Assembly: GCA_001304505.1 (NCBI GenBank)
Contig: LJUQ01000002.1
Span: forward strand, 1-55,205
Source of the DNA: Bacteroides sp. SM23_62_1
GTDB lineage: Bacteria > Bacteroidota > Bacteroidia > Bacteroidales > SM23-62
Length of the DNA stretch: 55,205 nt
Direction: 5' to 3'
The notes under the pieces were generated by a model. The model saw nothing but the letters and a program-made list of their open reading frames with translations. It searched no databases and was not told the origin of the DNA. Below, piece after piece: positions 1 through 55,205 of the stretch (position 1 is the first letter of the stretch; each line of letters begins with the position of its first letter). The translations under genes and the position numbers were made by a program.

Positions 1-141
1 CTGGTTGCTTCAAATAAAATCAGTAATTATCCTGAATTTCAAAAAAAATGGAATAAGACTATTTACAAGCATTATTACAATAAAATTCTCGAATATTTAG
101 GAAATGAACCAGTATTTAGCACTAGTATGAGGTTTAACTGA
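1..141 (+). CDS. C-terminal end of an unrecognised protein (partial)
   Basis: An open frame enters from the left edge and ends at TGA 139-141, giving 46 residues rich in Lys, Asn and Tyr and ending in SMRFN. No motif is recognisable in this fragment. It is co-directional with the radical SAM gene about 90 bases downstream, but the AT-rich gap between them suggests a separate transcript. The start and function lie outside the window. Confidence 0.45.
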   Translation: MVASNKISNYPEFQKKWNKTIYKHYYNKILEYLGNEPVFSTSMRFN

Positions 142-233
142 CTTTGATTTATTAAGATGACTCTATTTTCTTTTTCTCACCAATTATTATTTATAAACAA
201 AGACTTTCTGCGAATGTACATCAGATCTGAATA

Positions 234-1517
234 TTGAGGTTTTCTATCTTCATGCCACAATCTCCCAATGAATGTATGATTCTGTTATATTGGGATAAGA
301 CCACATGGTATGCATTAGGGGCATTGAGTTCTAGTCTTCAGCAATATAATCTTCCTTACAAAATTATCAGGGGAGATCCAATCCCTCAAATTCAGTCTTT
401 GCTAGATCAAGGATTGCATGTAATATATGGAGAATCTGCTCGAATTACAACCATGGATGCTTTAAAAGAGCGATTAAAACAATTAAAAGCCCATATATCC
501 TCTCCAAGGTTAATGACAGTAGTTGGAGGTCCCTCTGCCTCTGGTGCTCCTGAAAAAATCTTGAGTTTGGGAGCAGATTTTGTTGTGATAGGTGAAGGAG
601 AGGTAACTTTTCCTAAATTAGTACAAACGTGGATTAAAGCTAATTTTCAGAAGAAATATTTGAATTCATTACCTGGAATCGCATTATTTGATGAAGCTGG
701 AGAATGTATTCAAACCCCTTCTAGACCTCGGATCAATCTGGATGAATACTATCCGTACTCTGATAATGAAGAATTTCCATTACATCCTCCCATTGAATTA
801 ATGCGAGGATGTGCGTTCCGCTGTCGCTTTTGTCAAGTACCCTATACATATGGTAATCCCCGATTTCGATCCATTGAAAGTATTACAAAGATCATCGAGC
901 ATTATGTTCATTATTTCAAACCCTTGAAAATTAATGTTGATATTCGTTTTATTGCCCCAAACTCACTTGGTTATATGGAGAAAAAAAGAGGCCAACCAAA
1001 TTATGAAGCTCTGGCTAACCTTTTGAGGCATCTCTCGCAATATGAGATCCGTCTATTTTTCGGAACGTTTCCCTCAGAAATTCGCCCCGAATATATAACT
1101 GAGCAAACTATATCACTTTTTGATATGATTACTAATCGTCAGATCTCAGTTGGATTTCAAAGCGGTTCTGATCGTGTTCTTAAAGAAATGCGTAGAGGGC
1201 ATTCTGTTGCAGATGGGCTCCAGGCATATGATTTATTAGTTTCTCAAGGATTTACACCAGTTTTTGATTTTTTACTCGGAGTACCCTCTGAAACAACAGC
1301 TGAACAGTGGCAAACACTTACTTTGATCCGTGACTTAGGTAGAAAAGCTCAAACTAGACTTCATTATTTCATCCCTTTACCAGGAACTCCATGGGAAGCT
1401 AGTCCATCATCCCCTCTTAGCTCCGAAATTCAATCCGAGATTGGGAGATTAGCTAAAGCAAAAATCGTTAGAGGTGCATTCGCTAGGCAATTACAAATCG
1501 CATTAAAAGGTAAATAA
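234..1517 (+). CDS. B12-binding/radical SAM protein, MJ1487-like
   Basis: The 427-residue protein has an N-terminal cobalamin-binding-like Rossmann half (residues ~15-150, including VVGGPSASG and GADFVVIGEGE). A radical SAM domain follows with the cluster motif RGCAFRCRFCQ, Cys193, Cys197 and Cys200 in CxxxCxxC spacing. Length and order fit the archaeal MJ_1487-type family, whose substrate is unknown. The radical SAM cluster would cleave S-adenosylmethionine; the B12 half suggests methyl transfer or rearrangement, but this is inference. The start is uncertain: TTG 234 gives the longest frame, while ATG 252 or ATG 276 (protein beginning MILLYWDK) would place the first beta strand at the N-terminus as in relatives. 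No strong ribosome binding site distinguishes them. Confidence 0.85.
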   Translation: MRFSIFMPQSPNECMILLYWDKTTWYALGALSSSLQQYNLPYKIIRGDPIPQIQSLLDQGLHVIYGESARITTMDALKERLKQLKAHISSPRLMTVVGGPSASGAPEKILSLGADFVVIGEGEVTFPKLVQTWIKANFQKKYLNSLPGIALFDEAGECIQTPSRPRINLDEYYPYSDNEEFPLHPPIELMRGCAFRCRFCQVPYTYGNPRFRSIESITKIIEHYVHYFKPLKINVDIRFIAPNSLGYMEKKRGQPNYEALANLLRHLSQYEIRLFFGTFPSEIRPEYITEQTISLFDMITNRQISVGFQSGSDRVLKEMRRGHSVADGLQAYDLLVSQGFTPVFDFLLGVPSETTAEQWQTLTLIRDLGRKAQTRLHYFIPLPGTPWEASPSSPLSSEIQSEIGRLAKAKIVRGAFARQLQIALKGK

Positions 1518-1612
1518 AGAATCCATTAAATTGCAGAATACTTGATGATTGAAACTGAAATAAGAAAGGTTTATTAGATCCAGAAAATGACCGTGTCATA
1601 ATATTCTTTGAA

Positions 1613-1933
1613 ATGAAGGTACTGAATACAATGGAAGCTCGAGACGTATTAGTTATATTTCTAACTTTTCTAGTCATGATAGCGATCATAGGGTCAATAG
1701 GAGCACTAATTTATCATGTTCTAAATTATGATGTGCCAGTATATATGACTCAAGAAGGCAGTTTTAATGGTACGGTTGTAGAAGAAGTGGTTTATAGTGA
1801 GTTTTACGTTGGTAAAAGAGACACCAACTTATTTCTTCTAATCCTTGGCATCTTTATTTTATCTATCTCCATCTTTTATACTGGGCTATTGAACTATTTA
1901 AAACAACCAGCTCAGATAAAGCGTAAGCCGTAG
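1613..1933 (+). CDS. Small two-helix membrane protein
   Basis: The 106-residue protein has hydrophobic segments at about residues 12-36 and 74-94, separated by a polar loop of about 37 residues, and a basic tail (QIKRKP). I do not recognise the family. Both ends are probably on the same side of the membrane, with the loop outside. ATG 1631 is an alternative start and is preceded by AAGG at a workable distance. It lies 36 bases upstream of the ligase gene and may share its transcript. Nothing in it indicates function. Confidence 0.6.
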   Translation: MKVLNTMEARDVLVIFLTFLVMIAIIGSIGALIYHVLNYDVPVYMTQEGSFNGTVVEEVVYSEFYVGKRDTNLFLLILGIFILSISIFYTGLLNYLKQPAQIKRKP

Positions 1934-1969
1934 AGGACGATTGAACTGGAATTCAAAGCCTTTTGTCTC

Positions 1970-3652
1970 ATGATGGAGAAAGTTGATGCTACTAGTAAGA
2001 AGAATGAAAAGATCGCACTATTTGCATCATTTTTACAGCAATTGTCTGTAAACGAACTCCCCCTTGCCTGTTACTATGCTACAGGCCAACCATTTTCTGA
2101 AACTTCCGGTGAGAAGATTCAATTTGGTTGGAGTTCTTTTATGAACGTTGTCCATCAATTGACAAACAGGACAAACGACGACCTACGAGGTTTTTATAGA
2201 AAAAAAGCAGATTTTGGGAGTCTAGTTGAATATGCTCTATTAAAACGGAAACCACAACCCCAATCACTAGGGAGCTATTTTGGACAGATTGAAAGGGAGG
2301 AGCATTCTATTGAAGGGATGCATGAGTATCTAAGAAAAATTGCTACTTATAAAGGAAAGGGTTCGCTAAAAGCTAAGAAAAATCAATTAATACAATTATT
2401 AAGACACTCCTCTCCTTTGGAAGCAAAATACATTGCCAGAGTCATTACATCTGACACAAGAACAGGTTTTAGAGGGGGATTATTATTAGATGCGATTACC
2501 AAAGCATTTGATCGCCAAGGTAAATCCGTACGATACGCATATATGGTTCTTAGTGACGTAGGAGAAGTGGCTCTAGTAGCTAAAGATCATAGTATAGATC
2601 TGTTATCATTAAAGCCAAGGATTTTTCATCCCATACGTTCTATGTTAGCATCAAAAGCTGAGTCGATTGAAGATGCACTGAGTAGTAATAAAAAGTTGAT
2701 CTGTGAACCCAAAATTGATGGTTTTCGTGCACAACTTCATGTTGATAAGAAAGAGTGTCGACTCTACTCTCGGAACCTTGAAGATGTCACTCACGCATTT
2801 CCAGAAATTATCGCTTCGTTTTCCGATGATCTTAGGAAAGAATTAGCTCCTATGATTCTTGATGGGGAAGTTGTCGCACTCGTTGCTGGAAAACCTGTAT
2901 TTTTTCAAGACTTATTAACTCGCATTCAAAGAAAGCGAGATATTCGAGCTTCGGTAGAGTCTACTCCGTGTTATTATTACGTCTTTGATATCTTATTACA
3001 TCAAGAAGAGTCGCTCTTAAATACTCCTTTGAGTAAACGAAAGGAATTACTGAATTCACAGCTTCCTGACTTAACAAATATCATTAAGATGGAATATTAC
3101 GAATATCAAAATTTCGTAAATATCCAAAATCAACTTAACAGGGCTATTCAGAACGGTTCAGAGGGTTTAATGCTAAAAGATCCCAACTCAGAGTATCAAG
3201 CGGGAAAACGGGGGAAGGGGTGGTTAAAACTCAAAGTTACCTTGCCGACTCTTGATTTAGCTATTATCGGAGCTGAATGGGGGCATGGTAGACGAACTGG
3301 ATGGTTATCAAACTATCATTTAGCAGCCCAAGGGACTAATGATTATCATATGATCGGTAAAACTTTCAAAGGGTTAACTGACAATGAATTTGCCCAATTA
3401 ACTGAACAACTACAAGAGTTGGAATTGTCAAAAGAACCATATGGAATAAGCGTCCAACCAAAAATAGTTGTAGAAGTTGAATTTGATAATATCCAAGAAT
3501 CATCGAAGTATCCGTCAGGTATGGCGTTACGCTTCGCAAGAATAAAAAGAATCCGGAATGATAAGGACATTGAAGATATAGACACGATTGAAACAGTTAG
3601 ACAGCTATATCATCAGCAACTCGAACGTCAAAAACGAGCAGACAAAGCGTGA
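1970..3652 (+). CDS. lig: ATP-dependent DNA ligase, archaeal LigI type
   Basis: This enzyme seals nicks in duplex DNA during replication and repair, using ATP through a ligase-AMP intermediate. At 560 residues it has the usual archaeal length. Residues ~1-230 form the N-terminal DNA-binding domain. The nucleotidyltransferase motif I is EPKIDGFRAQ with the adenylated Lys248. Further motifs are LDGEVVAL (III), YYYVFDILL (IIIa), SEGLMLKDP (IV) and WLKLK (V), followed by an OB-fold domain. Two adjacent ATGs (1970 and 1973) are possible starts. All catalytic motifs look intact. The B-box-like gene starts 8 bases after the stop, so the two are probably co-transcribed. Confidence 0.97.
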   Translation: MMEKVDATSKKNEKIALFASFLQQLSVNELPLACYYATGQPFSETSGEKIQFGWSSFMNVVHQLTNRTNDDLRGFYRKKADFGSLVEYALLKRKPQPQSLGSYFGQIEREEHSIEGMHEYLRKIATYKGKGSLKAKKNQLIQLLRHSSPLEAKYIARVITSDTRTGFRGGLLLDAITKAFDRQGKSVRYAYMVLSDVGEVALVAKDHSIDLLSLKPRIFHPIRSMLASKAESIEDALSSNKKLICEPKIDGFRAQLHVDKKECRLYSRNLEDVTHAFPEIIASFSDDLRKELAPMILDGEVVALVAGKPVFFQDLLTRIQRKRDIRASVESTPCYYYVFDILLHQEESLLNTPLSKRKELLNSQLPDLTNIIKMEYYEYQNFVNIQNQLNRAIQNGSEGLMLKDPNSEYQAGKRGKGWLKLKVTLPTLDLAIIGAEWGHGRRTGWLSNYHLAAQGTNDYHMIGKTFKGLTDNEFAQLTEQLQELELSKEPYGISVQPKIVVEVEFDNIQESSKYPSGMALRFARIKRIRNDKDIEDIDTIETVRQLYHQQLERQKRADKA

Positions 3653-3660
3653 AATAGTTC

Positions 3661-3969
3661 ATGGCAAAGAAGAGGAGTAAGACGCAAAAAAAAGGTCAAA
3701 GTTGTGTAAATCATCCGAATCGCTTTGAAACGAAAGAGTGTGAGCGATGTAATGACTATTTTTGTGAAGATTGTATAATTGAAGATTGGTCGGTGAACTT
3801 TTTTCAACAATTTATTGGTCAGAAACGAGATTTTGTCAAAAAAACTTATTGTAAACCGTGTTACAAAAGAGTTGTACGGATTCGTATGATAGCATATGCA
3901 GGATTATTATTACTCTTTGGTGGTCCCCTTGTATTGTGGCTTATTTCAAATATCTTCTTCAGACCATGA
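3661..3969 (+). CDS. B-box-like zinc finger protein with C-terminal membrane helix
   Basis: The 102-residue protein has a Lys-rich N-terminus, then a Cys/His array (CVNHP, CERCNDYFCEDC, CKPCYKR) that fits a B-box-like zinc finger binding two zinc ions. A single hydrophobic segment lies at about residues 76-97. B-box fingers mediate protein-protein contacts; here the domain would be tethered to the inner face of the membrane. The gene begins 8 bases after the DNA ligase stop without a clear ribosome binding site, which suggests coupling. The biological role cannot be read from the sequence. Confidence 0.7.
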   Translation: MAKKRSKTQKKGQSCVNHPNRFETKECERCNDYFCEDCIIEDWSVNFFQQFIGQKRDFVKKTYCKPCYKRVVRIRMIAYAGLLLLFGGPLVLWLISNIFFRP

Positions 3970-3996
3970 AAACACAGTTTTACTTCCTTATTACGG

Positions 3997-5679
3997 ATGA
4001 TTGCAGCTTTGCCCTCACATTCCTTGAAAGAATATCAAGTAAACCGTCATGAACGGGGAGTGTATGATAAGCGTAACACCATCAATGATTTAACTGGTAA
4101 AGAATGGTTATTCTCCACAAAAACAGTTATACCAAAAGCTTACCCCCGAATATGGCCCCAAAAGGAGAGTAAGTATCATGACCCTATTCCTATCAATTTA
4201 AGTAAAGAGCTGATTGAGACTTTTTCAAAACCAGGGGAAACTATCTTAGATCCCTTTGCAGGAATCGGAAGTACATTGATAGGGTGCTATTATGCAAATA
4301 TTAACTCCCCAGCTGCTAAAAGAAAATGTATTGGCATAGAACAAAATGAATCCCTTTTAAAAGGGTACTATCACTTATTAAAATCATTAAACATCCCAGA
4401 TCAAGGAATGATCCTAGGTGATCCCAATGAAATTCTGTCAGATGAGAAAATTAATTCTGTAGATTTTATTCTCACTGATATTCCGGTTTGGAATTCTGGG
4501 GCTGCGAGTGTTGGCATGGAACTTAGTCATTATCAAAAAAATCATTTGAAGGTTTTACAACACTGGTGTACATTGGTTTTTAACCTTCTTTCAAAAGCAA
4601 AAGGTAAATTAAAAGAATCAAAGTATTTTGTTGTTGCGATTCCAGGCAGATCTCATGAAAAAGAATATCCCTCATTGAATTTTGCCCTTTCAGGAATTCT
4701 TACTTTTCATCTACAAAAAATAGGATTAATCCTAAAAGCTGAAAGAATATGGTTTGAAAATGATTCCCAGAGGAAGGGAGAAATTTATAATGAATTGGAT
4801 CGGCGGTTCTTAGTCTTTCGTAAAGAATCGCTTCTTACCAATCATCTGGAAATTAATTCTTTATTTTTTGACAGAAAGGTTCCTATAGGTAAGACTAACA
4901 TTATACACAAGTCATTTCCACCCTCCTTTGATCATAAACTCCGAAGTGAACATGGAGGTATGAAACCTCCAGAATTGGCTCAATTATTAATTGAAAACTA
5001 CTCTAAAAACCAAGAAGATGTTATATTAGATCCATTCGCTGGAGTTGGAGGAACATTATTGGGCGCAAGTCTAGCTGAAAAAAAGGCAATAGGAATAGAC
5101 ATTAATGCACGTTGGAAGACCATATACCAACAGGTATCCCAGAATCATGGGCTCAAACCCCAGGAATTTCTTATAGGAGACTCTCGGCTTTTAGTTAGAG
5201 ATTCCATTGATGAAGGAGGAATTGACTTAATCCTGACAGACGTCCCATACTGGGCAATGGATAAGCTTCAAAAAACCCGAGGACGTTTCTCCAAGGCTGG
5301 TGAGGAATCTCGAGGTAAATTACCCTCACCACTCCATAGTTTCAATCGAGCATCCATTCTTACAATTGATGAATGGCTTGAATTGTTAAAAACTGTTTTT
5401 AATCACTGTTATCTTAAGCTCATTGATGGAAAATACTTAATAGTTTTCATTGGTAATATGTATCGAACTATCAAGGAAACGAGAACAGGACAAGTTCGAA
5501 AGGTGGGGAAATATTTACTCTTATCTTCACTGTTAGCAAAAGTACTATTAGAGATTGGATATTCTTTTGAAGAGGAAATAATCTGGTATTCACCAGATAA
5601 AGCATTGCATGTGTTTGGATACCCCTTTTCCTACATACCGAGTATCGTTCATCAATCAATTCTTGTTTTCACAAAATAA
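3997..5679 (+). CDS. Tandem-domain N4/N6-type DNA (or RNA) methyltransferase
   Basis: The 560-residue protein contains two Rossmann methyltransferase halves. Each has an AdoMet-binding motif (DPFAGIGSTL and DPFAGVGGTL) and a catalytic-type motif IV (LTDIPVW and LTDVPYW). The second half also has KPPELAQLL just before its AdoMet motif, as in amino-methyltransferases of the PF01555 type. Canonical motif IV is (D/N/S)PP(Y/F/W). Here the first Pro is Ile or Val in both halves, and the first copy also lacks the aromatic residue. The first motif IV followed by the second AdoMet motif could itself form one beta-class enzyme. No restriction endonuclease is adjacent, so this looks like a housekeeping or orphan enzyme. 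Substrate (DNA or structured RNA) is open. Confidence 0.8.
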   Translation: MIAALPSHSLKEYQVNRHERGVYDKRNTINDLTGKEWLFSTKTVIPKAYPRIWPQKESKYHDPIPINLSKELIETFSKPGETILDPFAGIGSTLIGCYYANINSPAAKRKCIGIEQNESLLKGYYHLLKSLNIPDQGMILGDPNEILSDEKINSVDFILTDIPVWNSGAASVGMELSHYQKNHLKVLQHWCTLVFNLLSKAKGKLKESKYFVVAIPGRSHEKEYPSLNFALSGILTFHLQKIGLILKAERIWFENDSQRKGEIYNELDRRFLVFRKESLLTNHLEINSLFFDRKVPIGKTNIIHKSFPPSFDHKLRSEHGGMKPPELAQLLIENYSKNQEDVILDPFAGVGGTLLGASLAEKKAIGIDINARWKTIYQQVSQNHGLKPQEFLIGDSRLLVRDSIDEGGIDLILTDVPYWAMDKLQKTRGRFSKAGEESRGKLPSPLHSFNRASILTIDEWLELLKTVFNHCYLKLIDGKYLIVFIGNMYRTIKETRTGQVRKVGKYLLLSSLLAKVLLEIGYSFEEEIIWYSPDKALHVFGYPFSYIPSIVHQSILVFTK

Positions 5680-5685
5680 TTGAGA

Positions 5686-7605
5686 TTAGGGACTTTTACT
5701 TTGTCGGTTCCTAATAAGAAGAGTGATGGCCAAGATTGTCATTACTAACATAAACCCTGGAATCGGAATACCATTTTTGGGGCTTGTGCTTTCACTAGAC
5801 GATTGAGAAAGATTAGAATATTCGACTGTAAATAGTTCAGAGAAAGCGCAACCACTATGAGTAGAATTAAAAAAATGATACTTAACCTGATACGAAGAGT
5901 TTTCCTCTGCTAGACTTGAAATATCAATAGATTCGGACGTCCAGAAGTTAACTTCAGAATTATAAGTCAGATTCCCACTGATTCCAGTAGAATTTCCTGA
6001 ATCTGTTAATATCGTATAAGTTGCTCCATCAGCTTCCTCCCAATAGTATCCTTTTTGATCAGATACCTTTATATCATAAAGCTGGAGAGAGAGGCCTTTA
6101 AGGGAGATCGACAACTCTCCTGAAGAGATTATTACCCCCATAGGATTGATCATAAACCAATAATTTTGTGCAGGGCCAGGATCTTCATCACTATGGTCAT
6201 TACTGCCAATGGAGGTATACGAGCTAATGGTTAAGATGATTTCATCTGCTGAAACATCATGGTCTTCTATTGAAAAGTTCCCAAAGCTGTCAGGAGAGAT
6301 GTCAACGGGAATTACTATAGTATTAAGAGGTGGTGTTGTATTGTTTGTCAGAATAGCTGTAACTAGGAACTTAGATTTCTGTTCACCTTGAAATTCTAAG
6401 AAAAAAGGTTGGCCCATTCGTGACGTAAATCTTATGTAATCTGTGCCCCAATAAGGAACGGAATTCTCGGTTCGGGGAAGAGCTGATGCAAAATAAGAAT
6501 CTTCTATTGACATACTAAGGGAAATGTTGTAGTATCCATATGTTCCGTTTGCAAACGAAGTATCGTCTAGAAAATTCGCTATTGTCCAGTTACGGAAGAC
6601 TTCCTTAAATTTTACTAGATATCCTTCACTTTTAAGAGCTTGTAACACACTATCTATTCCATTTTCGGGGCGAGTTACAATTTTCTGGATAATTTGTGAA
6701 CCACCATATTGCTCTGCAAGATACAGGTAAAATGCATAAGAAGCACCATAATTAGCCAATACTAGGTTTTCGCTACCGTAGTAATCCCAATACGTCAATG
6801 AAACATCGGGATTCGAGCTAAATGCGGATTTATATGTAGTAGAGGTGCTAAAGGGATCCTTTCCAATGAGGTATTCAGCAAACATTGATGCTCCTTCATC
6901 CAGCCAAATGTTCTCGTCATTATCGTGACCAAAGTGGATTAAATGCTGTAATTCATGAGCTAAGGTTTCAAAATTACCATATACTAAGTTTTGATAGCCT
7001 TCCTTACCATCAATACAGAGGATTTCCGCCTCATTACTATATCGCTGGCTTGGGGAAAGATCCTTATTGAGATATTGGTTAAGAGGATAAAAAAAACCAG
7101 CAACATACTGTCCTCCTCCTAAATCGTCCTTGATGTCGAATACCAAAAGAATTATTCTGTAATTCTCATCTATATCGGGAGGAGAACCATAAAATTCATT
7201 GAGTATTGGGTAAATGTAAGTTTCAAAAGAATGATTCATGTCTAAGAAGGTTGGGTTGAGACTTGATGATAAGTTTGAATATATCAGGTTATGGGGCCCA
7301 ATTGCTCTCAGGGACGCATTGATTTCATAATGTTCTAGTGGATCAGTCGAAACATCAGGAACTGTAAAAATCTTCCATTCATCAAATTCCTCATTTTGAA
7401 TATCCGCATGTGGAACTGGGGAAGGAGTACTCTGATCAAAGATATTCTTATCTTTTATTTCAGCTTGGAAAAAAGGTTTTGAATCGGTTTGGGAGTATTG
7501 TTGACTATTTTCATGTTCAATCGTTGATGGTGGAATTAGCATGGACCATGCAGTTATGGCAATCATCAGTAACAGAGTAAATGATGCGATCTTGGAAAAG
7601 TACAA
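5686..7605 (-). CDS. Secreted, membrane-anchored zinc metallopeptidase
   Basis: The 639-residue protein has an N-terminal signal/anchor helix (SFTLLLMIAITAW). The zincin motif HELQHLIH (His217, Glu218, His221) is followed by WLDEGASMFAEY, which supplies the third-ligand region. This arrangement resembles hyicolysin/M30-like and immune-inhibitor-like peptidases. Residues ~370-600 are beta-rich and probably extracellular. The tail IPIPGFMLVMTILAITLL followed by RNRQ looks like a C-terminal membrane anchor of the archaeal PGF type. The start is TTG at 7605, preceded by AGGTGA nine bases upstream. It probably degrades proteins or peptides outside the cell. It lies downstream of an ABC exporter on the same strand, separated by 180 bases. 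Confidence 0.82.
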   Translation of the reverse strand: MYFSKIASFTLLLMIAITAWSMLIPPSTIEHENSQQYSQTDSKPFFQAEIKDKNIFDQSTPSPVPHADIQNEEFDEWKIFTVPDVSTDPLEHYEINASLRAIGPHNLIYSNLSSSLNPTFLDMNHSFETYIYPILNEFYGSPPDIDENYRIILLVFDIKDDLGGGQYVAGFFYPLNQYLNKDLSPSQRYSNEAEILCIDGKEGYQNLVYGNFETLAHELQHLIHFGHDNDENIWLDEGASMFAEYLIGKDPFSTSTTYKSAFSSNPDVSLTYWDYYGSENLVLANYGASYAFYLYLAEQYGGSQIIQKIVTRPENGIDSVLQALKSEGYLVKFKEVFRNWTIANFLDDTSFANGTYGYYNISLSMSIEDSYFASALPRTENSVPYWGTDYIRFTSRMGQPFFLEFQGEQKSKFLVTAILTNNTTPPLNTIVIPVDISPDSFGNFSIEDHDVSADEIILTISSYTSIGSNDHSDEDPGPAQNYWFMINPMGVIISSGELSISLKGLSLQLYDIKVSDQKGYYWEEADGATYTILTDSGNSTGISGNLTYNSEVNFWTSESIDISSLAEENSSYQVKYHFFNSTHSGCAFSELFTVEYSNLSQSSSESTSPKNGIPIPGFMLVMTILAITLLIRNRQSKSP

Positions 7606-7785
7606 GAGTTTAAATCACCTATAATGGTAGAGCTTTAGCTTTATTCTCTGATTTCTAGCTTTAATAGGAACCTAAATTACCTATTCAAATTGATATCGAA
7701 ATAGAAAGGTAAAGTACTAATCAAAGAAAATTATTTTTGGAGTTAAATAAATTTTTTTTTGATTGAAAACGGCTTAAAACGGTTA

Positions 7786-8493
7786 TTATAGGTAGGAATC
7801 CGAGATAATGTATCCATCTTCCATTTTAATTAGGCGCATTCCAGCTTTTAACATTTCCTCGTCATGAGTTACGCAAACAATGGTTTTTTTATGTGTCTGA
7901 TTGAGGGATCTTAATAAGGTCATTATTTCGTTACCTATGGCCGAATCTAAATCTCCTGTGGGCTCATCCGCTAGAATAACTTCTGGATCGTTTGCTAAAG
8001 ACCGTGCAATACCTACTCGTTGTTTTTCTCCTCCCGAAAGTTCGTGAGGTTGATGGTTTTTTCGATTCTCTAGATTTACTAACCTCAATAATTCTAGTGC
8101 ACGAGGTTCCCGATATTTCCGCTTAAGTCCACTAATTAGCATGGGTAATTCCACATTTTCAAGGGCATTTAGAACAGGATGGAGGTTGAAGAATTGGAAT
8201 ACAAAACCTAATGTGTGGCGTCGAAGTTGGCATAGGTCCCGATCACTAAGTGTAGACAATTCTTCTTGATTGATACGAACCGTACCTGCAGCAGGTCGTT
8301 CGAGGCCAGCCATTACATTAATAAGAGTAGATTTTCCACTTCCGGAAGGCCCCATTACCATGATGAATTCCTCTTTAAAGATTGACAGGTTTATATTGTT
8401 AAGAGCATCAATAGTATGCCCTCCAAGAGTATATCTCTGATTCACACCTTCTAATTCAATAATTGGTAACTTCCCTTCAGTCACTAGTATCAC
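7786..8493 (-). CDS. ABC exporter ATPase, LolD/MacB type
   Basis: The 235-residue ATPase has Walker [11 protein letters not shown]-loop [10 protein letters not shown], signature [16 protein letters not shown], Walker [13 protein letters not shown] and the switch His in VTHDEE. This set is typical of the LolD/MacB/FtsE family, which drives mechanotransmitting FtsX-type permeases. It starts with GTG at 8493 and overlaps the end of the upstream ATPase gene by 17 bases, so the two are translationally coupled. With the neighbouring ATPase and the single large permease it probably forms a heterodimeric-ATPase complex. Confidence 0.92.
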
Positions 8494-9349
8494 CTCGAAC
8501 AGGAATTAGTGTGGCAAATCCTTCTCGCATTTCGATTTGTATGTGGTTTTTGATTCCCGCCTGCTGTCGGATCTCATCTGGAAGTCGTAAATTACCATGG
8601 TCATCCACGTAAATCACTTCTTCTCGAGCTGCCAACGATGTTGTTGGATCGATTGCTCGATGTAATCCAACTATCCTGCCATCAAGAATTCTCATTGCTT
8701 TCTTTGTCATGTTAGCAAATCTATAATCATGAGTAACCACAATGAAAGTCTTTCCAAGACTTTTGTTAAGGGATTTGAAATAATCTATGATTTTCATAGT
8801 AGTTACGCTATCTAGTTCCCCAGTTGGTTCATCTGCAAGTACTATATCTGGATCATTGGCTAGGGCAACTGCAATCCCGGCACGTTGCGCTTCTCCTCCT
8901 GATAATTGGGGTGGTTTATGGTGAATCCGTCGGTCTAAACCAACATCTTCTAACAATTGCATGGCTCTTTGTTTCTGTTCACTATACGTCCATGAACCTG
9001 AGAGTTTCATTGGTAACATCACATTCTTCAAAGCAGTCAGATTCCAGATTAAATTCCGTTCTGGAAGCTGATATAAGAAACCCACTCGTTTTCGTCGATA
9101 TTGAGTCAGTTGTCTTGAATTCATTTTAGTGACGATATCTTCTCCCAAAATAATTTCTCCTGACGATGGACGGTCAATTCCCCCTATGAGATTTACTAAA
9201 GTACTTTTCCCTGAACCACTGGGACCAATGATAGCGATTAAATCTCCCTCATTGACTGCGAGCTCAATTCCCCGCAAAGCAGGCACTTGAATTTTGCTTT
9301 GTTCCTCGATATATAATTTTATTAAATCTTGACACTCAAGAAAAGCCAT
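8477..9349 (-). CDS. ABC exporter ATPase with C-terminal AbrB-like tail
   Basis: The ATPase core (residues ~1-235) has [37 protein letters not shown] and the switch His in VTHDYR. At 290 residues it is longer than LolD-type enzymes. The extra ~45 residues, including VIYVDDHGNLRLPDEIRQQ and AGIKNHIQIE, read like an AbrB/SpoVT swapped-hairpin motif (consensus G.v.lP.eiR..lgi). AbrB domains dimerise and often bind DNA; here the tail could dimerise the ATPase or sense a state. The start ATG 9349 has GGTGGAATGAG upstream, overlapping the end of the permease gene. Confidence 0.9.
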   Translation of the reverse strand: MAFLECQDLIKLYIEEQSKIQVPALRGIELAVNEGDLIAIIGPSGSGKSTLVNLIGGIDRPSSGEIILGEDIVTKMNSRQLTQYRRKRVGFLYQLPERNLIWNLTALKNVMLPMKLSGSWTYSEQKQRAMQLLEDVGLDRRIHHKPPQLSGGEAQRAGIAVALANDPDIVLADEPTGELDSVTTMKIIDYFKSLNKSLGKTFIVVTHDYRFANMTKKAMRILDGRIVGLHRAIDPTTSLAAREEVIYVDDHGNLRLPDEIRQQAGIKNHIQIEMREGFATLIPVRGDTSD

Positions 9350-9353
9350 AATC

Positions 9354-12272
9354 TCATTCCACCTTTAAAATCCGACTGATATCTTTTCGTGTGGCCAAAT
9401 AAGCAGGTACAATAGTACCGATTCCTGCAGTGATACCGATTCCGAGAATTATCTGAAGTAACAATGTTGTTGGATGAGTTACTACAATAGGAGGGATTGA
9501 TTCGCCAAATTGGATGATTTGGAGGAACATAGTCATAAAATAAGCCCCAGTGAAGTAACCAATAATCGAACCAAAAGCCAAAATAGTAGCAGCTTCTACC
9601 AAAAAGGATTGAGCTGTTTGAAGTTGAGTCATACCAAGAGCTCGTTCTACTCCAATCTCTTTTCCGCGTTCAACATACGTGAAGAAAGCAAACATGATTA
9701 CTCCAATCACCGCGACTGTGATACACACGATTAGATCCGAATTCAGGATTGAAAGCGAAAAGCGGCGTCCAAACCCTGTTTTATATTCTCTGTAGTCAAG
9801 AGCAGGAGACTGTGGAGTGATCCCCGTAACATTGTGTATTCTCTCTATGGTAATATCAATATTGTCTAACGAGTCAATTTTAGCTTGGTAGGACGCTTTA
9901 GGAATATCTAAATAACCTGATTGATTTAATTGATCATACATTCTCAAACTACCTATAATCCAGTAATTATCTCTTGGATCATCCCATTCATAAGGAAACA
10001 TTTGAGGCCAATATTTGAATGTTCCTCCAACTCGAAATGATAAATATTCAGACGTAGTTAAATTCTCAAAAGCAAGAGAAATATTATCTCCAATCTTTGG
10101 TTTTGAAATGTATGCTTCAAGATTTCCTTGATAGAGAATTATTGTTTGATTATCATTAATTTCATCCATGAGGTCACTTAATGAGTCACTCAGCTTGAAG
10201 CTGGGGTCTACAAAAGCTGTTTCTGCATAGGTATTGGGATCTACAAACAAAAATTGATAATTTCGATAGTTATGATTAGAAGAGTAGTAAGACCATATCG
10301 AATAAACTCCAGAAATACTAGCTAAATGAGAAACATTTTGCTCAAGACTTTGCAAAATGGTAGTATTTAAGGAGTTACCTGTAGGAATTGTCAAATCAGC
10401 TCCTATCTTGTAATAGTATTTAAGATGTTCTGTTTCGTCTAAAGAATAAACCAAAGAAGATGATAGAATTGAAAATGACAATGCAAGGGTAATAAGAAGC
10501 ACAGCACGATTCGCTGCATGTTTATGGCGAACGATATTTCGAATTGCAAACGCGTTAATACCTCCTTCTATTCGCCAGAATATTTCTGCTAGCTTTTTCA
10601 TGAGGAGTGGAAAAAATCGTGAAATAACCATAATTGTCCCGAAAAACATAAAGAATGGAGCTGGAAGTCCCAATAAGGATACTAGCATATACAGTATGTA
10701 GGTTGCAGGGCCATAGATATCGCCACCACTGCGAATCAGAGTCATAAGAATTACCCAGGTAGCGGTACCAATACAAAACATCACAACATCGAGATAGTAT
10801 CTTTTCCAAACTGGGGGTCTAGTTTCAACTGGTTCCAAGGTCTCTGTTATTTCCTGCCGACTCATTCGAATGATATTTCGGAAGTTAAGGAGCAGTGCAA
10901 ATATTAAACCCCACAAAATCAAATTTTGAACCATATCAATAGTAATACGAATTGGAACAGGCAGACCTAGAAATTCAAGATAGTTAGTTGAACGCAGTAC
11001 AACATCTGCTAGGAAAGTACTGAGTAAAAAACCAAGTATTACAGCTAAAATTGTTGAAAGAAGCATTTCTCCAAGTAGAACAATAAGAATTTGAAACCAC
11101 GAACCGCCTCGTGTTTTGATAATCCCTATTTGTTCTTGTTTTTGCCGTTTTATAAGACTAAACGAATATACCACAAGATAAAGAGCAATACAAAGAACAG
11201 GGAAGCTTAAGAGGAGTAGTATAATGAGTAATCCATAAACTTGCATTTCATATGAACGCATATATCTTAGAATTCGGGAATAAATGTGAAAATCACGACT
11301 TTCACCTTTAAATTGCCATTCTAAGGCATTGACAAAAGTTTGTAAAGCTTTAATTTCTTTATTAATATTGTAAGCATCAAAATGGGTCTTATCTAACGTC
11401 ATTATACCTTCAGATCTGACTTCAATCTCTTCGATACCTTCAGAAAGGTCTTCTATGATTTCCTGAGCAAAAGCTGGTTGTGTAATGAAACCGTACTCCC
11501 ACCCAAATCCATTAAAGTATTTTCTAAGTAATAATGTGCTATTATCAGGTATATACAAATCATCATAATTAGGGGAGTACTCAATAAGCCCTACTATCGT
11601 TACAGTTTTATTGGGGCCCCCTTCATCACCCCGCCGTGAGCGACTTAAAGTAATGTTCACTTCTGCACCGATAGTAACATTTTCGAATTTCTTTGATTTC
11701 TCAATAAACCACTCATCGTAAGGATCCCCTTTATTACGTATAAAAACAATTTCTGAAGAATCCCTAGGGAGACGCCCTTGTCCTTTAATAGTTAGAATTA
11801 GTTCTAAAGCAGTGTATAAGTCATTTGCAGAAGAAATATAAATAGAAGCACGTTCTGTATCCATTTCACTGTAACCATTCCAAGTCTCGTTCACCCAAAT
11901 ATAATTGTTAATTCTACTATACCAATAATAATCCAAAACATATCTTGAATAATTGGCTTGCATGATAGATTGGTTGATGAGGGTGTTATATGATTCATAA
12001 TCACCAATATCAGTAGGTTTTCTTCGCCACTGCCACATGTTAATATTAACATCTCCCAAATCGTATCTATTATCTTCTAGTGGTTTGAGGACGACTTCTT
12101 CAAAAATTTCCTGTCGGTAGGCTTCAACTAACACTCCAGTTTGCGAGATAACTGTCAATGCGATGATAAGGCCGATCATTGTTGGAATGATAAGACGCCT
12201 ATTCCCAATCACTAACTCGTACGTTAAAAAAATATAATTTGTTACTTTTGTGATAAATAATTTTAATGGCAT
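9354..12272 (-). CDS. Large FtsX/MacB-type ABC permease
   Basis: This ~972-residue membrane protein has an N-terminal membrane helix, a large extracellular domain (~50-330), a first FtsX-like block of helices (~340-480), and further helices around 510-620. A second extracellular domain (~640-840) precedes a C-terminal FtsX block containing VERGKEIGVERALGMT, the typical cytoplasmic coupling segment. It works with the two ATPases encoded just downstream, probably moving lipids, lipoproteins or peptides or sensing them at the membrane. ATG 12272 is preferred because GGGA lies 11 bases upstream; TTG 12281 is possible but only two bases from that site. The substrate is unknown. Confidence 0.9.
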   Translation of the reverse strand: MPLKLFITKVTNYIFLTYELVIGNRRLIIPTMIGLIIALTVISQTGVLVEAYRQEIFEEVVLKPLEDNRYDLGDVNINMWQWRRKPTDIGDYESYNTLINQSIMQANYSRYVLDYYWYSRINNYIWVNETWNGYSEMDTERASIYISSANDLYTALELILTIKGQGRLPRDSSEIVFIRNKGDPYDEWFIEKSKKFENVTIGAEVNITLSRSRRGDEGGPNKTVTIVGLIEYSPNYDDLYIPDNSTLLLRKYFNGFGWEYGFITQPAFAQEIIEDLSEGIEEIEVRSEGIMTLDKTHFDAYNINKEIKALQTFVNALEWQFKGESRDFHIYSRILRYMRSYEMQVYGLLIILLLLSFPVLCIALYLVVYSFSLIKRQKQEQIGIIKTRGGSWFQILIVLLGEMLLSTILAVILGFLLSTFLADVVLRSTNYLEFLGLPVPIRITIDMVQNLILWGLIFALLLNFRNIIRMSRQEITETLEPVETRPPVWKRYYLDVVMFCIGTATWVILMTLIRSGGDIYGPATYILYMLVSLLGLPAPFFMFFGTIMVISRFFPLLMKKLAEIFWRIEGGINAFAIRNIVRHKHAANRAVLLITLALSFSILSSSLVYSLDETEHLKYYYKIGADLTIPTGNSLNTTILQSLEQNVSHLASISGVYSIWSYYSSNHNYRNYQFLFVDPNTYAETAFVDPSFKLSDSLSDLMDEINDNQTIILYQGNLEAYISKPKIGDNISLAFENLTTSEYLSFRVGGTFKYWPQMFPYEWDDPRDNYWIIGSLRMYDQLNQSGYLDIPKASYQAKIDSLDNIDITIERIHNVTGITPQSPALDYREYKTGFGRRFSLSILNSDLIVCITVAVIGVIMFAFFTYVERGKEIGVERALGMTQLQTAQSFLVEAATILAFGSIIGYFTGAYFMTMFLQIIQFGESIPPIVVTHPTTLLLQIILGIGITAGIGTIVPAYLATRKDISRILKVE

Positions 12273-12608
12273 GAGGTTCAAGTTCCCACGAAATATTGTG
12301 TTAAGATTGTCTACTAATAAAGACTACAATTTTCCTCAAAATGATATCTGATATCAGAGAGGTCTTTATTAAACTGAAGATATCGGTAGATCATTATCCC
12401 TATCCGTTTTTAGCGGAGGTAGAGGGGAAATGAATATTCTTTTTACCTCCAAATAATGTCTTTATTGAAGCTATTTTTTCGAACAGCTGGTAAATTCCCG
12501 TTCTATTTTATGACACACTAATTACTATAAGTTTTGTGGTACATTTTTAGAACATAGTGATGAATTCAAAATATTCATTCTCAGAACTCCTATCTATCTT
12601 TAATTTCT
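12273..12608. other. Intergenic region upstream of the ABC exporter operon
   Basis: These 336 bases hold no convincing gene. They lie between the exporter start and the end of the next minus-strand gene, so they should contain the exporter promoter. A small palindrome CTGATATCAG lies inside a GATATC-rich stretch near 12345-12358. I see no tRNA or stable RNA hallmark. Confidence 0.4.
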
Positions 12609-13154
12609 TTAAAAAAGGTAGAAAATCATTCCCAAGCCACAAAATATGGTACCCGATAATTGCATCACCCAAAACCATGCCAATTCTGGGGTTGGTTTTT
12701 CTGTTTTAGTTATTAAATAATTTGATCCCCACTTTTCGATTCGTTTCCCAATGGCTATTCTATGATCTGCAGTTACATAAATAGCTGCAGTTCGCTCCCC
12801 AAAGAAAATACCCCCGATGTAGATGGGTTCTAATCCAGAGAACAAGTCAACTCCATAATGAATTGCTATTCCAGTTGCTAATAACCAAATTCCTGGATTG
12901 TTATAGAAGTATGCGCTTGGATCTATAATTAAGATGAGTAACCATAAAAAAACTACAATGATGTAATCATGAGTTAATTTACGAACCAAATCAGGTGGAA
13001 GAGATAATTTTCTTAAGGTTAGTGAGGTAAAATCTGGTAGTTGGCTGCCAATAAGAACGATAAATATCCAAGTTGCTGTAAGTTGAGCGTTATGGAAAGC
13101 AAACCAAAAAAATATTACTCCTAAAGTCCATTCAGAATGTTTTAAAGCTTCCAT
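12609..13154 (-). CDS. YdjM-like membrane protein, copy 2
   Basis: The 181-residue protein has about four hydrophobic segments and conserved polar residues in LTHDYIIV and AIHYGVDLFSG, matching the pattern of LexA-regulated/YdjM-type membrane proteins (PF04307 family). The family is described as putative metal-dependent hydrolases, but activity is largely unproven. It is paralogous to the upstream gene: both begin ME..(K/A)H.EWTLG and both contain a GLEP(I)Y/GGNPVY segment. The gap between them is 17 bases, so they probably form one operon. Confidence 0.7.
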   Translation of the reverse strand: MEALKHSEWTLGVIFFWFAFHNAQLTATWIFIVLIGSQLPDFTSLTLRKLSLPPDLVRKLTHDYIIVVFLWLLILIIDPSAYFYNNPGIWLLATGIAIHYGVDLFSGLEPIYIGGIFFGERTAAIYVTADHRIAIGKRIEKWGSNYLITKTEKPTPELAWFWVMQLSGTIFCGLGMIFYLF

Positions 13155-13171
13155 TATCTCAAATCACTTTT

Positions 13172-13693
13172 TCATAACATATTACTAAAATAAAGAAATA
13201 TTCCAATCAGTAAAATCCATGATCCCAAAATGGTGAGGAACCAGAGCCATGAGAGCTCATCACCTATGTTTTCAGAACCAGTATATGATCCTTTGATTAT
13301 TTTTCTAAACCAGGCTCCAATTCTAATAGATTGCTCTTTACTGAGAATTAAAATACTACCTCGATGAGTTATAGGGGAGAAGAGATAAACAGGATTACCA
13401 CCTGACACAATATCTTCTACAATATGGAGAAAAGATCCTAAGGTTAAGAAACCTAAGACGGGAAACATCCAACTGATGACAATAAGACTAAGGATAAAGA
13501 AGATTGTGTGAGATAATTCACGATGGCCACGAATGAACCGTTTTCCACTAAATAAAGCCCAATCAAAAATGTCTGGAAATACTGATCCGATACACAATAA
13601 GAAAAGTCCCAATGCGTCAATTGTTGTATTTAATATAGATAAGCAGATTAAACCGATACCCAGTGTCCATTCTAGGTGGGCAATTGGTTCCAT
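13172..13693 (-). CDS. YdjM-like membrane protein, copy 1
   Basis: The ~173-residue multi-pass protein has the family motif RGHRELSHTIFF followed by SFLHIVEDIVSGG; the His and Asp residues would bind metal in the proposed hydrolase site. The frame extends to ATG 13711, but ATG 13693 is preferred because the protein then begins MEPIAHLEWTLG, aligning exactly with the start MEALKHSEWTLG of its paralogue downstream. This copy keeps the His-rich motif better than its neighbour, so the second copy may have diverged in function. Confidence 0.72.
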   Translation of the reverse strand: MEPIAHLEWTLGIGLICLSILNTTIDALGLFLLCIGSVFPDIFDWALFSGKRFIRGHRELSHTIFFILSLIVISWMFPVLGFLTLGSFLHIVEDIVSGGNPVYLFSPITHRGSILILSKEQSIRIGAWFRKIIKGSYTGSENIGDELSWLWFLTILGSWILLIGIFLYFSNML

Positions 13694-14019
13694 TGAATCA
13701 TTAGTCTCCATGTTTTCTATTGTATTTGATTGTGGTTCCAGAAATATTGAGATCTACTTTGGTTACTGTCTTAAAACGTTCGTAGGTGTATACTCTCAAA
13801 GGGTTATTCATCTAGTGATGATAAGACAGTGTATTCTTACTGACAAAGCAGATTTTTTTAAGCTTGTTGAATCATTTTGTTGGTTAATTCGAGAAAAGTA
13901 AAGTGATCTTATTTTTACGCGGAATTATTTTATGAAGAATTAGCAAGAATATTCAACTGCCAATTTTTCTGGCAAATTAATTAAGAAGTTCGAGATCCTG
14001 TCAGGCAGAGTGGTTTATT
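13694..14019. other. Divergent intergenic region before RLI
   Basis: About 325 bases separate the minus-strand YdjM-like pair from the plus-strand RLI gene, so both promoters should lie here. The last stretch (13981-14019) is open in the RLI frame back to the TAA at 13978-13980 but contains no ATG, GTG or TTG in that frame. No RNA gene is evident. Confidence 0.4.
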
Positions 14020-15801
14020 ATTAGGATAATCAATCTTAATTTCGACAAATGCAAGCCTGATCTCTGTGGATACGCCTGTCTCAAGTATTGCCCTCTTGTA
14101 AATAAGGGGATTAAAAACGTTATTACGATTCGCAAGGCCACAGGAAAGCCTATCATTAATAATAGTAAATGTTTAATGGCTAAAAAGGGAACCTGTGGCG
14201 TTTGTATAAATAAATGTTTTCCAGGGGCAATCAGTGTTGTTAATCTTCCCAGTACTGATACTGCAGGACTTCAAGTTCACTGTTATGGTGAAAATGGGTT
14301 TCGTTTTTTTGGAGTTCCACAGATCAGTCCTGGAAAAGTCATTGGATTGCTAGGTGTAAATGGTATTGGTAAATCCACCATACTTGAAATCTTAGCAGGA
14401 AGAAAACTCCCAAACGGAGGAAATTTTCACAATCCAGAAAGGGGGTTTCAGAATTTTTCAGACCAATTATCAGTCGCCAGTTTCCGTCAATTTCTCGATG
14501 ATCTAGCTTCTAAAAGGTTGTCTATTGCATACAAACCCCAGGTATTTACAGAGCTTCTCATAAGAAAAGAATCAGTTCGAGAGATTATCTCGTCCAATCA
14601 CCAAGAAGGTTCGTTTTCAAAAGCAGCAGTAACTAAGCTGATGGAATTGGAACCTATTCTGGACCGGATTCCATCAGAATTATCTGGAGGGGAATTACAG
14701 CGACTTGCAATAGGTATTGTGCTTCTGCAAAATGCAGATATGTATCTAATCGATGAGCCATGCACTTTTCTTGATTTTCGTCAGCGAATAAAGATGGCTG
14801 AGATCTTTCATAGGATGGCTAACAAAGGAAGAGTGGTTTTTATCGCGGAACATGATATTGCCATTCACGATTTCCAAAGTGATGTAATCTACATATTTTA
14901 TGGTGAGCCACATAAATTTGGAGTCATGTCTCGATTAGCTTACACAGTAAAAAAAGGGATAAATAATTTCTTGCTCGGGAGATTAAAAGATGAGAACATT
15001 CGGATTCGTGGAAAGGAGATTATTTTTACCCGAGTTGTTAAAGAACGACAATGGAAAGATATTCCTGGAATAGAGTATTCTTCATTCACTAAGCAATTGG
15101 GGACGTTTACGTTAACTGCCAACGAAGGAATCATTCATTTTGGAGGGATACTTGGGGTGCTAGGAGAAAATGGATTGGGAAAAACTACATTTGCTCAATA
15201 TTTGTTTAACACCTTGACAACAGCCAAAGTTTCTTATAAACCCCAATTTTTACATCGAAAATTTCAAGGGACGGTACGTGACTTTCTAACACGCTACTCA
15301 AATACTTACATTGACTCTAAAGAATATAAACTCTATATTCTCAAACCTTTTTCCATTTCACATTTATTAGAAAAACCAATAAGTTCATTGAGTGGGGGGG
15401 AATTACAACGATGCTTTTTAGCAGGTTGTTTAGGGAAGAAGGCTGATTTATATATTATTGATGAAGGAAGTGCGTTCTTAGATGTTGAAGAACGATTGAA
15501 TGCCACACGAGTGATTCGTCATATTGTATCTAAAAATAGAGCAGCTTGCATTGCCATAGAGCATGATATACAAATTGCTGAAGCCTTAGCTGATATAATA
15601 CTATTATTCGAGGGGGAACCTGGGTATTCTGGAAGAACAATAGGTCCCCTTTCCAAAAGAGCGGGGCTCAATCGTTTTTTACAAAGAGTGAATATAACAT
15701 TCAGACGTGATCCCGAAACAGGTCGTGCTCGCTTAAATAAACCAGGGAGTCGTTTAGATCGCGAACAACGAAAAATTGAAGCCTATTATTATGATTTATG
15801 A
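14020..15801 (+). CDS. rli: ABCE1/RLI ribosome-recycling ATPase, probable AUU start
   Basis: ABCE1 splits ribosomes after termination. The protein has an N-terminal FeS domain and two ABC domains: GVNGIGKST, LSGGELQR and LIDEPCTFLD in the first; GENGLGKTTF, LSGGELQRC and IIDEGSAFLD in the second. It ends in the family tail DREQRKIEAYYYDL. A reading from ATG 14176 would remove the first five FeS cysteines. The frame stays open upstream and encodes CKPDLCGYACLKYCP, the canonical first cluster motif. Starting at ATT 14020 gives RIINLNFDKC, matching the family start MRIAV.D.D.C in length; a weak GAGTGG lies six bases before. The second cluster is unusual (C-x7-C-x2-C-x3-C, not Cx2C first), and NBD2 has Gly for Pro after Walker B. 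Total length is 593 residues, as expected. Confidence 0.93.
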   Translation: MRIINLNFDKCKPDLCGYACLKYCPLVNKGIKNVITIRKATGKPIINNSKCLMAKKGTCGVCINKCFPGAISVVNLPSTDTAGLQVHCYGENGFRFFGVPQISPGKVIGLLGVNGIGKSTILEILAGRKLPNGGNFHNPERGFQNFSDQLSVASFRQFLDDLASKRLSIAYKPQVFTELLIRKESVREIISSNHQEGSFSKAAVTKLMELEPILDRIPSELSGGELQRLAIGIVLLQNADMYLIDEPCTFLDFRQRIKMAEIFHRMANKGRVVFIAEHDIAIHDFQSDVIYIFYGEPHKFGVMSRLAYTVKKGINNFLLGRLKDENIRIRGKEIIFTRVVKERQWKDIPGIEYSSFTKQLGTFTLTANEGIIHFGGILGVLGENGLGKTTFAQYLFNTLTTAKVSYKPQFLHRKFQGTVRDFLTRYSNTYIDSKEYKLYILKPFSISHLLEKPISSLSGGELQRCFLAGCLGKKADLYIIDEGSAFLDVEERLNATRVIRHIVSKNRAACIAIEHDIQIAEALADIILLFEGEPGYSGRTIGPLSKRAGLNRFLQRVNITFRRDPETGRARLNKPGSRLDREQRKIEAYYYDL

Positions 15802-15824
15802 CCGTGATATTACATTCAGGTCCT

Positions 15825-17078
15825 CTAGCTAAAGAAAGGGAATATTAGATTAAAAATTTCTGCTGGAATCGGTAAGCATAGTATTGCCAAAATAATAGAA
15901 ACGGCAGCAATAATCTTTCTACTTGTTGTAATTGAAGACAGATCGTCTAAAGGGCCCGCATGTCCCGTCCTTGAATACATTAGAAGGATAAGAATCGCAA
16001 AAAACCAAAATCCTAAGAGCGTCATTAGTGCTGCACTAATATAAGTCAATATCCGGTGATTATTTTCAGAGAATAGACTTCTCGCAACGTGTCCACCATC
16101 GAGTTGTCCAACGGGGATGAGATTTAAGCCTGTTAACAATAAGCCAATGTAACCAGCAATAGCAAGAGGATGGAGAAAGATTTCTGTGCTCGGTCCTGTA
16201 TTCGGTATAATAATTAATGCAAGAGTTTCAAATAAGAGAATTCGGAATCGTGTGTCACTAACTAATCTAAAATCTATAGGGTTAAGAGGATTAAATATAT
16301 CTGCAGGAACGGCCGAGTTTTCAACAGCGAACGAGATCATTAATCCTATAACAGTAAAAAAAATAGAAGCTACAAATCCAAAGATTGGTCCTGCAAGTCC
16401 GACATCAAATAAATCGTTTCTGGATTTAATAGGGGTTTTTTGTGAAATAAAAGCTCCGAAGGTTCCATAACCAAAAGGGAAGGGGAGAAAATATGGCCAA
16501 CTTGCCTTAATACCATGAATTCTCGATGCAAACATATGGCCCAATTCATGAATGCCCACTATCCCAATCAAACCAATGGCATACAACATACTTGTCACGA
16601 TCGGATTAAGGTCTGGTTTAATTTTCCTTAATACATCCCAGCTCGTGAATCCTACGAAGAACACAGATAAAACAGTAAGACCAAAGAGAATGAGTGGAGT
16701 AGTTAGTTTTTGTCCTGTTTCCTGCATCCTCTTACTAAGAGGGAAAATATATAACATGGCTCGTGATTCTTGAGTAGGATGAGGACGGAGAAGGGGAATA
16801 AAACCAAGATTCTTAAGTTCTTGGTTAACTATCTGCATGTTTGAAGTTAAATCACTTCGTCTGAGGATTTCATAGGCAGGAACAACATCAATCTGTAGGG
16901 GGCTACTGACTTGCCTATTTGTTTGGGGTAATGGTTTGTAAGAAATAGCTGTTACGGTAAAGAGGTGATTAATGACTTCATCAATTTGTGAATAGGACTC
17001 GAATTTAATATTGGTAAACATATGAATTTCAAGTTCTCCTCTCAAAGTGAGGATTGATAAATCCTTTGATGCGAACAT
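15825..17078 (-). CDS. M50 (site-2-type) intramembrane metalloprotease
   Basis: The 417-residue membrane protein has the zinc motif GIHELGHMFA (His177, Glu178, His181) and the distal ligand motif LIPVGQLDGGHVARSL, both diagnostic of PF02163 proteases. About 120 soluble residues precede the first membrane helix. Such enzymes cut membrane-anchored substrates in regulated proteolysis; the target here is unknown. ATG 17078 has no clear ribosome binding site; ATG 17021 lies 14 bases after GAGAGGAG and is an alternative. It converges with RLI, the stops being 23 bases apart. Confidence 0.92.
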   Translation of the reverse strand: MFASKDLSILTLRGELEIHMFTNIKFESYSQIDEVINHLFTVTAISYKPLPQTNRQVSSPLQIDVVPAYEILRRSDLTSNMQIVNQELKNLGFIPLLRPHPTQESRAMLYIFPLSKRMQETGQKLTTPLILFGLTVLSVFFVGFTSWDVLRKIKPDLNPIVTSMLYAIGLIGIVGIHELGHMFASRIHGIKASWPYFLPFPFGYGTFGAFISQKTPIKSRNDLFDVGLAGPIFGFVASIFFTVIGLMISFAVENSAVPADIFNPLNPIDFRLVSDTRFRILLFETLALIIIPNTGPSTEIFLHPLAIAGYIGLLLTGLNLIPVGQLDGGHVARSLFSENNHRILTYISAALMTLLGFWFFAILILLMYSRTGHAGPLDDLSSITTSRKIIAAVSIILAILCLPIPAEIFNLIFPFFS

Positions 17079-17219
17079 CTATCATAAGTAATAATATGTG
17101 ATTCATTCCAATTACCACGTAGATAATTATGGATTTGACCAAATATTTGCTCTGGATATAGTAGATAAGATGTGAGGATTAAATAAATTAAGATATTACC
17201 AATTATGATAATCTATCCA

Positions 17220-17771
17220 TTAAATGGAAACCCGGAATTCATTGTTTGGAAAGGATTCTGGGGCAATAATATCAAGTAATCTAAGATCGTTTTTTGATCT
17301 TAAGTACTTCTCAACCTGTATTTTCCAATATTTTCTTATTTTGGCGAACTCAAATTGTGATAATGCGGTTTCTGTTGGGATTAAGAACAATTTTCCAACA
17401 CGGTTTAGAACCATAATTAGCTCCAGAGGCTTAACCCAACCTGGTAAAATAAGATCAGCTAGTAAAGCAATATATCTTAGACTTGTATGTTGAATAACAG
17501 GTTGAATTAGACGGAATAAGATGTCCTGTGTATTACAGAGGATTTTAAAAACACACTGTTCTCTAGAACAATTGATTTGGACTATTGGAACTTCTCGCCA
17601 GTAGATCTGACTAGAATGATCTGGTTGATGGCATATATCATAAAGAAAATCAATACTAATTTGTTTTACACGTCCAATTTTTAAAATTGTTTCTATCTGA
17701 GCATCACGATCAAATGAGAAGTGAAACGGTTCTTTTCTTTCGAAAATTAACTGGATCATCTTACAGTTCAT
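17220..17771 (-). CDS. Hypothetical protein
   Basis: The 183-residue protein is probably soluble, with mixed alpha/beta composition and a hydrophobic helix near residues 97-112 (TSLRYIALLADLIL). Several Cys residues (3, 47, ~69, 73, 79) lie in the N-terminal half but not in a clear metal motif. I do not recognise the family. It sits between the M50 protease and the Rag-like operon on the same strand but is separated from each by more than 140 bases, so it probably has its own promoter. Confidence 0.55.
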   Translation of the reverse strand: MNCKMIQLIFERKEPFHFSFDRDAQIETILKIGRVKQISIDFLYDICHQPDHSSQIYWREVPIVQINCSREQCVFKILCNTQDILFRLIQPVIQHTSLRYIALLADLILPGWVKPLELIMVLNRVGKLFLIPTETALSQFEFAKIRKYWKIQVEKYLRSKNDLRLLDIIAPESFPNNEFRVSI

Positions 17772-17920
17772 TCTAAAACAATAGGGTTGATCAGAATATA
17801 ATAGGGTTATAGATACATTCTACCGCAAATTACCAATAGAATTATTGGTTCACCTTTGATTCCAGAAATTTCATTCCTTTATAACTGCAATGAAAAGCAT
17901 CAAATGGGTTTTAAAGAAAT

Positions 17921-18850
17921 TCAGGACTCTATCATGCTTTTTAGCTGGGAACTAAAAGCAAGGACTTTATTATAAAGGGAAGGGATTTGCTCATTTTTCT
18001 CTCTAAGAAGATCTTTCGGGAATCCAAAGAACAAGGCGAGACCACTTTCCATGAATCTTATGATAAACACACGACGGTCTGACTCAATTAAAATTGATGT
18101 AGATTTTTGGTTTTCTGAAGCAGACAATCGTTCAACCACCGCGTCGAAGAACTCCTTAACCTCAGAAAGTGTTATATGGTCAAATCTAGAAACATTATTT
18201 ACTTTTGTAAGAGGAGCCCCCTCTTTTGTAAATATCTGAGCCATATCAGCACCATTGTGGCGAATAAAAGTTTCTAAAAGAGGTCTGAGAGTTTTACGGG
18301 CACCACTGGCTTCTGCGTACACGTCTCCCATCGCTCGAAAAATAGAGTCGTCAAAAACAGATGTTGAAAAATACTTTGTGCTCTGGGTTACACCAGAGGA
18401 AAGATAATCATTAATTGTTTTTCTAACTTCATCTTTAAGCTTCCTTGGGATAAGATCCGTTTTATGCTGAAAAATGAAGATAGTAGCCTCAGGACTAAAT
18501 TGTTTTAATTTCTTTAAAGACAGATCTAAATAATATTTCGCCCGCGAGATATCCTTTATTTCAATTGAATCAACAACAAACACAAGAGATTTCACACCAC
18601 TAAAAATAAATTCTGATAATTCTCCTGTGAACCGATCTAAGAATGCAGTTTGGCCTCCTAAATCAAAAATGGTGAGTTCAGTTCCTGCAATGACTTTTTG
18701 CTTTCGTTCATAATCAATAGTAGCATGATAACTGTCGTCTTTCGAAGGGATCTTCCCCTCAGTTACTACACGGATGATTGTCGACTTTCCTGATTTGGCT
18801 AGCCCTAGAATCAGAATTTTACTTGTTTTCTTTCTTGCTAGATAGGACAT
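17921..18850 (-). CDS. Rag/Gtr-like small GTPase with C-terminal roadblock-like domain
   Basis: The 309-residue protein has G1 GLAKSGKS (16-23), G3 DLGGQTAF, G4 QHKTD and a G5-region STSVFDDSI. HKxD at G4 and the (T/S)S(I/V)(W/F/Y)D segment are hallmarks of the Rag/Gtr1 branch, unlike Ras or Arf. About 115 C-terminal residues, including ADMAQIFTKEGAPL and STSILIESDRRVFIIRF, have the strand-helix pattern of a roadblock domain, the architecture of eukaryotic Rag GTPases. It would switch between GDP and GTP states, probably as a heterodimer. It is the last gene of a four-gene operon; ATG 18850 has GAGGT nine bases upstream, next to the stop of the preceding gene. Confidence 0.88.
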   Translation of the reverse strand: MSYLARKKTSKILILGLAKSGKSTIIRVVTEGKIPSKDDSYHATIDYERKQKVIAGTELTIFDLGGQTAFLDRFTGELSEFIFSGVKSLVFVVDSIEIKDISRAKYYLDLSLKKLKQFSPEATIFIFQHKTDLIPRKLKDEVRKTINDYLSSGVTQSTKYFSTSVFDDSIFRAMGDVYAEASGARKTLRPLLETFIRHNGADMAQIFTKEGAPLTKVNNVSRFDHITLSEVKEFFDAVVERLSASENQKSTSILIESDRRVFIIRFMESGLALFFGFPKDLLREKNEQIPSLYNKVLAFSSQLKSMIES

Positions 18851-18866
18851 ACTTCGTGGACCTCAT

Positions 18867-19658
18867 TTAAACGCCAATTTTTTGAATGGTTCCGATTTTT
18901 TCAAGGATCATCTCACGTTCGATTGGATCCGTTACATCTCGAATTGTAAATTCGTTTTTAAACCTGTTTGAATTTAAATTCGTAGCAGTGCGTCCAGCTA
19001 GAAACATGAGTCGCTGAGGAGCGGAATCGTTGAGTTTTATTAGGAGTATTCGTTTTATTACTCCATTGATTATGATTAATATTGGATGAATGGTGAAATC
19101 ATCACTAGGTTTTAAAGTGATTAATTCCCCTTCAGCATTAATGGTAAAGAATTCCAAACCACCCCTTTCAGGAATATAGTAAGGTTTCTCTGGTTCAACA
19201 GGAATATCTACGCTTGAAATTTCTTTAATACGTTTTAAGATTCGCTCCATGATAGTAGGGTCAGTGAGGTTATCCTCAATATAGATTGTCTGAATTTCCT
19301 CTTTTAACGCTTTTTCAATAGTAGCATGTTGAAGAAAAATCCGATCACGGTCTTTAGAGTTAAATAACAACCAAATAGTGGATTCACGACCATGTTGATC
19401 AATTCGTATATCATCTGTCTGAGTGGGGGCAACAGTAAATGACATTGCTAAAGCTTCTAGGTTGGGAGAATCAGGAATTGGAATAGATCCATGTAACCGA
19501 TAATGTTGTTTCTCCGCTACTGTTCCTGCGCCCATTGAAAGAATAGTCATCCCAATAACACTTAACTTAACCGTAGTGTCTTCCCCTATTGGAGAGAGAT
19601 TTAAAAGTGGAAATGGTCCCATATCGGTCATAGTCGTTACAATTAATCCAGAAATCAT
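18867..19658 (-). CDS. Longin-like protein of the Rag-like GTPase operon
   Basis: The 263-residue protein begins with a strand-turn-strand (GLIVTTMTDMGPFPLLNLSP), continues with YRLHGSIPIP and LEALAMSFTV, then STIWLLFNSKDRD followed by a helix. This beta-beta-alpha-beta-strand-helix order is what a longin fold would show and resembles the N-termini encoded at 26972-28000 and 28175-29107. I assign it from pattern only. A second beta-rich part (~165-250) follows. The start ATG 19658 has AAAGGAG at good spacing. It lies between the pseudo-GTPase and a Rag-like GTPase with gaps of 30 and 16 bases, so it is a good candidate regulator or scaffold of these GTPases. Confidence 0.55.
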   Translation of the reverse strand: MISGLIVTTMTDMGPFPLLNLSPIGEDTTVKLSVIGMTILSMGAGTVAEKQHYRLHGSIPIPDSPNLEALAMSFTVAPTQTDDIRIDQHGRESTIWLLFNSKDRDRIFLQHATIEKALKEEIQTIYIEDNLTDPTIMERILKRIKEISSVDIPVEPEKPYYIPERGGLEFFTINAEGELITLKPSDDFTIHPILIIINGVIKRILLIKLNDSAPQRLMFLAGRTATNLNSNRFKNEFTIRDVTDPIEREMILEKIGTIQKIGV

Positions 19659-19688
19659 CTTAAGTGTCTCCTTTTCAAGTTATTCACC

Positions 19689-20636
19689 TTACTTTAGCCA
19701 TGAAGTAATTTTAGTAGAGATCTCGCGACATTCTTTTTCAATAGTGGTATAAGCTTCAGCATTGAACTTAAATGCTGATTCTATTCCAATAAATATCAAT
19801 TTTATTCCTATATCAACCGATTGAGTTATCATTAAAAAATCTTCAATTCTAAGAATATTGGTTTTAGCTTTTGGAGCAGTATCAAACGCTTCAGATTGAT
19901 CCAACATTCTAATAAGTTGGGGACCGACTTTTTCCTCCCAGCTTTGGGTCTTCCCTACTGCTTGAAGGATTTTATGGTTCGAAGATAATAGGAATGCTCC
20001 TGCAAATCCAAAAGCAATCATTTTGTCTTTTATAAAGCCACGAATCTTACGTTGTTTTTCTTGATCTATAGTTAGAAGTGCTTCTGAAGCTAGATCTTGA
20101 CGAGTTTCAATGAAATTAGAGGCTTTGTTAATTAATTGGGTGAAGATTAGGTTAGTTAACCTCTGTTCATCTGGTCCTTTAAGAGAAACAATGTATGAAG
20201 GGATATCACGGGGGTAAAATTGCTGAAAACGAGTAACTACTTCATTCTTTATTCGGGTTCGTTCTGTTTCGTTAGTAATTAAGTGTCCTCGATTTAGAAG
20301 CAAAATGACCTGATAATTCTTATTTACGTCAGTGATCTCTGCAGTAATTTTCTGAAAGTCAGTTGCGACTTCATCTAATAATTGATAGGAAATATCATGG
20401 ATGTAGACTAAGGTATTTATTTTCATTAGAATTTTTTCACGAATAGGAGGAACTAGATTTGTGATATAGTCAGAGTCTTCTTTCTTGATACGAGATGGGC
20501 TTAACCAATCATAATAAACGACATTCTGGAATATATTAAGATCCGGATCCGATCTTCCAAGTCTCATTATCTGGTTGAAGAGAAGATCTTTTCCAGAATG
20601 TGACATTCCTGAAAATGCGATAAGGTTTTGCCGCAA
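19689..20636 (-). CDS. Degenerate Rag-like GTPase (probable pseudo-GTPase) with roadblock-like tail
   Basis: The start chosen is TTG 20636, five bases after GAGGAG, giving 315 residues; the frame extends to 20708, but that would overlap the upstream gene by 62 bases. A P-loop-like G1 survives (FSGMSHSGKD), but the switch II DxxGQ is replaced by VVYYDWLSPS and the G4 region reads LLLNRGHL, without (N/H)KxD. The C-terminal ~120 residues (AGAFLLSSNHKILQAV onward) look roadblock-like. It is therefore probably nucleotide-binding at most and not a normal GTPase. It follows the intact Rag-like gene by 10 bases, which suggests an obligate heterodimer analogous to RagA-RagC. Confidence 0.6.
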   Translation of the reverse strand: MRQNLIAFSGMSHSGKDLLFNQIMRLGRSDPDLNIFQNVVYYDWLSPSRIKKEDSDYITNLVPPIREKILMKINTLVYIHDISYQLLDEVATDFQKITAEITDVNKNYQVILLLNRGHLITNETERTRIKNEVVTRFQQFYPRDIPSYIVSLKGPDEQRLTNLIFTQLINKASNFIETRQDLASEALLTIDQEKQRKIRGFIKDKMIAFGFAGAFLLSSNHKILQAVGKTQSWEEKVGPQLIRMLDQSEAFDTAPKAKTNILRIEDFLMITQSVDIGIKLIFIGIESAFKFNAEAYTTIEKECREISTKITSWLK

Positions 20637-20646
20637 GATGACTCCT

Positions 20647-21651
20647 CTAAATTGGCGTTTTAAGCATAGTTTCAAGTTGGTTTGACAGTAAATTGATTGT
20701 CTCTTCAATTTCTTGAAGATTGCGTGTTTCTAACATTGATTTCTCATCACTGGAGATTAGAATAAGTAAGTGATGTGGTGGTAATTTTGATTTGTACATC
20801 ATTACTGATCCAAGTCGTTTTAATTCAGATTTTGAACCGGTAATTAATTTTAGATCATTTGATTTATCTAAAAGTGTTAAAATATGTTGAATTTCGTTTA
20901 CTTCTAAATCCGAGGCGTTCACTTTGAAATTAGGATCCTCCAAAGACATCAAAATGACTTCGTCTAGACGATTCATAAACTTAAGAGTGTGGAGAACTTG
21001 TTGAATTGGTCGAAGTCGAAGCCTCTGTTTAATTGCCTGTAAATCTTCTTCTTTTTCAACGGTTTCAGCTTCAGGTATGACTTCACTTGCCTCTGCAGTA
21101 ATCCGTTTAAACGCCTCATGAATCGAATTGTCATATATTGATGTTTGTAAGAATGTAATACTTTTTGCTGGCGCTGAATCTTGAAACATCTCCATTAGGA
21201 ACTCCATTCTTTCCGCTCTTTGTGTAAGATCGGGCAAAAGATCAGTCTTGTGTAAAAGTACATAAATTGCAGGTTGGACATCTGACATCTCTTCTAGCCT
21301 GCCGACACCTTCAACAAATGCTTTTAAAGAAGCGGGGAACTTCTCTGGAGTAGCAATATCACAGATAAAGACTAATACAGCTACATTACTAAAGATGAAC
21401 GAACTCATGCTGCTTAAGAAGCGCTTCAGAAAAACTTCCTGGCCACCGAGGTCCATAACGGTGATCGGTTCATCTGCGACTTGTTCAATCTGTCGTTCGT
21501 AATTTAAAGTCGCCGCATAATTCTGAGTCTCTTCAGGGGCCTTTCCTTCAAAAACAACATCTCTAATCGACGTTTTTCCAGCCTGTGACAGTCCTAGTAG
21601 GATTATTTTCCGAGCACTCTGTGTTTTCAGCTGTTTCAAGTAGTGGCTCAC
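20647..21651 (-). CDS. Rag/Gtr-like small GTPase, first gene of operon
   Basis: The 334-residue protein has G1 GLSQAGKTS (20-28), G3 DLGGQEVF, G4 LHKTD and the Rag-type segment LQTSIYDNSI. The C-terminal ~115 residues form a probable roadblock domain after a charged linker (EKEEDLQAIKQR). The GTG start at 21651 has GAGAGGT eight bases upstream. It leads an operon of Rag-like GTPase, pseudo-GTPase, longin-like protein and second Rag-like GTPase. In eukaryotes Rag heterodimers signal nutrient status at lysosomes; here only membrane-associated or cytosolic signalling can be inferred. Confidence 0.9.
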   Translation of the reverse strand: MSHYLKQLKTQSARKIILLGLSQAGKTSIRDVVFEGKAPEETQNYAATLNYERQIEQVADEPITVMDLGGQEVFLKRFLSSMSSFIFSNVAVLVFICDIATPEKFPASLKAFVEGVGRLEEMSDVQPAIYVLLHKTDLLPDLTQRAERMEFLMEMFQDSAPAKSITFLQTSIYDNSIHEAFKRITAEASEVIPEAETVEKEEDLQAIKQRLRLRPIQQVLHTLKFMNRLDEVILMSLEDPNFKVNASDLEVNEIQHILTLLDKSNDLKLITGSKSELKRLGSVMMYKSKLPPHHLLILISSDEKSMLETRNLQEIEETINLLSNQLETMLKTPI

Positions 21652-21822
21652 GGGGGATTACCTCTCTAATCTCACATCTAATTCTGAAAATATATCTTTT
21701 TCTATATACTCTATCAGAAGTAAATTTCTTGTTGATTTTATATCACCGGAAATTCATCGATTCAACCAACAAGCATCCCAATATTCTTAATTTCCATTAA
21801 GCTTACAAATTACCTTTCTAGC

Positions 21823-21836
21823 AAAACATATAAATA
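21823..21836 (+). promoter_or_regulatory. Archaeal TATA box, candidate
   Basis: AAAACATATAAATA includes TATAAATA at 21829-21836, preceded by an A-rich BRE-like stretch. Initiation near 21860 would give an mRNA with a ~90-base leader for the Cys-rich gene at 21950. The divergent Rag-like operon starts at 21651, so this region serves both directions. Confidence 0.4.
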
Positions 21837-21949
21837 TTAAATTAGGTGTGTTTCATACAAGGGGAAAATCTGTTAGTCAAAAATGATATATGTGTGAAAA
21901 AACCTCAAGACACTTTTCTTTTTTATGCTAATTTTGGAGCGGTTAATTT

Positions 21950-22297
21950 TTGCAGCAACACAAAAAAAGGGATATTTTGTGTGAAACCACATGTAAATCA
22001 TTTCGTTGTAGCGAAAAATTCCTACAGATAAAACATATGCGTGGAAAAAAACAGATTTTGTGCAGAATGGTTGAAGGGGATGAATGCATAGGTTATAAAT
22101 GTAAATATGCTGTATGTTTTTATCGTCCTCCAGCTTTGGATATTACAACTGGTAATTGTGCTCAAAAGATGAAAAATCAACAGCCTCAACGGCCTGAAAA
22201 AACCTATAAAGATGATGAGATGGACGATCCATTAAAATATCGCAAGCTTCTTGATAAAAAATTACGGAAGAATTTAAAGATCAAAGATTTTTATTAA
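21950..22297 (+). CDS. Small Cys-rich protein
   Basis: The TTG start at 21950 has GGAG about nine bases upstream and gives 115 residues; ATG 22037 (beginning MRGKKQIL) is an alternative that drops the first Cys group. Cysteines occur as CETTCKSFRC and as CRMVEGDECIGYKCKYAVC, followed by a single Cys at GNCAQK, a pattern fitting zinc or FeS binding. The C-terminal 40 residues are charged (KYRKLLDKKLRKNLK). I do not recognise the family. It is divergent from the Rag-like operon. A 61-codon frame at 21846-22031 overlaps in another phase and is rejected as the gene. Confidence 0.55.
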   Translation: MQQHKKRDILCETTCKSFRCSEKFLQIKHMRGKKQILCRMVEGDECIGYKCKYAVCFYRPPALDITTGNCAQKMKNQQPQRPEKTYKDDEMDDPLKYRKLLDKKLRKNLKIKDFY

Positions 22298-22354
22298 CGT
22301 TTTAATCCACTTTTATGACCTCAGATTAATTGTATCCAAGGGGGGATAGTCGGC

Positions 22355-23836
22355 TCAGACCAGCTTGTGTGTAAAATGGTAAAAGCCACTTGTTTCATAT
22401 AGAAACAAAACAATGATGACTATAGCAATCAAACTAAGCCCAAAGCAGAAAAGAAATAATCCAATAATTCCCGCAGGCCCCAAACCAACAAAATATCCTC
22501 CGATGGAAGCCCCTATAATGTTTCCCATGGCCATAAGGGATTGAGTAAAACCCATCTCGCGTCCTCGATGTTCTGATTTAGCCACATCGCTAATCAAACC
22601 CAAAGCAGCTGAAGCAAAACCAGAAGCGCTAAGCCCAAAAATTGCTATCATTAACACAAGAATGATATGTGGGATCTGAAAAGGATAATCAGGAATAAAT
22701 CTTAAGGAGATTGTTTCTGTAAATGAGAAGGGGTTTCGTAATAAATCAGAAACTTCTGAGAGTTCCCATTCTTGATCCCCATTCGTGGATTTGTAATCAA
22801 GAATAGAAGCAAGTGTTACTAATAACATACTAGTTCCAACCACTCCAATCACCAGGAAAGGCTTTCTTCCAACATTATCCGAAAGTTTACCTAGCACAGG
22901 TTGGAGAATTCCCATTATACAAATAGCAATAAATCCAATTATCGCAATGAGAATTCCTACCGCGTCAACAAGCTCGATTATTACAAGGGGTGCTACAAAA
23001 GCACTTGCTCCTATTAAAGTGGTATAAGCCAACCATGCAATTGCAAATTTTCGAAACTGTTTATCTTGAAGACTTTCTATCATTGTTTTAAAGGGATTCA
23101 TGTCAATATCTGAATCTTTTACAATTTGACTAAAATCTGATAGCAGAGTTTCACTTTCATCAATGGCCAAATCTCTACGGGGTTCAAAGAACCTAAACAG
23201 ATAAATTGATGTAGCTAAAAACATTACGATTGCAAAGAAGAAGAATGCTCCCTCTTTTAAAATGGTCCATGAAATTAATCCAAATGGATATCCAATAGCA
23301 CCTCCAGCCGACTTTGCCAGATAAAATTTCCCCATTGTCTCACCATGGTTTTCATCAGGTGAAATATCAGCAAATACTGCTAACACTGGCCCAGATATCA
23401 TTGCGGCCGCTAATCCTTTCATACCATTAGTAATAACCAGAATGAAGAAGCTGAATGGATTCTCTGAGTAGAAAGTGTACATAATTGGAAAAATAAGGAA
23501 AGAGATTCCTGCTATTGCAGTTCCAAGAATTAAAAACGGACGCCGTCCAAAACGGTCACTAAACGATCCAAAAAATGAAGCTGTTGATAAAGACACGATA
23601 AAATATACAGAGGTGATAATTGAAAGCTGTATTCCGAGTAGTTCAGTTTGCCCACCCTCCTCTGCTAATTGACCAAGGTATAAGGGTAACCCCCATGCTG
23701 CGGAAGAGAATGCACACTCAGTTACAGCTACAGCAACGAAAAGGAGCATACTCTGCTTCTTCAACAAGAAAAAGATTGGTTGACCAATGAAATGCAGTGT
23801 GTCTTTAGTGTATTTTGATATTAAGCGATGTGGCAC
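22355..23836 (-). CDS. Major facilitator superfamily transporter
   Basis: The 493-residue, ~12-helix transporter has motif A in both halves (FSDRFGRRPFLILG and LSDNVGRKPFLVIG) and, near the end of the second half, SEHRGREMGFTQSL. Loops at ~215-245 and ~340-385 are longer than usual. The two halves resemble multidrug-type exporters, but the substrate is not readable. The start is GTG 23836 with AAAGGA upstream. It lies between the Cys-rich gene and a Rag-like GTPase gene, transcribed away from the latter. Confidence 0.9.
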   Translation of the reverse strand: MPHRLISKYTKDTLHFIGQPIFFLLKKQSMLLFVAVAVTECAFSSAAWGLPLYLGQLAEEGGQTELLGIQLSIITSVYFIVSLSTASFFGSFSDRFGRRPFLILGTAIAGISFLIFPIMYTFYSENPFSFFILVITNGMKGLAAAMISGPVLAVFADISPDENHGETMGKFYLAKSAGGAIGYPFGLISWTILKEGAFFFFAIVMFLATSIYLFRFFEPRRDLAIDESETLLSDFSQIVKDSDIDMNPFKTMIESLQDKQFRKFAIAWLAYTTLIGASAFVAPLVIIELVDAVGILIAIIGFIAICIMGILQPVLGKLSDNVGRKPFLVIGVVGTSMLLVTLASILDYKSTNGDQEWELSEVSDLLRNPFSFTETISLRFIPDYPFQIPHIILVLMIAIFGLSASGFASAALGLISDVAKSEHRGREMGFTQSLMAMGNIIGASIGGYFVGLGPAGIIGLFLFCFGLSLIAIVIIVLFLYETSGFYHFTHKLV

Positions 23837-24098
23837 GGCTTTATTTTCCTTTAAGAAAGAATAATCTCTCTAATTATCTTATTGATTCAAATTTTTGGGC
23901 TTGTGAACCAATTATTGACTTCTTCTTACTTGTTTTATTAAGTTTACATATTCATTGAACTTCATATTACAGCTAATTTTTAATAAAATAAGCAAAACTT
24001 AAAATTCTTTGTGCCTTATGGGTTGTGAACGGTTTTATTAACTAAATTAGTTGTTATAGATCTAATTTTATTTCATTTTTCAAATTGAGGAATTCGTT

Positions 24099-25001
24099 AT
24101 GAAAATTTCGCTTGTCGGACTAAGTGGTTGTGGTAAAACATCGATTTATTCGACTACACTAGGTGGAATGGCTCCTATGGAGGTTAAAGACATAGGGCCA
24201 ACCGTCATGTATGAAGTCAAGTCCCATAATTATTTGGGTCTCCAGATATCTCTTTGGGATTTTGGTGGACAAGAAAAATATAGGCAATCCTACCTAGAAA
24301 CACCAAAACTTCTAGCAAATACTACAATTCTGGTCTTTGTACTTGATCTTCATCATCCAGAAGATTTTATGAAGGCAGATAATTATTTTAAGGAGGTTTT
24401 TGCCGCTATTAAAGAAAATGGGGGAGATCCTCGTATGGTAATTTTCTATCATAAGTATGATACAGAGGAATATCCAAAGGAACAGCTGGAAGAGAATTTA
24501 ACCAAGGCCAGAGAACTACCATTTATCAATGAAATTGACCCTGAATCCTTTATAACATCCATTTATCGGCAAGAAGAATTAAGCGAAGTATTTAGACAAA
24601 TTCTGATTTCAGATTTTGACCAATTAAGAGATAGTGTCGAACATGCCCAAAAACACCTCATGAAACTAAATTCAAAGGTCATTGTAAGCGATGTGAATGG
24701 AAATGTCATAACTCACAGTATCAAGGGTTTTTCCACTGGAATCCAGCTTCGTGAGGACTTGCGAGATTATATTCTTTCTTGTAATGTACTACGAGAAAAT
24801 TTCCTCACTAGTGATTCAGCTTCTTTTTCTGCCATTTCAGACACAAAAAAATTACAATTACATATCTTTAGTTTTGTTCTAGCAGTACTCATCATGATAG
24901 ATGAAGGTGCAGCAATTGACCCGCCAGAAGATATCGAAGCTTTACTAAAAGATATGAAGGTCTTTGCAGAATTGATTATCGAAGCGAGTAGAGAAGAATA
25001 A
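24099..25001 (+). CDS. Rag-like small GTPase with roadblock-like C-terminal domain
   Basis: The 300-residue protein has G1 GLSGCGKTS (7-15), G3 WDFGGQEKY, G4 YHKYD and G5-region ITSIYR. The C-terminal part has VIVSDVNGNVITHS, the typical first strand pair of a roadblock/LC7 domain, then KLQLHIFSFVLAVLIMIDEG. The N-terminus begins almost directly with the first strand. It shares the HKxD G4 with the other Rag-like genes. ATG 24099 has TTGAGG eight bases upstream. Its stop is only 10 bases from the convergent stop of the FrhB-like gene, placing it beside a redox operon. Confidence 0.9.
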   Translation: MKISLVGLSGCGKTSIYSTTLGGMAPMEVKDIGPTVMYEVKSHNYLGLQISLWDFGGQEKYRQSYLETPKLLANTTILVFVLDLHHPEDFMKADNYFKEVFAAIKENGGDPRMVIFYHKYDTEEYPKEQLEENLTKARELPFINEIDPESFITSIYRQEELSEVFRQILISDFDQLRDSVEHAQKHLMKLNSKVIVSDVNGNVITHSIKGFSTGIQLREDLRDYILSCNVLRENFLTSDSASFSAISDTKKLQLHIFSFVLAVLIMIDEGAAIDPPEDIEALLKDMKVFAELIIEASREE

Positions 25002-25011
25002 ATCAGGCCTT

Positions 25012-26496
25012 CTATTTAGCCTCTGCTAAAAGCTCTGCTACTGACACTTTCTTCGTAAGTAGCTTTCCTTCAGAATCCGATAAACTCACCATATATTCAC
25101 TATTGTCATCAAAACGTGGAAATTCAAAATCTAGCGCTTCTGCAGGGAACCATTCACGAATGGTAGTCTCCCAGTTGTGTGACTCAAATAATTCCCCTGC
25201 TAGTAAAGTTATACGAACTTGAACTCGTTCTAGAACCTTTCCACTGCGATTCTGTAAGATTACCTGGATGTTACGACCTTCATCTATCAGATTTGTACTT
25301 TGGATTCGGACTATCCTGCGCTTTTTAACCCCACTGACTCCTTTTTCGACCAAAAGCTCTCTTGATGGAAGGGGCTGGCGGTCAGTGGGTAGAATTGAGG
25401 GAACTTGGAAAGCAAAGGATCGACGTCGATTGACTGTGTATAATTGAACCTTTTTTAGATTGGCAAGTCTCAGAACAGGTTTAAGTTGTTTTTCAGTAAT
25501 TAATTGAAGTTCGATATACCCATTGTCAGCAGCATCTTGAAGGATTTCTAATCCTAGTCCTGTACGTACAAGCACAGTGTTGAATCCCTCTGGAGCTCCT
25601 ACTGAACCAACACTAATGTCAGCATTTTCACTTGAGAAGTCAACACAATAATGGCAGGAGCTTGCTCGTAATCTATCCATTTCCTTTACTGGATGACTAA
25701 TAGTCTCCCCGTTCTCTTGTATCATGTGGAATTTACCCTTAGAAATCGTCATTTTTTCAATATCTTCTAAGCGGATCTTATCAACTTCTTCAACAAAATG
25801 GCGTAATCTGTCATAAGAAAACGCATCCATACAGAAAAGACCTATTTTAAGAACGGAACTACGCATGAAGAGTCTGACAAGTCCATATGGAGAACTCTGC
25901 ATCTTATTAACAGCATCAATATTGCATGGACATCCAACAAAAGCAATAGAATTCATTCCAGATTTAATTGCTTCAAGAAGTTTTCCCACTGCGGAACTTT
26001 GACTATATATGGATCCTGAAGAAGACAGTATTTGATCTTCCTTCGTAGCAATGATAGGTTTTGGTTTCCAATATTCAATCTCATCTTTTTTAGTTAACAC
26101 AGCTCCATCGATCATACCCTCACGTAAGAGATAGATCAGGAGACTAGTCACTACTCCACCATCTTGGCCAGTAACTTCTGGAAGCAGACTTTTTGCCCGA
26201 AAAGCTTCAATGAAATTACCAATTAATTGAGGAACAGTAGTTTTTGTTTTGGGACATTGGTGAACGCAGACCCCACAAGCAGTGCATTTCCCTGTTAGGT
26301 GTGGCCGATCATTAATCATCTCTAACGCGTTTTCAACACATGAAGCAACACAGGCTCCACAAGCACTACATAATCCAGTGTCAATAACTTGTTTTTTCAA
26401 AGTGGAAAATTTGGCATCCTTACTCCCTTGCAATCTTCGTTTAGACAATCGATAACTAATTAACTGTTCATCTTCTTGGTTAATTTCTGTCATCAT
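25012..26496 (-). CDS. FrhB-like F420 hydrogenase/dehydrogenase beta-subunit family FeS flavoprotein
   Basis: The 494-residue protein starts with two 4Fe-4S motifs (CSACGACVASC and CTACGVCVHQCP), followed by the FrhB/FdhB-type core with DGGVVTSLL, FVGCPCNIDAV, GLFCMDAFSY, SCHYCVDF and ADISVGSVG. Family members carry FAD and pass electrons between F420 (or another carrier) and FeS clusters. Residues 393-494 form an extra C-terminal domain not in typical FrhB, homologous to the C-termini encoded at 26972-28000 and 28175-29107. It is the last gene of an operon with the CBS and longin-like genes (gaps of 14 and 11 bases). The electron partners are not encoded as an obvious hydrogenase here. Confidence 0.87.
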   Translation of the reverse strand: MMTEINQEDEQLISYRLSKRRLQGSKDAKFSTLKKQVIDTGLCSACGACVASCVENALEMINDRPHLTGKCTACGVCVHQCPKTKTTVPQLIGNFIEAFRAKSLLPEVTGQDGGVVTSLLIYLLREGMIDGAVLTKKDEIEYWKPKPIIATKEDQILSSSGSIYSQSSAVGKLLEAIKSGMNSIAFVGCPCNIDAVNKMQSSPYGLVRLFMRSSVLKIGLFCMDAFSYDRLRHFVEEVDKIRLEDIEKMTISKGKFHMIQENGETISHPVKEMDRLRASSCHYCVDFSSENADISVGSVGAPEGFNTVLVRTGLGLEILQDAADNGYIELQLITEKQLKPVLRLANLKKVQLYTVNRRRSFAFQVPSILPTDRQPLPSRELLVEKGVSGVKKRRIVRIQSTNLIDEGRNIQVILQNRSGKVLERVQVRITLLAGELFESHNWETTIREWFPAEALDFEFPRFDDNSEYMVSLSDSEGKLLTKKVSVAELLAEAK

Positions 26497-26510
26497 TTTC
26501 CATCCATATG

Positions 26511-26960
26511 TTAGGTGTTAGAATCATCATTCTCTGTGGGGGAGAACTCTTTTAGAGATGATATGAGAGGCTCTAGTGAACTGAATGCAGCAATTAAATC
26601 GTGTGTAGTAATTATTCCTACTAAATTAAAATTATCAGGATCTTTAACAAGAACTCTTTTGATATTATGTTTATACATCAGCACTAAGACATCTTTAATC
26701 GTTTCTCTTAAAGAAATCGTAATAAGGTTTTTTGTAGCTACATCCTTTGCTTTTACTTTACAAGGATCTTGACAGTTCAAAATAACTCGTTCAATTATGT
26801 CTCTTTTTGTGATAATTCCAATTGGTTCATGATCTTGATGTACTAAGACTGAACCAATGTGATTTTCAGCCATTAATTGAGCGACTTTTTCGAGACTGTC
26901 ATCTGCAGTCACAGCCACTATTTCTTTCTTCATAAGGTCCTTAACTTTAGTTGAATACAC
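26511..26960 (-). CDS. CBS-pair protein
   Basis: The 149-residue protein consists of two CBS repeats: KVKDLMKKEIVAVTADD to EPIGIITKRDI, and KDVATKNLITISLRET to LVGIITTHDL. CBS pairs bind adenosine ligands such as AMP, ATP or SAM, or NAD-type molecules, and report energy or redox status. The GTG start at 26960 lies seven bases after GGGTG. It sits between the longin-like gene and the FrhB-like gene with gaps of 11 and 14 bases, so it probably regulates one of these proteins. Confidence 0.93.
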   Translation of the reverse strand: MYSTKVKDLMKKEIVAVTADDSLEKVAQLMAENHIGSVLVHQDHEPIGIITKRDIIERVILNCQDPCKVKAKDVATKNLITISLRETIKDVLVLMYKHNIKRVLVKDPDNFNLVGIITTHDLIAAFSSLEPLISSLKEFSPTENDDSNT

Positions 26961-26971
26961 ACTACAACACC

Positions 26972-28000
26972 CTAGCCTACAATTCTTTTTACTCTTATTG
27001 TCCCTTTTTCATCTTCAATCTTAAGGAAATATATTATTCCACTTGAATCAGCCGGCTCAAAATCAATGGTAACTTCCTCATTTGGTGCCCATTTCTTTAT
27101 CTTTGAAACAAGAATGTCCTTTCCAAAAAATCCTTGCGATTCATATATTTTCAGAATGGCATTAACAATCACATCTGAACTGCTATTGCGTGCTGTTACT
27201 TGGACCAGCTTTTCATCTTCAGAATGTTTTATATTTACGATTCTCACGCGTTTTGGTTCTGGAGCTAGTTTTACATCAGTTTTTTCCTTTTTAAAATCAT
27301 TCTTGTGTCCTGTCGGTATTGAAAATCGTAATTGGGGTTTTTTACTGGTTTGTATTTGCAGTTCTTGAATAGAAGTAGTTGTCTCATCTATTGCTCCTAA
27401 GGAATTTTCCTCTAATTGGACTTCGAGTTTAGCTATGGGCATTTTAGGAATTAACGAAGTACATAATTTTATAAGTTCATGTTCAATATCAGCAGATTTC
27501 TGTTTCAGAAATTCTTCAACGTCCAAATTTTCTTGCTTTTTAAGGTGATTTTCAACAAGAATGCATAAATTTTCTCCAATTGACCCTTGTATTCTTGTCT
27601 TTAACTCATGTAATATTTCTTGAGCGATGAAAGAGACTGTTGATGGAGCTCTCACAATTAAAACAAATCTTTCTGCTTGCCATTTCTTAGAGTCCATTCC
27701 CGAACGTCTTTTAGCTCGTCTAGTCTGACATAATATAAGTGTAGCACAATAGATAACCCCCTCCAATTCTAGATCCATGGAGATAAACTTTTCTGACTCT
27801 AAAAACTTATCCTGATGCCACCATATACTATGTATCGAAATGATCTTTTTTTCCTGCTTATTTTTTAATAATTCTTGAGGATACGCAAAAAGTGGGACAT
27901 GTCCTTTTACTTCGTCAAAGAAGTAAAGAAAAAATCCATAAGAATTATCTGTGATTGATTGGTCAAGATCAGTAGGAAGGGAATGATCCCCATGACTCAT
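26972..28000 (-). CDS. Longin-like protein with the shared C-terminal domain (paralogue A)
   Basis: The 342-residue protein has an N-terminal alpha/beta domain (~15-180), beginning YGFFLYFFDEVKGHVPLFAY and containing RFVLIVRAPSTVSF followed by a helix; the order fits a longin-like fold. A linker at ~190-248 is rich in Lys, Glu and Thr. Residues 250-342 form a beta-rich domain whose pattern (RNSS, KKWAPNEE, IDFEP) matches the tails of the FrhB-like protein and of paralogue B. Start ATG 28000 follows AAGGAG. It is the first gene of the longin-CBS-FrhB operon. It is probably cytosolic; I infer an adaptor role. Confidence 0.7.
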   Translation of the reverse strand: MSHGDHSLPTDLDQSITDNSYGFFLYFFDEVKGHVPLFAYPQELLKNKQEKKIISIHSIWWHQDKFLESEKFISMDLELEGVIYCATLILCQTRRAKRRSGMDSKKWQAERFVLIVRAPSTVSFIAQEILHELKTRIQGSIGENLCILVENHLKKQENLDVEEFLKQKSADIEHELIKLCTSLIPKMPIAKLEVQLEENSLGAIDETTTSIQELQIQTSKKPQLRFSIPTGHKNDFKKEKTDVKLAPEPKRVRIVNIKHSEDEKLVQVTARNSSSDVIVNAILKIYESQGFFGKDILVSKIKKWAPNEEVTIDFEPADSSGIIYFLKIEDEKGTIRVKRIVG

Positions 28001-28174
28001 AACTAGACTATTCTCCTTTTTTTTGAGATTAAAGCATATTTTAATGGTTTTCAGAGACTCAGATAAGTTGATACCTCTTTTTTTAGGAAGCTAAAATGTG
28101 TTACTACCTTGTTAATCTTTAGTTTATCAATTTTCTTGATTTTAATGATCTTACCTGTAAAGAGAATGTATAAC

Positions 28175-29107
28175 CTAGCTAACTGTAGCAGTACCAACCT
28201 CAAGAGATTTGATATCTATTGTTGTTCTTTTGCTGCTGATTTTGATGAGATAGTTTTCAGTTGTATCAGATCTAGGAAATTCTAAAATCAAATCCTCCTT
28301 TAAGGGCCATTCTTCAAGTTCTTGCTCCCAAATAGGTTCACTAAAAAATTCAGTTCTTTTTGAGATTTGAATTAGGATATCCCTCAAATGTTCGCTTTGG
28401 TTAATTAAAATTACCATTAATCCACCAGTTTCTTCCGATGGTAAAATTCTCATCGTAATTCTCTGTTTAAACAAATCATGAGCGCAAAGAGTCGTCTCTA
28501 ATGGAGTCATTGATGAATTAACTGGACTAGGAATTATCTCCGTTGTAGGAGTACTTATTTTCTCGCTAACGCGGTTGGAAAAATTCCTCCATATAGATTC
28601 AAGCTCTTTTTCGACCTTTGTTGTTTGTTTTAGAAGCTCTTTGTACTCCCTCTTTCTAATGGGATTTGATTCTAGTTTTTCACGAGCGTACAATAAATCA
28701 AGATTTGAACCGATTTTATCTTCTAATGTAGTCTTGAAATTGAGAAAAGTCTCATTAGGAATAGGATTAGTATCTTTCCAATTTTTAATCACTATACCAT
28801 AGATTGTATCTTTCTTTAGAGAGCTTTCTTGTGTTGTTTGAAGTTGAAACGCTGAATACACAAATTCGGAGAATTTCAGGTCAATACGGAGAGGTACATT
28901 TTCTATTTTCCATACACAATGCGTCTTCAGAATATTAATCTCATTTTTATCATCCTGTAATCTTGCTGGATACGAGAAGAGGATCCGTAATCCATGAGTA
29001 GTATCAAAAGAACATAAAAAGAACCCTATTAAACCTACTTTTGAGTCAAAAGCATGCTTTTTAGGTGATGTTATGATCTTGGTTTCGAAGAAGGGATCGA
29101 TATTCAT
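28175..29107 (-). CDS. Longin-like protein with the shared C-terminal domain (paralogue B)
   Basis: The 310-residue protein is a paralogue of the next gene downstream. The N-terminus reads GLIGFFLCSFDTTHGLRILF, in line with GFFLYFFDEVKGHVPLF of paralogue A. A charged helical region (~130-185) follows. Residues 215-310 contain LINQSEHLRD, LEEWPLKEDL and ILEFPRSD, the same anchor pattern as in paralogue A and the FrhB-like tail. Start ATG 29107 follows AAGGAG. A 174-base gap separates it from paralogue A, so it may have its own terminator or an internal promoter. No enzyme motif is visible. Confidence 0.68.
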   Translation of the reverse strand: MNIDPFFETKIITSPKKHAFDSKVGLIGFFLCSFDTTHGLRILFSYPARLQDDKNEINILKTHCVWKIENVPLRIDLKFSEFVYSAFQLQTTQESSLKKDTIYGIVIKNWKDTNPIPNETFLNFKTTLEDKIGSNLDLLYAREKLESNPIRKREYKELLKQTTKVEKELESIWRNFSNRVSEKISTPTTEIIPSPVNSSMTPLETTLCAHDLFKQRITMRILPSEETGGLMVILINQSEHLRDILIQISKRTEFFSEPIWEQELEEWPLKEDLILEFPRSDTTENYLIKISSKRTTIDIKSLEVGTATVS

Positions 29108-29494
29108 CGTTTCTCCTTACAAGTACAGTTTATTGAAGAGAATAAATCTTTTTAGAAAAGTTTACAGATGAGGACGTATACTCACCTCACCTTCAAAAGT
29201 TTTCGCAAATGACACGCAAATCATTTCTTAATTGTCTATCAGTTATATATTGACTTTAAGCGATCTTATTGAAGATTTCTGGTTTTCCTATTAAAATTCA
29301 ATACTGAAATAGAGAAGAAGCTCCTCTAGACATCAAAATTAGATAAAAATCTCATTTAATGAGAGTAAAAGTATTTAGATTTAAAATCAGAGAAAAGTCT
29401 TTCCAAGAAACACAATTTTTTAGTATATCCTCAGTTCCTCACTTTAATCGAAATAAAACCTGAAATAACTCGGAAATATACGGAGAAGAATATT
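29108..29494. other. Divergent promoter region between longin-like and NfnA-type genes
   Basis: The 387 bases are strongly AT-rich. A TATA-like TTTAGTATAT near 29430 could drive the downstream redox genes with a ~40-base leader. No RNA gene or extra coding sequence is evident. Confidence 0.35.
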
Positions 29495-31324
29495 TTGAGT
29501 TCGGAGATATGGGATCTCGTTGTTGTAGGAGGTGGGCCAGCAGGTCTTTCTGGGGCTATTCGGGCCGCAGAACTAGGTCTCCACGTTCTTGTTCTCGAAG
29601 CGCGTTCTGGAATCGCTACTGCAGGTAGTATGGCTGTAGACGGTTACCCAGGGTTTTTCAGCATAACTCGGCAAGAGCTCTTAGATAAAATGGCCAAGCA
29701 AGCAAAATATCATGCAACAATAAATTATGCAGAAAAAGTGAGTAGACTTGACTTAAAAGATCCCATAAAACGTGTTTATACCCAAGTTACACGAGGAGAA
29801 TTCTTTACTGAAGAATTCAAGTATGGATGTAGAGCTGTACTTATTGCTACGGGACTCCAGCCAAAAAAACTTGACATTCCAGGAGAGGGGAAATTTAAAG
29901 GTAAAGGGGTATTTTATTCCCTTCCTGATGGAGATTATACAGATAAAAATGTTGCTATTATAGGACATACTTCGTGGGCTGTTCGGAATGCCCTTCATTA
30001 TGATGCCATGGGAGCACACGTCTACCTGATTACTTCTCGAGATTCGTTTGATGCTCATCCTGCTCTTATGAGAAAATTAAATGAAAGTTTTGTTGAAGTT
30101 CTTTATTCCCATGAAGCATTATATTTTGAAGGCACAGAGAAGTTAACAAAGACACGTTTGAAAAGTGGAGATGGAAAACAGTTCTCTATTCTCACAGAAA
30201 TGGTTTTAATACTTAGTAGTAAGAATACAAACCGTGAATTATTTCAAGATGCAGGATTAACAACTACTCCTCAAGGTAGAATAATCGTACAATCAGCTAA
30301 TCAAGATACAAACATTCAGGGGGTATACGCCGTAGGGAGTGCCACAAGAGGGGATTCAATAGTCGGGGTTGGAGCTGCAGAAGGCATTAAGGCTGCAGAA
30401 GGTATTTCGCGGTATCTTACCCAGCTTGAAGAAAAAAGACTTGTAGAAGAAAAGAAAGAGCCATCTATCCAAGTTGAAAGATTCACTGAAGGTAGATGCA
30501 TTATCATCGAAAAGGAAGATTTATCTCCCGAAATAGTTAGATGGGTTGTGAAGGCACCTTTAATTGCAAAAAAAACTCAACCTGGACAATTTGTGATTCT
30601 TAGAGTGGCTCAACATGGAGAAAGAATTCCTTTAACTATAGCTGATAGTGATAAGAAAAAAGGGACGATAACATTAATCTTTCAAAAGATTGGGAAGAGT
30701 ACTAAGCTTATGGGAACTATGCAAGCTGGTGACCATATTCTTGATCTCTTAGGCCCTTTAGGAAAACCCGTGGAAATAAAAAAGTGGGGGACAGTTGCTG
30801 TTCTTGGTGGTGGGTGTGGTGTTGCTCCAGTATTGCCTAAGACCAGGGCGTTAAAAGACATAGGTAATTATGTGGTAAGTATCATCTCAGCTAGAACATC
30901 TTCACTTTTAATTTGCCGAGATGAGATGCGAGAAGTTAGTGATGAACTTCATATTGCTACAGATGATGGAACAGAAGGACATCATGGATTTGGGCTTGAT
31001 CTCTTAAAACACTTTGTAGAAGAAGGAAGACACTTTGATCATGTAGTCGCAGTTGGGCCAATACCAATGATGAAGTTTACCTGTGCTTTCACCAAGGAAC
31101 ATAACATTCCAACAACCGTTAGTCTAGCTCCTATAATGGTTGATGGTACTGGAATGTGTGGTGCTTGTCGAGTGACTGTTGGTGGCGAGGTTAAGTTCGC
31201 CTGTGTTGACGGCCCCAATTTCGATGGACTAAAGGTAGATTTTGAAGAATTGACACTTAGATCACGGGCTTATCTTTACGAGGAGCGTATTTCCAGTGGT
31301 AAAATGGCTCGAGAGAAATCCTAG
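29495..31324 (+). CDS. Fusion of a TrxR-like flavoprotein (no CxxC) and an NfnA/SudB-type FAD-2Fe2S reductase
   Basis: The TTG start at 29495 has GGAG nine bases upstream. Residues ~1-310 are thioredoxin-reductase-like: FAD motif VVGGGPAGLSGA and a C-terminal AVGSATRGDSIVGVGAAEG. The redox-active CATC is replaced by SLPD (in GVFYSLPDGDY) and the NAD(P) motif is altered to AIIGHTSWAV, so it cannot reduce a disulfide in the usual way. Residues ~325-609 match the NfnA/SudB FNR-like subunit, ending in GTGMCGACRVTVGG and KFACVDG, the 2Fe-2S ligands. The NfnB-like gene follows after 14 bases. Together they probably form an Nfn-type NAD(P)H:ferredoxin oxidoreductase with an added flavin domain. A free-standing NfnA is the usual arrangement, so the fusion is notable. 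Confidence 0.87.
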   Translation: MSSEIWDLVVVGGGPAGLSGAIRAAELGLHVLVLEARSGIATAGSMAVDGYPGFFSITRQELLDKMAKQAKYHATINYAEKVSRLDLKDPIKRVYTQVTRGEFFTEEFKYGCRAVLIATGLQPKKLDIPGEGKFKGKGVFYSLPDGDYTDKNVAIIGHTSWAVRNALHYDAMGAHVYLITSRDSFDAHPALMRKLNESFVEVLYSHEALYFEGTEKLTKTRLKSGDGKQFSILTEMVLILSSKNTNRELFQDAGLTTTPQGRIIVQSANQDTNIQGVYAVGSATRGDSIVGVGAAEGIKAAEGISRYLTQLEEKRLVEEKKEPSIQVERFTEGRCIIIEKEDLSPEIVRWVVKAPLIAKKTQPGQFVILRVAQHGERIPLTIADSDKKKGTITLIFQKIGKSTKLMGTMQAGDHILDLLGPLGKPVEIKKWGTVAVLGGGCGVAPVLPKTRALKDIGNYVVSIISARTSSLLICRDEMREVSDELHIATDDGTEGHHGFGLDLLKHFVEEGRHFDHVVAVGPIPMMKFTCAFTKEHNIPTTVSLAPIMVDGTGMCGACRVTVGGEVKFACVDGPNFDGLKVDFEELTLRSRAYLYEERISSGKMAREKS

Positions 31325-31338
31325 AAGGAACATAGACA

Positions 31339-32736
31339 ATGGCTAAACGAAAAAGAACAAAGAAACAAAGAGTTCGAATGCAAATTCAAGAATCAGGTGA
31401 ACGCATTCGAAACTTTGAAGAAGTTGCTTTGGGTTTTACTGAAGATGAGGCGGTAGAGGAAGCGTCTCGTTGTTTACAATGCAAACATCCACGCTGTATA
31501 AAGGGCTGTCCCGTAAATGTACGAATACCTGAATTTATCCTGAAATTGAAAGAAGGAGATATTGATTCTGCGAAAGAAATAATTCTCTCAACTAATAGTT
31601 TGCCCGCCATAACAGGACGAGTATGTCCTCAAGAAAACCAGTGTCAAGAGTTTTGTATTCACCCCAATGCGATTAGTATTGGTGGACTAGAAAGATTTGT
31701 TGCAGATCACGGAAAACGTCCTGAAATTGTACCTTCCGAAAAATTACAATCCAAAGTTGCGATTATTGGATCGGGTCCTTCGGGTTTGACTTGTGCAGCT
31801 GAATTAGCTAATTTTGGGCACGAAGTGGTTTTGTACGAAGCACTCCATGAATATGGGGGTGTTTTGACTTATGGGATTCCAGAATTTCGAATGCCCAAAC
31901 AGGTAGTTAAAGAGGAAGTTGAGTATGTACAAAGTCTAGGGGTCCGATTAGAAAAAGATATTCTCATAGGAAAGACTATTACTATTGATGAGCTACTTAA
32001 TGAATACGAATATGATGCTGTATATATTGCATCTGGGGCTGGAACACCAAACTTTCTAAAGATACCTGGAGAGAATTTGAAAGGAGTTTATTCTGCTAAT
32101 GAATTTTTAACTCGTGTGAATCTTCTCAAAGGATATGATTTTCCTGAGTATGATACTCCCGTTTCAGTTGGTGAAAAAGTTGCGGTCATTGGAGCAGGTA
32201 ATGTTGCAATGGATGCTGCTAGAACCTCACTCCGATTAGGAGCCCGAGAAGTTGATATCATTTATCGTCGTACTGAAGGGGAGTGTCCAGCACGATTGGA
32301 GGAGATTATTCACGCTAAAGAAGAAGGTGTCGTCATAGGTGAATTAACATCCCCAGTGGAAATTCTTGGAGATAAAAAAGGGAATGTGATTGGTTTGAAG
32401 TGTTTACGTATGCAATTAGGTGAGAAAGATGCATCTGGCCGTAGAAGACCCATCCCAATTCCTAATACAGAATTTATTTTTCCTGTAGATACAGTAATCA
32501 TTGCTATTGGTCAAAAACCAAATCAATTGATAGCTCAAACTACACCAGGCCTCGAATCCACTAGGTGGGGTACCCTGGTTCACAAGGAAGAGACTGGAGA
32601 AACAACTCGAGAACGAGTTTACACAGGGGGTGATGTGGCTACTGGAGCTGCTACAGTTATCCTAGCAATGGAAGCTGGCCGAAAAGCAGCCAAAGCGATT
32701 CATGAGAAGATATTAGGGAAAATAAAAGTCGAATAG
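31339..32736 (+). CDS. NfnB/SudA-type subunit (glutamate-synthase small-chain family)
   Basis: The 465-residue protein has N-terminal FeS motifs CLQCKHPRCIKGCPV and CPQENQCQEFC, FAD motif IGSGPSGLTCAAELA, and NADPH motif IGAGNVAMDAARTSLRLGA. A terminal FAD contact lies in VYTGGDVATGAATVILAM. This is the layout of NfnB and of GltD-like subunits. No large glutamate synthase subunit is nearby; instead the NfnA-type fusion precedes it, so an Nfn-type transhydrogenase or sulfide dehydrogenase is more likely than glutamate synthesis. ATG 31339 follows AAGGA. Confidence 0.92.
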   Translation: MAKRKRTKKQRVRMQIQESGERIRNFEEVALGFTEDEAVEEASRCLQCKHPRCIKGCPVNVRIPEFILKLKEGDIDSAKEIILSTNSLPAITGRVCPQENQCQEFCIHPNAISIGGLERFVADHGKRPEIVPSEKLQSKVAIIGSGPSGLTCAAELANFGHEVVLYEALHEYGGVLTYGIPEFRMPKQVVKEEVEYVQSLGVRLEKDILIGKTITIDELLNEYEYDAVYIASGAGTPNFLKIPGENLKGVYSANEFLTRVNLLKGYDFPEYDTPVSVGEKVAVIGAGNVAMDAARTSLRLGAREVDIIYRRTEGECPARLEEIIHAKEEGVVIGELTSPVEILGDKKGNVIGLKCLRMQLGEKDASGRRRPIPIPNTEFIFPVDTVIIAIGQKPNQLIAQTTPGLESTRWGTLVHKEETGETTRERVYTGGDVATGAATVILAMEAGRKAAKAIHEKILGKIKVE

Positions 32737-32813
32737 GTTATATAGCTATGGAAATAACGAATCCTTAAATAAATGCATTTTCTAAGGTTAGTAACTTAAT
32801 TGGTGGGAAACCT

Positions 32814-33293
32814 ATGAAAGATAAATGGCGAGTCATGCCAACTCGTATTGGAAGAAGTCGAAAAATTCAAGTAAGGCAGTTCGAACCCGAAGAAATTTGG
32901 ATTGAATACGAGTTACATGTTGAAGATGCAACTTCAGCTAATGAGGCACTCCAAGAAGCAACAAAGTTGGCTATTACTTATTTGAATGAGGAAGAGAAGA
33001 AATTACGGGACAAAACGAAGTTTCCAGATGAAGAAGTTGAAAAACCTGTTGTAGAATATTCTTTAGAAATTACAGAAACAGGAAAGAGCTTGGGTAATTT
33101 TCGAGTGAAACCATCGGAAGATCCACAATATGCAAATTTCGTACATCTTTGGCTAGAAAAAGATCAAAAAGAGTTTTACGTTGGTTTTCTCCGTAAAGAT
33201 ACTGGAGATTTTAAATTTAAATCGAAGAACAAAGAACTAATTCAACAATATGGAATCAAGAAGGATATACATTTCCATATTGTGAAGAACTAA
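32814..33293 (+). CDS. Hypothetical protein
   Basis: The 159-residue charged, probably soluble protein starts at ATG 32814 with GGTGGG upstream. The N-terminal part has IWIEYELHVEDATSANEALQ, followed by an amphipathic helix. The C-terminal part is beta-rich (EFYVGFLRKDTGDFKF). I do not recognise a family. It follows the NfnB-like gene by 77 bases on the same strand and may be expressed with it. Confidence 0.6.
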   Translation: MKDKWRVMPTRIGRSRKIQVRQFEPEEIWIEYELHVEDATSANEALQEATKLAITYLNEEEKKLRDKTKFPDEEVEKPVVEYSLEITETGKSLGNFRVKPSEDPQYANFVHLWLEKDQKEFYVGFLRKDTGDFKFKSKNKELIQQYGIKKDIHFHIVKN

Positions 33294-33409
33294 AAAGAAA
33301 AGGGCAAAGAATCGATCAAGAAGGTAAACATTATAAGATCGGTTCTAGTTAACTCAGTATATCTCAATAATCTACTTCTTAAGAAATTAAGATTTGAGTT
33401 GGAAATAAA

Positions 33410-34324
33410 ATGCGAGTTCGTGCTGCCATTCGTGCGGGAAGCTGGTATTCTGGTCAGAAAGATCGGTTAATTAATGAAATCAATGCAATGTACCTGCATA
33501 AAATAGGACCAGGTAGAAAACCCCTGGCATTAGATCAAAGAAAAAATATTAGAAATATCCTAGGACTAGTTTCTCCCCACGCAGGATACGCGTGTTCCGC
33601 ACCAACAGCTGCTCATGGTTTTATAGCACTAGCTGAAGATCGAAAGGAAATCGATACAGTTATCATACTTGGCACTAAACACACACCTTATGGACCAGAA
33701 ATATCTGTAGCCTCATTCGATGCTTGGGAGACACCTCTTGGTCAAGTTCCTGTGAATATGTCTTTATTAAATAGAATAGTAAACAATAAAAATCAATTAA
33801 CAGATCAAGTTGCCCAAATATTAGATTTTGATGACTCTGCTCATGTGAATGAACACTCGATTGAATTACAGATCCCTTTTCTTCAAAACATTTTTTCTGA
33901 TTTAAAGATTGCTCCAATAGGTATTGATCGCCTCCCAACCAACATCACCCAGGTTTTTGGGTATTATCTAGCTGAAATGGTAAAGGAAGAAGGGATTGAA
34001 GATTCATCAATCGCAATAGCTAGTTCGGATATGACTCATGGTAATTATTTTCCCTTGTTAAATCATGATGAAGTTACTTCTCTTGATCAATTAGCTTTGA
34101 CCCCAATGTTAAATCGCGATCCTGAAGCATTAGAAGATGCTGTACGGGAAAATAACATATCTATGTGTGGTGTGGGGCCTGTAAAAGTTCTTCTTTCGTT
34201 CACAGAAAAGTTGGGAGCTAAATCAGCTAAATTGTTGAATTATTCAACCAGTGGATTGACTTGTGGCTCTAGGAGCTCAGTGGTCGGTTATACTTCGGTC
34301 GCGGTTATGAGAAGTGGGAATTAG
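33410..34324 (+). CDS. MEMO1-family protein (AmmeMemoRadiSam system B)
   Basis: The 304-residue protein begins RAAIRAGSWYSGQKDRL, the standard opening of the family. Candidate metal-site residues lie in SPHAGYACSAPTAAHGF, ILGTKHTPYG and STSGLTCGSRSS, the counterparts of the His, His and Cys positions of human MEMO1. It also contains NEHSIELQIPFLQ. MEMO proteins are dioxygenase-like and bind copper or iron; many archaea encode them next to AMMECR1 and a radical SAM protein, neither of which lies next to this gene. The PfkB-like gene follows closely. Confidence 0.92.
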   Translation: MRVRAAIRAGSWYSGQKDRLINEINAMYLHKIGPGRKPLALDQRKNIRNILGLVSPHAGYACSAPTAAHGFIALAEDRKEIDTVIILGTKHTPYGPEISVASFDAWETPLGQVPVNMSLLNRIVNNKNQLTDQVAQILDFDDSAHVNEHSIELQIPFLQNIFSDLKIAPIGIDRLPTNITQVFGYYLAEMVKEEGIEDSSIAIASSDMTHGNYFPLLNHDEVTSLDQLALTPMLNRDPEALEDAVRENNISMCGVGPVKVLLSFTEKLGAKSAKLLNYSTSGLTCGSRSSVVGYTSVAVMRSGN

Positions 34325-34359
34325 AACCTTTTTTGCTACCATCTGAAGGATGTGGGCTT

Positions 34360-35328
34360 TTGGAAAACAGAATTCTTGTAGTAGGGAAAGTCTATTATCA
34401 TTTAAATTTTTTAATTTCTGATAATTTTGTTTTAATAACTTCTGAAGAGGAGAAAGAACCTACTACCAGTGCATCTGATGTTAAGAGAGTACTTAACGGA
34501 ATGGGTGCAAATATTGCTTATGGTTTAGCAATTTTAGGGTCATATCCAATCATTGTGTCTCAGGTTGGGTATGATTTTAATTGGTTTCATCGTCCTCATC
34601 TGGAAAGACTTGGAATTGATGTGAGACCATTTATTCATCCAGAAAAAGAAACTGCTTGCTTATATGAGATTAAAGACGATCAGAACAGAAACTTGCAAAT
34701 TTTTCAAGAAAATTCTTATCATTTCTTTGCAGAACGAGATATAGAAGATCAGCTTGAACCAAATGAATTTCAAGCACTGAATGCTGTGTTTATTGGAACA
34801 GGAAAGGTTGAGGCTGATGCGAAATTTATTTCTAGAGTCTTTGATCTGAATAAAAGACTCCCAGTAATCTATTCACCTGACACTAATATTCAGGAATTAA
34901 CAAAGTGGCGATTAACACAAATTTTCGACAAGATATCGGTTTTAATTTGCACAGAAGATGAATTGAAACTGATTGAAGAACGGATGAAACAAAAATGTCC
35001 TGACATTTTAGTAAATTCGCAACGGTTGAAATATATTATATCACTGGTTGATCGATCAAGAATTATTATCTTCTCTAAAGAATTTAAAGTGAAAGTATCT
35101 GAAGGCCCAGCAGGGGAAGTTTTATCTCATGACTTTTGGTATGATGCATTCCGTGCTGGTGTTATTTATGGTGTTTCTCTGAAGAAGCCAATTGAAGAGG
35201 CCGCGAAGCTTGGTTCTGCTTTAGCATCTTATGCAGTTGAGACTCGAGAGAACCAACAATACTCACCTAGTTTAGAACAGGTATCTCTAAGAGCTTTTGA
35301 AGTGAAAACAACCCGGAAAGAGAACTAA
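34360..35328 (+). CDS. PfkB-like (ribokinase-family) kinase, divergent
   Basis: TTG 34360 is preferred: AAGGA lies nine bases upstream and the protein then starts MENRILVVGKV, directly with the first strand. The frame extends to TTG 34333. The ~322-residue protein has the family's N-terminal segment LNGMGANIAYGLAILG and Rossmann core, but the diagnostic C-terminal DTxGAGD is replaced by HDFWYDAFRAG: the GAG anion hole is lost while an Asp remains near the catalytic position. Substrate and activity are therefore uncertain; it may be a diverged sugar or nucleoside kinase or a non-catalytic homologue. Confidence 0.78.
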   Translation: MENRILVVGKVYYHLNFLISDNFVLITSEEEKEPTTSASDVKRVLNGMGANIAYGLAILGSYPIIVSQVGYDFNWFHRPHLERLGIDVRPFIHPEKETACLYEIKDDQNRNLQIFQENSYHFFAERDIEDQLEPNEFQALNAVFIGTGKVEADAKFISRVFDLNKRLPVIYSPDTNIQELTKWRLTQIFDKISVLICTEDELKLIEERMKQKCPDILVNSQRLKYIISLVDRSRIIIFSKEFKVKVSEGPAGEVLSHDFWYDAFRAGVIYGVSLKKPIEEAAKLGSALASYAVETRENQQYSPSLEQVSLRAFEVKTTRKEN

Positions 35329-35350
35329 AAGCCTATCAGATTTGATAATA

Positions 35351-36331
35351 CTAAGAAATGAAATTCGGGATATATGATTTTGCTAAATCATAATATCTAT
35401 TTGAAAGAGCAACTAAATCCTCTTTTTTCTGAGTGTCGGGTTCATTCATACCTTGAAATCCATAAACTTTTCCTCGAACATATGCTCGATAACATTTAAA
35501 GAAATCTATGATCTCTGGTAATAATTCATCTCTACTGTAATCAACGTATTTTTCAACAAATAGCTTTGATAATTTTCGTTCACCCCAAAAATCGAGGTCC
35601 ATGGCCAGAAAGCCAACATCCTCACAGAGATCCCCATATCGCAAGAGAGGATTGAACTCAATACAGTCGAATATTTTTATCTCATTGTTTGGAAGAATGA
35701 AAATGTTATTGCTACAGAGATCCCCATGATTATCTGTTATACGGTTGTCATTAATACGCTCTTGAAATAACCCCTGGTTTCCTCGCATAAATCCAAAGAT
35801 TTGCTCTTGAAACTCCTCACTTTCAGTCCGAAATTGAGAGGTAGTTCGAAAGTTTTCATCCCATTTTTCCCAAATATACTTCAATTTCCCTCTTTCAGGA
35901 ACTTTTTTGGTATTCTCATGAAATTTTGCTAATTCAGCTGCAATTTTTTCAATAGCAAAGGTAGATACACCTTTCTCCATCAAAATATTCTTCATAAGAT
36001 ATTTTTCAGGTAATTGATTCATTTTTACCCCATATTCAATAATTTCCCCTGGACGGTTGATTTTCCCCTTAGAGTTAACTGTAAAGACTTCAATGTAAAT
36101 ATCAGGAGAAAATCGACTATTTAGTTCAATTTCTTGATGACAATATTTTTTCCGGAGTTCTAACGTTGAAAAATCAAGAATATCTCCAAACTTAACAGCT
36201 TTTTTGATCTTATAAGCGAAAGAACCCGTCAAATAAACCCATGAAATATGAGTTTCTCGTATTTCTATTGATTCAATAGGATGTTCATATGCAGCAGCAG
36301 TTTTAAGCATCTTAGGATCAAATGTTGGCAA
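35351..36331 (-). CDS. APH-fold kinase, COG2187 type
   Basis: The 326-residue protein has the aminoglycoside-phosphotransferase fold: nucleotide-binding N-lobe (YLTGSFAYKIKKAVKFG), catalytic loop ITDNHGDLCSNNIF and metal motif IFDCIEFNPLLRYGD. In many bacteria this domain is fused to the kinase encoded just upstream here. It overlaps that gene by 14 bases, and its TTG start lies inside the end of that gene, so the two are translationally coupled. The physiological substrate of this family is not known; resistance to aminoglycosides should not be assumed. Confidence 0.85.
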   Translation of the reverse strand: MPTFDPKMLKTAAAYEHPIESIEIRETHISWVYLTGSFAYKIKKAVKFGDILDFSTLELRKKYCHQEIELNSRFSPDIYIEVFTVNSKGKINRPGEIIEYGVKMNQLPEKYLMKNILMEKGVSTFAIEKIAAELAKFHENTKKVPERGKLKYIWEKWDENFRTTSQFRTESEEFQEQIFGFMRGNQGLFQERINDNRITDNHGDLCSNNIFILPNNEIKIFDCIEFNPLLRYGDLCEDVGFLAMDLDFWGERKLSKLFVEKYVDYSRDELLPEIIDFFKCYRAYVRGKVYGFQGMNEPDTQKKEDLVALSNRYYDLAKSYIPNFIS

Positions 36332-36869
36332 TATATTGGATCACTTCCTTAAGAAAGATTGGTAGTTCTTTACCTGTATCAATCTCTAAATATGGGATAT
36401 TTATTTTCTCAAATCTTTCCTTAATTTCCAGATAGATGTTAAAATCGGCATCGCTTGCGTTGTTATTTTGAGATTTTCGTTCTTGGATACGTTGTTTGAC
36501 CAGATCTTCTGAACACGTTGTTTTGATGATATAATACTTCTGATTCAATTTTTGGCATATTTGAATAAGGGGTTGTCTTTTTGCTTGAGAATAAAAGGTG
36601 CCATCCACCAATAAAGAGAGTTTTTGACCAAGTAAAATTTCCACGACCATATATAATGCGTTATAAACGAGATCACGTTTTTCTTGAGTATATAATTTGT
36701 TTCCAAAGGGTAAATATTGATGATGAGAGAAATCAAAAAGAGCTCGACGAATTTGATCAGTATTTAAGTAAATAGGGGGATTAGATAATGATTTAATTAA
36801 TTCTCTAGCTAAATAGCTTTTTCCTGTAGCTGGTAGACCTAATATCACAATCAAGGGCATATAAATCAA
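36318..36869 (-). CDS. P-loop kinase, COG0645 type
   Basis: The 183-residue protein has Walker A GLPATGKSYL near the N-terminus, LNTDQIRRALF and a lid-like RIQERKSQ, as in small-molecule P-loop kinases of the AAA_33 type. TTG 36869 gives the longest frame; ATG 36860 with GTGAG upstream is an alternative. It is the partner of the APH-fold kinase downstream; together they match the two halves of the bifunctional bacterial protein. Joint occurrence suggests a shared unknown substrate. Confidence 0.85.
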   Translation of the reverse strand: MIYMPLIVILGLPATGKSYLARELIKSLSNPPIYLNTDQIRRALFDFSHHQYLPFGNKLYTQEKRDLVYNALYMVVEILLGQKLSLLVDGTFYSQAKRQPLIQICQKLNQKYYIIKTTCSEDLVKQRIQERKSQNNNASDADFNIYLEIKERFEKINIPYLEIDTGKELPIFLKEVIQYIANI

Positions 36870-36971
36870 TTCTCACTATGTAACAGTTTGATAACTCACC
36901 TTTCTTGAACGTTGATCCGCAGGCTACAGAAACTTGCTTTTTTTAGAATTATCTTATCAGGATTTTAGGTG

Positions 36972-37346
36972 TCATAATTGTATTCCTCGGTCAGCAGCCC
37001 CATGACTCCACAGTGATATTCTCCTGAAGTCTACGAGTTCAAGACCGATATCTTGAAGTTCTTTCCGAAGTATCAATTTCAATCGATTAATGGTTATTGG
37101 TCGTTGCGTGAGAATCTCATCCTCACTTACATCATTGAGCACAAGATCGATGTGACGCTGAACTTGGAAAAATAAAAAAATGTTGACATCATCCTGTTCC
37201 AAAAATCCTCTAGTAGCTTCCTTGATCTGTTCTAGATCTTTAACATGATAACTAAGGACTCCCCGAAAGTCAATTTCATTTTGTTTTGGTGTTATACGAG
37301 TATAGGAAAAATCTAGATTATATATGCAATGTTCTCGGACCTTCAT
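36972..37346 (-). CDS. Hypothetical protein, weak resemblance to SPFH/band-7 C-terminal half
   Basis: The 124-residue protein has SEDEILTQRPITINRLKL followed by a helix and DIGLELVDFRRISLW. This resembles the part of SPFH/stomatin domains after the central helix (…r..in..i...l…GI.v….i…), but no membrane anchor precedes it. The match is from memory of the pattern only. Start ATG 37346 follows AGGATGAG. It stands alone between the kinase pair and adenine deaminase. Confidence 0.5.
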   Translation of the reverse strand: MKVREHCIYNLDFSYTRITPKQNEIDFRGVLSYHVKDLEQIKEATRGFLEQDDVNIFLFFQVQRHIDLVLNDVSEDEILTQRPITINRLKLILRKELQDIGLELVDFRRISLWSHGAADRGIQL

Positions 37347-37416
37347 TATGTACTTCTCATCCTAGTATTTCCTATTTTAAGATTCATAAAATAATAGAAG
37401 AATTTTCATTTATAAA

Positions 37417-39189
37417 CTAATGGATAATAAGATTTGTAAAGGTAAATTTACCTACATCCACAAGACCTTTGTCAGTAAGTTTTAGATGAGGGATCACAGA
37501 GAGTGCCATAAAGGATAATGCCATTAAGGGTTCATCAAACTCAGTAATATCTTTGAAAATACTGTTTAGCTGAATTAATTGATCGTGAAGTATTGAATAC
37601 GGTTCTAAGGTCATCAAACCACCATAAGGAAGGGGTAACCTTTGGGTTTTGTCTTCTGCAATGACAACATATCCTCCCTTGATTCTATGTAATTCTTTAG
37701 CTGCATTAACCATTACATTATGATCAGTTCCAGCAACAATGAGGTTGTGACAATCGTGAGCTACAGTAGTCGCCATAGCGAAATTTTTGCTCTTAATACC
37801 AAATCCTTTGATAAAAGCATTGGCAATATTTCCATTAATCCCATAACGCTCAATAACAGACAATGATAGTATATCTTTTTCAGGTGCGGGGTGTATCCAT
37901 CCATTCTTCACCTGTAAATTTTCTTCCAGTGCTCCTGTTATGACTGAATGTGGTAGAACCTCAATAACCCGTGTAAGATAAGTACCATCTACAAGAGATA
38001 TAGTTGCCCGAAGAGATTCGTGATTGAAGTTAGGGGGTAATTTAACTGTATCAATTGCCCAAAATGGAAATTCTGGTTCAGAAAAAATCCATTTAAGGTT
38101 TTTATCTTTAAAAACGACTTTTCCACCAAAAATTACCGAATCTACCTTAAATTGTTTAAGATCTTCAAAAATTACCATGTCCGCTATTTTCCCAGGAGCG
38201 ATACTACCAATCTCATTTTCTAGTCCAAGGTATGTCGCTGGATTGATAGTAGCCATTTGTAACACTGATAATGGAGGAAGCCCTTCCTCAACAGCTATTC
38301 TTAATTGAGTATCTAAATGCCCGTTTCTTAGTAAATCGATAATATTGCGATCATCGGAGGCCATAAGACAATTCCTTAGATCTAAATTCGTACCTTTCAC
38401 AGCTTTCAGTACATTACGTAGATCTTTTGTTAAAGAACCCTCTCGCGCCATTACCCTCATCCCTTTACGTAATTTCTCTAGAAATTCCTCTGCTGTGGTA
38501 CTCTCATGGTCAGACTGAGGGCCAGCTGCAATATAGGCATCTAAATTATTACCAGAAACCCCAGGGCTATGTCCATCTACTACGTTTAACTTAGAACCCA
38601 AAACAATTTTGGTTAAAACCTCCTCATCTTTGTAAAGTACTCCTGGATAATTCATCACCTCTCCAAGTCCAAAGAACCGTGATTCTTTTTCAATTAGCTC
38701 TTTTATTGTTTTGGAGTCAATGTTGTGGGCAGAAGTTTCCAGACCTGGTGCTGCAGGCACACAAGAAGGAATCTCGATGAGAAAACGTAAAGGGAGGCCT
38801 TCAGATTGAGATAAAAGAAGAAGTAAACCTTTTACACCAAGAGCATTTCCTATCTCGTGTGGATCTAGGAGGACTGTTGTTGTTCCTCGAGGTACTACAA
38901 CCTTAGCAAATTCACTTGGGGGCATCATAGTGCTCTCAATATGAAGATGCGACTCAATAAGCCCAGGAGAAATATATTTTCCAGTCATGTCCATTTGTTT
39001 TTTAGTATTCTTTGGGTCTAATGAGCCTGGGATTGCTACATTTGCTATCCGATTATTATAGATAGTTATATCAGCTTTATATAATTCCCGAGTGATTACA
39101 TTTACAAGAGTCCCGTTTTTAATTAGTAAATCAGATGGAATTTCTCCACGAGCACATGAAATTAATTCTTTAAGGAATGAGATATCCAT
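37417..39189 (-). CDS. ade: Adenine deaminase
   Basis: The enzyme converts adenine to hypoxanthine and ammonia in purine salvage. The 590-residue protein shows the family's amidohydrolase motif PGLIESHLHIEST, VVPRGTTTVLLDPHEIGNALG, VDGHSPGVSG, CLMASDDRN, and a C-terminal domain with VAHDCHNLIVAGTD and the loop LPYGGLM. ATG 39189 is preferred over TTG 39204 because GGGAG lies nine bases upstream. All metal-ligand motifs look intact. It follows the gene at 39226 by 36 bases on the same strand. Confidence 0.95.
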   Translation of the reverse strand: MDISFLKELISCARGEIPSDLLIKNGTLVNVITRELYKADITIYNNRIANVAIPGSLDPKNTKKQMDMTGKYISPGLIESHLHIESTMMPPSEFAKVVVPRGTTTVLLDPHEIGNALGVKGLLLLLSQSEGLPLRFLIEIPSCVPAAPGLETSAHNIDSKTIKELIEKESRFFGLGEVMNYPGVLYKDEEVLTKIVLGSKLNVVDGHSPGVSGNNLDAYIAAGPQSDHESTTAEEFLEKLRKGMRVMAREGSLTKDLRNVLKAVKGTNLDLRNCLMASDDRNIIDLLRNGHLDTQLRIAVEEGLPPLSVLQMATINPATYLGLENEIGSIAPGKIADMVIFEDLKQFKVDSVIFGGKVVFKDKNLKWIFSEPEFPFWAIDTVKLPPNFNHESLRATISLVDGTYLTRVIEVLPHSVITGALEENLQVKNGWIHPAPEKDILSLSVIERYGINGNIANAFIKGFGIKSKNFAMATTVAHDCHNLIVAGTDHNVMVNAAKELHRIKGGYVVIAEDKTQRLPLPYGGLMTLEPYSILHDQLIQLNSIFKDITEFDEPLMALSFMALSVIPHLKLTDKGLVDVGKFTFTNLIIH

Positions 39190-39225
39190 GAAAAAAGCTC
39201 CCAATATTTGAAAAGTTCGTGGGTC

Positions 39226-40077
39226 TTATTTATAAGATTTATAGATTATATCCCAAAGGTCTTCTACCGTTACACTCTTCCGCTTGATGATTTTCAATTC
39301 CAGTTTTAAATTATCTAATTCTAATTGAAAATAATCGGTAAAATTCTCAAATAATGCTTGTTTTAGCATAAGGGGTAGTGTCAAACGAAGGAAAGCCTTG
39401 TTACGCTCTGCTGTCTGATCCATATTATAATTGACAATGGTAATGAGTTCATCTGTCCGTGAGATAAGTCGTTTGAAGTCACTACCAATGATATTTACAA
39501 TGGATTTATCAGAATCCAATTCTTTGTCTAAAGAAAACACCTCACTCATAGTTTCTGACATAGGTTTAAGGACGTTTTCAGAAAAAGTGGCTAGGGAATT
39601 TTCTAACTGTGCCTCAAAATCAATCTCAAGTAAAGCGTTCAGTGCTACAAAATAATCCTTTCTCAAAGGTCTAAACTCTGCTGTTTGGGCATAGAGCTGT
39701 TTTTCAGAACCACGGATAGAGATAGGATAAAGATCTCCTCGATAAAACTCTAGGTAACCAGTTTTCGGGGGTTCCGAGAAAATTAGAGTGTATCCTTCAA
39801 TCTTTTGAGCTATTTCTTCTAGAAATTCTATTGTAACAAGTGGCATTAGCTCTAAGGGAAAATCAGCATCAGGTACAATCCGATGATTAACATCTGGAAC
39901 AGGATCATTGAATTTAATAACATCGAATGTTTTCTCAACACCATCTACTTCAATGACGCAGCTTACTTTGTCTGTCGAAAGATGAATAGTTTTTAAGGCC
40001 TCTAGTCCAGAAACATCAATGATTTTCTCTGTTGTTGTCCCTTCAATCGTGATAGGAGGGAATAAGGTAAAATACAA
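39226..40077 (-). CDS. Hypothetical protein upstream of adenine deaminase
   Basis: The 283-residue protein begins with a beta-rich part (~1-150), then is mainly helical (~150-283), with possible coiled-coil in NSLATFSENVLKPMSE and LQLELDNLKLELKI-like stretches. No signal peptide, membrane segment or enzyme motif is visible, and I do not recognise the family. The TTG start at 40077 has GGTGA seven bases upstream. It probably shares a transcript with adenine deaminase. Confidence 0.6.
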   Translation of the reverse strand: MYFTLFPPITIEGTTTEKIIDVSGLEALKTIHLSTDKVSCVIEVDGVEKTFDVIKFNDPVPDVNHRIVPDADFPLELMPLVTIEFLEEIAQKIEGYTLIFSEPPKTGYLEFYRGDLYPISIRGSEKQLYAQTAEFRPLRKDYFVALNALLEIDFEAQLENSLATFSENVLKPMSETMSEVFSLDKELDSDKSIVNIIGSDFKRLISRTDELITIVNYNMDQTAERNKAFLRLTLPLMLKQALFENFTDYFQLELDNLKLELKIIKRKSVTVEDLWDIIYKSYK

Positions 40078-40197
40078 TTAGCTTTCACCAGTTTAATATC
40101 TTTTATCAGAAAATCTTTACTTTATTATTATGATAATCTCTTACATATAAGCCTTGTTTTAATCTAACTTTTTTTACATATATAGAACAATTAGTAT

Positions 40198-42003
40198 CTA
40201 TTTTTTCAATAAATCTGCTAATCCACTTGACTCCAACCATTCCCGATCACTCTTCTCCATTCGTGAAAAAGCATGAATTTCTTTTTTCAGTGTATTAGAC
40301 GGTTTCTGTGAAGTTAAGGTATTAATCATTTGGAGAATCAGTGTTTTTGCATTCGATATTGATACTTCGTGAATCCTATCCGAAAACCAAGGTTCTATAC
40401 TCTTCACTCTCTTTTTTAATAGCCAACGGAAGTTACCATCAAAACAAATAGATATTCCCCAATCTGAGTTGTTTCGCTGAATTCTCCCATGAGCCTGTTG
40501 TATTGATATTAAAACATCATTTTCAAGGAATTGAGGATATTTTTTAGTTTTTTTCTGAATAATAGGATCTTTTAGCATAGGAAACGGTAATTTAGGGATT
40601 AAACATAAACGTGCTAGGTCATTATCTAAAGAGATTCCCTCCCAAGCTGAAGGAGTAATGAGGACATCTCCTTTACGATTTACAACAAAATCTTTGATAG
40701 CAGTATCAGATTTCCCAGCTGTGTGGGTAATCACTTGAAGTTTATTTGCTTTAGCAAGCTGGCCCATCAAATTTGCTAGTTCAAAGCTGGAGGTTAAGAT
40801 TAACCCGCGTAGACGATGCTGTTTCAAAAGTTGTAGGAATTTCTGAGATTGATTTTCTATAGATCTAAAGGAATTTTGTTTTTTTTCGCGAGTGGCCGTA
40901 GATAATCTTTCTGCTTCATTTAATAAAATGAAAGGGTGATTTTCTTTCCTAAATGAGGAGGTTTCATGAATGTAATGACAATATTGAGGATTCAAGCCAA
41001 GTAGCTGAGCCAAATATTCGCCATCACCAATCGTTGCTGATAAAAAGAGATTCTTACTCCCTCGGAATAATCTAGAAAAAATGAATGCGATATCAAATGG
41101 TTGAATAACAAGTCGTACTTTTTTTGAAAATCTGTCACGTTGAAAAAAGAAGGATAAATCTGATGATTCTGGATTTTTAATTAAATCTGATAGCGCTGAT
41201 ATCATTTCAGTTATTTTTCTTAGCTCCCTCAAAGTTTCTAAATCAGTTTTTCTAGGATTTTCATTCAAAACAGTTGCAATGTTCTTTTCACGTTCTATTA
41301 AGACGGAATGAAGGCTTTTGATGAAATCCAGACCTTTCTCCATTGCAACTTCAATAAAATGGTTATTATTCAGTTGATTCTCCCAAACAATGAATTTTTG
41401 GGAAATATCTTGATCATTTGTGATTTCCTGTAAAAATTTAGGGTGGATTTCAAGACGTAACAAGCTTTCTAGATTTAACAAATTATGAGCTTCATCAAAA
41501 ATACGAAAAATAGCCTTATCTTCACCTAAAACTAGATATTTAAAAACCCACCAATTCAAAATCCGAACCTGACTTTTTCTAATTCTCCTCCGAGCTTTCA
41601 AGAGGTGACAACTCTGTTTCGAACGGCAGCTCTGTGCATAAGTGGGATCAAAGGCACACGGAGAGATATTAGCACCTGATCTGATGATAGGGCAATAATA
41701 AGAAGATCTTCCTTTGAGTAATGCTACAGAAAAGTCATGTTTTCGTGCATACGCCTTTAAGATATTATACCAGAAATCTTGATGCATACGGTATGGCACT
41801 AGAATATCAATTTTATCCATCGAGTTTGTATGAAGATAATCAGCTACTAGACAAGCTGCGAGATCTGTTTTACCAGATCCAGTAGGGAGTGAACAAAAAA
41901 ACGAGTTATATCGTGACCAATTTTGTTGAATAGAATCAAATGTACGTTGTTGCTGGGGACGAACTGTAGGATGGATAATTAATTGTGAAATGGGAGTGTT
42001 CAA
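40198..42003 (-). CDS. XPD/DinG-type FeS helicase
   Basis: The 601-residue SF2 helicase has Walker A TGSGKT (41-46), an inserted FeS domain with Cys104, Cys116, Cys126 and Cys132, the DEAH box FDEAHNL (Asp170 to His173), SATIGDGEYL, and motif VI QQAHGRIQRN. XPD-family enzymes unwind DNA 5' to 3' in repair or replication-fork processing. At ~600 residues it is close to archaeal XPD but diverged in the Arch region. The TTG start at 42003 is preceded by TTGAGG. It is transcribed alone after a basic small protein. Confidence 0.9.
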   Translation of the reverse strand: MNTPISQLIIHPTVRPQQQRTFDSIQQNWSRYNSFFCSLPTGSGKTDLAACLVADYLHTNSMDKIDILVPYRMHQDFWYNILKAYARKHDFSVALLKGRSSYYCPIIRSGANISPCAFDPTYAQSCRSKQSCHLLKARRRIRKSQVRILNWWVFKYLVLGEDKAIFRIFDEAHNLLNLESLLRLEIHPKFLQEITNDQDISQKFIVWENQLNNNHFIEVAMEKGLDFIKSLHSVLIEREKNIATVLNENPRKTDLETLRELRKITEMISALSDLIKNPESSDLSFFFQRDRFSKKVRLVIQPFDIAFIFSRLFRGSKNLFLSATIGDGEYLAQLLGLNPQYCHYIHETSSFRKENHPFILLNEAERLSTATREKKQNSFRSIENQSQKFLQLLKQHRLRGLILTSSFELANLMGQLAKANKLQVITHTAGKSDTAIKDFVVNRKGDVLITPSAWEGISLDNDLARLCLIPKLPFPMLKDPIIQKKTKKYPQFLENDVLISIQQAHGRIQRNNSDWGISICFDGNFRWLLKKRVKSIEPWFSDRIHEVSISNAKTLILQMINTLTSQKPSNTLKKEIHAFSRMEKSDREWLESSGLADLLKK

Positions 42004-42090
42004 TTGCTTTCCTCAAATTCAAGACCATTAAGAAGACCTCTTTTATATTAAATTCTATGATTAGAATAAAAGATGTAAAAATGGATTTTC

Positions 42091-42285
42091 CTAGATTTTA
42101 TACCGAGTTGCTTTCTTTAACTTTTTTGCTGTTTTTTTGTCCATTCCTTTTGGGACTCGGGTAGATGGGAAAAGAACTCCGTCTCCTTTCTGACTTCCAG
42201 CAGCTTTTGACCGCTGGCTTTTAGGTTTCAGTCGAGGTGGACGTTTACGTTTTCTTCCTCGTAGTGAATCTAGTTTTGGCGACAT
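42091..42285 (-). CDS. Small highly basic protein
   Basis: The 64-residue protein is rich in Lys and Arg (RGRKRKRPPRLKPKSQR near the N-terminus, KKTAKKLKKATRYKI at the end) and could bind nucleic acid. It fits neatly between the TPR and helicase genes on the same strand, 23 bases after the TPR gene, which supports its reality. Shortness and compositional bias limit confidence. Confidence 0.5.
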   Translation of the reverse strand: MSPKLDSLRGRKRKRPPRLKPKSQRSKAAGSQKGDGVLFPSTRVPKGMDKKTAKKLKKATRYKI

Positions 42286-42308
42286 AATGGATCCAAATAT
42301 ACTCTTAA

Positions 42309-43016
42309 CTATCTTTTCCGGAATCGACCAATGAAACGATTTAAAAATGATTGTTTTTGTTCTAATTCTGTAATTTTAGTTTTTACCTCGGGATCACGAT
42401 GATGAATGGCTTTAAGGTGGATGAGGGCCTCCGTGTTCTCTCCGTGTTCAATATAATAGTTCGCAATAAGTTTATTAGTTTCAGGATCATTTGGATTAAG
42501 TTGTTGACTCTTTTTGAGTTTCTCAAGAGCTTTTTCGGGTTCACCTTGGTTTATTAGAATTTCTGCTTGGTGGCAAAGCGCCTGAGAAAAGTCGGGTTTC
42601 AGTTTTATTGCCTGGCCATATTTCTCATAAGCCCTATCCAACTGATCTTGAAGTTGAAGAATTCTCGCAGAATTGAAATAAGCCCATTCGTTCTCATCAA
42701 TGAAATTACTTAGATTATAATATTCCAATGCCTGAGAGAAATCTCCCTCATAATAGAAATAATTTCCTAAACGGACAAATAAACGTTGATCGAAACCTTG
42801 TTCAAGATGAGTGGGGTTGTTACGTATTTCTTCAAGGCCAAATTCAAATTTTTCGATCAAGAGAGTTAACTGATCATGTTCCTGTGGTGATAACTCATCT
42901 AAAGACAACTTGTCCTGAATTTCTTGAGTAATTCCAAGTCTATCAAAAATCATCGAAAGATTGGTCTGTAGATGATAAAGTTCCTGGAGTTTTGTCACTA
43001 TATTTCGACTCTTCAC
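42309..43016 (-). CDS. TPR-repeat protein
   Basis: The 235-residue protein has about four tetratricopeptide repeats in residues ~100-225: FVRLGNYFYYEGDFSQALEY, AYEKYGQAIKLKP, ALEKLKKSQQLNPNDPE and YIEHGENTEALIHLKAI. TPRs are scaffolds for protein contacts. No signal or membrane segment is seen. The start is GTG 43016, without a strong ribosome binding site. It may share a transcript with the small basic protein and helicase. Confidence 0.82.
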   Translation of the reverse strand: MKSRNIVTKLQELYHLQTNLSMIFDRLGITQEIQDKLSLDELSPQEHDQLTLLIEKFEFGLEEIRNNPTHLEQGFDQRLFVRLGNYFYYEGDFSQALEYYNLSNFIDENEWAYFNSARILQLQDQLDRAYEKYGQAIKLKPDFSQALCHQAEILINQGEPEKALEKLKKSQQLNPNDPETNKLIANYYIEHGENTEALIHLKAIHHRDPEVKTKITELEQKQSFLNRFIGRFRKR

Positions 43017-43485
43017 GAAAGCATGTTGATTTTTGATAGTTATTAACGTGAGTTATTCATCCATTATTCGACTATGAGCTTCATTCGGTTTTGTGTTCAT
43101 CAGAAATTATGATTCCTGAAGAATAACTTTACGAGTTGATAAAAAAGTTTTTCCTTTGTATCTCACACAGTTTACTACTCGGAATTCAAAACCTACTTGG
43201 AAGAATTAGTGAATTTTAGTAAGAATTACGTTTCTTTATTTCTATAAGCTATTCATTTTTGATAATATCTGCAACTAAACTATATACCAAGTTTTCCAAT
43301 CTACTGTGGGCTATTCATCCTTTCCCTAGAAAAAAGAGGCTCATTGAAAATTTTTGAGGGAATAATTATAATAAACAAACAATTTTAATAGTCGATTTAT
43401 TTCTAATTATCATAACAAAATCACCATGTAGGAGAGTATTTTTAATTATTGGAACAAAAGAATCCAGCGAAAAGGAATGAGATCC
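43017..43485. other. Intergenic region between TPR and Lrp-RAM genes
   Basis: About 470 AT-rich bases between two divergent genes hold no convincing ORF and no RNA hallmark that I can see. It should contain both promoters; TTATAATAAACAAA near 43365-43380 is TATA-like for the rightward gene. Confidence 0.35.
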
Positions 43486-43740
43486 ATGGTTGATGCTGTT
43501 GTTTTATTATGTGTTTTTCCTGGAAAGGAACATCCTGTAAAAGACGAAATATCAAGAATCGAACAGGTAAAATCTTGTCGTGTTACCTTTGGTGAGTATG
43601 ATCTAGTCGCTGAGGTTCAAACCGAGAAAATTAAAGAACTTGGAACTCTTATGACAAAAAAAATTCGAGCAATTGAAGGTATTACGAAATCAGTAACCCT
43701 CATAATCAGTGAGTCATTAGAGAACAATAATCCAGCTTAA
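43486..43740 (+). CDS. Stand-alone Lrp/AsnC ligand-binding (RAM) domain
   Basis: The ~84-residue protein is a single RAM domain: VDAVVLLCVFPGKEH, EQVKSCRVTFGEYDLVAEV and EGITKSVTLIISE. There is no HTH. Stand-alone RAM proteins oligomerise and bind amino acids or similar ligands, and may modulate full Lrp regulators. ATG 43486 is preferred over ATG 43477 because AAGGA lies nine bases upstream. It converges with the thiQ end, 46 bases away. Confidence 0.9.
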   Translation: MVDAVVLLCVFPGKEHPVKDEISRIEQVKSCRVTFGEYDLVAEVQTEKIKELGTLMTKKIRAIEGITKSVTLIISESLENNNPA

Positions 43741-43786
43741 TTCTGGTTCATATATGGGGAATTTAGTGATATGACTTAATATCTTG

Positions 43787-44851
43787 TTAAAACCAGTGCA
43801 TTTTCTGTTGAGGGATTACTAGGGAAAGAGATTCTCCTATCGTAGGAATAAATTCATTGTTTGTCGATATTTGAACAGTGAGCTGCTTCTCATTTTGAAG
43901 CTGGAAAATGAGTTGATGCTTAGTACGCCCCCAAATAATGCCCAATAATTCTCCAACAATCCGAAAATCATCACTGAGGTTTTCAGCTGACTTTTGAATT
44001 GATATATCGGTTTCGGGGATCCAGAATCCCGATAGAGGTTTCTCACGCGTATAATCTGGACGGGGAAACCAGCCAAGCGAGGTCAATAATAGTTCTTTTC
44101 CTGTTTCATCTTGAGTTCGCTGAATAACTGGAAATATGTTTGATCTTCCCATAATCTGTAAGACTTTCGCAGAACTGGGAGACGTGAAAACATCTTTTGC
44201 TGGGACAGATTGAATAGTTTTTCCCGAGTCCATTAAAACTAAGCGATCACAAACCGAAATAGCTTCCTCAGGATTATGGGTTACAAAAATAGCTGTTGTT
44301 GTGGTTGTTTTGAGAACTTTCCTAACTTCCCAACGTAAGTGGAAAGATAATGTAGTATCTAGTGAGGACAAAGGTTCATCCATTAACAAGAGGTTTGGTT
44401 CTGGAGCAAGAGCTCGTGCAAGAGCAACTCTTTGTTGTTGCCCCCCACTAATCTCATGAGGTAATTTTGATTCTAATTTTTGTAACTTCAGCAATTTCAT
44501 GAGAGATTGAGTTTTTTGGATTAGATCTTCCTTTTCCCATCTTTTTGCTTTCAATCCGAATGAGATGTTCTCAAAAACAGTCAAGTGAGGGAATAAGGCT
44601 AAATTCTGGGGAATATATCCAAAATTTCGCAATTCTGGAGGAGTTTTAACTATCGACACACCTTCAAGACGAATGTCTCCATTTGTAGGAGTCAATAATC
44701 CCAGAATAGCTTTCAGAATAGTTGTTTTACCACACCCCGAGGGGCCAAGAATACCTAATATTTCTCCTTTTGAAACAGAAAAACTAACTGAATCAACTGC
44801 AATAATGTCTTCAAAATGCTTTGATAATTCCTCAATTTCAAGGAATGCCAT
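43787..44851 (-). CDS. thiQ: ABC importer ATPase, thiamine (ThiQ-like)
   Basis: The ~354-residue ATPase has Walker A GPSGCGKTT, signature ISGGQQQRVALARALA, Walker B LLLMDEPLSSLD and the switch His in VTHNPEEA. A C-terminal TOBE-like beta domain (~250-354) makes it longer than bacterial ThiQ and closer to FbpC/PotA. Assignment to thiamine rests on the adjacent ThiB-like binding protein and ThiR. ATG 44851 is preferred: GGAG lies 13 bases upstream, whereas TTG 44863 is one base from it. It is the last gene of the transporter operon. Confidence 0.87.
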   Translation of the reverse strand: MAFLEIEELSKHFEDIIAVDSVSFSVSKGEILGILGPSGCGKTTILKAILGLLTPTNGDIRLEGVSIVKTPPELRNFGYIPQNLALFPHLTVFENISFGLKAKRWEKEDLIQKTQSLMKLLKLQKLESKLPHEISGGQQQRVALARALAPEPNLLLMDEPLSSLDTTLSFHLRWEVRKVLKTTTTTAIFVTHNPEEAISVCDRLVLMDSGKTIQSVPAKDVFTSPSSAKVLQIMGRSNIFPVIQRTQDETGKELLLTSLGWFPRPDYTREKPLSGFWIPETDISIQKSAENLSDDFRIVGELLGIIWGRTKHQLIFQLQNEKQLTVQISTNNEFIPTIGESLSLVIPQQKMHWF

Positions 44852-44872
44852 GTTTCTTTTCAAGCTCCTATA

Positions 44873-46810
44873 TTAAAAGTGAAATTCGTCTTCCCCAAGT
44901 TTTTGAACGAGGAGAAAAGCGATACTGCAAACTAGGATTAAGATTGAAGCCATTATTGAAGAGTTTTGTAATTGCCTTAGACTTAGGAATTTATAGATTC
45001 CGATCGTCATCGTTGTGAATTCTGAACGAGCAATAAAATAAGTTGCACCAAATTCACCAAAACTAATAGCTAATGCAAAAGTTGCTCCAGCTAATATACC
45101 AGATGAAATTATCGGTAATTCAATATTTCGGAAAATGTGCCATCTGGAAGCTCCTAATGTTTTCCCCATCTCGATGAGGCCAAAATCAATTTTGTTATAC
45201 GCTGTGCTAACACTTCGAGATACAAAGGGATACGCAGCAATAAGATGAGCAAGGATAATAGGTATCCATGCATCTTGGGAGGAAATACGAATAAAACCAA
45301 ACGCACGAAGCATACCCAGGCCAATGGTAATAGATGAGGTAACTAAGGGAAGGACAAGAGACCAAGAGAGGAGTAACCCCATGACTGGATGTCGTCCTAA
45401 GAAATCAGATCTTCTAATCATATAAATAGATAAAACTCCAAAGAAAGTAGAAAGTACCAATGTAATAAGCGCAAAAGCAAGAGAATTGAAAATTAAATTG
45501 ATCGCTGTTGTACCTGCTCCTAATGCAGGAATTGACTCCGGGGCCCAAATGATTCCCTTCTCTATAGATCTCAAACCAAGAAGGTGGAAAAACGCATCGA
45601 TGTTCCAACTGTTAGTAATACGATCATAGAAGGCCGAAATAAAGATGATCAAAATAGGGAGAAGAAGAAAAATCGTTAAAGATAATAGATAAATGATTAC
45701 CATACTGAAATAGATTTTATTCCTAGCGAAAAGTTCTCCTAATTTTTCCCCTGATCTTTCTCGAATTTCTCCGATGGTTAGGGGAGTGGTACGGCCAAAC
45801 TTCCAAAAGCTCACTCCAATGAGTCCTAATAATAGTATCAGCAGAATCTCAACTCGAAAGTAGAGAAACATTAGAATAGTCCCTCCAATAACTAAACATT
45901 GGAGGACTCTTCTCAAAATTGATGGTAAGAAAGTAGTGAATTTTTCACGTTTCAATACAGGTTCAGAGAAATAAAGATACAATATAATAAGAACAGATGT
46001 AATCAATAATTGAAACAAAGCTAAAGCTGCAGCTTGGTGATAATCGTATCGATAGTGAAATAACGAATAGATCTGTACTTCTAAGGTCTTATATTGAATT
46101 CCTCCCAGTGATAGGACAACCGCAAAAGACGTAAAGCAATAAAGAAAAGTAAGGATACCACTAGCAAAAATAGCAGAACTAATCTGTGGAAATGTTACAT
46201 AACGAAAGAAATGAAATTTTCGACTTCCAAGAGTGATTGCAACTTCTTCCATATCCACGTTTGCTTGTTTCCAAGCGCTAGATACCAGATGTAAAACGAT
46301 AGGGATATTATAAAACGCATGAACCAAAATTATCCCTTCGAATGTTTTATACAATTGGATTGGAGGATTTTCGAGATGAAAAGAGGTCATTAAAACAGAA
46401 TTGAGGATTCCGTTTGGCCCAATAAGCAGAACAAAACCTAACACTACAACAATTGGAGGTAACACAAACGGTATCGTTAGTATTGTTTTAAGAATTCGAT
46501 CACCAGTAAAACGATACTTAGCAAAGATATAGGCGCCAGGTAAACCAAGAATTACTGTAATGATTGCGCTGATAATTGCTTGATTTAAGGTAAATCGGAT
46601 AAAGTGTAGATTTAACGGATTTAGTAGTGCCTCTATTATAAATTCAGATGTAATATTACCAGAGTCAGACAGAACTGCATCAATTAAAACAAAAAGAAGG
46701 GGGATGAAGAAAAAGAAAAATGAAACTAGTATGGGTATCAATAAGATAAAGTTGAAAGAACTGTTAATGATTTTGTCTTTTGATGAGAAATTCTTGATCG
46801 CGTGAACCAC
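44873..46810 (-). CDS. thiP: Fused two-half ABC permease, thiamine (ThiP-like)
   Basis: The 645-residue protein has about 12 membrane helices and two permease halves. Each contains an EAA-type coupling loop: MEEVAITLGSRKFHFFRYV in the first half and LIEMGKTLGASRWHIFRNI in the second. A middle segment (~330-370) links the halves. ThiP and FbpB permeases have this fused form. GTG 46810 is the start. It follows thiB by 37 bases and precedes thiQ. Confidence 0.9.
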   Translation of the reverse strand: MVHAIKNFSSKDKIINSSFNFILLIPILVSFFFFFIPLLFVLIDAVLSDSGNITSEFIIEALLNPLNLHFIRFTLNQAIISAIITVILGLPGAYIFAKYRFTGDRILKTILTIPFVLPPIVVVLGFVLLIGPNGILNSVLMTSFHLENPPIQLYKTFEGIILVHAFYNIPIVLHLVSSAWKQANVDMEEVAITLGSRKFHFFRYVTFPQISSAIFASGILTFLYCFTSFAVVLSLGGIQYKTLEVQIYSLFHYRYDYHQAAALALFQLLITSVLIILYLYFSEPVLKREKFTTFLPSILRRVLQCLVIGGTILMFLYFRVEILLILLLGLIGVSFWKFGRTTPLTIGEIRERSGEKLGELFARNKIYFSMVIIYLLSLTIFLLLPILIIFISAFYDRITNSWNIDAFFHLLGLRSIEKGIIWAPESIPALGAGTTAINLIFNSLAFALITLVLSTFFGVLSIYMIRRSDFLGRHPVMGLLLSWSLVLPLVTSSITIGLGMLRAFGFIRISSQDAWIPIILAHLIAAYPFVSRSVSTAYNKIDFGLIEMGKTLGASRWHIFRNIELPIISSGILAGATFALAISFGEFGATYFIARSEFTTMTIGIYKFLSLRQLQNSSIMASILILVCSIAFLLVQKLGEDEFHF

Positions 46811-46847
46811 ATAAGATCCCTGACACTAATTAATTAGCTAGTAAGTC

Positions 46848-48086
46848 TTATCTTTTCCTTCGAATAACAACAATCAGAATCGGGATTAAAAAGAATATAC
46901 TTGGAGGCAATGGTGCAGATGAACCTAAAATTACCACTTGTTCCCAAGTTTCTTGCCACTCACTAAGGGATTCATTTAATTCATTAGCAGTAAATAAATC
47001 ATTCAAAGGTGTAACAGTTGTAGGATCTATGGCATAAGTATAACTCTCTGGGAGTTCTGCAAGGGTATTAGCAGGGTACATCCAATTATTTTCAGGAATT
47101 ATTTCTTGGACAGTTTTCCCTGTAAACCAATCAATGAATTTTTGAGCCAGAGAAAGATTTTGTGTGCCCTTGAGAATACCTATCCCTTCAATTTGTAACC
47201 ATCCATATTTCGAACCGTTTTCATGAGATACCGTTGCTCCTATGGAGGGTGACCCACCTGGTTCACCATAGAAAAGGAAATCATATGCAGGATCGGTTCC
47301 GTAAGACACCACCATAGGGCGATTAGCTGCAGGAGTGTAAAACACATCAAAGGCATCACCCCAGCTATCTTCAATTTGGAGATCGTTTCTTATATCTTTC
47401 CACCAAAGGTCCCAGTCTTTCTCAAGTACTTTTTCATATATACCAATTGTCCACATTAAAAACCCGAGTCCTGTACTACTTAAGGTTGGATCTTCAGTAA
47501 CAAGCATTTGAGCTACTTTCGGATCGAGTAAATCCTCAAGTTTTAGATTGTCTATAGTCGGCACATTTGTTGAATTCACTAGATGTTTGTGATAAACAAT
47601 AGCGATAAGGCCGTAATCGTAGGGAGTGACGTAGTGTTCAGAATCAAGTCCATTGACTGCACTTTCCATGAGATCAGGTAAAGTTGCGGCTTCATATTGA
47701 ACTAGAATCTCTTGAGCTTTTGCTTCGTAAATGAGGACATTATCAATACCTATTATAATATCAGCCTTTGGTGAATTTTTTTCTGCTATTGCTTTAGCCA
47801 GAACAGAATTCGCATCATCAAAATATTCTAATTCGATTTCGCAATTTTCTTGGGCTTCGAAGGCATCGAAAACGCGGATATTGGCATCAGTAGCGTTTAA
47901 TCCCCAATTCATTAGAGAATCATAAGTATAAATCGTCAATGTTGGCGTTTGATTGGTTGAATTAAAATGATTACTAATTGAAGAAACTTGAACGATGACA
48001 AAGGAGGTTGAAACAATCAGAATTGCTACCATTAAGGCCCACCTGTAGTATATTCCCTGACCAGGTTTAAAATCGTCTTTTATCAT
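46848..48086 (-). CDS. thiB: Thiamine-type ABC substrate-binding protein (ThiB-like), doubly membrane-anchored
   Basis: The 412-residue protein has an N-terminal signal-anchor (~15-35), a periplasmic-type binding domain with DIIIGIDNVLIYEAK, YGLIAIVYHK, SSTGLGFLMWTIGIY and RPMVVSYGTDPAYDF, and a C-terminal hydrophobic tail PPSIFFLIPILIVVIRRKR. The core matches the TIGR01254-type thiamine-binding family in pattern. The two anchors would hold it at the outer face of the membrane, as is common in archaea. It heads the thiB-thiP-thiQ set, 96 bases after the kinase gene. Confidence 0.88.
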   Translation of the reverse strand: MIKDDFKPGQGIYYRWALMVAILIVSTSFVIVQVSSISNHFNSTNQTPTLTIYTYDSLMNWGLNATDANIRVFDAFEAQENCEIELEYFDDANSVLAKAIAEKNSPKADIIIGIDNVLIYEAKAQEILVQYEAATLPDLMESAVNGLDSEHYVTPYDYGLIAIVYHKHLVNSTNVPTIDNLKLEDLLDPKVAQMLVTEDPTLSSTGLGFLMWTIGIYEKVLEKDWDLWWKDIRNDLQIEDSWGDAFDVFYTPAANRPMVVSYGTDPAYDFLFYGEPGGSPSIGATVSHENGSKYGWLQIEGIGILKGTQNLSLAQKFIDWFTGKTVQEIIPENNWMYPANTLAELPESYTYAIDPTTVTPLNDLFTANELNESLSEWQETWEQVVILGSSAPLPPSIFFLIPILIVVIRRKR

Positions 48087-48182
48087 GTCTATACAACCCT
48101 AATCAATATATGTTGAAACCAAGAGACCTGTATTTTAATAACTTAATAAGTATAGCTTAATAATATAGGGCAACTATAATGC

Positions 48183-49127
48183 CTATATAAGCTGTAATGC
48201 TTGAAAACTCTCTTGAGCTAAAGAAATGTATTTAGAAAAAGAAATTTCTTGCTCTGAAAGAAAATTGGGAGCTGATTTAAACCTTGCTGCTTGGATTATA
48301 TACCATAATCCCGACATTAAATTCATTAAATCACAGGTTAATTCTAAAACCTTTGGTATGATTTGAAAGTTTATTTTTTTTTCAAATTCTTCTATGAAAA
48401 ATTTCTGTAATTCAGGTGAAATCTGGTTTTGAGTTATAAAATAAGCTAAATCAATACATGGATCAGCTAAGGTTGAATATTCCCAGTCAATGAAGACTAT
48501 GTTAGATTTTGGGGTGAGTATGATGTTAGAAAACACTAAATCTCCATGTATTCGGACAATAGGCTTGATTGAATTTATTTTCTGGAGTTGGTTAATGTGG
48601 TCCTCAAAAAACCGATCCATCCTTTCATAAGCAGGGGTATGTGGAAACTTCATCTCCAGCAAGGGTGAGGTTGGGTAATGACGGTTTAATCCTTTGTATT
48701 CAAGAAGATATCGTTTTATAACATCATAGTAATGGAAATCCCCATCTGTGGCTTCAGTTGTACTATGAATCGATAGAATGGCATTGACCAATGATTCAAT
48801 ATTAGATTGGAGATGATCATGAGTGAGGGTTTGTCCTTGAACCCATTCCCGAGTAATGTAAAATCTACTACCATCATCATAATATTTCAATAGTTCTGGG
48901 GTATGATGGTCACTTTTGAATAACAAAAGACTGTCTTTTTCCCGTAGAAAACGTAATTGGACTGGATCATTTGCTTCATCTCTAATATGGTATTCTTTCA
49001 CAAGCCATGATTCATTGATGAGGATATTCTTGTTGTTCAACCCACCTTTAATTAAACGGGTGGAAGTTATTTCTTTTGGCAAAAGAATGGGAGGAACATG
49101 TTCTAATAGATTTAAGGGGTGATTCAT
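48183..49127 (-). CDS. APH/choline-kinase-fold phosphotransferase, probable thiamine kinase
   Basis: The 314-residue protein has the catalytic loop RIHGDLVFSNIIL and metal motif IVFIDWEYSTLADPCIDLAY, as in choline, ethanolamine and thiamine (ThiK/YcfN) kinases. It is the first gene of the strand that continues with thiB, thiP and thiQ and diverges from thiR. I infer that it phosphorylates imported thiamine. The sequence alone does not separate it from choline or homoserine-type kinases. ATG 49127 is the start. Confidence 0.78.
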   Translation of the reverse strand: MNHPLNLLEHVPPILLPKEITSTRLIKGGLNNKNILINESWLVKEYHIRDEANDPVQLRFLREKDSLLLFKSDHHTPELLKYYDDGSRFYITREWVQGQTLTHDHLQSNIESLVNAILSIHSTTEATDGDFHYYDVIKRYLLEYKGLNRHYPTSPLLEMKFPHTPAYERMDRFFEDHINQLQKINSIKPIVRIHGDLVFSNIILTPKSNIVFIDWEYSTLADPCIDLAYFITQNQISPELQKFFIEEFEKKINFQIIPKVLELTCDLMNLMSGLWYIIQAARFKSAPNFLSEQEISFSKYISLAQESFQALQLI

Positions 49128-49140
49128 TTGAGAATATATC

Positions 49141-49152
49141 CTTATTAATAAG
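49141..49152. promoter_or_regulatory. AT-rich perfect palindrome, candidate ThiR operator
   Basis: CTTATTAATAAG is a 12-base perfect palindrome 14 bases before the kinase start, in the thiR/kinase divergent region. Related CTTAATAA elements occur twice at 48142-48164, upstream of thiB, and CTAATTAATTAG lies at 46826-46837, upstream of thiP. AT-rich palindromes can arise by chance, so this is a weak proposal. Confidence 0.2.
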
Positions 49153-49327
49153 CTTTTAATCCTATATAGACGTGTTGTGGTAAGATCATCAACTTCAAGC
49201 TTTCTCCCTTTGGCTGTTTAAAGGACTATGACAAATTTAAATGAGGGTCTTTTTCTTAAGATATTTGATAATTAATCCCTAATCATTGTAAAAGGTAAGT
49301 TTTCGAACCAACAGAGTAAGATTTCGT

Positions 49328-50239
49328 ATGCAGTTTATATGTGAAATTGTTCCATCAAGTTTTTTGACTCCCTTAAGAAGAGCAATAGCTCAAGAATTAG
49401 CAAATCTCGGTTACGTTCAAATCGAGATTGCTAAGATCCTTGGTGTTTCTCAACCAGTCGTTTCATCATATTTGAAAGATCCCAAAGGCTCTTCATCTTC
49501 AATTACATCAAGAGGGGCTTTTGAAGAGCTAGTTTCAGGTCTTGTGATGAGAATAAAGAGTGAGTCGACGTCACCAATCAATCTTATGGAAGTAATTTGC
49601 CAGGAATGCCAACAATTTAGAACAGCTGGACCATTATGTGATGTTCACAGAAAAAAAACATCCATTGATTTCCCCCCTGATTGCAATATCTGTTTTCCTT
49701 CCCCTGAACTCACTGAAGTCTTTAACCAACGGCTTCAAACAACACGAGAGTTGTTCGAAGCAGCGCAAAAATTAATTCAAACAGGAGAGAAATTTGGTGT
49801 TATTATCCCTGAAATAGGATGTCAATTTGTCAGCCTGGCTGAAAACGGACAAAAAGCTTCAGATGTTGCTGGCTTTCCAGGAAGAATTATTAAAGTTAAA
49901 GGGAAAGGAAAAATCGTAGCTTTACCCGAATTCCAACAAGGTCCGACCCTTGCTCAAATTCTGATTTATTTCAAAACACACGGGTCACCCTATAGATCGA
50001 TTATTTCATTACGAAACACAAAAGAAATTCAGAAAAGCATTATCTCAGAGAAAGTAGTTATTCAAACAGAGGAAGCTGATAGAAATTGGAAAAAAACGCT
50101 TGAATCGATGCCTCCTGGAAAATTCAAAGATTTTGATGTAATTGCAGATGCAGGTGGACATGGATTCGAGGCTATCCTTTATCTCTTTGGAAGAACTCCT
50201 TCAGAAATCACAGACTACCTCATTTCTAAGATTCAATGA
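49328..50239 (+). CDS. thiR: ThiR-type regulator: HTH plus ThiN domain
   Basis: The 303-residue protein has an N-terminal helix-turn-helix (residues ~15-50: ELANLGYVQIEIAKILGVSQ), a middle segment with CQECQQF, CDVH and CNIC that may bind metal, and a C-terminal ThiN domain (~130-303; PEIGCQFVSLAENGQ, VAGFPGRIIKVKGKGK, DADAGGHGFE-like IADAGGHGFEAILY). HTH-ThiN fusions are known archaeal regulators of thiamine genes (ThiR), sensing thiamine phosphate. It diverges from the kinase-thiBPQ cluster, its likely target. Confidence 0.88.
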   Translation: MQFICEIVPSSFLTPLRRAIAQELANLGYVQIEIAKILGVSQPVVSSYLKDPKGSSSSITSRGAFEELVSGLVMRIKSESTSPINLMEVICQECQQFRTAGPLCDVHRKKTSIDFPPDCNICFPSPELTEVFNQRLQTTRELFEAAQKLIQTGEKFGVIIPEIGCQFVSLAENGQKASDVAGFPGRIIKVKGKGKIVALPEFQQGPTLAQILIYFKTHGSPYRSIISLRNTKEIQKSIISEKVVIQTEEADRNWKKTLESMPPGKFKDFDVIADAGGHGFEAILYLFGRTPSEITDYLISKIQ

Positions 50240-50585
50240 ATTTATTTTTTGAATGGTGTCCTGAAAACCAATAGAAAAAGTGAGGAAGAAAATTGTTGTT
50301 TCTATTATTGAAAACAAGCTCCAATATCATTTTTACGACTGGTTTATTGGGAAAAAATGCCTCGTTCCATTAGGAAGAGGTTAAAAAGGAAAAAATTGAA
50401 AAATTCCCTGTTAGTGTGAAATAGAAATCTCATGAGTTGAAATGCCTATTATTACCATAATATGGAATATTTCAACTAATGACTAATCTCTCACAGCTAT
50501 AAATAGGATGGATGTACATTTCCGTTTCAGGCAGTTTATTTTTGTAAGCCATTGAAATAACCAGACTGGTTTGAGGATAGCGTAG
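50240..50585. other. Intergenic region upstream of the surface protein
   Basis: The ~346 AT-rich bases contain the probable promoter of the surface protein (see 50498-50505). No other gene or RNA structure is evident. Confidence 0.35.
50498..50505 (+). promoter_or_regulatory. Archaeal TATA box for the surface protein
   Basis: TATAAATA at 50498-50505 lies 81 bases before the ATG of the surface protein gene. Initiation about 25 bases downstream would give a leader of roughly 55 bases that ends in GAGG at 50573-50576, nine bases before the start. Confidence 0.4.
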
Positions 50586-53500
50586 ATGCGATTAAAATAC
50601 CATAATTACTTCATAAAAGGATTTTTATTGCTGTTACTGTGTGTAATAATAACCTCTGTTTCAGCAATTCGACCTGACAATACCATTTATCCGTTATACA
50701 ACTATTTTGCCTTTGGAAAGGACGGAGTCATAAAAAATGGTCTTCATAACCAGACCTTTGTTTCAGAAGAGGGACTGAAGATCTATGAGGTTATAAGTAA
50801 TCAAGATGCTTACAAATTTCGTTTTATCTTTCAAACTCCTAAGGATCCATTTAATGTACTTTCTTTACGTGTGAGGGCACTTTTCACATGGAATACATCA
50901 GGCTTCATTCGTTGGGGAGGACAACATAATGTTACTATCAGCGTTTTTCCTTTCGAGTTGGCGACAATTGAGGGAAAAAATAACTCTGTTCAAGTTATAA
51001 ATGGACGAAATTTATATCAGGGAGCGACTATTCAATTTAAGTTTAATACAAGTGCATTTGAAGAAGTTGAATACTTTGAATTAGCTTTTTCGTCATGGAA
51101 TGGTAGTGAAAGCCTGCGAGGGGTACAATTCGAGCAAATCCACTTCTATAAAGAATATGGTAATTATCTTCCAGAGACTCTAATATTGTTGGGTAGTTCT
51201 TTATGTATAATCAGCCTTACTATGCTATTTCCTCGGAAATTTGGAGTTCTATTAACGGTATTAATCGCGGCTGTTCTTGTACTAGTACCTCTAGTTATGA
51301 TTATGCGGACCCAGAATTATCTAAATGCTCTTCCTCAAAATGAAGAGGGAGTAGAACGGTTTACTTTCTTTGGCCGAGTCTATGAACGTCGGGATTTAGG
51401 TAATGGATTGTTTTCCCTCCAAATGGTAAAGGATCTTTCAACAGCTTTTGAATTACAGGCTTTATCAGGAACGGGAGGACAGGTAGTTTATCCACAACTC
51501 GAAAGCGAAAAGACAACTGAAGAGATTGAAACACAGGACGAGATTGAAAGTGAAGAAACAGATAATTCAAAAATACAAACGGATGAACCAACATCTATAT
51601 CCAATACCCCAGCATCATCCTTTAACCGTTTTCTCCCTCTATTTGATGCTGGAACTGTGCAAATCGATGTGAGTAACATCTCAATTACTGATTCAGATTC
51701 TGGAGTTGTCTATTCCAAAATGAAGTATTATTCCTTTGAGGTAATAGCCAGTGACGAAGATGGATATGGGGACTTAGAATTTGTACAGCTAAACTTTACA
51801 GTCAATTCCTTCGAATATTCAGTTGGATACGACAATGGAACAAATACCTTCATTGAAATCAACGATGATGGTTCCGACCATATTACCTTAGACACAGGAG
51901 GAGGGTCAACAACCAGTCGTAACGGGAATTATTTAACGGTAACATTTAAAATTCAAACAGATTGGGACTTTCCTAATGGAAATAATGTTAATCTCGAAGC
52001 ATGGGCAAATGATACGGACTCAAATACCGATTCGGCACTTTCTTCCGCTAGTTACGACTTTAATCATGATATTGAAGTAGCTTCTTTTAGTGTTGATTAT
52101 ATTAACATCAATCCAGACTATGCATCTAATCTCATATTTACAGGTAATGTTTATTATCAAGGCACCGCTCTTGCTGTTCCCGCTGTTGAGATTGATGTTG
52201 TGACAATATTTCGTGAAGATACTCCTTCAGATATCAATGTTGCCATTGCAAATGATACAGATGCATCAATTAGTATTTCTGTAGATTCTGAAACAATTAT
52301 GGGTAATTACACTTACTACCCATTTGTTGAATTAGCTGGCGATGGATCTGATTTGAATGGATCAGCAACCACAACACAGGAAGTCCATGTTGATTGTGTA
52401 AAAATAACCAATATTGTAGCTTCTAATTATGAATATGATGATGGATCTCGGTATTGGGATAATGATAATGCTTCTCAAGATGAGATAACCATTACAATTA
52501 CCGCTGTATGGAATTATACGGGGAATCCTTATCAAGGAGAAGTAAATATAGGTTACAGTGGTAATGAGAACATATATGGGGCCTCTTCAGGATTAATAAA
52601 GGATATTGAAGAAGATCCTTCCTCAGGAACCTCAATAACCAGAGATGGTATAACTGTTGGATCAGCTATAGTAGGAACGGGCAATGACTACGGGTCACAG
52701 GTCTATCTTGCTAGTGGACTCACTTTTCCAAATGTTGGTTGGGATAATGCTTTTCCCACACTAAGTGATGCCATGTCGGTTTATGGTGAATCAGGGGATA
52801 CGGATGAAGTGCATGGTGTAGAAGGTAGTAATACATTGTATTTCTCTAACTCCTTTGATTCAGCTGCAACAATCACATTCACTGCAACAGGGACAGACAG
52901 TGGTTCAGGTGTGCGGGGGATTGATTTTGGCACTTTTGGAGCTGACAATCCTGGTGAGGATACCAGCGCTCCCTATCAGGGCCAATATACTCTGAATACT
53001 GATGATAATTCTGGATCCATTACCGTTACAATTTATGATAATGCAGGCAATTCTGCCTCCGATACGATCACTTGTACAGAGGATGCCAGTATTCCAACTA
53101 TTTCCGTCACAGGTGAATCAGAAAGTAGCCAATATCTTTATTCAGGATATGGAACTGGAATTCAAGGAGTTTATGGCTCAGGGATGGGTTCAACTCAAAC
53201 TTACACGATTAGTGGTACTGCTTCGGATGTTGGTTCAGATTTACTCTCCATAACTGATAATACTGCTTTTGGGGATAATCCTGGAAATACTGGTACAGTC
53301 ACGAATTGGGAGTTTGCTTACAAAATAGATGCAGCAGATAATGGCGATGTCACGGTGACTTATACTGCTATTGATAATGTCGGAAATACCAATACTACTT
53401 CATACACATTTTATGAGGACAATACTGCTCCTACTTTAAGTGATGCGATGTCGGTTTATGGTGAATCAGGGGATATGGATGAGGTATATGGTGTAGATGG

Positions 53501-55205
53501 TAGTAATACCTTCTATTTCTCCAATTCTTTTGATTCTGCCGCAACCATCACATTTACAGCGACAGGCTCTGATACGGGGCCTGCAGACGTTCGGGGGGTA
53601 GATTTTGGTATTTTCGGAGCAGATAATCCTGCAGAAGATACCAGCGCACCTTATCAAGGACAATATACTTTGGATGATGCTGACACTTCAGGTAGCATCA
53701 CAGTCACCATTTATGATAATGTGGGCAATTCTGATTCAGATACGATTACGTGTACTGAAGATGCCACTAATCCGACTCTCTCTGATGCAATGTCGGCTTA
53801 TATGGAGGATGCAGGAGATACTACCGATGTTTATGGCGATATTGCTATAAACACCTTCTATTTCTCGAACTCCATTCCTTCTTCAGCAGCAGTTACGTTT
53901 ACTGCTACAGGGTCAGATGCAGGTGGTTCAGGACTACGTGGGGTCGATTTTGGTGCTTTTGGAGAGGATCCTGCAGAAGATTCGAGTACTCCTTATACAG
54001 GACAGTATATCCTAGAAAACGCTGACGTATCAGGTACAATCACGGTCACAATTTATGATAATGTAGGCAATTCAGCCTCTGATACGATCACCTGTACGGA
54101 AGATGGGGTAAATCCGAGTATTACTATCACAGGTGAGTCAGAAAGCAGTGTGTATCTGTATGCGGAATATGGGACGGGAGTTCAAGGAGCTTATGGCTCT
54201 TTAATGTCTTCAGGTCAATCTTATGTAATCAGTGGAACCACTTCCGATGCGGCTGCTGATTTGTTGTCTGTCGAAGATGATACAACTACGTTTGGTGGAA
54301 ATCCAGGCCGAGGGGGGACTCTGGCCAACTGGCAATTTGACTATCAAATCACTTCCGCTGACAATGGCGATGTCACTATAACCTATACAGCAACCGATAA
54401 TGTCGGAAATACCAATACTGCTTCATACACATTTTATGAGGACAATACCGCTCCTACTTTAAGTGATGCCATGTCAGCTTATGGTGAATCAGGTGACACT
54501 GATGAGGTGTATGGTATAGAAGGTAGTAATACCTTCTATTTCTCTAACTCCTTTGATTCTGCCGCTACCATCACATTTACAGCTACAGGTTCTGATACGG
54601 GGCCTGCCGACGTTCGGGGTATTGATTTTGGTATTTTTGGAGCAGACAATCCTGCAGAGGATACCAGTGCTCCTTATCAAGGCCAATATACTCTAAATAG
54701 TGATGATGGATCTGGATCAGTTACAGTTACAATTTATGATAATGTAGGTAATTCTGCCTCCGATAGTATTACTTGTACGGAGGATGCTGCTAATCCGACT
54801 CTCTCTGATGCAATGTCTGCCTACACGGAGGATGCAGGAGATACTGCCGATGTGTATGGTGATATTACCATCAATACCTTCTATTTCTCAAACTCCATTC
54901 CCTCTTCAACAACAGTTACGTTTACCGCCACAGGATCTGATGCGTCTTCTGGTGTTCGTGGGGTCGATTTTAGCGCTTTTGGGGAGGATCCTGCAGAAGA
55001 TCCGAGTGCACCTTATACAGGCCAATATATCCTTGATAATTCTGATGTTTCAGGCACAATCACAGTCACAATTTATGATAATGTAGGAAATTCGGCCTCT
55101 GATACAATTACCTGCACTGAGGATGCCATTAATCCGACTCTCTCTGATGCGATGTCTGCCTATACGGAGGATGCAGGAGATACCACTGATGTCTATGGAG
55201 ATATT
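50586..55205 (+). CDS. Giant repetitive surface protein (3' end outside the window)
   Basis: An uninterrupted frame of 1540 codons runs from ATG 50586, with GAGG nine bases upstream, to the right edge without a stop. The N-terminus is a signal peptide (FLLLLLCVIITSVSA). Residues ~27-196 are beta-rich, then two hydrophobic segments (~199-216 and 219-240) form a hairpin in the middle of the protein, followed by an acidic Thr/Glu linker (~300-330). From ~335 on there are Ig-like or cadherin-like modules. From residue 724 tandem ~113-residue modules of two types run to the edge. A-type modules end in VTIYDN(V/A)GNS and ITCTEDA with one Cys each; B-type modules contain VTYTA and DNVGNTNT. It is probably an adhesin or S-layer-like protein. 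Confidence 0.9.
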   Translation, partial: MRLKYHNYFIKGFLLLLLCVIITSVSAIRPDNTIYPLYNYFAFGKDGVIKNGLHNQTFVSEEGLKIYEVISNQDAYKFRFIFQTPKDPFNVLSLRVRALFTWNTSGFIRWGGQHNVTISVFPFELATIEGKNNSVQVINGRNLYQGATIQFKFNTSAFEEVEYFELAFSSWNGSESLRGVQFEQIHFYKEYGNYLPETLILLGSSLCIISLTMLFPRKFGVLLTVLIAAVLVLVPLVMIMRTQNYLNALPQNEEGVERFTFFGRVYERRDLGNGLFSLQMVKDLSTAFELQALSGTGGQVVYPQLESEKTTEEIETQDEIESEETDNSKIQTDEPTSISNTPASSFNRFLPLFDAGTVQIDVSNISITDSDSGVVYSKMKYYSFEVIASDEDGYGDLEFVQLNFTVNSFEYSVGYDNGTNTFIEINDDGSDHITLDTGGGSTTSRNGNYLTVTFKIQTDWDFPNGNNVNLEAWANDTDSNTDSALSSASYDFNHDIEVASFSVDYININPDYASNLIFTGNVYYQGTALAVPAVEIDVVTIFREDTPSDINVAIANDTDASISISVDSETIMGNYTYYPFVELAGDGSDLNGSATTTQEVHVDCVKITNIVASNYEYDDGSRYWDNDNASQDEITITITAVWNYTGNPYQGEVNIGYSGNENIYGASSGLIKDIEEDPSSGTSITRDGITVGSAIVGTGNDYGSQVYLASGLTFPNVGWDNAFPTLSDAMSVYGESGDTDEVHGVEGSNTLYFSNSFDSAATITFTATGTDSGSGVRGIDFGTFGADNPGEDTSAPYQGQYTLNTDDNSGSITVTIYDNAGNSASDTITCTEDASIPTISVTGESESSQYLYSGYGTGIQGVYGSGMGSTQTYTISGTASDVGSDLLSITDNTAFGDNPGNTGTVTNWEFAYKIDAADNGDVTVTYTAIDNVGNTNTTSYTFYEDNTAPTLSDAMSVYGESGDMDEVYGVDGSNTFYFSNSFDSAATITFTATGSDTGPADVRGVDFGIFGADNPAEDTSAPYQGQYTLDDADTSGSITVTIYDNVGNSDSDTITCTEDATNPTLSDAMSAYMEDAGDTTDVYGDIAINTFYFSNSIPSSAAVTFTATGSDAGGSGLRGVDFGAFGEDPAEDSSTPYTGQYILENADVSGTITVTIYDNVGNSASDTITCTEDGVNPSITITGESESSVYLYAEYGTGVQGAYGSLMSSGQSYVISGTTSDAAADLLSVEDDTTTFGGNPGRGGTLANWQFDYQITSADNGDVTITYTATDNVGNTNTASYTFYEDNTAPTLSDAMSAYGESGDTDEVYGIEGSNTFYFSNSFDSAATITFTATGSDTGPADVRGIDFGIFGADNPAEDTSAPYQGQYTLNSDDGSGSVTVTIYDNVGNSASDSITCTEDAANPTLSDAMSAYTEDAGDTADVYGDITINTFYFSNSIPSSTTVTFTATGSDASSGVRGVDFSAFGEDPAEDPSAPYTGQYILDNSDVSGTITVTIYDNVGNSASDTITCTEDAINPTLSDAMSAYTEDAGDTTDVYGDI
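53094..54113 (+). repeat. 1020-bp super-repeat, copy 1 (B1-A2-A3)
   Basis: This in-frame block of exactly 340 codons holds a B module (53094-53429), an A module with GESGD (53430-53771) and an A module with EDAGD (53772-54113). A further A module, A1, precedes it at 52755-53093. The next 1020 bases repeat the same order with high nucleotide similarity. Confidence 0.85.
54114..55133 (+). repeat. 1020-bp super-repeat, copy 2 (B2-A4-A5)
   Basis: The copy has B2 at 54114-54452, A4 at 54453-54794 and A5 at 54795-55133; module lengths shift by three bases from copy 1, yet the total is again exactly 1020 bases. A sixth A module begins at 55134 and is an EDAGD type, so the array order changes or continues beyond the window. 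Confidence 0.85.

Follow-up and report, generated by a model that had tools for sequence, protein, structure and literature searches.

The window, a stretch of 55,205 nucleotides, contains four neighbouring genes on the minus strand that encode, in this order, a Rag-type GTPase (GTPase B), a pseudo-GTPase, a longin-domain protein and a second Rag-type GTPase (GTPase A). The intergenic gaps measure 10, 30 and 16 bases, which bears out the four-gene Rag-type operon of the original prediction, and the ribosome-binding site of the pseudo-GTPase gene overlaps the stop codon of the GTPase B gene. Almost no relatives were found in the phylum and order of the source bin, because that bin is not Asgard; the window is apparently Hodarchaeales (Asgard) DNA that was mis-binned. 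The gene order is intact in nine fetched Hodarchaeales loci besides the window, a count that covers intact order only, as further copies are broken by contig ends. Since both order and sequence are kept across Hodarchaeales, chance is excluded as the origin of the arrangement. All four genes evolve under purifying selection in the window comparisons, with dN/dS values of 0.02–0.04 for GTPases A and B, 0.06–0.09 for the longin protein and 0.12–0.14 for the pseudo-GTPase, whose rate of evolution is several times that of A and B.

Two further genes accompany the operon. Downstream on the same strand lies a conserved gene of 183 codons (17220–17771) that belongs to no known family; it keeps its position in the complete loci, with the exception of L020. 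Its product has no Pfam match, and profile comparison revealed no similarity to the other operon proteins, including the longin and roadblock proteins. Upstream, on the plus strand, a third Rag-like GTPase (GTPase C, 24099–25001; Pfam Gtr1_RagA, 79 bits) is syntenic in most loci and has orthologues in further Asgard genomes.

GTPase B (20647–21651, 334 residues, GTG start) and GTPase A (17921–18850, 309 residues), both on the minus strand, consist of a Rag-type G domain followed by a C-terminal tail that is probably roadblock-like, and score 121 and 117 bits, respectively, against Pfam Gtr1_RagA, for which the curated cut-off is 22 bits. The motifs read from the sequence are GLSQAGKTS, DLGGQ, HKTD and TSIYD in B, and GLAKSGKST, DLGGQ, HKTD and TSVFD in A. 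The G1, G3 and G4 motifs, the last of the HKxD type, are therefore complete in both proteins and invariant across Hodarchaeales, in agreement with the two intact Rag-like GTPases that had been predicted. The identity of GTPase B to 12 other Hodarchaeales copies ranges from 78 to 96%. Both proteins match RagA and Gtr1 structures with E values of about 1e-18 (down to 2e-18 for B). The alignment of GTPase A with RagA (E 5.8e-19) extends into the C-terminal domain of RagA, to residue 232, and the tail of GTPase B is homologous to the modelled roadblock tail of the pseudo-GTPase; the assignment of roadblock-like tails to A and B is supported by these sequence comparisons. In a paralogous locus the tail of B is fused to an unrelated N-terminus and sits beside a B copy, which suggests that the tail may serve as a portable pairing module. 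In a tree of G domains, GTPase A falls together with the A-type proteins of other Asgard Rag pairs (88/88 support); the placement of RagA and RagC in this tree, in which their orthologues were sought, gave no resolution. Every Asgard Rag locus examined contains one A-type and one non-A Rag.

The middle gene (19689–20636, minus strand, TTG start at 20636) encodes a protein of 315 residues with a degenerate Rag G domain and a roadblock tail. It passes the Gtr1_RagA cut-off by a single bit (23 against 22 bits), and the family is matched by 12 of 12 pseudo-GTPase members. The loss of DxxGQ and of (N/H)KxD, as originally predicted, holds in all members: DxxGQ is absent throughout, and the base-recognition motif is replaced by NRGH (20283–20294; N115, R116, G117 and H118 invariant) within an invariant NRGHLI segment, so that a histidine takes the place of the guanine-recognising aspartate. 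The P-loop, predicted to be kept, is retained in part. It reads GMSHSGKD (20586–20609; GxSHSGKD across the family), in which the glycine and lysine remain, but the Mg-binding Ser/Thr after the invariant lysine is an equally invariant aspartate in 13 of 13 sequences examined. The full-length gene was found in 12 of the 227 Asgard genomes searched, none of them outside the Hodarchaeales set. It is a maintained pseudo-GTPase, with a GTPase fold, lost G motifs and a conserved gene.

A mis-framed or decaying gene might have explained why this member is less conserved than its neighbours. The TTG start is conserved in 13 genomes with the frame intact in all of them, the dN/dS of 0.12–0.16 indicates purifying selection, and particular residues are invariant; we consequently rule out this explanation, which the original prediction had named as a refuting condition, and assign it a vanishingly small probability. 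The pseudo-GTPase probably lacks the ability to use GTP. The invariant P-loop lysine could nevertheless mean that some ligand is still bound, and together with the P-loop glycine and NRGH, likewise invariant across Hodarchaeales, it would accommodate an atypical rather than a dead switch, one that binds a nucleotide or another phosphate ligand with aspartate in place of Ser/Thr and with non-guanine specificity. Given that DxxGQ of switch II is gone, that the guanine-recognising aspartate is a histidine and that the Mg-ligand Ser/Thr is lost, we consider such a switch quite improbable.

The AlphaFold2 model of the pseudo-GTPase matches whole Rag/Gtr chains over its full length, and Foldseek ranks 1 to 35 are all Rag/Gtr proteins (E 2.6e-11 to 1.5e-7). 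Its C-terminal domain (19692–20063, minus strand) is predicted to have the order helix, two strands, helix, three strands, helix, and matches MglB with a TM score of about 0.7; the model thus speaks for the roadblock tail that had been proposed for the degenerate protein. In profile comparisons this tail is closest to that of B (E 2.4e-5, against 0.03 or worse for the A, C and Arf-type tails), and the whole protein also matches B best (E 4e-4 over 288 columns, against 0.07 for A, 0.05 for C and 0.003 for T2). The similarity of the G domain is weak and marginally nearer to the Arf-type pair than to B, and in a G-domain tree the protein forms a long branch whose placement gave no resolution. With a tail nearest to the tail of B and an occurrence confined to Hodarchaeales, the pseudo-GTPase looks like a local duplication.

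The third gene (18867–19658, minus strand) encodes a protein of 263 residues whose AlphaFold2 model (pLDDT 73) contains two domains. The N-terminal domain, about residues 1–122 (19293–19658), has the element order of the longin fold, beta-beta-alpha-beta-beta-beta-alpha, and the best Foldseek matches of the protein are a Lokiarchaeota longin (PDB code 8yqg; E 1.9e-5, probability 1.00) and the Thorarchaeota ProGel (PDB code 7c2f). The second domain, about residues 166–256 (18891–19163), is probably gelsolin-like: it matches several gelsolin domains with a Foldseek probability of 1.00 and E values of 0.005–0.04, and superimposes on ProGel with a TM score of 0.70 by target length, an assignment that derives from one model of medium confidence. 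The original prediction of a longin-like protein is accordingly upheld for the N-terminal domain, the probable gelsolin-like domain having been missed. Sequence searches against solved structures and Pfam returned no match, neither longin nor gelsolin, and the proteins of ~210 residues that match the gelsolin-like domain are themselves without a Pfam gelsolin match. The longin protein belongs by full-length homology (E 1.5e-24) to a family that is also present in other Asgard genomes.

Of 55 sampled loci with a homologue of the longin protein, 24 have a GTPase gene no more than two genes away (18 of 49 once loci that were retrieved because of their GTPases are set aside). The combination of a live and a dead GTPase with a longin-family protein recurs in other Asgard genomes, as same-strand triads of an intact Arf-roadblock GTPase, a G3-dead copy and a longin protein. 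The dead member of the Arf-type triad retains its P-loop and NKxD and would, by prediction, be locked on GTP (class ii). More widely recurrent is the arrangement in which a longin-family protein adjoins a pair of GTPases, either Rag or Arf-type. The pseudo-GTPase of the operon is not ancestral, being restricted to Hodarchaeales; the proposal of an ancestral-type unit is supported for the Rag–longin link but not for the pseudo-GTPase. In the remaining 31 of the 55 loci, family members occur away from GTPase genes, for example adjoining a tRNA methyltransferase and a JAB protease, as would be expected if the longin-gelsolin protein were an effector acting on actin or membranes that shares a transcript with the GTPases and plays no role in their nucleotide cycle. 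We regard this as rather unlikely, since many genomes link the gene to GTPase pairs on the same strand and since both longin and roadblock domains are known to act as platforms that bind GTPases (PMC3521125, PMC10933270).

We give about an even chance to a model in which the operon encodes a multi-subunit Hodarchaeales Rag complex, with the pseudo-GTPase as a fixed subunit and the longin protein as a regulator. The pseudo-GTPase would have arisen by tandem duplication of B. The GTPase subunits would dimerise through their roadblock tails, the pairing of Rag subunits being suggested by the gene pairs alone. The pseudo-GTPase, as a putative class i protein that probably does not use GTP, would be a fixed subunit that does not cycle; it would hold an intact Rag in place, and switching would be left to the intact partner only. 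The longin domain may bind the GTPase dimer as a GAP, a GEF or an adaptor, and the gelsolin-like domain may connect the switch to actin or another partner.

Alternatively, A and B could form the working heterodimer, as RagA and RagC do, with the pseudo-GTPase a decoy or inhibitor outside the core that competes for the tail of A. The presence of one A-type and one non-A Rag at each Asgard Rag locus examined is in line with this; so is the pseudo-GTPase tail, which resembles that of B alone and therefore would suit the partner of B, and so is the faster evolution of the protein. The Arf-type triads, however, hold just one intact and one dead GTPase, which is better accommodated by a live:dead core dimer, and we consider a decoy possible but doubtful. 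A broader version of the multi-subunit model, in which Heimdallarchaeia employ dimers of live and locked or dead GTPase-roadblock proteins under longin-gelsolin control and coupled to actin, with the Hodarchaeal operon as the Rag version that retains an archaeal precursor of the eukaryotic Rag–longin pairing, is speculative and unlikely to hold as a whole.

Rag GTPases act as the nutrient switches of TORC1, and in eukaryotes longin and roadblock domains occur in the proteins that regulate them. The order-wide operon links Rag GTPases with a single longin protein and a single pseudo-GTPase and thus names candidate partners, a step that published work on Lokiarchaeia found difficult from genome layout (PMC10933270). 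Hodarchaeales have been proposed as the sister group of eukaryotes (PMC10307638), a position that is contested (PMC12395588); the four small proteins make a pre-eukaryotic origin of Rag–longin control testable, and a Rag-fold pseudo-GTPase would enlarge a small class of pseudoenzymes. No dedicated paper on Hodarchaeales GTPase–longin operons, LokiRag or Heimdallarchaeia Rag was found in a search that excluded subscription journals and preprints.

A comparison with the eukaryotic Rag/Gtr heterodimers (RagA/B with RagC/D; Gtr1–Gtr2) reveals a G domain of the Gtr1_RagA family in both, with HKxD at G4, and probably also a C-terminal roadblock-type domain. By contrast, the Hodarchaeales operon encodes three GTPase-type subunits of putative pairing, one of them a pseudo-GTPase, and has no lysosome or TORC1. 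The Lokiarchaeia Rag-like GTPases (solved chains 8zla and 8yl2) also carry roadblock domains, and one Rag pair of MK-D1, whose genes form an operon, is predicted to dimerise via these domains (PMC10933270). With the longin regulators of Rag GTPases (NPRL2/NPRL3 in GATOR1, FLCN/FNIP, Lst7/Lst4) the longin protein shares the longin fold and the association with Rag GTPases. The likeness is at the level of the fold only: GATOR1 chains, Lst4 and C9orf72 rank after the Lokiarchaeal longin in the Foldseek list, sequence comparison with the GATOR1/FLCN-type families gave no match, and a probable gelsolin-like domain takes the place of the DENN region. A GTPase fold that has lost G motifs and is kept under selection is the trait of pseudo-GTPases (PMC5593906), such as p190RhoGAP pG1/pG2, CENP-M, dynein LIC and the Rnd proteins, of which class i of Stiegler and Boggon does not bind nucleotide (PMC5593906). 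The Hodarchaeales protein differs from those named in being Rag-type, roadblock-tailed and archaeal. In MglA/MglB, a Ras-like GTPase and a roadblock domain are likewise encoded alongside each other, and the MglB roadblock controls MglA; there, the roadblock forms a GAP protein of its own, whereas each GTPase of the operon probably carries one as a fused tail. Finally, the C-terminal domain of the longin protein resembles the Asgard gelsolin-like proteins ProGel and 2DGel in its predicted fold but, unlike these, comes after a longin domain, in a protein encoded together with Rag GTPases.

The four genes lie on the minus strand in the order GTPase B (21651-20647), the degenerate GTPase, or pseudo-GTPase (20636-19689), the longin-like protein (19658-18867) and GTPase A (18850-17921), exactly where the original prediction had placed them, with the same gaps of 10, 30 and 16 bases. 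The motifs described there also held on re-reading, with the sole exception of the degenerate P-loop: presented as kept, it reads GxSHSGKD and carries an Asp in place of the Mg-binding Ser/Thr.

When named genomes were scanned with protein B, 13 loci came up, nearly all of them in Heimdallarchaeota or Hodarchaeota MAGs and 70–96% identical. One of these, L009 (CP070695.1), shares with the window a surrounding gene order that includes an ABC protein resembling ABCE1, an M50 protease of the site-2 type, an MFS transporter and a third Rag-like GTPase. Beyond the window, the source assembly contains no more than two matches to the Roc model, both weak and on other contigs, one of which bears bacterial-looking HflX and aspartate-semialdehyde dehydrogenase genes (names read from translations). 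Within the order to which this assembly is assigned, protein B has a match in just a single further genome, over a short fragment (E 2e-4). Judging from these sequence comparisons, the contig is probably mis-binned Hodarchaeales (Asgard) DNA in an assembly that itself appears bacterial.

The third Rag-like GTPase, GTPase C (24099-25001, plus strand), adjoins a gene for an FrhB/FdhB-type iron-sulphur protein, a pairing that is also found in other Asgard genomes (loci L134, L135 and L146). GTPase A is followed by a conserved, fast-evolving gene without a recognisable family (17220-17771, minus strand), and the interval that separates the operon from the MFS gene holds a small cysteine-rich ORF on the strand opposite to the operon (21950-22297, plus strand); locus L139 has an ORF of equal length at the same place. 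Two adjacent minus-strand genes (26972-28000 and 28175-29107), conserved in L009 and L013, encode distantly related proteins of unknown function.

The order B, pseudo-GTPase, longin, A is maintained with intact frames in L009, L010, L012, L013, L014, L015, L016, L017 and L019, and also in L020, where the longin gene has one stop codon; L011, L018 and L021 are interrupted by contig ends. The pseudo-GTPase gene starts with TTG in 13 of 13 genomes, 10 to 13 bases past the stop codon of B, which in most loci is overlapped by an AGG ribosome-binding motif. The full-length protein occurs in 12 of the 227 Asgard genomes searched, and these match the Hodarchaeales set. The dN/dS values of the window against L009 and L010 are 0.02 for B, 0.03-0.04 for A, 0.06-0.09 for the longin gene and 0.12-0.14 for the pseudo-GTPase. 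By its pattern of sequence conservation, the latter gene encodes a functional protein and is clearly constrained, though less strongly than its neighbours. Because its GK and NRGH residues are invariant, the decayed pocket probably still serves some purpose.

The AlphaFold2 model of the pseudo-GTPase (12 sequences, mean pLDDT 75) displays a Ras-like domain followed by a helix-strand-strand-helix-three strands-helix arrangement, which is the roadblock order. Rag, Gtr or Asgard Rag-like chains fill ranks 1-35 of the Foldseek search (best E 2.6e-11), followed by MglB roadblocks (TM about 0.7), in agreement with the predicted roadblock-like tail; the whole-chain rmsd is high, so the relative placement of the two domains is not to be trusted. 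At rank 41, the mouse protein of unknown function 2gnx, possibly a KICSTOR subunit, aligns over the whole model with high rmsd (E 1e-5). Pfam Gtr1_RagA matches 12 of 12 members. In profile comparisons the tail is related to that of B (E 2.4e-5) and has no detectable relationship to the other GTPase tails; the G domain is too eroded for placement by profile or tree. Tandem duplication of B with subsequent loss of the G motifs would be the simplest history.

The model of the longin protein (pLDDT 73) comprises a longin order of elements at residues 1-122 and a second domain at about 166-256. The top Foldseek match is a Lokiarchaeota longin domain (E 1.9e-5), which, with the element order, bears out the predicted longin fold, and the list also includes GATOR1 chains and the yeast Lst4 longin. 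For the second domain, the highest-ranking matches are ProGel of Thorarchaeota and numerous gelsolin domains (prob 1.00, E 0.005-0.04). No Pfam family covers the protein. Proteins of other Asgard genomes show strong profile homology to it over the full length (E 1.5e-24), implying an old origin of the two-domain architecture within this group.

Longin-family matches were found in 56 of the 227 Asgard genomes. Within two genes of 24 of 55 sampled members lies a Rag or Arf-roadblock GTPase (18 of 49 without six rows fetched for their GTPases, as the sample is non-random), whereas chance adjacency is estimated at roughly 3%, some 2 of the 55, assuming ~30 such genes among ~4,000. About 13 genomes, with relatives in three more, contain triads encoded on one strand (L125 4445-7233, L160 7173-9957, L180-L190, L172 and L159), in which an intact GTPase of the Arf-roadblock type is followed by a copy with a dead G3 and by a protein of the longin-gelsolin type. 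The intact member has its tail, DLGGH and NKSD, and is close to eukaryotic Arf (E 2e-38); the second has lost G3 (EADEET, EAGEET or DLGKE), with an intact P-loop and NKxD mostly kept. In Hodarchaeales (L122, L138) and in genome G260 (L121), longin genes have as neighbours Rag pairs that consist of an A-type Rag and a Rag of another type. In genome G258, the paralogous locus L126 (2044-4833) has a B-type roadblock tail fused to an unrelated N-terminus next to a B copy, together with a short A-like protein whose motifs are altered (GRNT, NLGGQ). Genomes G220-G269 are, at a guess from hit pattern and listing position, Heimdallarchaeia. With these arrangements, the combination of one live GTPase, a roadblock-tailed partner that is dead or altered and this longin protein recurs in Arf and Rag versions. 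The dead partners could be homologous or have two origins; since the two Arf-type triad tails show a mutual relationship (E 4e-6), as do the tails of the pseudo-GTPase and B, two independent duplications are favoured. The second Hodarchaeal Rag locus, L122 (3668-11369), encodes two Rag proteins, one of 303 aa with a match to the solved Gtr1 chain 8fw5_D (E 1.6e-27) and one of 739 aa, besides Hsp90 and two longin proteins.

Rag GTPases are known to act in heterodimeric form, and small GTPases use dimers of longin or roadblock type as platforms (PMC10933270, PMC3521125). In the operon, the subunits would be joined through their roadblock tails, a subunit unable to cycle may fix the orientation or state of the other, and the longin domain may read or reset the GTPase state. 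The gelsolin-like domain could couple the longin protein to actin, as actin is a target of Asgard gelsolins (PMC9834061).

The separate ingredients are not new, because existing lists of eukaryotic signature proteins in Asgard archaea include Gtr1/RagA GTPases as well as longin domains of the NPRL2-like kind; neither the pseudo-GTPase nor the fusion of longin with gelsolin was found described in the open-access literature. The link to eukaryotes is at the level of fold and family, below resolved orthology. In the Lokiarchaeon MK-D1, GTPase genes generally do not share operons with genes for roadblock or longin proteins, and one Rag pair operon has a predicted roadblock heterodimer (PMC10933270). 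The Hodarchaeales operon differs from this pair in having a longin-gelsolin member and a pseudo-GTPase.
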